A stretch of 40,416 nucleotides of DNA from Deltaproteobacteria bacterium. Its GTDB lineage: Bacteria; Myxococcota_A; UBA796; GCA-2862545. The first letter of the stretch is position 1, and the number at the start of each line of letters is the position of its first letter. The translations under genes were made by a program, and so were the position numbers. The notes beneath the pieces are model-generated. The model saw only the letters and a program-made list of their open reading frames with translations. It ran no database searches and was not told where the DNA came from. Shown piece after piece: positions 1 through 40,416 of this stretch. The stretch is from contig REDI01000095.1 in the NCBI GenBank assembly GCA_007693595.1, forward strand, positions 1-40,416, given 5' to 3'.

Positions 1-1
1 C

Positions 2-93
2 TCGAGCGACACCGACAGCCTCACCGACACCGACACTGACACTGACAGCGACACTGACACAGACACTGACAGCGACACAGACACAGACCCCAT
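2..93 (+). repeat. (GACACY/GACAGY) coding repeat for Thr/Ser-Asp
   Basis: Six-base units GACACC, GACACT, GACACA and GACAGC are repeated about 14 times and encode Asp-Thr and Asp-Ser dipeptides in the frame of the truncated first gene. Third-position variation keeps the dipeptide while the DNA differs, which suggests selection on the protein rather than recent slippage. Confidence 0.8.
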
Positions 94-541
94 CGACCCC
101 TTCACGGCCGACCTGCCCGTCCGAGGCGGGTGCTCCGACCTGACCGCCTACGCGCGCGACGACGCCGACACCATGGCGCTCCATGTCTCGGTCGACGGTC
201 TGGTCGAGGAGGCCTACGACAGCGAGGGCACCTCGACCTTCAGCTTCGACCTCTCTACCGATACCGAGGTGACGGTCCGCTACGAAGAGGGCTCACACCT
301 CACGCACTACACCTGCAACGACGCAGTCTCCGAGGAGGTCGTCGTCGACCGGGACTGGAGCGGGATCGCAGGCGCGGTCGTGATCGAGCTCACTCCGACC
401 AGCGCCACGCCCGAGCCCTGGCACAAACCCGCCGACGCCAAGATCACCCTCACGGATATCGTGTTCGAGTCTTCGACCGAGGAGGCGCTTAAGCTCGAAA
501 GCCTCGTCCTCGAGGTTGGCGTAGGATGGTTCCCCGGCTGA
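2..541 (+). CDS. C-terminal part of a Thr/Ser-Asp repeat protein (5' truncated)
   Basis: The reading frame is open from base 2, so the start lies outside the window. The first 30 or so visible residues are almost pure Thr-Asp/Ser-Asp dipeptides. After this linker comes a roughly 150-residue domain with two visible cysteines (in GGCSDL and HYTCND), rich in alternating polar and hydrophobic residues as in a beta-sandwich. The protein ends at a TGA at 539-541. Such acidic Thr/Ser-Asp linkers are common in secreted or lipid-anchored myxobacterial proteins, where they hold a domain away from the membrane. I infer a surface or periplasmic protein. I recognise no family in the C-terminal domain and propose no activity. 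Confidence 0.75.
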   Translation, partial: SSDTDSLTDTDTDTDSDTDTDTDSDTDTDPIDPFTADLPVRGGCSDLTAYARDDADTMALHVSVDGLVEEAYDSEGTSTFSFDLSTDTEVTVRYEEGSHLTHYTCNDAVSEEVVVDRDWSGIAGAVVIELTPTSATPEPWHKPADAKITLTDIVFESSTEEALKLESLVLEVGVGWFPG

Positions 542-586
542 GCAAGCCGCGCTGCCCTTGAGCGGCTGCATCAGTTAGCGGACCCC

Positions 587-982
587 ATGCTCCTACATCT
601 CGGACTGGATCTGCTGAAGTGGATCGGCGTGCTCGTCTTCGTCTCGGGTCTCGCCGGCTCCTTCCTCTTGCGCGACCCGACCCAGCAACGCCAAGCCGCG
701 CAGTGGTTGGCCGCGCCCGGGCTCGTGCTCGTCTGGCTCGGGGGCTACGGCCTGCTCACGCTGTCTGGGATCTCGATGATGAGCACCTGGGTGACGGGCG
801 CCATGCTGCTGACCCTCGCCATGCTCCACCTGGCTCTCGCTGCGGTACGCCAACCCGCCATGAGGGGCTTCTACGGTCTCTTCGCCGGCCTGCTCCTCCT
901 CGCGAACCTCCTGCTCATGATCGAAAAGCCGGGCACCGTGCACGAGCAGCACCCCACCCCCGAGGCCCCCGATGAGCCCTGA
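587..982 (+). CDS. small integral membrane protein, unknown function
   Basis: A 131-residue protein with about four predicted membrane helices (roughly residues 8-27, 40-60, 64-88 and 94-111) and a short hydrophilic Pro/Glu-rich tail. The ATG at 587 follows a GCGGA purine stretch. Its last 11 bases overlap the start of the next membrane protein gene, so the two are probably co-transcribed and translationally coupled. I do not recognise the family with confidence. There are no catalytic residues or cysteines to suggest a reaction. The pairing with a DUF3817-like protein suggests a two-component membrane assembly, which is inference only. Confidence 0.75.
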   Translation: MLLHLGLDLLKWIGVLVFVSGLAGSFLLRDPTQQRQAAQWLAAPGLVLVWLGGYGLLTLSGISMMSTWVTGAMLLTLAMLHLALAAVRQPAMRGFYGLFAGLLLLANLLLMIEKPGTVHEQHPTPEAPDEP

Positions 983-1250
983 TCTTCGTTGGTTCCTCTG
1001 GGTCGCCCGCGCCGAGGGCGTGTCGCTCCTACTCCTCTTCGGGCTGGCCATGCCGCTGAAATATGGGGCGGGGATCCCCGAGCTCGTCCAGCCCATCGGC
1101 ATGGCGCACGGGGCCTTGTTCATGGTCTACCTGATCGCCCTATGGCACACGGGTCGGGTAGAGCGCTGGGGAGCGCTGCGATACCTCCTGGGGTTCGTGG
1201 CGTCGCTTCTCCCCTTTGGTACCTTCATCTTCGAGCGCCGGCTCGGCTGA
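972..1250 (+). CDS. DUF3817-like integral membrane protein
   Basis: A 92-residue protein with three hydrophobic helices. It shows the pattern I associate with DUF3817: an N-terminal Arg/Glu-Gly segment (ARAEGVSLLLLF), AMPLKY, then a Gly-x-x-His-Gly segment (IGMAHGALF) followed by more helices and a C-terminal FERR. Function is unknown in the family as I know it. Translation probably depends on the upstream membrane gene, because the ATG lies inside that gene's end. It converges on the coiled-coil gene on the other strand, leaving only 6 bases between stop codons. Confidence 0.8.
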   Translation: MSPDLRWFLWVARAEGVSLLLLFGLAMPLKYGAGIPELVQPIGMAHGALFMVYLIALWHTGRVERWGALRYLLGFVASLLPFGTFIFERRLG

Positions 1251-1256
1251 ACTCCC

Positions 1257-2204
1257 TCAGTCGTCGAGATCCTCGAGGTCGAAGAGCGGCAGGTCGCCGC
1301 GGGGCCCCTCTTCGCCCTGCTCCTGACGCTGCACGTCTTCGAGGGCCTGGGTGAAGTCTTCGGCCTCGGGCAAGGTGGGATCGCAGAGCACCACGAACCA
1401 GCCGCGGACCAGACGCTCGTCTTGGTTGAGCCACTGGCTGTGCGAGGGCAGCGACTCGAGGTTGCGGTCCGCCTCGCGTAACCCAGGGACGGCCTGGCCG
1501 GACTTGAGGCAGTGACGGAACTTGGCTTCGACCTCGCGATCCAGAGCGCCCTCGACCGCCTCTCGGCACCGCCCCATCTTTCGCCGGCCACCACGCTCGC
1601 AGATCTCGAGCTGAGCGTCCTGGCGGAAGGCCTTCCAGCGGTTGTTCAGCACGTCGCGCTCAGCCTGCGTCAGCTTGCCCTGGGTCTGGACGAGCTCCTC
1701 CTCGGTCTCTTTGAGCACCTTGGTGGTACGCTCCAGCTCTTTGAGAGCGGTCTCTTTTTCGGCGACGGCGACCTCGAGCTGCTCGCGCAGTGAGACGAGC
1801 TCGGCCTTGGCCGCTTCGAGCTCGGCCGACATGCGACGGCCCGCGGCAGCCCGCTGGGTCATCACCCGCTCCATCTCTTCGATCTCGGCCTCCTTCGCCA
1901 GCACCTTACCCTCGAGATCGACGACCTTGGCCTGCGCTTCGGTGAGGACAGCCACGGTCTCGGAGACGAAGGGATCGCAAAGGCGCTCGATCTCTTCGTC
2001 GGTCATGTCGCGGATCTCGACTCGCGTCTCGACCTCGACCACCGGAGGCGTCATGCGCCACCAGGCGAGCACCACGAGCGCCCCGACCAGACCTCCGATC
2101 AATAAGGAGGCGAGCACCGTCACCACGGGCACCAGCAGGCCGAGCGCCCCACGGCCGGCCGAGGCCTTCTCGGGATCATCGAAGTTGTCGTAGTCCTTGG
2201 GCAC
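1257..2204 (-). CDS. membrane-anchored coiled-coil protein
   Basis: A 315-residue protein: an acidic N-terminus, one strong membrane helix at about residues 20-50, then a long charged heptad-like region (about 75-185, rich in Glu/Lys/Ala/Leu) that should form a coiled coil. The C-terminal part (about 190-315) contains four cysteines and ends in a very acidic tail. The start is GTG at 2204, supported by AAGGAGG five bases upstream. The topology suggests a short cytoplasmic N-terminus and a large periplasmic or cytoplasmic coiled coil tethered to the inner membrane. I recognise no named family. The gene stands alone on its strand, downstream of the M16 peptidase genes with a 161-bp gap. Confidence 0.8.
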   Translation of the reverse strand: MPKDYDNFDDPEKASAGRGALGLLVPVVTVLASLLIGGLVGALVVLAWWRMTPPVVEVETRVEIRDMTDEEIERLCDPFVSETVAVLTEAQAKVVDLEGKVLAKEAEIEEMERVMTQRAAAGRRMSAELEAAKAELVSLREQLEVAVAEKETALKELERTTKVLKETEEELVQTQGKLTQAERDVLNNRWKAFRQDAQLEICERGGRRKMGRCREAVEGALDREVEAKFRHCLKSGQAVPGLREADRNLESLPSHSQWLNQDERLVRGWFVVLCDPTLPEAEDFTQALEDVQRQEQGEEGPRGDLPLFDLEDLDD

Positions 2205-2365
2205 CGCCCCTCCTTCGCACCGCAGGGGGAGACTACCGCAGATCTGGAAGCCGAGGGGGTGCGAACCACATGACAGGACTATAAACTAACTTATCGACTC
2301 TTCTGTCGGCCAGGGCGCCCCGTGGAGTTCTGGGACGGAGGCCCTCGCTGCCAGAACGGGGCCCA

Positions 2366-3826
2366 TCAGGGGCCCCCCAGGAGCATCAGACCGGCGGGGA
2401 TCCAGTGCACCTCGAGCCCCCGCTCTTGGAGCTGCGGATCGATGCGTTCCTGATCTCCGACCACCACCAGCAACGCGGGTCGGTCGGCATCCAGCCAGAG
2501 CCGCCCAGCCTCTTGGGGCGCGCCCAAGGTCAGCTCCCGTACCGCCTCGACCCGAGACCGAGCCTGGTCTACGCCCTCCCCGCGACTCGTCCAGCGACCG
2601 TAGGCTCGGGCGGCCGTGCTGGAGGTCGAGAGGTTGCGGTTCCAAGCGTGCACGATCTTGGTCTGATAGGCCCGGAGCTCCTCCTCGCGCAGCCCTTCCT
2701 CGCTGGCACGCTCGACCTCGGCCTCGATCAGATCGAGGGTCTGACCAAGCCGATCCACATGCACTTCGGTACGGATCGTCCAGTGCCCCTCCAGCTCTCG
2801 CGTGGTCAAGCTTGCGTCGATGCCGTAGGTCAGACCCCACTCCTCGCGCAGCTCACGGTTCAGCCTCGACAAGAAGGGTCCCCCAAGGGCATGATCTAGC
2901 GCAGCGAAGGCGGGCAGCTCGGGATCGGCGTAGGAAGGCGCCGGGCGGCGGAGCGCGACCGAGGCCGTGGTGGTCGAGCCGAAGTCGATTCCAATCACCT
3001 TGGAGCTCGCGGGCCCGCCCTCCGGGAGCGGCGGTGTGGGCTCCGAGGCATGCCCCAGCCCCTCGGTCAGGGCGGTCAGATCGGGGAGGAGCGCGTCGAG
3101 ATCGGCGTCGGCCACCACCAAGACCTCGAGAGGGGCGGTTTCGAGGAGCTGGCGGTGGAGCCCTCGAAGGTGCCGACGCCGAACCTTGTACCAACCCCGA
3201 ATGTCGGGCCGGCCCCCCAGGGGATGCTCCGGCGCGTACCAGCCATAGCGCAACGCCGCATCGATGACCGAGCCAGCCCGTCTCGGACCGTCGATGAGCA
3301 AGGCCCGGGTCATGCTGCGTCGGAGCGTGCGCACATCCGAACGGGGAAAGCGCGGCTCGACAAGAACCTCGCGCATCAGCCGGAGGCCCCGATCGAGGTC
3401 CTCGAGCGGACAGGCCAGATGCACGCTGTGGTGCCGCAGCGTCCCGTCCGTCCAGAGGTCGAGATCGTAACGATCTTTGTAGTCCGCGAGCGCCTGAGCC
3501 GAGCGGCCTCGGGTCGCCTGATCCTGGATCCATGCCATCGCGGTGAAGGCCGCGCTGTCCCGACCCGTGAGGGCGAGGGCTCCCTGCCCGAACAGGATCC
3601 GCACCCGTGCACGTCGCAGCCCCTCGACGCGAACATGGTGCACCACCACGCCTGGCCTCAGGGTGTGGGTCGTGATGGGCGGCAGAGAGATCGGCTCCAC
3701 AGGCCGCACCGCAGGGGGCGCGCGTCGATCGGGCCCCGACGAGGCGGGAGGCGAGGCCTCCTTGGAGTCGTCAGGGAGCGGCGAACGCGCCAGGGATACG
3801 GAGAGCAGAAGCGCGTGAAAGATCAT
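2366..3826 (-). CDS. M16 family peptidase, non-catalytic (Arg/Tyr-bearing) subunit
   Basis: An M16-fold protein of about 486 residues with a hydrophobic secretion signal at its start (MIFHALLLSVSLARS). No HxxEH zinc motif is present in its N-terminal half, so it should not bind catalytic zinc. It does keep the C-terminal-domain Arg-x6-Tyr element (REEWGLTY) that contacts substrate in active M16 enzymes. In established M16B heterodimers, such as mitochondrial processing peptidase, the zinc site and this element sit on different subunits. The ATG at 3826 overlaps the stop of the upstream M16 gene as ATGA, which decides the start over an ATG 48 bases further upstream. I infer a periplasmic heterodimer with that neighbour. 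Confidence 0.87.
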   Translation of the reverse strand: MIFHALLLSVSLARSPLPDDSKEASPPASSGPDRRAPPAVRPVEPISLPPITTHTLRPGVVVHHVRVEGLRRARVRILFGQGALALTGRDSAAFTAMAWIQDQATRGRSAQALADYKDRYDLDLWTDGTLRHHSVHLACPLEDLDRGLRLMREVLVEPRFPRSDVRTLRRSMTRALLIDGPRRAGSVIDAALRYGWYAPEHPLGGRPDIRGWYKVRRRHLRGLHRQLLETAPLEVLVVADADLDALLPDLTALTEGLGHASEPTPPLPEGGPASSKVIGIDFGSTTTASVALRRPAPSYADPELPAFAALDHALGGPFLSRLNRELREEWGLTYGIDASLTTRELEGHWTIRTEVHVDRLGQTLDLIEAEVERASEEGLREEELRAYQTKIVHAWNRNLSTSSTAARAYGRWTSRGEGVDQARSRVEAVRELTLGAPQEAGRLWLDADRPALLVVVGDQERIDPQLQERGLEVHWIPAGLMLLGGP

Positions 3827-5163
3827 GGAAGCTCCACGAGCGCGGCGGAGCCAGGGAGACGGTCGACCTCCCACCGGGGTACGACGAAGAGCCGCGCACC
3901 GGGCTCGTCGATCACTCGCTGAACCGCTCGAACCACATCCTCAGGACCGAGGGCCTGGAGCTCTCGCCACTGGGTCCTGGAACAGTCTGGATCGCCGTAA
4001 AGACGTAGGCACTCCACCAGCACACGGGCACGGCTCTGGGGGCGCTCCAAGGGATCCAGCAAGCGCCGTCGAAGGCGCATTCGCGCGCGATCGAGCTCGG
4101 CCTGGGTCGGGGGGCTACGCACCAGACCCAACAGCTCGCGACGCAGGAGACGCTCCAGCCGACCGAGCCGCGCGCCCCGCGTCACACTGCCCGAGATCAG
4201 GAAGAGCCCATCGCGTTCCCCGTTCCAGGCCTGCACCCGCGCCGACCGGATAAACCTACGTCGAAAGGGAAGCTCCCCGATCCTGGATCCGCGACCATCC
4301 CCGAGCACCGTCGCGGCGAGCCGAACGGCGAGCACGTCGGGGTCAGAGGCAGCGGGGCCCACCCACGCGAGGTGCAAGGTCGAGTCGTCGACCTCCGCCA
4401 TCAAAAAGCCGTCCTGGCGTTGGGCGTGACGCGGCGGGGGCTCTGGCCAGGACCTCTCCATAGGCTCCTGGTCCGGCACATCAGAGAACCACCAGCGCAC
4501 CTTCTGAAGGGCCTGGGTCGGCTCGACGTTCCCCACCAGCGCGAGGGTGGCGTGGGCCGGCCGGTACCATCTCGAGAAGAAGGCCTGCGCTCCATCCAGG
4601 GTCGCTCCTCGCACATCCTGCCGGGTGCCGATCACCGGCACATGGTAGGGGTGGCCTTGGGGATAGAGCAGCCGCGAGAGGGCGTCGAAGTCCCGGCCGT
4701 GCGGCGAGCTGTAGGACTGGGAGCGCTCCCGCAGGACCACGCCGATCTGGTTGCGCAGACTGGAGGCGCTCAGTGATGACCCCGCGGTGGCCCATCGGTC
4801 CGACTCCAGAAAGAGCGCCAGGTCCAGCGCGCCCGAGGGGAAGGCGGCGTAGAAGACCGTCGCGTCTTCGGCGGTCGAGGCGTTGTTCTCTCCGCCCGCC
4901 TCGGAGAGCCAGGCATCGAAGGCGTTACCCGGGACGTTCTCGCTGCCCTCGAACATCAGGTGCTCCAGGAGGTGGGCCAGCCCCCGCTCTCCGTCGTCCT
5001 CGTCGGCCGAGCCCACCGCGAGGTGCATCCTCAGGGCGACCTCGTCGGTGCGGGTGCGCTGCTCGACGATCACCTTCATGCCGTTGGGCAGGTGCTCCAC
5101 CGTCGCGTCGACCTCGAAGAGATCGGAGGGAGCGGCGATGGCGAGGGCCAGAAGCGCGATCAA
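3823..5163 (-). CDS. M16 family zinc metallopeptidase, catalytic subunit
   Basis: A 446-residue pitrilysin-type peptidase. The inverted zinc motif HLLEH is at residues 64-68, and the third ligand is probably Glu146 in VVLRERSQ, at the usual spacing. The second half has the M16 C-terminal fold but a degraded version of the Arg/Tyr element (RRRFIRSARV, with no Tyr). The start is TTG at 5163. An in-frame TAA lies only nine bases upstream, so no longer start is possible, and AGAGG forms the ribosome binding site. The short hydrophobic N-terminus (MIALLALAIAAP) suggests export. It is first in a two-gene operon whose second gene supplies the missing Arg/Tyr element. It probably degrades small proteins or peptides in the periplasm; the substrate is unknown. 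Confidence 0.93.
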   Translation of the reverse strand: MIALLALAIAAPSDLFEVDATVEHLPNGMKVIVEQRTRTDEVALRMHLAVGSADEDDGERGLAHLLEHLMFEGSENVPGNAFDAWLSEAGGENNASTAEDATVFYAAFPSGALDLALFLESDRWATAGSSLSASSLRNQIGVVLRERSQSYSSPHGRDFDALSRLLYPQGHPYHVPVIGTRQDVRGATLDGAQAFFSRWYRPAHATLALVGNVEPTQALQKVRWWFSDVPDQEPMERSWPEPPPRHAQRQDGFLMAEVDDSTLHLAWVGPAASDPDVLAVRLAATVLGDGRGSRIGELPFRRRFIRSARVQAWNGERDGLFLISGSVTRGARLGRLERLLRRELLGLVRSPPTQAELDRARMRLRRRLLDPLERPQSRARVLVECLRLYGDPDCSRTQWRELQALGPEDVVRAVQRVIDEPGARLFVVPRWEVDRLPGSAALVELP

Positions 5164-5249
5164 GAAGACCTCTTACGGCGGGCGCGTGACAATGCGTGAG
5201 ATACGATCCGAGAAGAAGCCGTTATCCCATCCCCCTGCACGGAGAGAAC

Positions 5250-5918
5250 ATGAGAGCCCTGACCCTTGCCTTCCTCGTCGCCACCCTGGCGTGCACCCCC
5301 TCACCCTCCGAGGCCGAGCCGGTCGCCCAAGCGACGAAGGAGCCTGCCCCCAGTCCGACGGAGAAGGCCGAAGCGACCCCGGTCGCGACCGTCGGCCAGG
5401 CCGCTCCCGACTTCACGCTCAAGGACCTCGAAGGCAAGAGCCACAGCCTCTCGGATCACAAGGGCAAGACCGTAGTGCTCGAGTGGTTCAACCCCGACTG
5501 CCCCTACGTCGTCGCCGCCTACGATGGCGGGCCGATGAGCGAACTGATCCAGGAGTCTAGGGAGCAAGGCGTCGTCTGGCTCACCATCAACTCCGGCGCA
5601 CCCGGCAAGCAGGGGCACGGCGTCGAGCGCAACAAGCAAGCGTCCGAAGACTGGTCCATGCCCCAGCCCATCCTCCTCGACGAGGACGGAACCGTCGGCC
5701 GCGCCTACGACGCCAAGGTCACCCCTCACATGTACGTCATCAACCCTGAGGGCGTCCTCACCTACGCGGGCGCACTCGACAACGCCCCGCGAAACAAGAT
5801 CCCCAGCGACGGGCATCTCACCTTCACCCGCGACGCCCTCACCGCCACCCTCGCGGGCGAAGAGGTCCGTGCCAGCCGCACCCAAGCCTGGGGCTGCACC
5901 GTCAAATACGGGAGCTGA
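5250..5918 (+). CDS. redoxin (AhpC/TSA-like thioredoxin-fold) lipoprotein
   Basis: A 222-residue thioredoxin-fold protein. The N-terminus carries a signal peptide with a lipobox-like Cys15 (VATLAC), followed by a Pro/Ala/Glu linker to about residue 47. The redoxin domain then starts at VGQAAPDFTLKDL. Its active site is Asn-Pro-Asp-Cys84-Pro-Tyr, with one cysteine rather than CxxC. A second conserved-looking cysteine, Cys216, sits in a C-terminal GCTVKY motif and may be the resolving partner. The ATG at 5250 is chosen because GGAG precedes it and the signal peptide begins there. It is divergent from the M16 operon. It is probably a membrane-tethered periplasmic thiol oxidoreductase or peroxidase; the substrate is unknown. 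Confidence 0.87.
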   Translation: MRALTLAFLVATLACTPSPSEAEPVAQATKEPAPSPTEKAEATPVATVGQAAPDFTLKDLEGKSHSLSDHKGKTVVLEWFNPDCPYVVAAYDGGPMSELIQESREQGVVWLTINSGAPGKQGHGVERNKQASEDWSMPQPILLDEDGTVGRAYDAKVTPHMYVINPEGVLTYAGALDNAPRNKIPSDGHLTFTRDALTATLAGEEVRASRTQAWGCTVKYGS

Positions 5919-5925
5919 GGCCGCC

Positions 5926-7698
5926 TCAGATCGGGTAGCGAACCGGACGGATCAGCCCCCGAGAGGCGAGTAGCTGGCGATCCTGGGCGGGCAGATCGAG
6001 CACGGCGCCCTCGCTCAGCCTCAGCAGCGCGCCTGCGACCTCCGGCTCGAGCGGTGTGACCTCGACCGAGCCGTCGAGCCCTCGGATCATCCCAACGGAG
6101 GTCGGCTCCCTCGGGATAGGCTCGCCGTCGACGTCGCGCAGAGAGAGGTCAGGCTGGACCTCGATGTCGCCAAAGTCCGCGGCAGCGGTCAGCTCCATGA
6201 CATCGACCTCGGCGCGGAGGATCACGACCCCAGGGGTGAGCCGGACCGGGACGTGCGGCTCGAAGTCCCCCAGCGCCGTCATGACCTCATCGCGAGCGCC
6301 GAGGTGGGTGACCTCGGCCTCGAAGCGAGCGAGATCCACCAGAGGTCCCTCAGCATGACCGAGCAACCAAGTGGCGAAGCGACGGCCGATGAGCGCGCGG
6401 ACAGGCGGATCCTGCGCGACAAAGAGCTCGACGAGCTCCGGCAGCCGCTCGCCGAGCACCCTGGCGGTGATCGGGAGCGCCGAGACGATCCCTTCGCGCA
6501 CCTGATCGATCGAGCGTCCTGGGTGGACCCCAAGCAGGTCGTGACCGAGGGCGAAGACGTGATCGGGCTCAGGCAGCACGAAGGACTCGTACAAGTCCCG
6601 GTAGAGGTGGAGCGCGCCATGGACGACTCGCTTGGAGCGCTCCTGGACGGTGAGAGGCGAGACCGAAGCCTGGGCGGTGAGCGCGCACACAGCGCTCAGC
6701 ATGTCGACGGTTCCATCGAGCGCGTCGGCAGCCTCGCCTTCGCAGTCCTGGCGGATCGACAGGAGGCGCCAGGCAAGGTCTTGAAGGACCCACCTGCACT
6801 CGCCGTGAGCGGCGGTCGGCGCCAACCTGGGGAGCTCCGCCTCGCCGACCAGGGCGTCGAGCACGGCCAAGACCCGCGCCTCGAGGGCGTCGAGATCACG
6901 CACCCAGCCCCCGCCTTCGACCAAAAAGCCCTCCGCGAAGCGTGCGAAGATCGGGGAGCGAAGGCGAGGGCCATGGGCTGCAGCGTAGGCTAGGCCATCG
7001 GAGCAGAGGTCGAGGCTGCCATGGATCGAAGGGACGGGTAGACCGAGGGCACGGGTGCGGCGGATCGCTTGAAGCTCGCGCTCGAGGAAGAGTCGGCCAT
7101 CGTCGAGAACGGCGGCAGCGTGCAAGTCATCGACCCGCGCCTCGGACACAGCCTCGCAGTCCAGACAGAGCCCACGGTAGAGCGGCCCGCTGGCGCGGTG
7201 GAGAGGACACCGCCGCAGGTGTGCTTCGTCCAAGAAGTACCAGAGGGCCACAGGCAGAAGCTCCGCGAGTCGCCCCGCCGTGGCGAGAAAGAGCGGAGAA
7301 GGGTCCGGATGCCAGGCGAACCCGACGAGGGCGTGGCACAGCTCGTGGGCTGTCCATTTGGACCTCATGCCAGGATGAAAACCACCGATAGCCTGGTCGT
7401 GCCGAAAAGACTGGTACTTTCGCTCCGGCAGGACGCCCCCCTCAAAGCGGGGTGGCTCCGCGAGCCCCGCGGCGTGTTCGGGGACGAAGTCTTGAGAGAG
7501 CGCCAGGTGGTGGCGATGCTCATAATGAAAGAGTCGCAACCCCTCGGCGGCAGCGAGGGCACCGATCCGAGCGGCGACCGGCGAACGCATGAGATCGCGA
7601 GGCGGCGCCCCGATTGGCCAGCCCTGGGGAGGGACCTGTGGGCAGCCGGGGACCTCGGCGGCAAGGGCCTCGGCAGCGACATCAGCTTCAAAGGGCAC
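5926..7698 (-). CDS. unrecognised HExxH protein with a CxxH/CxxC zinc-finger-like motif
   Basis: A 590-residue protein I cannot assign to a family. Near residue 118 it has HELCH in a hydrophobic helix-like setting (WTAHELCHALVGF), the classical metallopeptidase zinc motif. About 35 residues later comes a possible third ligand (Glu158 in WYFLDE), then Cys164-x2-His167 and Cys178-x2-Cys181, which looks like a structural zinc site. The rest is mostly helical, and the last 100 residues look like beta plus a small helical domain. There is no signal peptide, so it should be cytoplasmic. The GTG at 7698 is chosen because GGAGGAGAG lies five bases upstream. The frame is open to 7782, but that extension would overlap the divergent helicase gene. 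Confidence 0.8.
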   Translation of the reverse strand: MPFEADVAAEALAAEVPGCPQVPPQGWPIGAPPRDLMRSPVAARIGALAAAEGLRLFHYEHRHHLALSQDFVPEHAAGLAEPPRFEGGVLPERKYQSFRHDQAIGGFHPGMRSKWTAHELCHALVGFAWHPDPSPLFLATAGRLAELLPVALWYFLDEAHLRRCPLHRASGPLYRGLCLDCEAVSEARVDDLHAAAVLDDGRLFLERELQAIRRTRALGLPVPSIHGSLDLCSDGLAYAAAHGPRLRSPIFARFAEGFLVEGGGWVRDLDALEARVLAVLDALVGEAELPRLAPTAAHGECRWVLQDLAWRLLSIRQDCEGEAADALDGTVDMLSAVCALTAQASVSPLTVQERSKRVVHGALHLYRDLYESFVLPEPDHVFALGHDLLGVHPGRSIDQVREGIVSALPITARVLGERLPELVELFVAQDPPVRALIGRRFATWLLGHAEGPLVDLARFEAEVTHLGARDEVMTALGDFEPHVPVRLTPGVVILRAEVDVMELTAAADFGDIEVQPDLSLRDVDGEPIPREPTSVGMIRGLDGSVEVTPLEPEVAGALLRLSEGAVLDLPAQDRQLLASRGLIRPVRYPI

Positions 7699-7766
7699 GC
7701 GCGCTCTCCTCCGGCCAGTGATATTCCCCTCCAATCCACCTGTCGAAACGATGCAGAACCTGCGCG

Positions 7767-9593
7767 ATGCCTGAACACCCACACCTGCGAGCCCTGCACG
7801 TCGCCCTCGCCCAAGCCGGCGCGTGGGAGCGCGATGAGCTGGAGCGGCTGGGCGCCCTCCCCCTCCCTGACCGGATCGCCGCTGGGATCTCGTGGCCGAC
7901 CACCCGGATCGAGGAGGTCTCGTGGGCCGGACGCGACCATGTGCTGGTCCTGCTACGGGCCGATCGACACGCGGAGCTGCACGAGGGGATCACCCCGGGC
8001 GATCGGGTGGAGCTCCGTCGCGGAGAGGCCCACTGGGTCGGTGTGGTCCGAGAGGCCGGGTCGCGCTGGGCCGAGGTTCGGATCCGCGGAGACATCGAGC
8101 CGGAGGGCTCTGTACAGGTCACCCGCCTCTTCGACCCGGTGCCGTGGCGGCGCCTCGCCGATGCGCTCGCACGCGGCGACGGGCACCGATCTGCCCTGCG
8201 AGACGTCCTGCTCGGCGAGCGCCCCCCGAGCCCCCCGATGCGGCACGGCGCCGAGCTGAGCGACCCCCTCCTCAACGAGGCCCAGCGCCGGGCGGCACGG
8301 CACGCCCTCGACGCGGGGGAGCTCGCCCTCATCCACGGTCCACCTGGGACCGGAAAGACCACCCTTCTCGCGGCCCTGCTCAAGCGACTGGTAGCCGACG
8401 GCGACCGCCCCTGGGCCCTAGCCGACAGCAACGCGGCGGTCGACCATCTGGCAGATCGCGCGGCGGCACGGGGGCTCGACGTGGTGCGGGTCGGCTCCTA
8501 CGGCCGAATGAGCGCCGGAGGGCGCACCCTCTCGCTGCGCCATCGCATCGCTGAGGGGCCTTATGGCGCCGCGATCACTGCGCTGGAGCGGGATCTGGCC
8601 CGCTTGGGTAGCCGGAGCGATCCGGGGAACCGCCGCGAGGGGCGCCAGCTCTTCACCGAGCTGCGCGCGCTGCGCGCCACGGCCCAACAGCAGGCGCTCG
8701 AGAGCGCCGAGGTGATCGCGAGCACGCTCGGAACGCTCGCCTGGATGGCCCCAGAGCTCCCCGACGCCCAGACCGCGGTGATCGACGAGGCGACCCAGGC
8801 GATCGAGCCCGCCATCTGGACGGCCGTGCCGCGCGTCTCACGGCTGATCTTGATCGGGGACCCCCATCAGCTAGGCCCGGTCGTGCGCAGGCCGGCGAGC
8901 CCGCTGGAGCGCTCCCTGCTGGAGCGTCTCCTCGACCAGACCCGAGGCTCGCTCCCGCTGCCCATGCTCGACGTTCAGCATCGAATGCACGAACACATCC
9001 AAGAGATCGCGCGCCCCATCTACGGCGACAGCTACCGCCCTCACCCCTCCGTCCGAGCCCACCTGCTGCGCGACCTGCCCGAGGCCGACACCACGCAGCT
9101 CACCTCCACTCCCCTGCTCTGGGTCGACACCGCCGGGGCAGGCTTCTCCGAGGAACAAGACCCCTCCACCCGGTCCTGGTTCAACCCTGGCGAAGTCCGC
9201 GTCGTCGCTCACCTCGTCCGGGATCTACGCGCCGCAGGCCTGAGCCAAGCGCAGATCGCCGTCATCGCCCCCTACGCCGCCCAGGTTCGACTCCTCCGAG
9301 AAGAGCCCGATCTGGCCGGGGTTCGGGTCGACTCGGTCAACGCCTTTCAAGGCCGGGAGTGCGAAGCGGTGATCGTCTCGTGGGTGCGCAGCAACGACGG
9401 CGGGGAGCTCGGCTTCGTCCAAGATACACGTCGGGTGACCGTCGCCCTGACCCGGGCGCGTCGACTGCTCGCCTGTGTGGGTGACACCGCGACCCTCGGA
9501 GCCGATTCCCGCTTCGCCGCAGCCCTTGATACCTTCGCCACCCACGACGCCTTGGTCTCCATCTGGGAGGAGCCCTGGGTCTCGCTGACCTGA
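7767..9593 (+). CDS. superfamily 1 (Upf1/IGHMBP2-like) ATP-dependent helicase
   Basis: A 608-residue SF1 helicase. About 165 N-terminal residues form a beta-rich, probably OB-like domain. The motor follows: motif I GPPGTGKTT (residues 191-199), motif II DEAT (340-343), motif III GDPHQLGPVV (364-373), motif IV-like QHRMHEHI (near 409), motif V NAFQGRECEAVIVS and motif VI VALTRAR. DEAT and QHRM place it in the Upf1-like SF1B branch, which unwinds nucleic acid 5' to 3'. The start ATG at 7767 has a weak ribosome binding site. It is divergent from the HExxH gene by 68 bp and 33 bp upstream of a phosphatase gene on the same strand. A role in DNA or RNA repair or processing is likely but not specific. 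Confidence 0.93.
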   Translation: MPEHPHLRALHVALAQAGAWERDELERLGALPLPDRIAAGISWPTTRIEEVSWAGRDHVLVLLRADRHAELHEGITPGDRVELRRGEAHWVGVVREAGSRWAEVRIRGDIEPEGSVQVTRLFDPVPWRRLADALARGDGHRSALRDVLLGERPPSPPMRHGAELSDPLLNEAQRRAARHALDAGELALIHGPPGTGKTTLLAALLKRLVADGDRPWALADSNAAVDHLADRAAARGLDVVRVGSYGRMSAGGRTLSLRHRIAEGPYGAAITALERDLARLGSRSDPGNRREGRQLFTELRALRATAQQQALESAEVIASTLGTLAWMAPELPDAQTAVIDEATQAIEPAIWTAVPRVSRLILIGDPHQLGPVVRRPASPLERSLLERLLDQTRGSLPLPMLDVQHRMHEHIQEIARPIYGDSYRPHPSVRAHLLRDLPEADTTQLTSTPLLWVDTAGAGFSEEQDPSTRSWFNPGEVRVVAHLVRDLRAAGLSQAQIAVIAPYAAQVRLLREEPDLAGVRVDSVNAFQGRECEAVIVSWVRSNDGGELGFVQDTRRVTVALTRARRLLACVGDTATLGADSRFAAALDTFATHDALVSIWEEPWVSLT

Positions 9594-9626
9594 GCCCCAC
9601 AGCGGGCCGCAGCAACGGAGCCACCG

Positions 9627-10715
9627 ATGCCCTCGCTGATCCAGACCCTCCCTGATGGTCCTCTCGACATCCTGGGCGATGTGCACGGAGAGATCGACGC
9701 CCTCCGCCGCCTACTTGAGCGGCTCGGCTGCGATCCCGAGCGCGGCCGCGCTACGAGGCCGCTGGTCTTCGTAGGCGATCTGGTCGACCGGGGCCCCGAC
9801 AGCCCGGCGGTCCTCGACCTCGTTCGCCGCCTCGTCGACTCGGGTATCGCCTGGGTCGTCGCAGGGAATCACGAGCTCAACTTGCTCCTGGGCGATCGCA
9901 AGGAAGGCAACGGATGGTTCTTCGGAGATGCCTCCGATAGCTGGCAGCGCCGTCACGACGACGGGACGACGTCCGATATCCCCTTTGACAGCGCGCTCTT
10001 GCCCGCGGCACGCCAAGGGGAGGTCCTCCGGTTCTTGCGTAGGCTCCCCCTCGTTCTGGAGCGAGCGGACCTGCGCATCGTGCACGCTGCCTGGCACACA
10101 CCGAGCCTCGAGGCGGTACGAGAGGTCACCGATCTCGCGGCCGCGAGCAAGGCCCACGACGCGAAGCTCCACGCGGAGTGGAGAGAGAGCGGCCTCCTCG
10201 CACGAGCCCGCGAAGAGCGCGCCGCCTTCGCTCAGCTCCGTCGGCGAGACGTCGAGCCCGATCGCGACCTGCCAAACCACGCCCTCCTCGAAGAGGCGCG
10301 GCAGAGTCGCCACCCTATCAAGGTGCTCACCAGCGGTCTTGAGCGCCGGATCCCCTTCGAAGATCGGTTCTTCGTGGGAGGACGGTGGCGCCTGGTCGAG
10401 CGCGTGAGGTGGTGGGAGGACTATCGCGATGAGCCGGCGGTCGTCATGGGGCACTACTGGCGCAGCCGCGACGGTGGACAGACGGGTAAACCAGACTTCT
10501 TCGACGCTCCCCCCTTCGCTTGGCTCGGCCCACGGGGGAAGGCGTTCTGCATCGACTACAGCGTAGGGAGGCGGTATCACGAGCGGGTCGAGCATCCGGC
10601 TGGAGGTGCACCGTACCGCCATGGGCTGGGGGCTCTGCGCTGGCCCGAGCGGGTCGTGTTCTTCGACGACCGAGCCGAGCCCGTACCAACCACAAACTTC
10701 GGCCAGAGAGGCTAA
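9627..10715 (+). CDS. PPP-family metallophosphoesterase (protein phosphatase-like)
   Basis: A 362-residue calcineurin-like phosphoesterase. The three signature blocks are all present: GDVHG (17-21), GDLVDRG (50-56) and GNHE (80-83). Later histidine ligands are visible in RIVHAAW and VMGHYW. This motif set is that of Ser/Thr protein phosphatases and bacterial PrpE/ApaH relatives, which use two metal ions to hydrolyse phosphomonoesters or dinucleoside polyphosphates. The sequence alone does not decide which. The ATG at 9627 is preceded by GGAG at good spacing. It lies 33 bp after the helicase gene, probably in the same transcript. Confidence 0.9.
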   Translation: MPSLIQTLPDGPLDILGDVHGEIDALRRLLERLGCDPERGRATRPLVFVGDLVDRGPDSPAVLDLVRRLVDSGIAWVVAGNHELNLLLGDRKEGNGWFFGDASDSWQRRHDDGTTSDIPFDSALLPAARQGEVLRFLRRLPLVLERADLRIVHAAWHTPSLEAVREVTDLAAASKAHDAKLHAEWRESGLLARAREERAAFAQLRRRDVEPDRDLPNHALLEEARQSRHPIKVLTSGLERRIPFEDRFFVGGRWRLVERVRWWEDYRDEPAVVMGHYWRSRDGGQTGKPDFFDAPPFAWLGPRGKAFCIDYSVGRRYHERVEHPAGGAPYRHGLGALRWPERVVFFDDRAEPVPTTNFGQRG

Positions 10716-10774
10716 GGCGCCGCTCCAGGCTGGCTGCTGGTCGACGAGCGGCCGACGACGTGTGAAAAGAAGAT

Positions 10775-12334
10775 ATGGTCGTCGGCTCTGCCATCCTCAT
10801 CTCCCTCTTCGGTTCCGCCGTAGCGGCCCCCACCTTCGAAGGGGTGCAGCCCGATGACCTCCGGCTGGCCAAGAAGGCCTACCGGGCAGGGGTGCTCTGT
10901 ACCGGCTGGGAGCCTCCCCATCACCCCTCGGTCAAGCTCCAGCGGCGCGACGCCCTCGATGGCTACGATGGCCGCGCCTACCTCGACGGTGAGGGGATCT
11001 ACCGGATCGAGATCAGCGAGTCGAATCCCGGCCGAACGCTGCTGCACGAGCTGGCCCACGCCTGGGCGTCCAGAGGTCCCGCCACGCTCACCGAGGGACG
11101 TGCCGATCTGCTGGCCGACTGCATGGCGACCCACCTGCGGCGCATCGACCTGTTCGACCCCGATCCGGGCCGCGATCTCGACGCCCTGCCCGATCTTCGG
11201 CGCTGGTCGAACCCGCGCGCTGGACACACCGCCCGGACCGACGACCAGGAGCGCGCCGATGCCTACCTGGGCGCCTCGCGACTGATGCGCGTGATCGTCA
11301 CCCTCGTGCCACTTCCAGAACTCTACCCCCAAGATGGGCTCCTGCGCTGGCGAGAGCTCGATCGTCTCCTGGAGCGCGCGGGCCCCCGCGGCGCGATCAT
11401 CCTTGACATGCTCGCCGGCGGGGCGGGGCGGCAGGCCCAGGCCTTGACCGATCACGACCGCGACGCGCAGCCGTGGCTAGCCGAGATCTTGTCGGGCACG
11501 GATCCCAACAGGTGGGACTCGAGCGGCGATGGCTGGTGGGATGGCTCGCCTCCCGCGCCGCCGGGCGCCGTCCCGCTCCCCCCCGATGGGAGCGCCGTGT
11601 GCTCCGGCATGAGCGCGAGCCCACGAGGCGCCCGCGTCGAGGTCCGGGTCCGCGCCACACGGGCCTCCGCGCCTCCGAAGGTCCGGGTTATCGCCGGCGA
11701 TACCTGGCTCATCGACGACCCCACCCAAGGGGTCTCCATCGAACCCAACCAGCCCATCTTGCTCGCCCTCGACGGCGGGCTGCGCGGCGCGACCGGCGGG
11801 GCCTGGGCCATGGTCGGCGGCCAAGACCTCTACACGTCGTGGAACTGCAAGAGCGAGCCGCATTACACCACCTGGATCGCCGACCCGACCTTCGCCCCGC
11901 ACCTCGAGACCTTCCAGAAGGAGCTGCGCGAGATCATCGCCCGCGCCGACAGCCTGATCGGACCGAGCACGCGGCGGCTCGTCGTCGCCATCGGGGCGGA
12001 CTCCACCCACGTGGACGCCGACGGCGTGAGGCTCTCGACGGGGTTTCTGGCCTGGGCCCTGGAGCGCGGACGCATCGATGCCATCGCGGGTCTGGCCGTA
12101 GCGCTCCAGCGCGCCTGGCTCGCGCCGCCCGACGAGCGCCGCTGGGACACCGCCGAGGCTCTCCTCCATGCCCTCCTCGACGATCCCCCCAAGGAGTTGT
12201 TGATCTCCGCCGACCCCGACCAGCGAGACGCCCGTACGGCCGAGGCGAGCCGGTGCGGATGGCATGGAACCATCGTCGGGCCCTGTCCCAAGGCCGTGCG
12301 CCCCGCGCCGCCCGAGCGTCCCACAAGGCGCTGA
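10775..12334 (+). CDS. secreted HExxH protein, probable zinc metallopeptidase
   Basis: A 519-residue protein with a clear signal peptide (residues 1-18, ending AVAAP). Residues 88-116 read as a gluzincin-like site: HELAHAW with His91, Glu92 and His95, then Glu107 in LTEGRADLLAD as the probable third ligand. The gene continues with a Pro/Gly-rich linker near 255-275, a beta-rich segment (about 280-365) and a mainly helical C-terminal domain. About seven cysteines fit an exported, disulfide-containing protein. I do not recognise the family beyond the active-site signature. The ATG at 10775 is preceded by an AAGAAG purine run and starts 59 bp after the phosphatase gene. It converges on arginase with only 6 bases between stops. 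Confidence 0.83.
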   Translation: MVVGSAILISLFGSAVAAPTFEGVQPDDLRLAKKAYRAGVLCTGWEPPHHPSVKLQRRDALDGYDGRAYLDGEGIYRIEISESNPGRTLLHELAHAWASRGPATLTEGRADLLADCMATHLRRIDLFDPDPGRDLDALPDLRRWSNPRAGHTARTDDQERADAYLGASRLMRVIVTLVPLPELYPQDGLLRWRELDRLLERAGPRGAIILDMLAGGAGRQAQALTDHDRDAQPWLAEILSGTDPNRWDSSGDGWWDGSPPAPPGAVPLPPDGSAVCSGMSASPRGARVEVRVRATRASAPPKVRVIAGDTWLIDDPTQGVSIEPNQPILLALDGGLRGATGGAWAMVGGQDLYTSWNCKSEPHYTTWIADPTFAPHLETFQKELREIIARADSLIGPSTRRLVVAIGADSTHVDADGVRLSTGFLAWALERGRIDAIAGLAVALQRAWLAPPDERRWDTAEALLHALLDDPPKELLISADPDQRDARTAEASRCGWHGTIVGPCPKAVRPAPPERPTRR

Positions 12335-12340
12335 GCCTAC

Positions 12341-13246
12341 CTACAAGATCGTCTTGCCGAGCGCGCTGAGGATCAGCCAGACCGCGAGCTGACCCGTTCG
12401 GTTACGCTCGTCGAGGATCGGGTTGAGCTCGACCATCTCCATGCCGAGGAGCTTGCCCGTCTGAGAGACGAGCTCGCAGAGCATGTGCGACTCACGCAGC
12501 GAGAGCCCCCCTGAAACGGGGGTGCCGACCCCAGGCGCATCGGTCGGATCGACCCCGTCGAGATCGAAGGAGAGGTGGATGCCGACGGTGTGACGGCCGA
12601 TGTGCTCCAAGGCCTCGACCGCACAGGCTGCCGTGCCGCGACGATCGATCTCGCTCATGGTGTAGACGCGCACCCCGAGCTCCCGCACCAACGGGGCCTC
12701 GGTGGGATCGACGTCGCGCGCGCCAAAGACGACCACGTCCTCGGGGTACAGCGCGGGCTGATTCCCGGCCAGCGCGACGAGCTCCGGCGCGCCCCGACCG
12801 AGCAGGGTCGCCAGAGGCATGCCATGGATGTTGCCCGAGGGGGAGGTCTCGGGGGTGTTCATGTCGGTGTGCGCATCGACCCAGAGCACCCCGATCCGCT
12901 CCCCGCGGGGGCGGTGATGTCTGGCAAGCCCGGCGATGGTGCCGATCGCCTGGCTGTGGTCGCCCCCGAGCACCAAGGGGAAGCGCCCACGGCCGACCTG
13001 CTCGTGCACATGATCGGTGAGGCGACCGCAGACATCGTGGATAATCGAGAGAAAGCGCGCGTGCGCGTCGCCCACCGGCTCTTGCTCGAAGGACCGAGTA
13101 TCCACGTTATGGACCGCTCCGATCTGGTGACCGATCTCGCGAAGGCGCGGCACGAGGCCCGCGACATGCATGGCCGAGGGACCCATGTCGGTGCCGCGTC
13201 GACCCGCTCCCAGATCGAGGTGTACATTGGTGATCGAGAGATCCAT
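12341..13246 (-). CDS. rocF: arginase
   Basis: A 301-residue member of the ureohydrolase family, which hydrolyses L-arginine to ornithine and urea with a binuclear manganese centre. The metal motifs are visible: GGDHS (94-98), DAHTDMN (124-130) and SFDLDGVDP (about 225-235). The substrate-loop signature SPSGNIHGMP and the N-terminal HLDLGAGRRG favour arginase over agmatinase. The ATG at 13246 is chosen because GGAGG lies five bases upstream; an open extension to 13300 lacks support. No other arginine or polyamine genes are nearby, so the gene is probably expressed alone. A related ureohydrolase with another guanidino substrate cannot be excluded. Confidence 0.93.
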   Translation of the reverse strand: MDLSITNVHLDLGAGRRGTDMGPSAMHVAGLVPRLREIGHQIGAVHNVDTRSFEQEPVGDAHARFLSIIHDVCGRLTDHVHEQVGRGRFPLVLGGDHSQAIGTIAGLARHHRPRGERIGVLWVDAHTDMNTPETSPSGNIHGMPLATLLGRGAPELVALAGNQPALYPEDVVVFGARDVDPTEAPLVRELGVRVYTMSEIDRRGTAACAVEALEHIGRHTVGIHLSFDLDGVDPTDAPGVGTPVSGGLSLRESHMLCELVSQTGKLLGMEMVELNPILDERNRTGQLAVWLILSALGKTIL

Positions 13247-13340
13247 GTTAGCCTCCATGAGCCAGATGGATCTTTGCCCCGTTCCCGGCAACGGGGCCAC
13301 CCCGTCTTGTCGGCGGGCGGCAGGTGGCTAGCGCAGGACC

Positions 13341-13889
13341 GTGGTGCGTGGCCTCTCCGATCTCATCGAACCTCTCCAGCAGCTCCTCCCCCCAGAGGTC
13401 CTGCTGCCTCTACTGGGTCTCGCGCTCCTGGTCGCCGCGCCCGCGTGGTGGCGGAGCGTGGCCGTCCGCCAGATCAAGGGACACCTGCGGCGCGCGGCCC
13501 GAGCCCACAGCGAGGCGGAGCGGGAGCGCGAGATCGAGGGCGCCTTCCGCCGCGCCGGCCATCACGCTCGTCGACTCGTCGACCTGGCGGAGCACGCGGG
13601 TCGGGCCGGGCTTCCGCTGGTCCGTCGAAGAGCGATCGAAGCGCTGGAGTCCTCGGGTAGACTACCCCTAGAGGCGGCTAGACTTCGACGCGCCGACGGC
13701 CCGCCGCCCCCCAAGGTGCGCGACATGGAGGAGGTCAACATCCGGGTCCACTTGCTGATGGAGCGAGAGCTGTGGGCCGCCGCCGAGGAGGTGCTCGACG
13801 AGGCCGAGCGGCGCTTCGCTGGGGATCCTGAGCTGGCCGCCCTGCGCGAAGATTTCAACACCCGGCACCCCGCCCCGGAGGAGCCCTGA
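13341..13889 (+). CDS. membrane-anchored helical protein, unknown function
   Basis: A 182-residue protein with one membrane helix near residues 17-36 (PEVLLPLLGLALLVAAP), followed by a very Arg/Ala/Glu-rich helical region and a C-terminal stretch (about 135-175) that resembles a single TPR-like helix pair. It starts at GTG 13341 or the adjacent GTG 13344; an AGGA lies just upstream and does not decide between them. The stop TGA shares its last base with the ATG of the next small gene (TGATG), so the two are coupled. I recognise no family. The layout suggests a bitopic inner-membrane protein with a cytoplasmic helical domain. Confidence 0.7.
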   Translation: MVRGLSDLIEPLQQLLPPEVLLPLLGLALLVAAPAWWRSVAVRQIKGHLRRAARAHSEAEREREIEGAFRRAGHHARRLVDLAEHAGRAGLPLVRRRAIEALESSGRLPLEAARLRRADGPPPPKVRDMEEVNIRVHLLMERELWAAAEEVLDEAERRFAGDPELAALREDFNTRHPAPEEP

Positions 13890-14053
13890 TGCTCAACGAC
13901 GAGATCCGCCGCCAGATCGATGACATCGCCACCGAGATCGACCTGCTGGTCTTTCGACTGGAGCAGCCCCCCACCTCTGTGGACGAGCGCCAGGACCTCC
14001 AGCGGAGCTTGGAGCGCCTCGTGCGCGCGCTGCGCGAGTTGGCAGACCGCTGA
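13889..14053 (+). CDS. 54-residue acidic helical protein
   Basis: A short open frame beginning MLNDEIRRQIDDIATEIDLL and ending LRELADR. It is strongly amphipathic, with hydrophobic residues at heptad-like spacing broken by one Pro-Pro-Thr-Ser turn near residue 28, so it looks like a helical hairpin or coiled coil. The ATG overlaps the upstream stop by one base (TGATG), good evidence that it is translated through coupling. Base use matches its neighbours. It is too small to assign. It probably partners the membrane-anchored helical protein encoded just upstream. Confidence 0.65.
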   Translation: MLNDEIRRQIDDIATEIDLLVFRLEQPPTSVDERQDLQRSLERLVRALRELADR

Positions 14054-14074
14054 CAGGGCTCCAGGCCCCCCGAG

Positions 14075-14122
14075 CCACTACATCTTGGGGTCCACGCGTC
14101 GCCGACCCCCCACATGATGGGG
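14075..14122 (+). promoter_or_regulatory. two putative NrdR boxes
   Basis: Box 1 (14075-14090, CCACTACATCTTGGGG) matches 11 of 16 positions of the NrdR consensus acaCwAtATaTwGtgt, including all six strongly conserved positions. Box 2 (14107-14122, CCCCCACATGATGGGG) matches 8 of 16 and five of those six. The boxes are identical to each other at 12 of 16 positions and are 32 bp apart start to start, about three helical turns, which is the usual arrangement. NrdR represses ribonucleotide reductase genes, and the next gene downstream is nrdJ. The consensus is recalled, not searched. Confidence 0.6.
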
Positions 14123-14157
14123 TCGAAATGGATCCATCGCAGGGTGTTTACATTGTC

Positions 14158-14214
14158 TTGACATTTCTAGGCTATGGACAACTACTTTGACACAAGATGC
14201 TAAAGCAGTAGAAG
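14158..14214 (+). promoter_or_regulatory. candidate sigma-70-type promoter(s) for nrdJ
   Basis: Two perfect TTGACA hexamers occur in the AT-rich island, at 14158-14163 and 14187-14192. The second is followed after 16 bases by TAGAAG (14209-14214), a 4/6 match to the -10 consensus. The first has TACTTT after 19 bases. They lie just downstream of the NrdR-like boxes. Without a mapped start this is only a plausible reading. Confidence 0.3.
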
Positions 14215-14524
14215 AACAATCACTTTTGAATGAATGTGGTATATCGAGCTGTGGATAGTCAGTGGACATCTGACCCTACAAGCGGAGCCGTCCTGTGGAG
14301 ATCTGGTGGACGACCCGGGGTCACCTGCGGAGCAGTCATGGAAATCTTGACCGTTCTTCAAAAAAACTCTCATTGGTACATATCTCCTACCGACTCCCTG
14401 TGCTGCATCCTAGTTTTTCGAGGCCGAACACACCACAGGCCCTGCGGAAGTATCCTCAGAGGCTCCTGGCTGGTACGCTCTGGTGAGACATTGCCCTCGC
14501 CCCCCGATCCTCGATAGGGTCCAA

Positions 14525-14618
14525 GGGCGCCACGGGGCACCCCCCTCAAAGCCCCGTCGCCGGCCCCATCCTACCGACCGGCTCCCACCGCGTCTCGCCC
14601 ATCTCGGCGAGCGAGACG
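14525..14618 (+). promoter_or_regulatory. two strong hairpins in the nrdJ leader
   Basis: Hairpin 1 pairs ACGGGGC (14532-14538) with GCCCCGT (14551-14557) around a 12-nt loop, and can be extended by GGCG (14525-14528) with CGCC (14558-14561) past a two-base bulge. Hairpin 2 pairs CGTCTCGC (14591-14598) with GCGAGACG (14611-14618). An alternative inner hairpin, CTCGCC (14595-14600) with GGCGAG (14606-14611), competes with it. No U-run follows either. They could be a leader switch, an mRNA stability element or simply GC-rich structure. Confidence 0.4.
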
Positions 14619-14676
14619 GGCTCGTGCGCTCTCCTGACCGACTCCTAACTCCCACCCGCCCCCATCAGAGGTCCCC

Positions 14677-17600
14677 ATGAAGGTCCAGCGCCGCTTCACC
14701 GCTCAACTCGACAGCCCTTACGACGGCCTTGTGTTCGAAGAGCGCACCTCGCAGATCCGCAACCCCGATGGCTCCCTGGTCTTCGAGTCCCCCGCCGTGG
14801 TCCCGACCGGCTGGAGCCAAGTCGCCACCGACATCATCGCGCAGAAGTACTTTCGCAAGGCCGGCGTCCCCGCCGCGACCAAGACCGTCCCCGAGAAGGG
14901 CATCCCCGCCTGGCTCCAGGGTCGCATCGCCGACGAGAAGGCCCTGGCTGCCCTGCCCGAGGGGGAGCGCTTCGGGGGCGAGACCGACTGCCGCCAAGTC
15001 TTCGACCGCCTGTGCGGGTGCTGGACGTACTGGGGCTACAAAGAGGGTCTCTTCGACACCGAAGACGACGCGCGCGCCTTCTTCGACGAGCTGCGCTTCA
15101 TGATGGCGCGGCAGATGGCCGCGCCCAACAGCCCGCAGTGGTTCAACACCGGACTGCACTGGGCCTATGGGATCGACGGCCCCGCCCAGGGCCACAAGTA
15201 TGTCGACCCCGCCAAGGACAAGGTCGTCGACAGCTCGAGCGCCTACGAGCGCCCGCAGCCGCACGCCTGCTTCATCCAATCCGTCGCCGACGACCTGGTC
15301 AACGAAGGCGGCATCATGGATCTCTGGCAGCGCGAGGCGCGCCTGTTCAAGTACGGATCGGGTACCGGCACGAACTTCAGTCAGATCCGCAGCGGAGGGG
15401 AGCCGCTCTCAGGCGGCGGACGTAGCTCGGGACTCATGAGCTTCCTCAAGATCGGCGACCGCGCAGCGGGCGCCATCAAGTCCGGGGGCACCACCCGGCG
15501 CGCTGCGAAGATGGTCTGCCTCGATCTCGACCATCCAGACATCGAGGAGTTCGTCAACTGGAAGGTCCGCGAGGAACAGAAGGTCGCCGCGCTGGTCACC
15601 GGCTCGATGCTCAACGAGCGGGCGGTCAACGGCATCCTCAAGGCCTGCCAGCAAGGCGAGGGTGAGCACCGCTTCGATCCTCGCCACAACGCGGATCTAG
15701 CCGAAGTCCTCCGCGAAGCCCGCCGCAATCGGGTCCCCGACAACGTCCTCTTTCGCTCGATTCAGCTCGCGCGGCAGGGGGTGACCGAGGTCGCCTTCGA
15801 CACCTACAACACCGACTGGGACAGCGAGGCCTACAGCACCGTCTCGGGGCAGAACAGCAACAACTCGGTCCGCATCCCGGACACCTTCATGGAGGCTGTG
15901 CTCCGTGACGAGTCCTGGGATCTCATCCAGCGCACCGACGGCGGAGTGAGCCGCTCGATGCCCGCCCGCGAGCTGTGGGAGCAGGTCAGCTATGCAGCTT
16001 GGGCGTGCGCCGACCCCGGTGTGCAGTTCGACACCACCATCAACGACTGGCACACCTGCCCCGAGGGCGGGCGGATCAACGCCTCAAACCCGTGCTCAGA
16101 GTACATGTTCCTCGATGACACGGCCTGCAACCTCGCCTCGCTGAACCTCATGCGGTTCTACGACACCGACAACGCCACCTTCCAGCTCGATGACTACGTC
16201 TACGCGACCCGCCTCTGGACGACGGTGCTCGAGATCAGCGTCGCCATGGCCCAGTTCCCGAGCGAGGCGATCGCCCGGCTCTCCTACGACTACCGGACTC
16301 TCGGCCTCGGCTTCGCGAACCTCGGCGCCATGCTCATGGTCATGGGCGTGCCCTACGACAGCCACCAAGGTCGCGCCATCGCCGGCGCCCTCACGGCGGT
16401 GCTGTGCGGCGAGGCCTACGCCCAGTCCGCACGACTGGCTGCCATCAACGGTCCCTTCCCGCGTTTCGCGCCCTCGCGCGATTCGATGCTGCGGGTGATC
16501 CGCAACCACCGTCGCGCGGCCTGGTCCGCCCCGAACAGCGCCTATGAGGGCCTCTCGGTCCGCCCCGTCGCCCTCGACGAGACCCACTGTCCCCCCGAGC
16601 TGCTCACCGCCGCCCGCAAAGCCTGGGACGAGGCGCTGGAGCTCGGCGAGAAGCACGGCTACCGCAACGCGCAGGTCACGGTCATCGCACCCACCGGCAC
16701 CATCGGCCTGGTCATGGACTGTGACACCACCGGAGTCGAGCCCGACTTCGCCCTGGTGAAGTTCAAGAAGCTCGCCGGCGGCGGTTACTTCAAGATCATC
16801 AACCAGTCGGTCCCGCCCGCCCTGCACAAGCTCGGCTACACCGATGCTCAGATCGAAGACATGATCCACTACGCCACCGGCAAAGGCACCCTGCGCGGCG
16901 CGCCCAGCGTCAATCACGAGCGGCTCGCGGGGCTAGGCTTTACCGAGCAGATCCTCGACAAGGTCGAGGCCCAGCTCAAGAGCGCCTTCGACATCAAGTT
17001 CGTGTTCAACAAGTGGACCCTCGGCGAAGACTTCTGCACCAAGGTCCTCGGCCTGACCCCCGAGCAGCTCACGGATCCTACCCTCGACCTACTCGCTGAG
17101 CTCGGCTTCACCCGTGCCGAGATCGAGGCCGCCAACGCCTATGCGACAGGCACCATGACTCTCGAGGGAGCGCCCGCCCTGCGCGATGAGCACCTGCCGA
17201 TCTTCGACTGCGCCAACCGCTGCGGCCGCACTGGAGAGCGCTTCATTGCCTACGAGGCTCACATCCGCATGATGGCCGCTTGCCAACCCTTCATCTCGGG
17301 CGCGATCAGCAAGACCATCAACATGCCGAACGAGGCGACCATCGAAGACGTCAAGGAAGCCTACATGCTCTCGTGGCGCCTCGGCCTGAAGGCCAACGCC
17401 CTGTACCGCGACGGCTCCAAGCTCAGCCAGCCGCTCTCTTCGGTCGCGGCCACCGACATCTTCGCCGCTCTCGACGATGTCGACGAGCCACAGCAGGCCG
17501 CCCCTGTCGCCGCGAGCGGCAAGGTGCGCGAGGTGACCGAGCGGGTCGTCGTGCGCTACCTCTCCAAGCGCCGCCGCCTGCCCGACCGCCGAAAGGGCTA

Positions 17601-18243
17601 CACCCAGAAGGCCATGGTCGGGGGCCACAAGGTCTTCCTGCGGACGGGCGAGTACGAGGACGGGGAGCTCGGCGAGATCTTCGTCGACATGCACAAGGAA
17701 GGAGCCGCCTTCCGCTCACTGATGAACTCCTTCGCCATCGCGATCAGCATCGGCCTGCAGCACGGCGTGCCGCTCGAGCGCTTCGTCGATCAGTTCGTGT
17801 TCAGCCGGTTCGAGCCCAACGGCATGGTCCAGGGCAACGACCGCATCATGATGGCGACCTCGATCATCGACTACCTCTTCCGCGAGCTGGCGATCACCTA
17901 CCTGGGCCGCGACGACCTCGCGCACGTCTCCGAAGAGGACCTCCGACATGACGCGGTGCTGCCCAACGAGGAGCCCCAGTGGGTCGAAGAGGAAGAGATC
18001 GCGCAGACCACCCACGTCTTCGGGGCGGCGATCGACGTCGATGAGGCGCCGGTGGCCGAGGCCACCCCCGCGCAGCCCACCTCGCCCAAGGCTCGTCCGA
18101 GCGCTCGCATCCAGGCGATTCTCGACGCCAAGGCGCAAGGCTACGAGGGCGAGGCCTGTGGGGAGTGTGGGGCGCTCACCTTGGTGCGCAACGGCGCCTG
18201 CATGAAGTGCATGAGCTGTGGGGCGACGAGCGGCTGCTCCTGA
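14677..18243 (+). CDS. nrdJ: adenosylcobalamin-dependent (class II) ribonucleotide reductase
   Basis: A 1188-residue class II reductase, which makes deoxyribonucleotides with a cobalamin-generated thiyl radical and needs no oxygen. The redox Cys198 (HACFIQS), the thiyl cysteine Cys473 in NPCSE and its redox partner Cys484 in CNLASLNL are present, the last two at the expected spacing of 11. NSNNSVR (about 393) and APTGTIGL form other active-site parts. Two copies of a YATG-x2-TL-x-GAP motif lie around 735 and 825. A TSCPD-like domain (about 950-1075) and a C-terminal cysteine-rich ribbon (CGECG...CMKCMSCG) follow, as in the long NrdJ subfamily. The ATG is supported by AGAGGT. A strong terminator-like hairpin follows the gene. 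Confidence 0.97.
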
Positions 18244-18251
18244 GCCCGCTT

Positions 18252-18273
18252 CCTCGGTAGCTCTCTGCCGAGG
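18252..18273 (+). terminator. hairpin just after nrdJ
   Basis: CCTCGGTAG and CTGCCGAGG pair over nine positions, with one G-U wobble, around a CTCT loop, 8 bases after the nrdJ stop. There is no U-run, so it may act as a 3' mRNA end or stability element together with the stronger hairpin 45 bases further on. Confidence 0.4.
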
Positions 18274-18317
18274 TCCGCGCGGCGGCGCGACCGTGCGCCC
18301 CCACTTCCTACCAGCGA

Positions 18318-18346
18318 GAGCCCGATACCTCCCCGGTGTCGGGCTC
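18318..18346 (+). terminator. strong terminator-like hairpin between nrdJ and the DUF1844 gene
   Basis: GAGCCCGATACC pairs with GGTGTCGGGCTC, a 12-bp stem with a single wobble pair and a 5-nt TCCCC loop, followed by CTTGTCTTG. The stem strength and the pyrimidine-rich 3' side fit intrinsic termination of the nrdJ transcript. Confidence 0.7.
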
Positions 18347-18465
18347 CTTGTCTTGAGCGCGGGGGGGTGGGCGCTTCACCCAGGCGGCCGCCCTTGTCGA
18401 TCTCACAGACGCGCTTACGCTCCCTGAGCCACGCGCTCCGCCGCCGCCTCTTCCCCGGAGATCCT

Positions 18466-18720
18466 GTGTCCAACCGCGACATCCCCATCGACTTCAACAG
18501 CTTCGTCGTCTCGCTCGCCTCCTCGGCCATGCTGTACCTTGGCGAGACCCCCCATCCCGAGAGCGGCAAGGCCGAGAAAAACCTTCCGCTCGCGCGCAAC
18601 ACCATCGAGGTTCTCGCCATGCTCCAAGACAAGACGCAGGGAAATCTCGACGAAGAAGAGGCGAACCTCCTCTCGACCCTGGTCGACGATCTACGCGGCA
18701 AGCTCGACGCCGTAGGCTAG
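18466..18720 (+). CDS. DUF1844 domain protein
   Basis: An 84-residue protein with the DUF1844 pattern: FNSFVVSLASSAMLYLGE, then a Pro-rich turn, NLPLARNTIEVLAMLQDKT, and a final helix GNLDEEEANLLSTLVDDLR. It is all-helical and cytoplasmic; the family's function is unknown to me. GTG at 18466 is chosen because GGAG lies five bases upstream and the family match begins right after it. The frame is open further upstream, but that part is Arg/Pro-rich and overlaps no conserved sequence. It sits after the nrdJ terminator, so it probably has its own promoter. Confidence 0.85.
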   Translation: MSNRDIPIDFNSFVVSLASSAMLYLGETPHPESGKAEKNLPLARNTIEVLAMLQDKTQGNLDEEEANLLSTLVDDLRGKLDAVG

Positions 18721-18735
18721 TCGACGCCCCGTCAA

Positions 18736-18760
18736 GGTGTCGACGTCAACCCGCGACACC
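18736..18760. terminator. hairpin between convergent genes
   Basis: GGTGTCG (18736-18742) pairs perfectly with CGACACC (18754-18760) around an 11-nt loop. It lies between the stop of the DUF1844 gene on the plus strand and the end of the SDR gene on the minus strand. No U-run is visible on either side; the position suggests a bidirectional terminator. Confidence 0.4.
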
Positions 18761-18796
18761 CTGCAGCGGCGCCGTCTTCGACCCGAGTTGGGCTGG

Positions 18797-19564
18797 TCAG
18801 AGGACCATACCGCCGTCGACGTCGATGCAACGCCCTGTGAAGTAGTCACACTCGACGATGAACTTGACCGCGAGGAAGATCTCTTCGGGTTGGGCGACGC
18901 GACGGAGCGGCACGGCCTTGAGCATTCCTTCGAGGACCTCCGGGCGCATCCCCTCAAGGATCGGGGTCTGGACAAAGCCAGGCGCCACAGCCCCGGTTCG
19001 GATCTTGTAGCGCGCGAGCTCCGAGGCCCAGAGCTTGGTGTCGGCGACCAGGCCGGCCTTGGCGGCGGAGTAGTTGCTCTGCCCAACATTACCGTGGCGC
19101 GCGATCGAGCTGATGTTCACCACGACCGCAGGGCCGTCGCCGTTGTCGATCACGCTGGCGGCGAACTCGCGTGTGCAGAGGAAGGGGCCAGTCAGGTCGA
19201 TGTTGATCACCTTATTCCAGGCGCTGAGCGACATCTTCTTGAGGGCGCCCGTCTCGCGGTCCTTCTTGACCAAGAGACCATCGCGGAAGATCCCCGCGTT
19301 GTTGACGAGCCCGTTGAGTCCACCCAGGGCGGCCCGCGCATCCGACATGAGCTTCTCGACCTGAGCCTCGTCGCTGACGTCGGCCACGAAGCCCGATACC
19401 TTGCCTGCGAGGTCTGCAGCTTCGGTCTCGACCGCGGCGATGCGCTCTGGATCGATGTCGCAGAAGGCGACGTCGGCGCCGAGCTGAGCGAAGTTGAGGA
19501 CGAAGGAGCGGCCCATACCGGACGCCCCGCCCGTGACGAGCACTTTGAGGTCTTGAAGCTTCAT
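18797..19564 (-). CDS. short-chain dehydrogenase/reductase (FabG-like)
   Basis: A 255-residue classical SDR. The NAD(P)-binding TGGASGMG is at 11-18, NNAG at 88-91, and the catalytic Ser153, Tyr165 and Lys169 appear in NISS and YSAAK. Acidic Asp36/Asp38 after the second strand (CDIDPE) suggest preference for NAD(H). The C-terminal FTGRCIDVDGG is typical. The substrate cannot be told from sequence; a 3-hydroxyacyl or sterol-type alcohol is possible. The ATG at 19564 has GGGAG seven bases upstream. It lies 89 bp downstream of alaS on the same strand, probably as a second gene in that transcript. Confidence 0.93.
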   Translation of the reverse strand: MKLQDLKVLVTGGASGMGRSFVLNFAQLGADVAFCDIDPERIAAVETEAADLAGKVSGFVADVSDEAQVEKLMSDARAALGGLNGLVNNAGIFRDGLLVKKDRETGALKKMSLSAWNKVINIDLTGPFLCTREFAASVIDNGDGPAVVVNISSIARHGNVGQSNYSAAKAGLVADTKLWASELARYKIRTGAVAPGFVQTPILEGMRPEVLEGMLKAVPLRRVAQPEEIFLAVKFIVECDYFTGRCIDVDGGMVL

Positions 19565-19653
19565 GGAGGTCTCCCTGATGATCGAGTAGGTCCGGCCCCG
19601 TAACGCTCAGGGACCGACCGGCAGCCCCCCAAGGCGCAGGCTCGGCGGAAGGA

Positions 19654-22302
19654 CTACGCCCCGGTGAGGTGGGCCTCGGCCCAGGCCCAAGCCGCCTGGA
19701 GTGCGGAGTCGAGGCCTTCGGGTTGGCTCCCCCCCGCCTGGGCGAGGTCCGGACGTCCACCGCCACCGCCCCCGATGTGCTTGGCGAGATCCCGCACGAG
19801 GTGGCCCGCGTGGACGCGCTTGCCCGCCAGATCCGAGGTGGTGGCGACCAGGAGGATCGCCTTGGACCCCTTCGTCGAGGCCAAGACAACTAGGCTCGTT
19901 CCGAGCTTATCCCGTAGCCTGTCCGCCTGTTCCTTGAGGTCGCCATCGTAGCGACCGACCAAGACCTGAACACCCCCGATCTCCCGAGCGTGAGACAAGA
20001 GATCGGACGCCGCAGACCGCGCGAGCTCAGCACGGGCTTGTTCAAGCTCTCTCTCGAGGCGGCGCCGCTCATCTTGCAGCTTTCGGATCGACTCGACGAC
20101 CCGATCGGCTCCCGCCTTGAGCGCTTCCGCGGCCTCGCGCAGCGCAGCCGCACGATCGCGACTGACCTGGAGCGCGCCTTGACCTGTCTGGGCCTCGAGT
20201 CGGCGCACGCCAGCCGCGACCCCGGCCTCGGAGAGGATCACGAAGCTGCCGATGTCGCCGGTGCGCAGCACGTGAGTTCCACCACACAGCTCGGTCGAGA
20301 AGCCGGGCACCCGCACCACGCGGACCTCGTCGTCGTACTTCTCGCCGAATAAGGCCATCGCCCCCTCGGCCTTGGCGCGCTCGAGGGGCATGACCTCGTC
20401 GGTGAGGGCGACGTTGCGCAGGATCTGTGCGTTGACCCGATCCTCGACGGCGACGAGCTCCTGCTCCGTCATCGGCTTGTGGTGCGAGAAGTCGAAGCGC
20501 AGGCGATCCGGGCCGACGAGCGAGCCCTTCTGCGTGACGTGATCGCCGAGCACTTCGCGCAGCGCGGCATGGAGCAAGTGGGTGCCGGTGTGGTTGCGGC
20601 GGGTCGCGTCGCGGCGGGGGCCCTCGACCATGGCCCGCAGCGCGTGACCGACGGTGACGTCACCCTGGATCAGGCGCCCGTGATGCAGGTGAAGACCGCT
20701 GGCCTTGGTGGTGTCGTCGACATGAAAGACTGCGCCGTCGACCACAAGCCGGCCCACGTCGCCGACCTGACCGCCAGACTCTGCGTAGAACGGCGTGCGA
20801 TCCATCACGATCACCCCGCTCTCTCCTGACGAGAGCGCCTGCACCTCCTCGAGCTCATGGTCACGACGGCGCGCCAGCGCCAGGACGCGCCCCTGACCCT
20901 CGACCCCGCTGCGGCTCGAGGTCGGGTAGCCATCGAAGACGGTCGCTCCCACGTCATCGGCGACCTGACGCCAGTAGCCTTCGACCGCTTCTTCGCCCGA
21001 GCCCTTCCAGGCGGCCCGACCGCGAGCGCGCTGCGCTTCGAGGGCCTGCTCGAAGCCCCCTTCATCGACCGAGATTCCCTGTTCCTCAGCGATCAGCCGC
21101 GTGAGGTCCAGCGGGAAGCCGAAGGTGTCGGAGAGGGTGAAGGCGACCTGACCCGAGAGCGCCTCACCGGGCTGGAGCTTGTCCACCTCGGCCTCGAGCA
21201 GGCGCAGCCCGCGGTCCAGCGTGGTGCGGAAGCGCTCCTCTTCGGCACGGACAACCTCTTCGATGAAGGCGACCCGCTCGCGCAGCTCGGGGTAAGCGCT
21301 GCCAAAATCTGCGACCACCCGGGCACACATCTGATGGAGGAAGGGTCTGTCGAGCCCGATCTTGACGCCGAACCGGATGGCGCGCCGCATGACCCGGCGC
21401 AGGACGTAGCCGCGCCCTTCGTTGCTCGGCATGACCCCATCGGAGACGAGAAAGGTTGTCGCTCGCGCATGGTCGGCGATCACCCGGAGCGCGACATCGA
21501 CCTCGGGCTCGTCGCCATAGGGCTTGCCCGAGAGCTCGGCGCCCTTACCGATGAGGCCCTGGAAGACATCGGCGTCGTAGTTCGAGAAGACGCCTTGCAT
21601 CACGGCCGCGAGCCGCTCGAGCCCAGCGCCGGTGTCGATGCTCGGAGAGGGGAGCGGCACCCGGCTACCGTCGGCGCGCTGCTCGAACTGCATGAAAACC
21701 AGGTTCCAGATCTCGACATAGCGGTCGTCGCCGCCAGCCGGCCCGCGGGTGTCGTTAGAGACGCCAGGGCCATGATCGTAGTGGATCTCGGAGCAGGGAC
21801 CGCAGGGGCCGGTATCGCCCATCGACCAGAAGTTCTCGTCAGCTCCCATCCGCTGGAGCCGCGCCTTGGGGAAGCCGATCTCGAGCCAGAGGTCGTAGGC
21901 CTCATCGTCTTCCTCGAAGACGGTCACCCAGAGCCGATCTGGAGAGATCCCGAGCTCCTGGGTGAGAAAGGCCCAAGAGTAGGCGATCGCCTCGCGCTTG
22001 AAGTAGTCCCCGAAGCTGAAGTTCCCGAGCATCTCGAAGAAGGTATGGTGCCGCGGGGTGCGGCCGACGTTCTCGAGATCGTTGTGCTTGCCGGAGACCC
22101 TCATGCAGCGCTGCACGGAGGTCGCCCGAGAGACCTCGCGACGCGCTGCCCCTGTGAAGGCATCCTTGAAGGGGACCATGCCCGCATTCACAAAGAACAA
22201 GGTCGGGTCATCGTGAGGCACCAAAGACGCCGAAGCGACCACCTCATGGCCATGATCTCGGAAGAAGTTTAGAAATCGACGACGGATCTCGTGGACGTTC
22301 AA
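19654..22302 (-). CDS. alaS: alanyl-tRNA synthetase
   Basis: An 882-residue class II synthetase that charges tRNA-Ala, close to the usual length. The N-terminal catalytic core begins NVHEIRRRFLNFF and includes the motif 2 region (SGKHNDLENVGRTPRHHTFFEML). The editing domain has HTGTHLLHAAL and ELCGGTHV, whose histidines and cysteine bind zinc and clear Ser-tRNA-Ala. The C-Ala region ends with a GGGGGGRPDLAQAGG segment typical of the family. The start is most likely TTG at 22302, which matches the family N-terminus and has GAGG upstream. A GTG 15 bases further upstream is the alternative. It is divergent from the DUF2007 gene. Confidence 0.97.
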   Translation of the reverse strand: MNVHEIRRRFLNFFRDHGHEVVASASLVPHDDPTLFFVNAGMVPFKDAFTGAARREVSRATSVQRCMRVSGKHNDLENVGRTPRHHTFFEMLGNFSFGDYFKREAIAYSWAFLTQELGISPDRLWVTVFEEDDEAYDLWLEIGFPKARLQRMGADENFWSMGDTGPCGPCSEIHYDHGPGVSNDTRGPAGGDDRYVEIWNLVFMQFEQRADGSRVPLPSPSIDTGAGLERLAAVMQGVFSNYDADVFQGLIGKGAELSGKPYGDEPEVDVALRVIADHARATTFLVSDGVMPSNEGRGYVLRRVMRRAIRFGVKIGLDRPFLHQMCARVVADFGSAYPELRERVAFIEEVVRAEEERFRTTLDRGLRLLEAEVDKLQPGEALSGQVAFTLSDTFGFPLDLTRLIAEEQGISVDEGGFEQALEAQRARGRAAWKGSGEEAVEGYWRQVADDVGATVFDGYPTSSRSGVEGQGRVLALARRRDHELEEVQALSSGESGVIVMDRTPFYAESGGQVGDVGRLVVDGAVFHVDDTTKASGLHLHHGRLIQGDVTVGHALRAMVEGPRRDATRRNHTGTHLLHAALREVLGDHVTQKGSLVGPDRLRFDFSHHKPMTEQELVAVEDRVNAQILRNVALTDEVMPLERAKAEGAMALFGEKYDDEVRVVRVPGFSTELCGGTHVLRTGDIGSFVILSEAGVAAGVRRLEAQTGQGALQVSRDRAAALREAAEALKAGADRVVESIRKLQDERRRLERELEQARAELARSAASDLLSHAREIGGVQVLVGRYDGDLKEQADRLRDKLGTSLVVLASTKGSKAILLVATTSDLAGKRVHAGHLVRDLAKHIGGGGGGRPDLAQAGGSQPEGLDSALQAAWAWAEAHLTGA

Positions 22303-22431
22303 AGGAGCCTCACTGCACACAGGGGAGAGCACGGGGTTACGCGTTCGGAGCCCAATCGGCAAGCCGTCACCGGGAAAGCAGAGGAGGTTACGGCGCAGCC
22401 TGCTATAAGACGCACATCACCCGGATGGCTC

Positions 22432-22812
22432 ATGGCGTTTCGTAGCCGTAAGAATGCTCCCCCCCCCAGCGACGCCTGGGTCAAGGTCTATCGAGGGACA
22501 GGCCCCACCGATGCGTACCTGATCCGGGACTGGCTCCACCGCAACGAGGTGCCCGCCCAGGTCCGCGGCGAGAACCTGATGAGTCTTCGCGGAGACATCC
22601 CGATCTGGGATGCCTGGCCCACGGTCTGGGCACCCAAGGAGCACCAGGAGCGAGCCCTGCAACTCATCGAGGCCTTCTTCGGCCCGACCTTGGTCCACCC
22701 CGCGTGGCAGTGCCCCCGCTGCGGAGAGGAGAACGCACCAAACTTCGCCTCGTGCTGGTCCTGCGGCACCGACCGCCCCTCGCGCCCCGATGGAACTCAA
22801 GGCGAAAAGTAG
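22432..22812 (+). CDS. DUF2007-like protein with C-terminal zinc ribbon
   Basis: A 126-residue protein. Residues 17-83 fit DUF2007, annotated in the family as a putative signal-transducing domain: WVKVYRGTGPTDAYLIRDWL, later VPAQVRGEN and VWAPKEHQERALQLIEAF. A zinc ribbon follows with Cys94-x2-Cys97 and Cys108-x2-Cys111 (CPRCGEEN...CWSCG). It is cytoplasmic, with unknown ligand. ATG 22432 is chosen as the start because the conserved domain follows at once; the ribosome binding site (GGA) is weak. The frame is open to 22291, which would overlap alaS. Confidence 0.85.
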   Translation: MAFRSRKNAPPPSDAWVKVYRGTGPTDAYLIRDWLHRNEVPAQVRGENLMSLRGDIPIWDAWPTVWAPKEHQERALQLIEAFFGPTLVHPAWQCPRCGEENAPNFASCWSCGTDRPSRPDGTQGEK

Positions 22813-22814
22813 CC

Positions 22815-22847
22815 GTCTGTAGCGCATACTCCTGTCGCGCTACAGAC
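22815..22847. terminator. perfect 11-bp inverted repeat between convergent DUF2007 and recA genes
   Basis: GTCTGTAGCGC (22815-22825) and GCGCTACAGAC (22837-22847) are exact reverse complements around an 11-nt loop. It starts two bases after the DUF2007 stop and ends about 50 bases from the recA stop, the position of a shared bidirectional terminator. No U-run is present. Confidence 0.65.
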
Positions 22848-22898
22848 TACGGCAGGCCGTTGGGAGTCGGCGGCGCAAGAGCCCGGCCCCGTCGTCGC

Positions 22899-23957
22899 TC
22901 AGTCGTCGGAGCTGTCGTCAGAGGACGCCACGGTGATGTTGTTGGACGCGAGGACCTCCTGTTCGATCTTGGTCATGATCTCGGGATGTTCCGCCAGCCA
23001 GTCCCGTGCGTTGTCGCGGCCCTGACCGATGCGCTCGTCGTAGACGCTATACCAAGAACCCGACTTTCGCACCGCCCCGATCTCGAGCCCGAGGTCGACG
23101 AGCTCCGCCGCCTTGCTGATGCCCTTGCCGTAGTAGATGTCGAACTCACACCGCTGAAAGGGTGGAGCTACCTTATTCTTGACGACTTTGACTCGGGTGC
23201 GGTTGCCCTGCACCTGATCGCCCTTCTTGATCTGACCGATGTTCGTGACCTCCATGCGGATCGAGGAGTAGAACTTGAGCGCGTTACCGCCGGTGGTGGT
23301 CTTGGGCGAGCCGAACATGACCCCGATCTTCTCGCGGATCTGGTTGATGAAGATCACGATGGTCTCCGACTTGTGGATGGCTCCGGTGAGCTTGCGGAGC
23401 GCTTGGCTCATCAGTCGGGCTTGCAGACCCGGAAGGCTATCACCCATCTCGCCCTCGAGCTCCGCCTTGGGCACGAGCGCCGCGACAGAGTCAATGACGA
23501 CCACCGAGACCGCCCCAGAGCGCACCAGCGTCTCGGCGATCTCGAGCGCCTGCTCCCCGAAGTCAGGCTGGGAGATCAGGAGGTTGTTGACGTCGACCCC
23601 GAGCGCCCGCGCGTAGTTGGGATCGAGCGCGTGCTCCGCGTCGATGAAAGCACAGGCGCCGCCCAGTTTCTGGGCCTCGGCGAGGATGTGGAGAGACAGG
23701 GTGGTCTTGCCCGAGGACTCCTTGCCGAAGATCTCGATGACCCGGCCCCGCGGGACGCCTCCGACCCCCAGCGCGAGATCAAGGTTGATGGATCCCGATG
23801 GAATCACCTCGACCTTCGGGACGTCGGCGTCGCCGAACTTCATGATCGAGCCCTTGCCGAACATGCGCTCGATCGACGCGACAGCGGCGTCGATGGCACG
23901 ATCTCGATCATCGGCGTGGACGGGGGGATTGTTCGTGGGGGTCTGGCGGCGAGCCAT
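22899..23957 (-). CDS. recA: recombinase RecA
   Basis: A 352-residue RecA, the ATP-dependent strand-exchange protein and SOS co-protease. Walker [10 protein letters not shown] is at 79-86 with a preceding Gly78. The Glu of the [14 protein letters not shown] region, [22 protein letters not shown] (Walker B and L1) and [22 protein letters not shown] (L2) are intact. The C-terminus ends in the usual acidic tail (SSDDSSDD). The ATG at 23957 is selected because GGAG lies six bases upstream; an ATG 21 bases earlier has no such site. It follows cinA by 58 bp, the widespread cinA-recA arrangement, and should share the LexA-like control upstream of cinA. Confidence 0.98.
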
Positions 23958-23999
23958 GGGCTGCTCCTGGTTCAACATGTCAGTGCCGGGGATGGACGG

Positions 24000-24012
24000 A
24001 CGCATGATGCGT
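24000..24012. repeat. 13-bp perfect palindrome between cinA and recA
   Basis: ACGCAT-G-ATGCGT lies three bases beyond the cinA stop and 43 bases upstream of the recA start. It could be a small hairpin or a protein-binding site. It does not resemble the LexA-type sequence found upstream of cinA. Confidence 0.45.
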
Positions 24013-24015
24013 GCG

Positions 24016-25269
24016 TCAGGGGGGAGTGAGCACACCTTGCAGGTGGCGACGAAGGAGGTCGAGCGCGGCGCCCGTGCTGAGCGCCTGAATGCGGTGACGA
24101 TCTCCCCCGAGGCGGAGGCGACGAACGTGCTCGCCGGCGGGGGTGGAAAGAGCGATAAAGACTGTACCTACCGGCTTGTCCGGCGTGCCGCCACCCGGTC
24201 CTGCGACCCCGGTGGTGGAGAGGGCAAAGGTGCTCTTGGCGCGCTCCCGCGCGCCGTGAGCCAGGGCGCGCGCGACGGGCGCGCTCACGGCCCCATGCTC
24301 ACGGATCAGCGCAGCGGGCACCCCCGCCAGCCGCTCCTTGGCCGCATTGCTATAGCAAACCAGACCTTCGAAGAAGACCGCGCTCGAACCTGGGACCCGA
24401 GTGAAGGCGGCCGCGAGCTGGCCACCCGTACAAGACTCGGCCGTCGCGATCGTCTGCCCCCGCTCGATCAGGTGGTGCACGACAACGTGCTCCAGATCGC
24501 CCGCGATGGGATCCAGCCCCTCGATACAGAAGACCGGGCTGCCGACCTTCGCGGCGAGACCGCGAGCGATCTGGGCGGCGCGCTCCGCCGAGACCTGGGG
24601 CGAGAAGCGGAGCTTGAGATGATTTTCGGGGAGGCGGGTGCGGGTGGAGAGGACGACGTTGGGCTGTTCAAAACGGCCGATGCGCTCTTGCAGATCGGAC
24701 TCGCCGATGCCCGTGGTGCGCAGGGTGAGCAGACGCGACGACGCCGCCTGAAGCTCACCCACGAGCAGCGGGAGGACCCGAGCCTCGAACATCGCCTTCA
24801 TCTCGCGGGGGACGCCTGGCAGGAAGGCCGCCAGGCCTCGGGGAGTGCGCAGCGCGAAGCCCGGCGCGGTGCCCCAATCATTGTCGAGCCGGATGCAGCC
24901 CTTAGGAAGCCAGGCCTGCTTTTCGTTGATCTTGGGCATGGCTCGACCATACCGCTCGTAGAGCGCCTGGATATGCGCAAGGGCCTGCGCGTCGAGGGCG
25001 AGGGGGGCTGCGAGGACCTGGGCGACCGCCCGGGCGGTGAGATCATCGTCGGTCGGGCCGAGACCTCCTGTGCAGATCACGAGCTCTGCCCGATCGATCG
25101 CTTCGCGGATCGCCCGTTCGATGTGCGGCAGGACATCGCCCACGGTCGTGTGCTGCCCGATGCCAAACCCGAGCTCGGTGAGCCGCTCGGCCAACCAGGC
25201 GGCGTTCGTGTCGGTGATCTGGCCGGTAATGACCTCGTCGCCCTGGCTCAGGATCTCGGCGGTAGGCAT
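24016..25269 (-). CDS. cinA: CinA: competence/damage-inducible protein, NMN deamidase
   Basis: A 417-residue two-domain protein. The N-terminal COG1058/MoaB-like domain has [22 protein letters not shown] and the [11 protein letters not shown] loop, linked to ADP-ribose pyrophosphatase activity in the family. The C-terminal amidohydrolase domain has [18 protein letters not shown], which includes the catalytic Ser, and [24 protein letters not shown]. The latter domain deamidates nicotinamide mononucleotide in pyridine nucleotide recycling. The ATG at 25269 has GGAG eight bases upstream. It is first gene of a cinA-recA unit with a LexA-like box about 50 bp before the start. Confidence 0.96.
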
Positions 25270-25300
25270 GAACAGCGCTCCTGACTAGAACCTGTAGGAC

Positions 25301-25317
25301 GAGGCTGCTTGAGCCTC
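25301..25317. repeat. 6-bp-stem hairpin in the cinA leader
   Basis: GAGGCT (25301-25306) and AGCCTC (25312-25317) are perfect reverse complements around a 5-nt loop. The repeat lies two bases from the LexA-like box on the cinA side. It could be an mRNA 5' hairpin or a second operator half. Confidence 0.35.
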
Positions 25318-25319
25318 AC

Positions 25320-25337
25320 CCTGAACACTTGTGCAGG
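25320..25337 (-). promoter_or_regulatory. putative LexA (SOS) box upstream of cinA-recA
   Basis: Read on the cinA strand the site is CCTGCACAAGTGTTCAGG. Positions 2-18 match 16 of 17 positions of the Myxococcus-type LexA consensus CTRHAMRYBYGTTCAGS as I recall it. The site is also partly palindromic (14 of 18). It lies 50 bp upstream of the cinA start and about 82 bp upstream of ruvX on the other strand, so it could serve both directions. The recA context makes SOS control likely. Confidence 0.7.
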
Positions 25338-25418
25338 TAACCCGACAGGCCAGCCTCCGTCCATGGCAGGCGGTCAGTTTCTGGCAGACCGGCGCACATC
25401 TTCCGCTGGAGCATGGCG

Positions 25419-25835
25419 ATGGGTAGGATCGTAGCCTTGGATGTAGGCACAAAGACCATCGGGATCGCGGCCACCGATCCCCTGCGCATCCTCGCCTCGC
25501 CGGTCCAGACCCTCCGTCGCGCGGGGGTGCGCAAGGACGTCGAGGCGCTCCGTCCCCTGTTCCAGGAGCTTCAGCCCGATCTGATCGTCGTCGGCCTCCC
25601 CTACGAGCTCGACGGCTCCGAGGAGCGCTCCGCCCGCCTGGCACGCCAGATCGGCGAGGCGATCGTCGAGACCCTCGATCTCACCGTCACCTACCACGAT
25701 GAGCGCTTCTCCTCGGTCCAAGCCGAGAGGCTCCTCCTAGAACGAGGTCTGAAGCGCGCGCGGCGAAAGCAGGTGATCGATCAGGCCGCAGCCGTGATCA
25801 TCTTGGAGTCCTGGATGCGCGAGCAGGGCTCTTGA
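25419..25835 (+). CDS. ruvX: RuvX/YqgF family protein (pre-16S rRNA nuclease or Holliday junction resolvase fold)
   Basis: A 138-residue RNase H-like protein. It begins MGRIVALDVGTKTIGIA with the first catalytic Asp, contains IVVGLPYELDG, TYHDERFSS and a final IDQAAAVIILESW with the last acidic residue. Members process the 16S rRNA 5' end in Escherichia coli and are often annotated as Holliday junction resolvase. ATG 25419 is favoured over ATG 25413 because GGAG then lies seven bases upstream rather than one. It is divergent from cinA. It converges on the repeat lipoprotein gene with only 5 bases between stops. Confidence 0.94.
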   Translation: MGRIVALDVGTKTIGIAATDPLRILASPVQTLRRAGVRKDVEALRPLFQELQPDLIVVGLPYELDGSEERSARLARQIGEAIVETLDLTVTYHDERFSSVQAERLLLERGLKRARRKQVIDQAAAVIILESWMREQGS

Positions 25836-25840
25836 GCCGC

Positions 25841-26887
25841 TCAGCGCTCTCGGGTGCATCGGACATTGAAGCCGACGCTCCCCGACCACTCAAAGCCGAC
25901 GGGGCAGACATCGCCCTTGCGTGGAAGGTGCGTGGTCTGCCGCCCCGCGGTGTCGCGCGAGAGGACCACCACGTCATGAGGCGCGGTGCTCCCACAGCGC
26001 GCCTGAAAGAGTCCGCCCCCGAGATGGGTCCACCCTGAGGGACACAGGCTGGCTTCGTGATCCTGGGACCACCACTGCCCCTCGGGTGTCTCTTGGATCG
26101 AGAGGGTCGGACCTCGACCTTCACGCGCACAGACCGTGGAGCTCTCTTGAAAGCCCGCCAACCACCAGCCCGGAGGGCAGGCGTTCTCGGGGGGAGAGAC
26201 CGTGGCCGCGTCTCGGCCGTGCCGATCTCGGAGCAAGGCGACCACCGCCGTCATCTCGTCGCTGACACACGCGACGTCATCGATCATCATCCCAACGAAG
26301 TCGAAGCCTGAGGGACAAAGTTCCCGGGGATGGTCCACCTCGGATCGGATGAGCCCGTCGGCGGAGCGGTCGAGGTAGATCAACCCGACCCTTCGGGTCC
26401 ACATGCAGACCTCGGCGCTGCCCTGCCCCCCGACGTAGACGCTCCCGGAGGGGCAGATCTCGTCCAGCGCGTCGAGCTGATGCGCCCACTGACCGCGTGC
26501 GTCACGCTCCAAGGGCATGGCGATCCCTCCCCGCTCTCCGAGACAGACGGTGCTGGCGCCGAGCCCCCCGATCCACTGGGTGCCCGAGGGGCAGAGGTCC
26601 CCCGGTGAGTCGAGCTGATCCGCGGTGTCTCCATCGAGATCTCGGGTCAGGTACAGCACAGCCACGGGGTTGCCGTCGTCTTCGAGCCCCGAGTCCACGG
26701 TGCCTCCAGAGTCCACCGTCCCGGAAGAACCACCCGATCCCTGGTTGTCGGAGCTCGATCCCGAGTCGTCTCCGTGACTGCTGGAGCCTCCTGAGCCGCT
26801 CAAGCTGCCAGGCCGATCGGGATCCTCGTAGGGAACCGGCTGACAGCCGAGGAGCAGACCAAGCAGGATGGGTGGGAGGCGGTTCAT
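25841..26887 (-). CDS. lipoprotein with six 46-residue two-cysteine repeats
   Basis: A 348-residue lipoprotein with a signal peptide ending LLLGC (Cys15) and a Ser/Gly/Asp-rich linker to about residue 72. Six tandem repeats follow, each with CPxG and a second cysteine exactly 16 residues later: 99/115, 145/161, 191/207, 237/253, 282/298 and 328/344. The period is 46, 46, 46, 45 and 46. Each unit also has a V-x-x-L-x-R-D-like strand before its cysteines. One disulfide per repeat in an elongated or circular surface domain is the natural reading. I do not recognise the repeat. The ATG overlaps the upstream FHA activator stop (ATGA), so the two are co-translated. Confidence 0.85.
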
Positions 26888-28479
26888 ACGATGCCATGCT
26901 TCTTCATGCGGTACAGCAAAGAAGAGCGAGGGACGCCGAGCAGTTGCGCTGCTCGGGTTCTATTTCCGCCGGCTCGCTCCAGCGCCCTCACGATAGCCTC
27001 TCGGGTCGCCTGACCGCTAGGATTCAAGAGATCTTGCTCCGAGACCGGGGCGTGCAGCGGCGGGGCCGGGGCTTCGAAAGACAGAGAATCCGCCATGATC
27101 AGCGGTCCATAGAGCACCCGAGCCCTCACGAGCACGTTGCGCAGCTCCCGGACGTTGCCGGGCCAGACGTGCTGCTGGAGGCGGGTCAGCGCCGAGGGGT
27201 GCAGCGTCGCATCAGGGACGTTGCGCTCGAGCAGCGCTTGAGCCACGAGGGGCACATCCTGAAGGCGATCGCGCAGGGGCGGCATGGTGACCGTGAGCAC
27301 CGAGAGACGGAACCGGAGGTCCTCGCGGAACGTGCCCTCGGCCACCATGCGGGCGAGGTCGCGGTTGGTCGCAGCGATGACCCGCACGTCGGGGATCTCG
27401 CTCTTTCGGGCGCCAACACGCCGGACCTCACCCGATTCGAGCGCCCGGAGCAGCTTGGCCTGGGTGTCGAGGCGGAGCTCGCCCACCTCATCGAGAAAGA
27501 GCGTCCCGCCATCGGCGAGCTGAAAGGCGCCGGGCTTCTGCGCGTCTGCCCCGGTGAAGGCCCCGCGCTCATGACCGAAGAGCTCCGATTCGACAAGGTT
27601 CTCGGGGAGCGCCGCACAGTTCACGGGCACGAAAGGCCCCGAGGACCGAGGACCATGCTGATGGATCGCCTGCGCCGCCAGCTCCTTGCCCGTCCCCGAC
27701 TCGCCGGTGATCAGCGCGGTGTGGTCGTGGGCTGCGATCCGACCGAGCACCCCGAAGAGCTTGCGCATACTCGGCGCAGCCCCCACCAGCGCCCCGAAGC
27801 TCTCGCGCTCGAGGTCTTCTTGATCGACCTGGACGTCGATGATGAAGGAGTGCTCGCCGACCTGGATCTCTTCGCCCGGCCAGACGGGCGTGGGCACGTG
27901 GGCCGGGCTGCCCGCGAGGAAGACCCGCACGGCGGGCAGGGGATCGAGCACCACCCGGCCACGAGCGGTCCGCAGCTTGAGCGCCCTGGGCGGGAGCCCC
28001 TCGAGCTCGATGTCGTCGTCGGCCCCTCCGAGCGAGAGCACCGAGCGCTTGACGACCACCACCTCGTCCGTCCGCGGCCCTCGGGTGAAGCGAAGGCAGG
28101 CCCGAAGCGCGGCGATACTCTGACCGTCCGCCGCCACCAGCTCCTCGTGCGGGAGAGGGCGCACCGCAGCCGAGGTCGACGCGGCCATGGTGCCGGTGGA
28201 CTCGGTGTATCGGAGCCGGAAGCGGCCGACCTCGATCAGAGACCCCGGACGGAGGCGTTCTCGGCGAACAGGCATCCCATTGACCAAGGTGCCGTTACGG
28301 CTTCGATCGATGACCCAGGTCTCATTGGCCCGACGCTCAACAATGCAGTGGGTGCGGCTGATCTCGTCGTCCGGCAGGGCGATGTCGCAGCCCTCGGAGC
28401 GACCGAGGAGAGTCCGCCCCATGGGTAGGACATAGCGGACCTCCGCCCCTCCTGCCAAGCTGAACGTGAGCGCGGGCAT
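26884..28479 (-). CDS. FHA-domain sigma-54-dependent transcriptional activator
   Basis: A 531-residue enhancer-binding protein. The N-terminal FHA domain (about 1-95) has GRSEG (26-30), SRTH (41-44) and RNG (61-63), so it should read phosphothreonine from a Ser/Thr kinase. A linker (about 130-216) looks like a second, degenerate beta-sandwich. The AAA+ domain has GESGTGKE (259-266), GAFTGA (306-311), which contacts sigma-54, and GGTLFLDE (324-331). A Fis-type helix-turn-helix ends the protein ([24 protein letters not shown]). There is no receiver domain. The ATG at 28479 is chosen because GGAGG lies five bases upstream. It follows ccmI and overlaps the repeat lipoprotein gene. Confidence 0.96.
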
Positions 28480-28507
28480 CTCCACCTCCGACCTCGCGCC
28501 CTATAAC

Positions 28508-28526
28508 CCCGATCGCTCCAATCGGG
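28508..28526. repeat. inverted repeat between ccmI and the FHA activator gene
   Basis: CCCGAT (28508-28513) and ATCGGG (28521-28526) are perfect reverse complements around 7 bases, in the 70-bp gap after ccmI and about 29 bp before the activator start. A TTATAG motif follows on the minus strand. It could end the ccm transcript or be an operator for the activator gene. Confidence 0.35.
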
Positions 28527-28549
28527 CCACGGGTGGTCCTCGTCTTCGC

Positions 28550-29914
28550 TCAGCCCGCATCGAGCACGACGCGCAAGGGTTGGCCCGAAGGCTCGACATC
28601 TTCGAGCACGACCTTGGGAGCCCCGGGGTCATCCCCCATCGGGTTGCCATCGAGGTCCACCTTGACGACGACGATGACCCGCTCGGGAAGTGGTCCTCCC
28701 CGCATCGGCGCGTCCCCTGCGCCCAGCGAGAACTCGAGCGGGAACGGTCCCACAGGTAGCTTCTTGGCACGCAGCGGCATCGGCGGGCCCTCCGCCGCTC
28801 GCACGCTCACAAAGACCGAAGCCCCCTCCCCCCACCCCGACGGGTCCAGCCCCTCAGCCAACGAGATGGTGCCCGTGATCTCGGGCTCCGAGGGCGTAGC
28901 CGCCATCGCGCGAGCCTCAGCGAGCACCTGACGAAGCCCGAGCCGGGTCTCGTTGTCGTCAGAGGTCTCGATGGCGGCTTCGAGGGAGCGGATCGCCACC
29001 TCGACATCCCCCAGGCGCAGGGCGATCAGGCCTCGATACTGGTGAGCCATCGAAAAACCCGGCTCCTCAGCTAGGACCGTATCGAGGGCCGCGAGGGCCT
29101 GCGCCTCGTCCCCTCCGCGAAACGCGAGCAGGGCCGCCCAGGTCCGCGCCTCCGCATCGCCGGGTGAGGCCTGGAGCGCGCGCTGACTGTAGCGCGCCGC
29201 ATCACCCCACTGCTGGCGGCGTATCGAGTAGTCGGTCATCGTGTTGAGGGCCTGAAGATCCGAGGGATCCGCGCGGAGCGCCTCCTCGGCCGCCAGGACC
29301 GCAGGGGGCTGCGCGGGACGGGCCTCGGGGCTCGGACCGGCCGCCATCGGCGTCTGGGGGGTCTCGATCCCACGGAGAATCAGGTAGAGCGCCAGCAGCA
29401 CCCCCACCGCGCCCAGGGTCCAGAAGGCCCCTTGCCACTTGGGTCCGACCCAGGGGGCCTCAGCCCGCGACTGAACCGACTCTCCACGGAGCACCTTGTG
29501 GATGCTCGCATAGCGATCCTCGCCGAGCCGTTCGCGCTCCTTCTCCAAGGCCTGCTTCAGCTCTGACATGGGTTCGGTCTCGGACAAGGTCGCCTCCTGC
29601 TGCGCGCGCATCGCCTCGGCCCCGTGGCTGAGCAGCGCACGTCGTTCTCTCTCGTAGTCCTCGGGAGCGAGCTTATCTCTCTCGACATCCAAGGCCCGTA
29701 CCGCCTCGACGACGGTGTCGCGGCGCCGCTCGAGATCCAGCCGCTCCCCTTCCGCCAGGGCCTCTGCCTCATCTTGTCCCCTTCGGCTAAGGAACATGGC
29801 GAGACTACCCACGATGACTCCGAGGACCGTCACCACGAGCGGTAGCGTCCAAATCTCGGGGTCGAAGGCGCTTACCCACGCCTGAACCAGCTCCCAGAAC
29901 AGCCCCTCGCTCAT
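28550..29914 (-). CDS. ccmI: CcmI-like cytochrome c biogenesis TPR protein
   Basis: A 454-residue protein with two membrane helices (about 21-42 and 162-182) enclosing a charged helical segment, then a Pro-rich linker and TPR-like repeats (about 207-340: LAAEEALRADPSDLQAL, RYSQRALQASPGDAEAR and similar). A C-terminal beta-rich domain (about 350-454) resembles the CcmI periplasmic domain (GTISLAEGL, FVSVRAAEG, LEFSLGAGD). In System I, CcmI binds the apocytochrome c C-terminus and delivers it to CcmF/CcmH. The ATG at 29914 overlaps the ccmH stop (ATGA). It is last in the ccm series. Confidence 0.88.
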   Translation of the reverse strand: MSEGLFWELVQAWVSAFDPEIWTLPLVVTVLGVIVGSLAMFLSRRGQDEAEALAEGERLDLERRRDTVVEAVRALDVERDKLAPEDYERERRALLSHGAEAMRAQQEATLSETEPMSELKQALEKERERLGEDRYASIHKVLRGESVQSRAEAPWVGPKWQGAFWTLGAVGVLLALYLILRGIETPQTPMAAGPSPEARPAQPPAVLAAEEALRADPSDLQALNTMTDYSIRRQQWGDAARYSQRALQASPGDAEARTWAALLAFRGGDEAQALAALDTVLAEEPGFSMAHQYRGLIALRLGDVEVAIRSLEAAIETSDDNETRLGLRQVLAEARAMAATPSEPEITGTISLAEGLDPSGWGEGASVFVSVRAAEGPPMPLRAKKLPVGPFPLEFSLGAGDAPMRGGPLPERVIVVVKVDLDGNPMGDDPGAPKVVLEDVEPSGQPLRVVLDAG

Positions 29915-30462
29915 CGCTCGATCTCCTCGAGCAGACGTCGCTCAAACTCATCGAGCGGCGCCTGGCCGGTGTCGGAGGGCAAGGGCACCGGATCCTCTTC
30001 TCGGCGCCACTGCGCGACAACGTAGACCAGCCCCCCGAGCGCCACCCCGCCCCCGAGCGCTGGCAACAGCCAGACGATCCAGTTCGCGCCGGTCGCTCGG
30101 GGGTTGAGGAGCACCCATTCCCCATACCTGCGGACGAAGTAATCCTCGATGGCGCGCTGCTCATAGCCGGCTTCAACCAGCTCTTGCACCCGACGCCGCA
30201 TGTTCACCGCGGACTCGACCGGACTATCTTGGATGGAGCTGCCCTGACACACGGGACAGCGCAAACCACGGCTGATCTGCCGGGTACGCTCCCGCGAGAG
30301 CTCCTCGGAGGGCGGAGGACCGGGTGCCCCCATCTCTTGTCGGAGCTCCGAGAGGGGCTCTCGATAGGGGCTTGGCTCGGCGTAGGCGGACGTGACCAGC
30401 AAGCCGAGCGCGATGGCTCGCGCCGCGACGACGACGCGGGTGGTTGGGAGAGCGGGGATCAT
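29911..30462 (-). CDS. ccmH: cytochrome c-type biogenesis protein CcmH
   Basis: A 183-residue thiol oxidoreductase of the ccm system. A signal peptide (about 1-28) precedes the periplasmic domain with the LRCPVC motif (Cys69 and Cys72) followed by QGSSIQDS. YFVRRYGEWVLL and one C-terminal membrane helix (about 128-150) complete the family pattern. It keeps apocytochrome cysteines reduced for heme attachment, receiving electrons from CcmG. An unusual insertion of about 25 residues (Pro/Glu-rich) lies before the conserved domain. Four-base overlaps join it to ccmG and ccmI. Confidence 0.95.
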   Translation of the reverse strand: MIPALPTTRVVVAARAIALGLLVTSAYAEPSPYREPLSELRQEMGAPGPPPSEELSRERTRQISRGLRCPVCQGSSIQDSPVESAVNMRRRVQELVEAGYEQRAIEDYFVRRYGEWVLLNPRATGANWIVWLLPALGGGVALGGLVYVVAQWRREEDPVPLPSDTGQAPLDEFERRLLEEIER

Positions 30463-30995
30463 CGGAGCATCGGCTCCAGGTTCTCGGCCAGGTCCTCGGC
30501 GGTCAGCGCCCGGGCGAGCTTGTGGGTAATCCGACCGTGAGGATCGATGAAAAAGGTCTCGGGTACGCCGGTTACGCCGTAGGCGATCGCCACCTTGCCC
30601 GCGGGATCCACGAGCTGCGCGTAGTCTACGGGCGCCCGCTTGAGGTAGGACCGCGCCGCCTCAGGTTTGTCTTGGTACAGGACGCCGACGAAGGCGACGT
30701 CTGGGTAGAGGGCGGGCGCGCGCTGAAGCAGCGGGTGCTCGACCTTGCAGGGCTGGCACCAGGTCGACCAGAAGTTGATCACCACCGGCCGACCCTTGAG
30801 GGACGCGAGCTCGACCTCGGCCCCGTCGAGGTCCTGCAACACGAAGTCCGGCGCGGTGGCCCCGACCATGACCCGGGTGTCGAGGGCCCGGGGGTCTTGG
30901 GTGAAGCCGATGACCATCACCCCAGCAAAGAGCAAGACCGCCCCGATCCCCAGTCCAAGGATGAACCAGTTGGGCTTGAGAGCGCGCCCACTCAC
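30459..30995 (-). CDS. ccmG: thiol:disulfide interchange protein CcmG/DsbE
   Basis: A 178-residue membrane-anchored thioredoxin. A single helix (about 10-31) is followed by a thioredoxin fold with WCQPC (Cys80 and Cys83), VGATAPDFVLQDLDG before it and the cis-Pro motif GVPETFFID after it. It reduces CcmH or apocytochrome c in the periplasm. The start is GTG at 30995, which forms a GTGA overlap with the ccmF stop. A longer open frame runs to 32096, but it lies wholly inside ccmF in another frame and its extra sequence is not conserved-looking. Confidence 0.95.
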   Translation of the reverse strand: MSGRALKPNWFILGLGIGAVLLFAGVMVIGFTQDPRALDTRVMVGATAPDFVLQDLDGAEVELASLKGRPVVINFWSTWCQPCKVEHPLLQRAPALYPDVAFVGVLYQDKPEAARSYLKRAPVDYAQLVDPAGKVAIAYGVTGVPETFFIDPHGRITHKLARALTAEDLAENLEPMLR

Positions 30996-33256
30996 GCCGC
31001 CACCTCGCCGGAGGCCGGCACGTCCACGGTCCGGCGCCGCAGGCGGATCTCGGGGAAGGCTGCCAGGAGAGTCCCGAGCAAGATCGGAAGGGGGCTGAGC
31101 CAGATCCAGACCACGAAGGGCATGCGTTTGAGGTGCAGGCTCGCGTGAGTGCCGCCAGGCTGAACGCTCATCAGCGAGAGGTAGAGGTCGTGCGTAGGCG
31201 TACTGCGAACCGCAGGACTGGTCAGCCCCTCGGAGCGCGTGCGGTACATGTTGAGGCTCGGCTCGAAGATGCCAACCGATCGGCCCTCTCGGAAGACCTC
31301 GAACCGAGCGACGGTGCGTGTGCGGTGGGGCTCGCGCAGCTCCTTGGCGTCGAGGAACGCGAGCTCGTAGTCTTCGAAAGTGACCCGCTCCCCCTTGGCC
31401 AGCATGAGGTCCTGCTCGACCGCATAGCCCTTGGACAAGGCCACGCAGACCACGCAGAGAATGATGCCGTAGTGCGCCAGGTGCCCACCCCATCGGCGTC
31501 GACCCTTGCGCAGCAGATCCCAGGTGGCAGGAAGCGGCTGAGCCTTGGAGCGCACGATCCGCTTGTAGAGCGGCGAGAGGAGCTCCCCGAGGTTCGCCGC
31601 CAGCGCGACGGCACAGACGAAGATCGCGATGAGGGTGTAGGGCTTGGTCACCCCGGTGAGCGCGACGAGCAGCGTGGCGATCGCCCCGAACGAGACCGGC
31701 CCGAGGAAGCGCTTCCAGGCGCCGACGATCGACTGCTGACCCCAAGGTAGCATGGGTCCGACCCCCATCAGCCAGACGATCAGGACCCCGAGAGGAAAGG
31801 CGAAGGCGTCGTAGAAGGGCTCCCCGACGCTGACCTTCTTGTCGCGGAGGGACTCGGCGAGGATCGGGAAGGTGGTGCCCAGGAAGACGACGAAGGTGAA
31901 GAGAGTGAAGACGGCGTTCTGCGCCACGATCATCACGTCGCGCGAGAGGAGGCGACGGCTCCAGAGCAGCCCGAGCAAGGGGAGCCAGAGCAAGCTCGCC
32001 CAGACAGGCACCGTCACGCCCGCGATCTCGAGGGGCAGCGCGCGCCAAAGGGCCCAGGTGATCGCGACGGCTGGAGGCCCCACCAATAGGCTCCAAAGCC
32101 CGAGGTGCGATAGCGTCAAAACCTGGGGAGAGAGTTTCTGATCTTGACGAGGCACCCTGGCGCGACCGCCGGGGAGCTCCCGCGCCCCCTCGTGCAGCCG
32201 ATGCTCACGCAGGGCGAGCAGGACCACGGTGAAGACACCGCAGATCACGATGAAGGTCAGCAAGACGGGACCCACGGAGCCCGTCCCGAAGGCGTGGACG
32301 GAGTTGAACACGCCCGAGCGGGTCAGGAAGGTCCCAAACAAGGTGAGCAGGAAGGTGCCCATGCCCAGAAGCAGCGTCCACGACTTCAGGCTGGTCCGAC
32401 GGTGGGTCATCATGGCGGAGTGCAGGAAGGCGGTGCCGGTCAGCCAGGGCAAGAAGCTCGCGTTCTCGACCGGATCCCAGGCCCAGTAGCCCCCCCAGCC
32501 CAGCACCGCGTAGGACCACCAACCTCCGAGCACGATCCCGAGGGTCAGAAAGGCCCAGGGGATCAGAAAGGCGCGCCGCAGCGGGACCATCCACCCGGCG
32601 TCGAGACGACCCGCGAGCAGCGCGGCCGCACACATCGCGAAGGTCAGGCTCATCCCCACATAGCCCAGGTATAGGGTCGGAGGATGAAGGATCATCAGCC
32701 AGTGATTCTGCAAGAGAGGGTTCGGACCGGGACCATCGACCGGCATCCCGTCGGGGCCTGCGCCATAGATCCTCGCCATCTGCTCGAGCTCGGCGAGGGG
32801 GGTCGGCGCGAAGGGGTTGGCGACCCCGGCGACGAGCAGCCCAAACATTACGCAGACGGCGAGCAAAACCCCAAGGGTGTAGCCTTGATACAAGCGGTAT
32901 CGCTCCCCCATCGCGATCACGAGTCCGAGCACGTAGATCCCCAAGACCCCCGCCCAGAGCAGGATCGAGCCGCTCAGCGAGGCCCACAGGCTGACGATGG
33001 TGATGTGCAGGGGCGTGTGGACGGTGCCGACCTCGGCCACGTACGACACGGAGAAGTCGTGCTGGATCAAGGCCGCGATCATGACGACGTTTGCGACGAT
33101 CATGCACAGCGCGAAGCCTACGCTCAGCGCGCGAGCCCAGCGGAGCCCCCCGAGGCTGTGCTTGGCGCCCGCCACGAAGCCTGCCACCGAGCCCGCCGCG
33201 GCCATGCCCAGCCCGCCCAACACCAAGGTATGCCCAAGCGTGGTGTATGAGATCAT
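30992..33256 (-). CDS. ccmF: heme lyase CcmF
   Basis: A 754-residue polytopic membrane protein of the heme-handling (HHP) family. The tryptophan-rich WWD motif is at about 253-271 (GWGGYWAWDPVENASFLPW), with conserved histidines in HTPLH (about 80-84), HPPT and HSAMMTH. It ligates heme from holo-CcmE to the apocytochrome CxxCH motif with CcmH. A periplasmic loop near the C-terminus precedes a final helix. ATG 33256 follows GGAG by nine bases and lies 20 bp downstream of ccmE. Confidence 0.97.
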   Translation of the reverse strand: MISYTTLGHTLVLGGLGMAAAGSVAGFVAGAKHSLGGLRWARALSVGFALCMIVANVVMIAALIQHDFSVSYVAEVGTVHTPLHITIVSLWASLSGSILLWAGVLGIYVLGLVIAMGERYRLYQGYTLGVLLAVCVMFGLLVAGVANPFAPTPLAELEQMARIYGAGPDGMPVDGPGPNPLLQNHWLMILHPPTLYLGYVGMSLTFAMCAAALLAGRLDAGWMVPLRRAFLIPWAFLTLGIVLGGWWSYAVLGWGGYWAWDPVENASFLPWLTGTAFLHSAMMTHRRTSLKSWTLLLGMGTFLLTLFGTFLTRSGVFNSVHAFGTGSVGPVLLTFIVICGVFTVVLLALREHRLHEGARELPGGRARVPRQDQKLSPQVLTLSHLGLWSLLVGPPAVAITWALWRALPLEIAGVTVPVWASLLWLPLLGLLWSRRLLSRDVMIVAQNAVFTLFTFVVFLGTTFPILAESLRDKKVSVGEPFYDAFAFPLGVLIVWLMGVGPMLPWGQQSIVGAWKRFLGPVSFGAIATLLVALTGVTKPYTLIAIFVCAVALAANLGELLSPLYKRIVRSKAQPLPATWDLLRKGRRRWGGHLAHYGIILCVVCVALSKGYAVEQDLMLAKGERVTFEDYELAFLDAKELREPHRTRTVARFEVFREGRSVGIFEPSLNMYRTRSEGLTSPAVRSTPTHDLYLSLMSVQPGGTHASLHLKRMPFVVWIWLSPLPILLGTLLAAFPEIRLRRRTVDVPASGEVAA

Positions 33257-33276
33257 CCGAGGCGCTCCCTGGGACT

Positions 33277-33741
33277 TCAGTCCAGCGTGAGGGTGCGGGC
33301 CGCGTCGGCCATCTCAGCCTCGTCGTCGGGCACACGGTACTCGTTACTGTGCTTGACCATCACGCGATCGGTCTCGAAGACGCCATCGCTGTTCAGCTTC
33401 CCTTCGACCACCACGCCGATGCCCTCGCGGAACATCTGTGGCGGCGCTCCGGTGGAGCGAACCATGATCCGCTGATCCGCATCTTCGACGTAGAACTCGA
33501 TGGGCAGCTTGCGATCCCAGTTCGGATCATCGCCCGGCCGGACCATACCCCCCAGACGCACCGTCGCGCGACGCCCCTTCTCACCCGCGTCGAGGAGCTC
33601 GGTGGGCGACCAGTAGAAGACCAGGTTCTCATCACCAAAGATGTCGCCGGCCAGCTTGTCGCTAAACACGATGAAGAGCAGAGCGCCACCCGCGACCGCG
33701 AGGGCCCCGAAGGCGAGAAGGAGTCGTTGCCATGGTTTCAT
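33277..33741 (-). CDS. ccmE: heme chaperone CcmE
   Basis: A 154-residue periplasmic heme chaperone with an N-terminal membrane anchor (about 7-27) and an OB-fold domain. The heme-binding HxxxY motif is His131 to Tyr135 (KHSNEY), the histidine form rather than the cysteine form reported in some deltaproteobacteria. It takes heme from CcmC and passes it to CcmF. ATG 33741 overlaps the ccmD stop as ATGA. A longer frame upstream would run through ccmD and is rejected. Confidence 0.95.
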   Translation of the reverse strand: MKPWQRLLLAFGALAVAGGALLFIVFSDKLAGDIFGDENLVFYWSPTELLDAGEKGRRATVRLGGMVRPGDDPNWDRKLPIEFYVEDADQRIMVRSTGAPPQMFREGIGVVVEGKLNSDGVFETDRVMVKHSNEYRVPDDEAEMADAARTLTLD

Positions 33742-33923
33742 CGTTCTACCCCGCTCGAGCGGCGCAGCAGCCGCCCCCGAAGGACCAAGGATAGGGTGTA
33801 GCCGACCAGCAGCACCCATGTCACGGAATACGCGCCCCAGATGTAGCCCCACTTCCCATCGATGCGACCTCCTGCAGCGCTGTCTTGCAGGGTGATGCTC
33901 TCTGTCTCGGCTTCCTCTTCCAT
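33738..33923 (-). CDS. ccmD: CcmD-like heme exporter small subunit
   Basis: A 61-residue protein with one membrane helix (about 27-49, WGYIWGAYSVTWVLLVGYTL) and a basic C-terminus (RGRLLRRSSGVER). This is the size, topology and position of CcmD, which helps release holo-CcmE from CcmC. The WGAY-x3-W spacing is typical of the family. ATG 33923 has GAGGAGGT six bases upstream. It lies two bases after ccmC and overlaps ccmE by four. The identification rests on context and topology because CcmD is poorly conserved. Confidence 0.85.
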   Translation of the reverse strand: MEEEAETESITLQDSAAGGRIDGKWGYIWGAYSVTWVLLVGYTLSLVLRGRLLRRSSGVER

Positions 33924-33925
33924 CG

Positions 33926-34618
33926 TCAGACCTCCTCGGGCTGGAGGGGCTCGGGGAGCGGGGGGGCATCCCCCAGCTCCCACCGTCGGGCAGCGATCCG
34001 CCAGCGACGCGCCAAGAACCAGGTCGCAAGTAGCAATACCGCGAGGGCGTTGATCCGCCAAGCCATGCGAAGCGGCGCGTCGATGTCGGCGGGCGAGGTC
34101 TGGATCTGGTGGATAGACCGCCAGATCTGGACCGAGAAGTACGTGAGCGGCAGGGTCACGCTCGCCAGGATCGTCGCGGCGCTGGACCAGACGGCGCGTC
34201 GCTCATTGTCTTGCACGACGCTTCGAAGCACGACCACCCCGACATAGGTCATCAGCATGATCGCCGAAGAGGTAAGCCTCGGCTCCCACTTCCACCAGAC
34301 ATCCCAGGTCGGCTTGGCGAAGATGCTGCCCGTCATCAGCAGCAGGATCGTGAGCAGGATCCCGACTTCGAGGGCCGCTTCGAGGGCGTGATCGAAGCCC
34401 TTTCGGCCCGAGATCAGGTAGCCGAGCGCGCAGACAAAGGCGATGGTGAAGACGAAGAAGGCGTTCCAGGCCGAGGGCACGTGAACGAAGAGGATCCTCG
34501 CCACATCTCCCATGTGGGCATCGGGCGGCACCATGAACAGCCCAAAGACCTGCCCGTAGCAGAACAGGAGAAGCGCGATCACACCGATGAGGTGCTCCCA
34601 GGCAAAGGGTAGCTTCAT
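33926..34618 (-). CDS. ccmC: heme exporter/handling protein CcmC
   Basis: A 230-residue protein with six membrane helices. The WWD motif of the HHP family is at about 105-118 (TWDVWWKWEPRLTSS), and conserved histidines occur in FVHVPSAW (His46) and in SIHQ (about 178). CcmC loads heme on CcmE. It ends with a Pro-rich cytoplasmic tail. The gene starts 16 bp after ccmB. Confidence 0.96.
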   Translation of the reverse strand: MKLPFAWEHLIGVIALLLFCYGQVFGLFMVPPDAHMGDVARILFVHVPSAWNAFFVFTIAFVCALGYLISGRKGFDHALEAALEVGILLTILLLMTGSIFAKPTWDVWWKWEPRLTSSAIMLMTYVGVVVLRSVVQDNERRAVWSSAATILASVTLPLTYFSVQIWRSIHQIQTSPADIDAPLRMAWRINALAVLLLATWFLARRWRIAARRWELGDAPPLPEPLQPEEV

Positions 34619-34634
34619 GGGTTACCTCGCGGCA

Positions 34635-35318
34635 TCAGGGCTCCTCGATGACGTAGCGGAACAGCACGCCGGCGACCGCCCAGTGGATGAGGTTGAACAG
34701 CACTAGCACGACCAGCCAGGCAGGCGCCTGTCTCATGGGGTCACCTTCCATGACCACCGTGGTGCCTCGAGCGGCGGCGACCAGCGCCGGCACGACCAAG
34801 GGAAAGAGCAACAGCGGGAGCAGGACCGCGCCACCGCGCGCCTGCGCGGTGAGGGTTGCGTACAGAGTGCCCGGAGCAGCGATCGCAGCACAGCCCAGCG
34901 CGATCAGCGCGACCAGCTCGACGAACGAGCCAAAGAGCGGTGCGTCGTAGATCACGAAGAGCAGCGGTGTAAGCAGAGCGGCCACGACCCAGAGCACCAG
35001 CGCATTGGCGATGGCCTTGCCGTAGAAGATCGCCGCCGGCTCGACCGGCCAGAGCAGCAGCTCTTCGAGCGCGTGGTCCTCGAACTCGGTTGAGAGCGAC
35101 TGGTCTAGGGCGCGGGTGGACGTGAGCAAGATCGCTATCCACAAAGTACCGCCGGCAATATCTTGGAGGATCTTGGTCGTGGAGCCTGCGGCGAAAGCCA
35201 CCATCACAAGGATGACCAGGGCGAAGAAGAGCACGCTGAAAGCACGCACGGGCGCCCGGACCTCGATGGTCAGATCTTTGAGAGCAACCCCGAAAATCTG
35301 CTGGAAGAAGGCGATCAT
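34635..35318 (-). CDS. ccmB: heme ABC exporter permease CcmB
   Basis: A 227-residue membrane protein with six helices. The family segment DLTIEVRAPVRAFSVLFFAL opens the protein, and DQSLSTEFEDHALEELLL is the usual cytoplasmic loop. It forms the ABC complex with CcmA that drives release of holo-CcmE from CcmC. ATG 35318 is preceded by GGAGGGGAG and overlaps the ccmA stop by four bases. A longer frame to 35378 is rejected. Confidence 0.95.
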   Translation of the reverse strand: MIAFFQQIFGVALKDLTIEVRAPVRAFSVLFFALVILVMVAFAAGSTTKILQDIAGGTLWIAILLTSTRALDQSLSTEFEDHALEELLLWPVEPAAIFYGKAIANALVLWVVAALLTPLLFVIYDAPLFGSFVELVALIALGCAAIAAPGTLYATLTAQARGGAVLLPLLLFPLVVPALVAAARGTTVVMEGDPMRQAPAWLVVLVLFNLIHWAVAGVLFRYVIEEP

Positions 35319-35992
35319 GCGCTCCCCTCCGAGATCCGGACGACGCGCCCCGCCTCCATGTGAACCCGCTGCTCGCACAAGGCGGCGGCCTCGCCGGGCA
35401 CATGCGTAGCGACCAAGACCGTCGTGCCGCGCTGACGCAGCGCGCCGACCGCCTGAAGGACCAAGGCCCGACCTTCGGGGTCCAGGGCCGTAAAGGGCTC
35501 ATCGAGCAAGAGGAGCTCCGGCTCCTTGAGTAGCACCCGCGCCAGCGCCAGACGCCGCCGCATGCCGGCCGAGAAGGTGCGGACCGGATCTTGCCGCCCC
35601 ACCGGCAGGCCAACCCGCGCGAGCAGGTCCGAGAGGTCCGCGGACACGCCCCCGAGCCGCGCCCAGGTCGCGAGGTTCTCCTGCGCGCTCAGGTCTTCAT
35701 ACAGTCGGGTGGCGTGGCTGAGCAGGGCGATCGTAGGACGAACGAGGGCCCGCCGCCGCCAGAGGTCGACACCTCCGAAGGTGATCTGGCCGTGATGCGG
35801 CTTCAGGGCCGTCGCGCAGCAACGCAGCAGGGTCGTCTTGCCCGAGCCATTGGCGCCTGTGACCATGCAGGCCCCGCCCCGAGGGACCGCCAAGTCCACC
35901 CGCGCGACCGCCCAGCGCCCTCCGAAGCGCCGCGCCAGGTCCTGCACGCGCAGGCCCTCCTGGTCGGGAGTGGACGTAGGGACAGCAGACAT
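35315..35992 (-). CDS. ccmA: heme ABC exporter ATP-binding protein CcmA
   Basis: A 225-residue ABC ATPase. Walker A GANGSGKT is at 46-53, the signature SAGMRRRLALAR at 141-152 and Walker B LLLLDEP at 160-166. The signature has Ala-Gly-Met in place of Gly-Gly-Gln, common in CcmA. ATG 35992 is the best start because it precedes the conserved region; its ribosome binding site is weak and an open extension reaches 36076. It lies 88 bp after adk and begins the ccm series. Confidence 0.93.
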   Translation of the reverse strand: MSAVPTSTPDQEGLRVQDLARRFGGRWAVARVDLAVPRGGACMVTGANGSGKTTLLRCCATALKPHHGQITFGGVDLWRRRALVRPTIALLSHATRLYEDLSAQENLATWARLGGVSADLSDLLARVGLPVGRQDPVRTFSAGMRRRLALARVLLKEPELLLLDEPFTALDPEGRALVLQAVGALRQRGTTVLVATHVPGEAAALCEQRVHMEAGRVVRISEGSA

Positions 35993-36080
35993 GGGCAGCG
36001 CGGCTCCGTGAGCCGGCCGCCCTAACGGTTCGAGGTCGACCCGGGTAGGGTCGTGCGACGAGGGGCTGCGCCCCACACGC

Positions 36081-36707
36081 TCAGCGCAGCGCGCCCATGA
36101 GCCGTTCGGTGATCTCGTCGACCTCGCCCACTCCGTCGACCCGGCGGAGGAGGCCGAGCTCTTCGTAGAAGGGGATCAACGGCGCGGTCTGGCCATGGTA
36201 GGCCTCGAGTCGTGCGCGGACCGCCTCTTCGGTGTCGTCGGAGCGATGGCGCAATCGCGGGATGATCTGGATGGGCGGCGGATCGAAGGTGACGTGATAG
36301 ATCCGCCCCGTCTCGGGATCGGTGCGCCGCCCCACGATGCGCTCGACGATCAGGTCATCGGGCACCTCGAGCAGCGCGACCGCGTCGAGGCTCTGCTCGA
36401 GCTCCTTCAGGGTTTCCTGCAGGGCTTCGGCCTGGGGGACGGTCCGGGGAAAGCCGTCGAGGAGGAAGCCTTCGGCCACATCGGACTTGCTGAGTCGCTC
36501 TCGGACGAGGCCGATCACGACCTCGTCGGGGACGAGCTCGCCGGCCGTCATGTAGCGCTGGGCCTCGACGCCCATCGGGGTCCCCTGCTCGACGGCGGCA
36601 CGGAACATATCGCCGGTTGAGATGTGGGGGATATTGAGTTTCTTGGTGATTCGGCCGCACTGCGTACCCTTGCCGGCACCGGGCGGCCCGATGAAGATCA
36701 GACGCAT
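36081..36707 (-). CDS. adk: adenylate kinase
   Basis: A 208-residue kinase that interconverts AMP, ATP and ADP. The P-loop GPPGAGKGT is at 7-15, the AMP-binding STGDMFR and GFPRT are present, and the LID (about 120-160, GRRTDPETGRIYHVTFDPPP) is the long type without zinc cysteines. ATG 36707 has GGAGG upstream and matches the family start MRLIFIGPPG. It is upstream of and on the same strand as ccmA and may share its transcript. It is not with the ribosomal protein genes where adk often lies. Confidence 0.97.
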   Translation of the reverse strand: MRLIFIGPPGAGKGTQCGRITKKLNIPHISTGDMFRAAVEQGTPMGVEAQRYMTAGELVPDEVVIGLVRERLSKSDVAEGFLLDGFPRTVPQAEALQETLKELEQSLDAVALLEVPDDLIVERIVGRRTDPETGRIYHVTFDPPPIQIIPRLRHRSDDTEEAVRARLEAYHGQTAPLIPFYEELGLLRRVDGVGEVDEITERLMGALR

Positions 36708-36827
36708 GTTGTCCTCCGGGGCGGCCAAAGGTAGCGGCTGCTCACCTCCCTAGCAAACCCGCCAGTGCACCTCGCGTGACGCCCGCGGTGTTATCTATAC
36801 CTACCCCTCGACACAGAGTGAGAGCCT

Positions 36828-37550
36828 ATGGGACGCATGTTCGAAAAGCGCAAGACCACCATGTTCGCGCGGTGGGATCGCATGGCCAAAGCCTTCACGC
36901 GCGTCAGCAAAGAGATCACCATCGCCGTCAAGGCCGGTGGCGGCAACCCCGACCACAACCCAGCCCTCCGGCGCGCGATCCAGAACGCTCGCGCCGTCAA
37001 TATGCCCAAGGACCGGGTCGAGAACGCGATCAAAAAGGCCGAGGGGAACGACGCCGAGGACTACCAAGAGCTCATCTATGAAGGCTACGCCCCACATGGG
37101 GTCCCGATCGTCGTCGAGACCGCGACCGACAACCCCACCCGCACCGTCGCCAACGTGCGCCACCACTTCAGCAAGCTCGGCGGAAACCTCGGCTCGACAG
37201 GAAGCGTCACCTATATGTTCGACCGTCACGGGGTCTTCCGGATCAAGACCGAGGGCGTCGACCGCGACGAGCTGGAGCTCGATTTGATCGACCACGGCCT
37301 CATCGAGCTCGAAGAAGGGGAGTCCGACAAGGGCGAGGCGCTCTTCATCCTACGGTGCGACTTCACCGACTTTGGGAACCTCCAGAGCGCGCTCGAGACC
37401 CGCGAGATCGAGCCTATCTCGTCGGAGTCCGAGTACGTCGCTCAGACCCTCATCGAGCTCGGCGAAGCCGAGACCGACGAGGTTCTAGCCCTCGTTGACC
37501 GCCTAGAGCAAGACGACGACGTGCAGAAGGTCGCCCACGCCCTCGCCTGA
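36828..37550 (+). CDS. YebC/PmpR family protein (TACO1-like)
   Basis: A 240-residue three-domain protein. It starts [20 protein letters not shown], has the conserved [16 protein letters not shown] and [16 protein letters not shown], and then [19 protein letters not shown] and [16 protein letters not shown]. Members are described as DNA-binding transcriptional regulators, and more recently as factors that help ribosomes at proline-rich stretches. The N-terminus with RWDRMAK is the subtype that differs from classical MAGHSKW YebC. It is divergent from adk with a 120-bp region between. Confidence 0.92.
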
Positions 37551-37559
37551 GGGGCGCGG

Positions 37560-38183
37560 CTAGACGTCCGGGTTGATCGCGTACAGTCCCATGATCTCGG
37601 CCTTCGCCAGGGTGTGGGCCTCGATGGCGTCGAGCACGTCAGGGCCGGTAAAGGGCCCGCTCAGACCCAGACTCGGTACATCGAGGGCGAAGAGCTGGAA
37701 GCGGTAGCCGTGCATGCGCTCGTCGTTCCAGGGCGGGGCCGGGCCGTCATACCCAAAGTATTGCCCCCCCATATCGGGGTCGCCGTCAAACCAGTTCGTG
37801 TAGTCGTTCAAGCCGACCAGCCCGCCGTCGGGGCTCGCGCCGGATCCCTTGCCTTTGGCGACGACGCCCTCGGAGTGACTCCCCTCAGCGATCTCGCGTA
37901 CATGCGCCGGCAAGTCGATCAGCACCCAGTGGTAGAAGGGGGCTCTTGGCAGATCGACCGGGACGGTCCGACCTTCCTGGTTCACGTCGTCGCCCACCGA
38001 GGGCACGTCGTGATCGACACAGATGAGCGCGAAAGACTTCGTGCCTTCAGGCACATCGCTCCAAGCCAGGTGGGGGTTGCGGTTGCCGGCAAAGGTAAAG
38101 TGGGTGTCAGGATCATGCTCGCCGAAGGCCAGCGAGGAAGAGAGCCGGTCGTAAGGGCGAAAAGAGTCGCTTCGCAGGTGCAT
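37560..38183 (-). CDS. YbhB/YbcL family PEBP (Raf kinase inhibitor-like) protein
   Basis: A 207-residue phosphatidylethanolamine-binding-protein fold. Visible family features are NRNPHLAWSDVPEGTKSFALICVDHDVP, the FYHWVLIDLP segment and a YFGYDGPAPPWNDERMHGYRFQLFALD region carrying the ligand-pocket residues. There is no signal peptide, so it should be cytoplasmic. Its ligand is unknown in bacteria. ATG 38183 is chosen because AGGAG lies six bases upstream. It converges on the YebC gene with 9 bases between stops and is divergent from mutM. Confidence 0.93.
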   Translation of the reverse strand: MHLRSDSFRPYDRLSSSLAFGEHDPDTHFTFAGNRNPHLAWSDVPEGTKSFALICVDHDVPSVGDDVNQEGRTVPVDLPRAPFYHWVLIDLPAHVREIAEGSHSEGVVAKGKGSGASPDGGLVGLNDYTNWFDGDPDMGGQYFGYDGPAPPWNDERMHGYRFQLFALDVPSLGLSGPFTGPDVLDAIEAHTLAKAEIMGLYAINPDV

Positions 38184-38260
38184 GAACACTCCTAGGTGAT
38201 CGGGTTGCTCCAAGCGCTTAACGCACCACGACGTCCCCCTTCACCCAGGAGACACGCGCC

Positions 38261-39076
38261 TTGCCAGAGCTTCCCGAGGCCGAACATGCCCGCCGAACCC
38301 TCAGCCGCCAGCTCCAGGACCGTCGGCTGGTCCAGATCACCGCGCAGGACCCCGCTGTCGTCCGGACGTCGCTCTCGAGCCGACCGAGCGATGCCGTCGA
38401 AGAGGCCGCCAAGGAGCTTCAGCGCTTCGTCGGATCTCGAGTCGGGGAGGCGCTGCGGTGGGGCAAGCGCCTAGCCCTTCCCTTCGAGCGCGAGGGCCTG
38501 CTGATCCATCTAGGTATGAGCGGTCGCTTCGTCGTCGGCGACACCGCCCCTCGCCACGCCCGCCTGACTCTCCAGGCTGAGGACGGGCCTACCGTGTGGT
38601 TCGACGACCCGCGGCGCTTTGGTTGCGTGGTTCCGAGCCCCCTCCCTCTCCCGCTGCGAGCAGGGCTGGGGCCCGACCCGATCCACGAGCCCCCCGATGG
38701 TGCCGCGCTCCAGGAACGGCTCGATGGACGACAGGCCATCAAGACCGCCCTGCTCGACCAGCGCCGCCTGGCCGGACTCGGCAACATCCAAGCGACCGAG
38801 GCCCTCTGGCGCGCTCGGATCGCGCCCTCGCGCCGCTGCCCGACCCTGAGCCCCGCCGAGTGGCGAGCGCTCGCTGAGGGGATCGCCAGCAGCCTCCACG
38901 ACACCTTCCTCGGCATGAGCGAGGGCGAGATCGTCTACGTCTCAGCCGACAAAGAGCGAAACCCCTTCGCCATCTACGGCCGCGGCCGACAGCCGTGCCC
39001 GGCGTGCGACGCGCCACTGGTCACCGATCGACTCGGTGGACGCGCGACCACCTGGTGTCGCGCCTGCCAAAAGTGA
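38261..39076 (+). CDS. mutM: formamidopyrimidine-DNA glycosylase (Fpg/MutM family)
   Basis: A 271-residue base excision repair enzyme. It begins PELPEAEHARR with the catalytic Pro2 and Glu3 once the start residue is removed. Other marks are WGKRLAL (the conserved Lys), HLGMSGRF, DDPRRFG, GLGNIQATEALWRARI and a C-terminal zinc finger CPAC-x16-CRAC. It removes oxidised purines such as 8-oxoguanine and nicks the strand by beta,delta-elimination. The start is TTG at 38261, preceded by AGGAGA; no ATG fits the family N-terminus. Nei cannot be wholly excluded, but the finger and GLGN motif fit Fpg. Confidence 0.95.
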   Translation: MPELPEAEHARRTLSRQLQDRRLVQITAQDPAVVRTSLSSRPSDAVEEAAKELQRFVGSRVGEALRWGKRLALPFEREGLLIHLGMSGRFVVGDTAPRHARLTLQAEDGPTVWFDDPRRFGCVVPSPLPLPLRAGLGPDPIHEPPDGAALQERLDGRQAIKTALLDQRRLAGLGNIQATEALWRARIAPSRRCPTLSPAEWRALAEGIASSLHDTFLGMSEGEIVYVSADKERNPFAIYGRGRQPCPACDAPLVTDRLGGRATTWCRACQK

Positions 39077-39221
39077 TCGATATTACGGGTTAAAGCACGC
39101 CCCCTGCGGCGCAACCTCCAGCGAGGGTGGCGCCCCTAGACTGGCGCGTTAGACGTCGGGGTCGCTCGCTCCGGGGCAGTCCCGGGGCCTGACAGAACCC
39201 TGTCCAGTCCGAGGCGAATCC

Positions 39222-39428
39222 ATGGCCCGTCGCAAGAGCTCCCCGCTCGCCCCTGGCGAGCGCGTCGACTACAAAGATGTCCGCAAGCTGCAGCGCTTCC
39301 TCACCGAGCGCGGCAAGATCCTCCCCCGTCGCGCTACCGGCTTGACCGCCAAGCAGCAGCGTCAGGTCGCCAACGCCATCAAGCGGGCGCGCCAGATCGC
39401 GCTGCTTCCTTACGTCAAGCGCGACTGA
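39222..39428 (+). CDS. rpsR: 30S ribosomal protein S18
   Basis: A 68-residue S18. The core [50 protein letters not shown] is the family signature. The N-terminus ([13 protein letters not shown]) has no cysteines, so it is a zinc-independent form. S18 binds S6 on the small subunit platform. It is not beside rpsF, ssb or rplI, the usual neighbours. GAGG lies seven bases before the ATG. The 145-bp gap after mutM holds only weak hairpins, such as GACAG-AACC-CTGTC. Confidence 0.96.
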
Positions 39429-39503
39429 GTCCGCTGGGTGGAGCCCGACCGCGATCGCTCCCCCACCCCACCGCGCGTCGTCTGGAACGCGCGCTCCAGA
39501 TCC

Positions 39504-40416
<913 letters not shown>

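Follow-up and report, generated by a model that had tools for sequence, protein, structure and literature searches.

The nrdJ gene of this Deltaproteobacteria bacterium, which encodes a ribonucleotide reductase (RNR) large subunit assigned to class II in an earlier note on this DNA, lies in the window, the whole stretch of 40,416 nucleotides that was analysed. In a profile search of the 4.9 Mb genome with PF02867, nrdJ was the sole large-subunit RNR match, and therefore controlling nrdJ would control the dNTP supply of the cell. The nrdJ ORF is 1188 aa long; the open frame holds 1201 aa and begins just 13 codons before 14677, which fixes the start codon to within about 39 bases on the upstream side. 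About 620 bases of intergenic DNA separate nrdJ from a preceding 54-aa ORF, and the landmarks of the region are as follows:

13889 to 14053, same strand as nrdJ: 54-aa ORF preceding nrdJ, from the ORF list
14145 to 14244, no strand: 100-base GC minimum of the 40 kb (34%), from the GC scan
14677 to 18243, forward strand: nrdJ, ribonucleotide reductase large subunit, an ORF

Stretches similar to the 54-aa ORF, at 42-50% identity by tblastn, are present at six other nrdJ loci (L003, L004, L009, L026, L027 and L029), and because of these matches the ORF probably encodes a conserved small protein. The AT-richness that the earlier note had reported for the start of the leader is pronounced, with the GC content of the 100 bases at 14145 standing at 34% versus a window mean of 67%. 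The GC minima of the 40 kb begin at 14145, 14112 and 14122 for windows of 100, 150 and 300 bases, respectively, and in sliding windows GC below 45% is confined to 13950-14700. The minimum thus falls near the upstream end of the intergenic region, while the sequence just before nrdJ has a C-rich, G-poor composition. Two TTGACA motifs, as the note had said, are found here (14158-14163 and 14187-14192).

The NrdR box is a 16-bp element with the consensus ACACWATATATWGTGT. A pair of such boxes at 14075-14122, overlooked in the earlier note, stands just upstream of the AT-rich DNA:

14075 to 14090, no strand: NrdR box 1, CCACTACATCTTGGGG, 21.8 bits, the best single site in the 40 kb
14107 to 14122, no strand: NrdR box 2, CCCCCACATGATGGGG, 13.8 bits, the second-best site in the window

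Scored with a matrix trained on other genera only, with this genus left out, and whose consensus (ACACAATATATTGTGT) is the textbook NrdR box, the pair ranks first in the window at 35.5 bits; the next pair sharing neither box reaches 0.3 bits, and 200 shuffles of the 40 kb reach at most 7.3 bits. With the same matrix, a pair of 27.2 bits was found upstream of nrdJ in G001, the one same-genus genome compared, in which nrdJ is 85% identical over its first 300 aa. A 48-bp pattern allowing up to three mismatches has a single match in the 4.9 Mb genome, at 14075-14122, and its reversed control has 0 matches; written with the boxes of the window in view, this pattern shows uniqueness, not discovery. 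Each of the 28 regions upstream of nrdJ that were compared across the order, that of the window among them, has a pair of NrdR-type 16-bp palindromes spaced 31-33 bp start to start, almost always 32 (a spacer of 15-17 bp); these pairs were chosen as the best fits to a degenerate consensus, and the independent test is the matrix from other genera. In a loose count across a public genome collection, NrdR-type pairs occurred at 43 of 80 mostly distant nrdJ genes.

The two boxes, which are of this consensus and upstream of an RNR gene, are 32 bp apart start to start, leaving a spacer of 16 bp. NrdR spacers of 14-17 bp, commonly 15-16, keep the boxes on the same helix face, and 16 bp is within the tight-binding range (PMC12051234). 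The genome also holds the cognate regulator, an nrdR gene above the TIGR00244 cut-off at G000:C24:144181-144609, whose product has a Zn-ribbon and an ATP-cone and, as read from its protein sequence, retains D15, R17 and the RRRR motif, residues that touch DNA in the structure of S. coelicolor NrdR (PMC9110341). In these respects the locus resembles the NrdR operators of known RNR operons (S. coelicolor nrdRJ and nrdAB; E. coli nrdHIEF, nrdDG and nrdAB), whose paired palindromic boxes share this consensus and are likewise set apart by the common 16 bp, in genomes that also encode an NrdR with D15, R17 and RRRR. It differs from them in that the boxes of this genus are placed about 555-602 bases ahead of the start codon, where they overlap no recognisable core promoter. 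Box 1 is 602-614 bases before the nrdJ ATG in this genus, with the pair at about 555-614, versus 110-330 bases from box 1 to ATG in other relatives. In relatives outside the genus, promoter hexamers are enclosed by the pair or lie next to it; at or after the boxes of this genus, such hexamers are absent or weak. What is unusual at this nrdJ is the roughly 550 bases separating the operator from the start codon, together with a conserved block, block C, described below.

Several features of other nrdJ loci were seen in the course of the comparison. A LexA-like palindrome lies upstream of the NrdR boxes in L005 and L029 (GAACATGTGTTC) and in L030 (GAACGTGTGTTC), though not in the window, and because of these palindromes SOS control of nrdJ is suggested for those three relatives. 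In L028 (G010:C526:7538-10975), the nrdJ match falls in three pieces within one stop-free frame of 2854 codons, a split that RNR inteins would give, and a 9-base unit, GTCGAGTCC, is repeated in tandem about five to six times between the NrdR boxes and nrdJ. The record CAMCWU010000012.1 (L051), titled Klebsiella pneumoniae, carries an nrdJ among the closest to that of the window and is apparently the same contig as the same-family G017:C12; it is probably a mislabelled MAG.

A second class of site lies in and after the AT-rich stretch. The site scan returned two near-matches to the DnaA box TTRTCCACA in the intergenic region of the window and zero exact boxes:

14173 to 14181, reverse strand: DnaA-box-like TTGTCCATA, one mismatch to TTRTCCACA
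14250 to 14258, reverse strand: DnaA-box-like CTATCCACA, one mismatch, 427 bases before the ATG

In G001 an exact TTGTCCACA occupies the place equivalent to the first, and another stands at -427, matching the second. Over the 28 nrdJ upstream regions, 63 sites within one mismatch of TTRTCCACA were observed versus 3.9 expected, about 16-fold above the shuffled expectation, and exact sites numbered 15 versus 0.2 expected. The density of DnaA-like sites is about 2.25 per 700 bases upstream of nrdJ, compared with 0.08-0.15 in control DNA that is mostly coding. Their position varies, as they lie downstream of the NrdR boxes in this genus and mostly upstream of them in relatives. Modulation of the nrdJ promoter region by DnaA is a reasonable expectation from this enrichment, and we hold it with less assurance than the part assigned to NrdR.

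E. coli nrdAB offers a close parallel, as there too DnaA-box-like sites and an AT-rich stretch adjoin NrdR boxes before an RNR gene; here, however, the gene is nrdJ, and the DnaA-like sites, each one mismatch off, follow the NrdR boxes on the downstream side. In E. coli, nrdAB is controlled by DnaA sites (PMC8203912), and a title in the reference list of that review states that an AT-rich upstream sequence is needed for the cell-cycle control of nrdAB (PMC8203912).

The earlier note had offered three suggestions for the same DNA, namely a new RNA element, a small RNA gene and an AT-rich promoter region, and had drawn two strong hairpins toward the gene:

14532 to 14557, forward strand: first hairpin, predicted; not kept in G001
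14597 to 14621, forward strand: second hairpin, predicted; not kept in G001

The hairpins can indeed be drawn at these positions, but overall the folding does not stand out and both are absent in G001. The last 177 bases (14500-14676) fold with a z of -1.25, with 22 of 200 shuffles equally good, and 14190-14676 folds neither better nor worse than its shuffles (z 0.01). Some 80-base windows reach z of -2 to -2.8, a range to be read against random windows drawn from this sequence, about 3% of which reach -2. In an Rfam scan of the whole window, no family reached its gathering score, and the single match in the region at E<5 was a chance one (E 3.3). As the note had stated, there is no cobalamin riboswitch at nrdJ: RF00174 was not matched. 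Such a riboswitch would be plausible before an adenosylcobalamin-dependent enzyme and occurs twice elsewhere in the genome (G000:C8:71578-71787 and G000:C89:39409-39526), but not here; because of these two copies, its absence at nrdJ does not come from a lineage lacking it.

Comparison with G001 showed the leader to be conserved only in two short blocks and the start-codon region, so that nearly the whole of it lacks the conservation among close relatives whose absence, the earlier note had said, would refute its reading. A DNA-level search with the leader in 57 relatives yielded just short matches, apparently due to chance and mostly GC-rich. The conserved blocks and the candidate promoters are:

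14147 to 14182, forward strand: block B, TTTACAT-N4-TTGACAT...TGGACAAC, containing a DnaA-like box as well as the first of the TTGACA motifs; 75% identity over 36 bases in G001
14187 to 14214, forward strand: possible core promoter TTGACA-N16-TAGAAG, from a relaxed scan; not kept in G001
14491 to 14520, forward strand: possible core promoter TTGCCC-N16-GATAGG (or N18-TAGGGT), a weak consensus match kept in both species
14509 to 14547, forward strand: block C, CCTCGATAGGGTCCAAGGGCGCCACGGGGCACCCCCCTC; 79% identity over 39 bases in G001 (E 2e-6)

The score of block B was equalled in 2 of 150 shuffled pairs and that of block C in 0 of 150. A coding origin for block C was considered and set aside, as the differences from G001, in an alignment read by eye, show no preference for third codon positions. 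A short stem common to both species can be drawn in block C, and this, with the drawable hairpins and the conservation of block C between the two species of the genus, is what speaks for a new structured RNA, a metabolite- or dNTP-sensing leader or attenuator that would switch alternative hairpins in the nrdJ 5' leader. We consider such an RNA very improbable, as the leader overall folds no better than shuffled sequence, the ATG-proximal hairpins are not kept even within the genus, Rfam gave no match, and the two sequences are too few for a covariation test. An RNA element in this leader is accordingly unsupported.

An insertion in the genus ancestor, placing either a small mobile element or a small RNA gene between the NrdR boxes and nrdJ, could explain why the region is some 300-400 bases longer than in other genera and why its composition differs from that of the remaining window. 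Against this, the sequence is present as a single copy, no second having been found in the genome, and has no Rfam match, which also tells against the small RNA gene of the earlier note; moreover, the AT-richness is much weaker in G001, where the DnaA-like sites are kept in place. Such an insertion is likewise very improbable. The promoter region is the one suggestion of the three to find support, from the NrdR pair and the DnaA-like sites.

The site at which transcription starts bears on how this promoter region would be arranged. A strict sigma-70 scan found no promoter, including at the TTGACA motifs, and a terminator scan found none. The leader of about 450 bases that the earlier note had drawn from those motifs is therefore conjecture, since the relaxed match at 14187-14214 is not kept in G001. 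The weak resemblance of block C to a core promoter points to another arrangement, a variant of NrdR and DnaA control in which the distal region acts at a distance, in tandem with a second promoter located in block C (14491-14520), from which the leader would be about 150 bases long. TTGCCC-N16-GATAGG aligns with TTGATC-N16-GATAAG, its counterpart in G001, at the best-conserved block, and this promoter stands at a distance from the ATG similar to that seen in family relatives for the promoters overlapped by NrdR boxes. However, the consensus match is weak (7-8 of 12), and NrdR would have to act from some 400 bases upstream of such a start, versus its usual proximal arrangement; tandem control is a serious possibility, falling somewhat short of an even chance. 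A more radical version, in which block C (promoter plus initial-transcript hairpin) would be a new, genus-specific element split from the NrdR/DnaA region, with NrdR acting some 400 bases upstream, seems unlikely. The nrdJ transcript may start just after the boxes (14150-14221), near the promoter-like block at 14491-14530, or at both, and the transcript start with block C is the sole part of the region that could hold something new.

The most satisfactory explanation, in which we have high confidence, is that this is a promoter region through which the sole RNR gene is repressed by NrdR and probably modulated by DnaA. Weighing against it are the distance of the boxes, the weak or missing hexamers, and DnaA-like sites that carry one mismatch and lie downstream of the boxes. 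By this account NrdR, the dATP-sensing RNR repressor, would occupy the 14075-14122 boxes at high dATP and thereby silence nrdJ; as dATP falls, NrdR would release the boxes. DnaA, the replication initiator, would probably tune nrdJ, as at E. coli nrdAB, through the sites that lie within the AT-rich stretch and beyond it.

In summary, a suspected new riboswitch gives way to a familiar, testable mechanism in which the sole RNR gene would be controlled at the DNA level. Both dATP, through NrdR, and probably the replication state, through DnaA, appear to control the only RNR gene of the cell. A limited literature search found no description of an NrdR pair with DnaA-like sites before nrdJ; their occurrence there across much of the order is a modest extension of the E. 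coli nrdAB arrangement to class II RNR.
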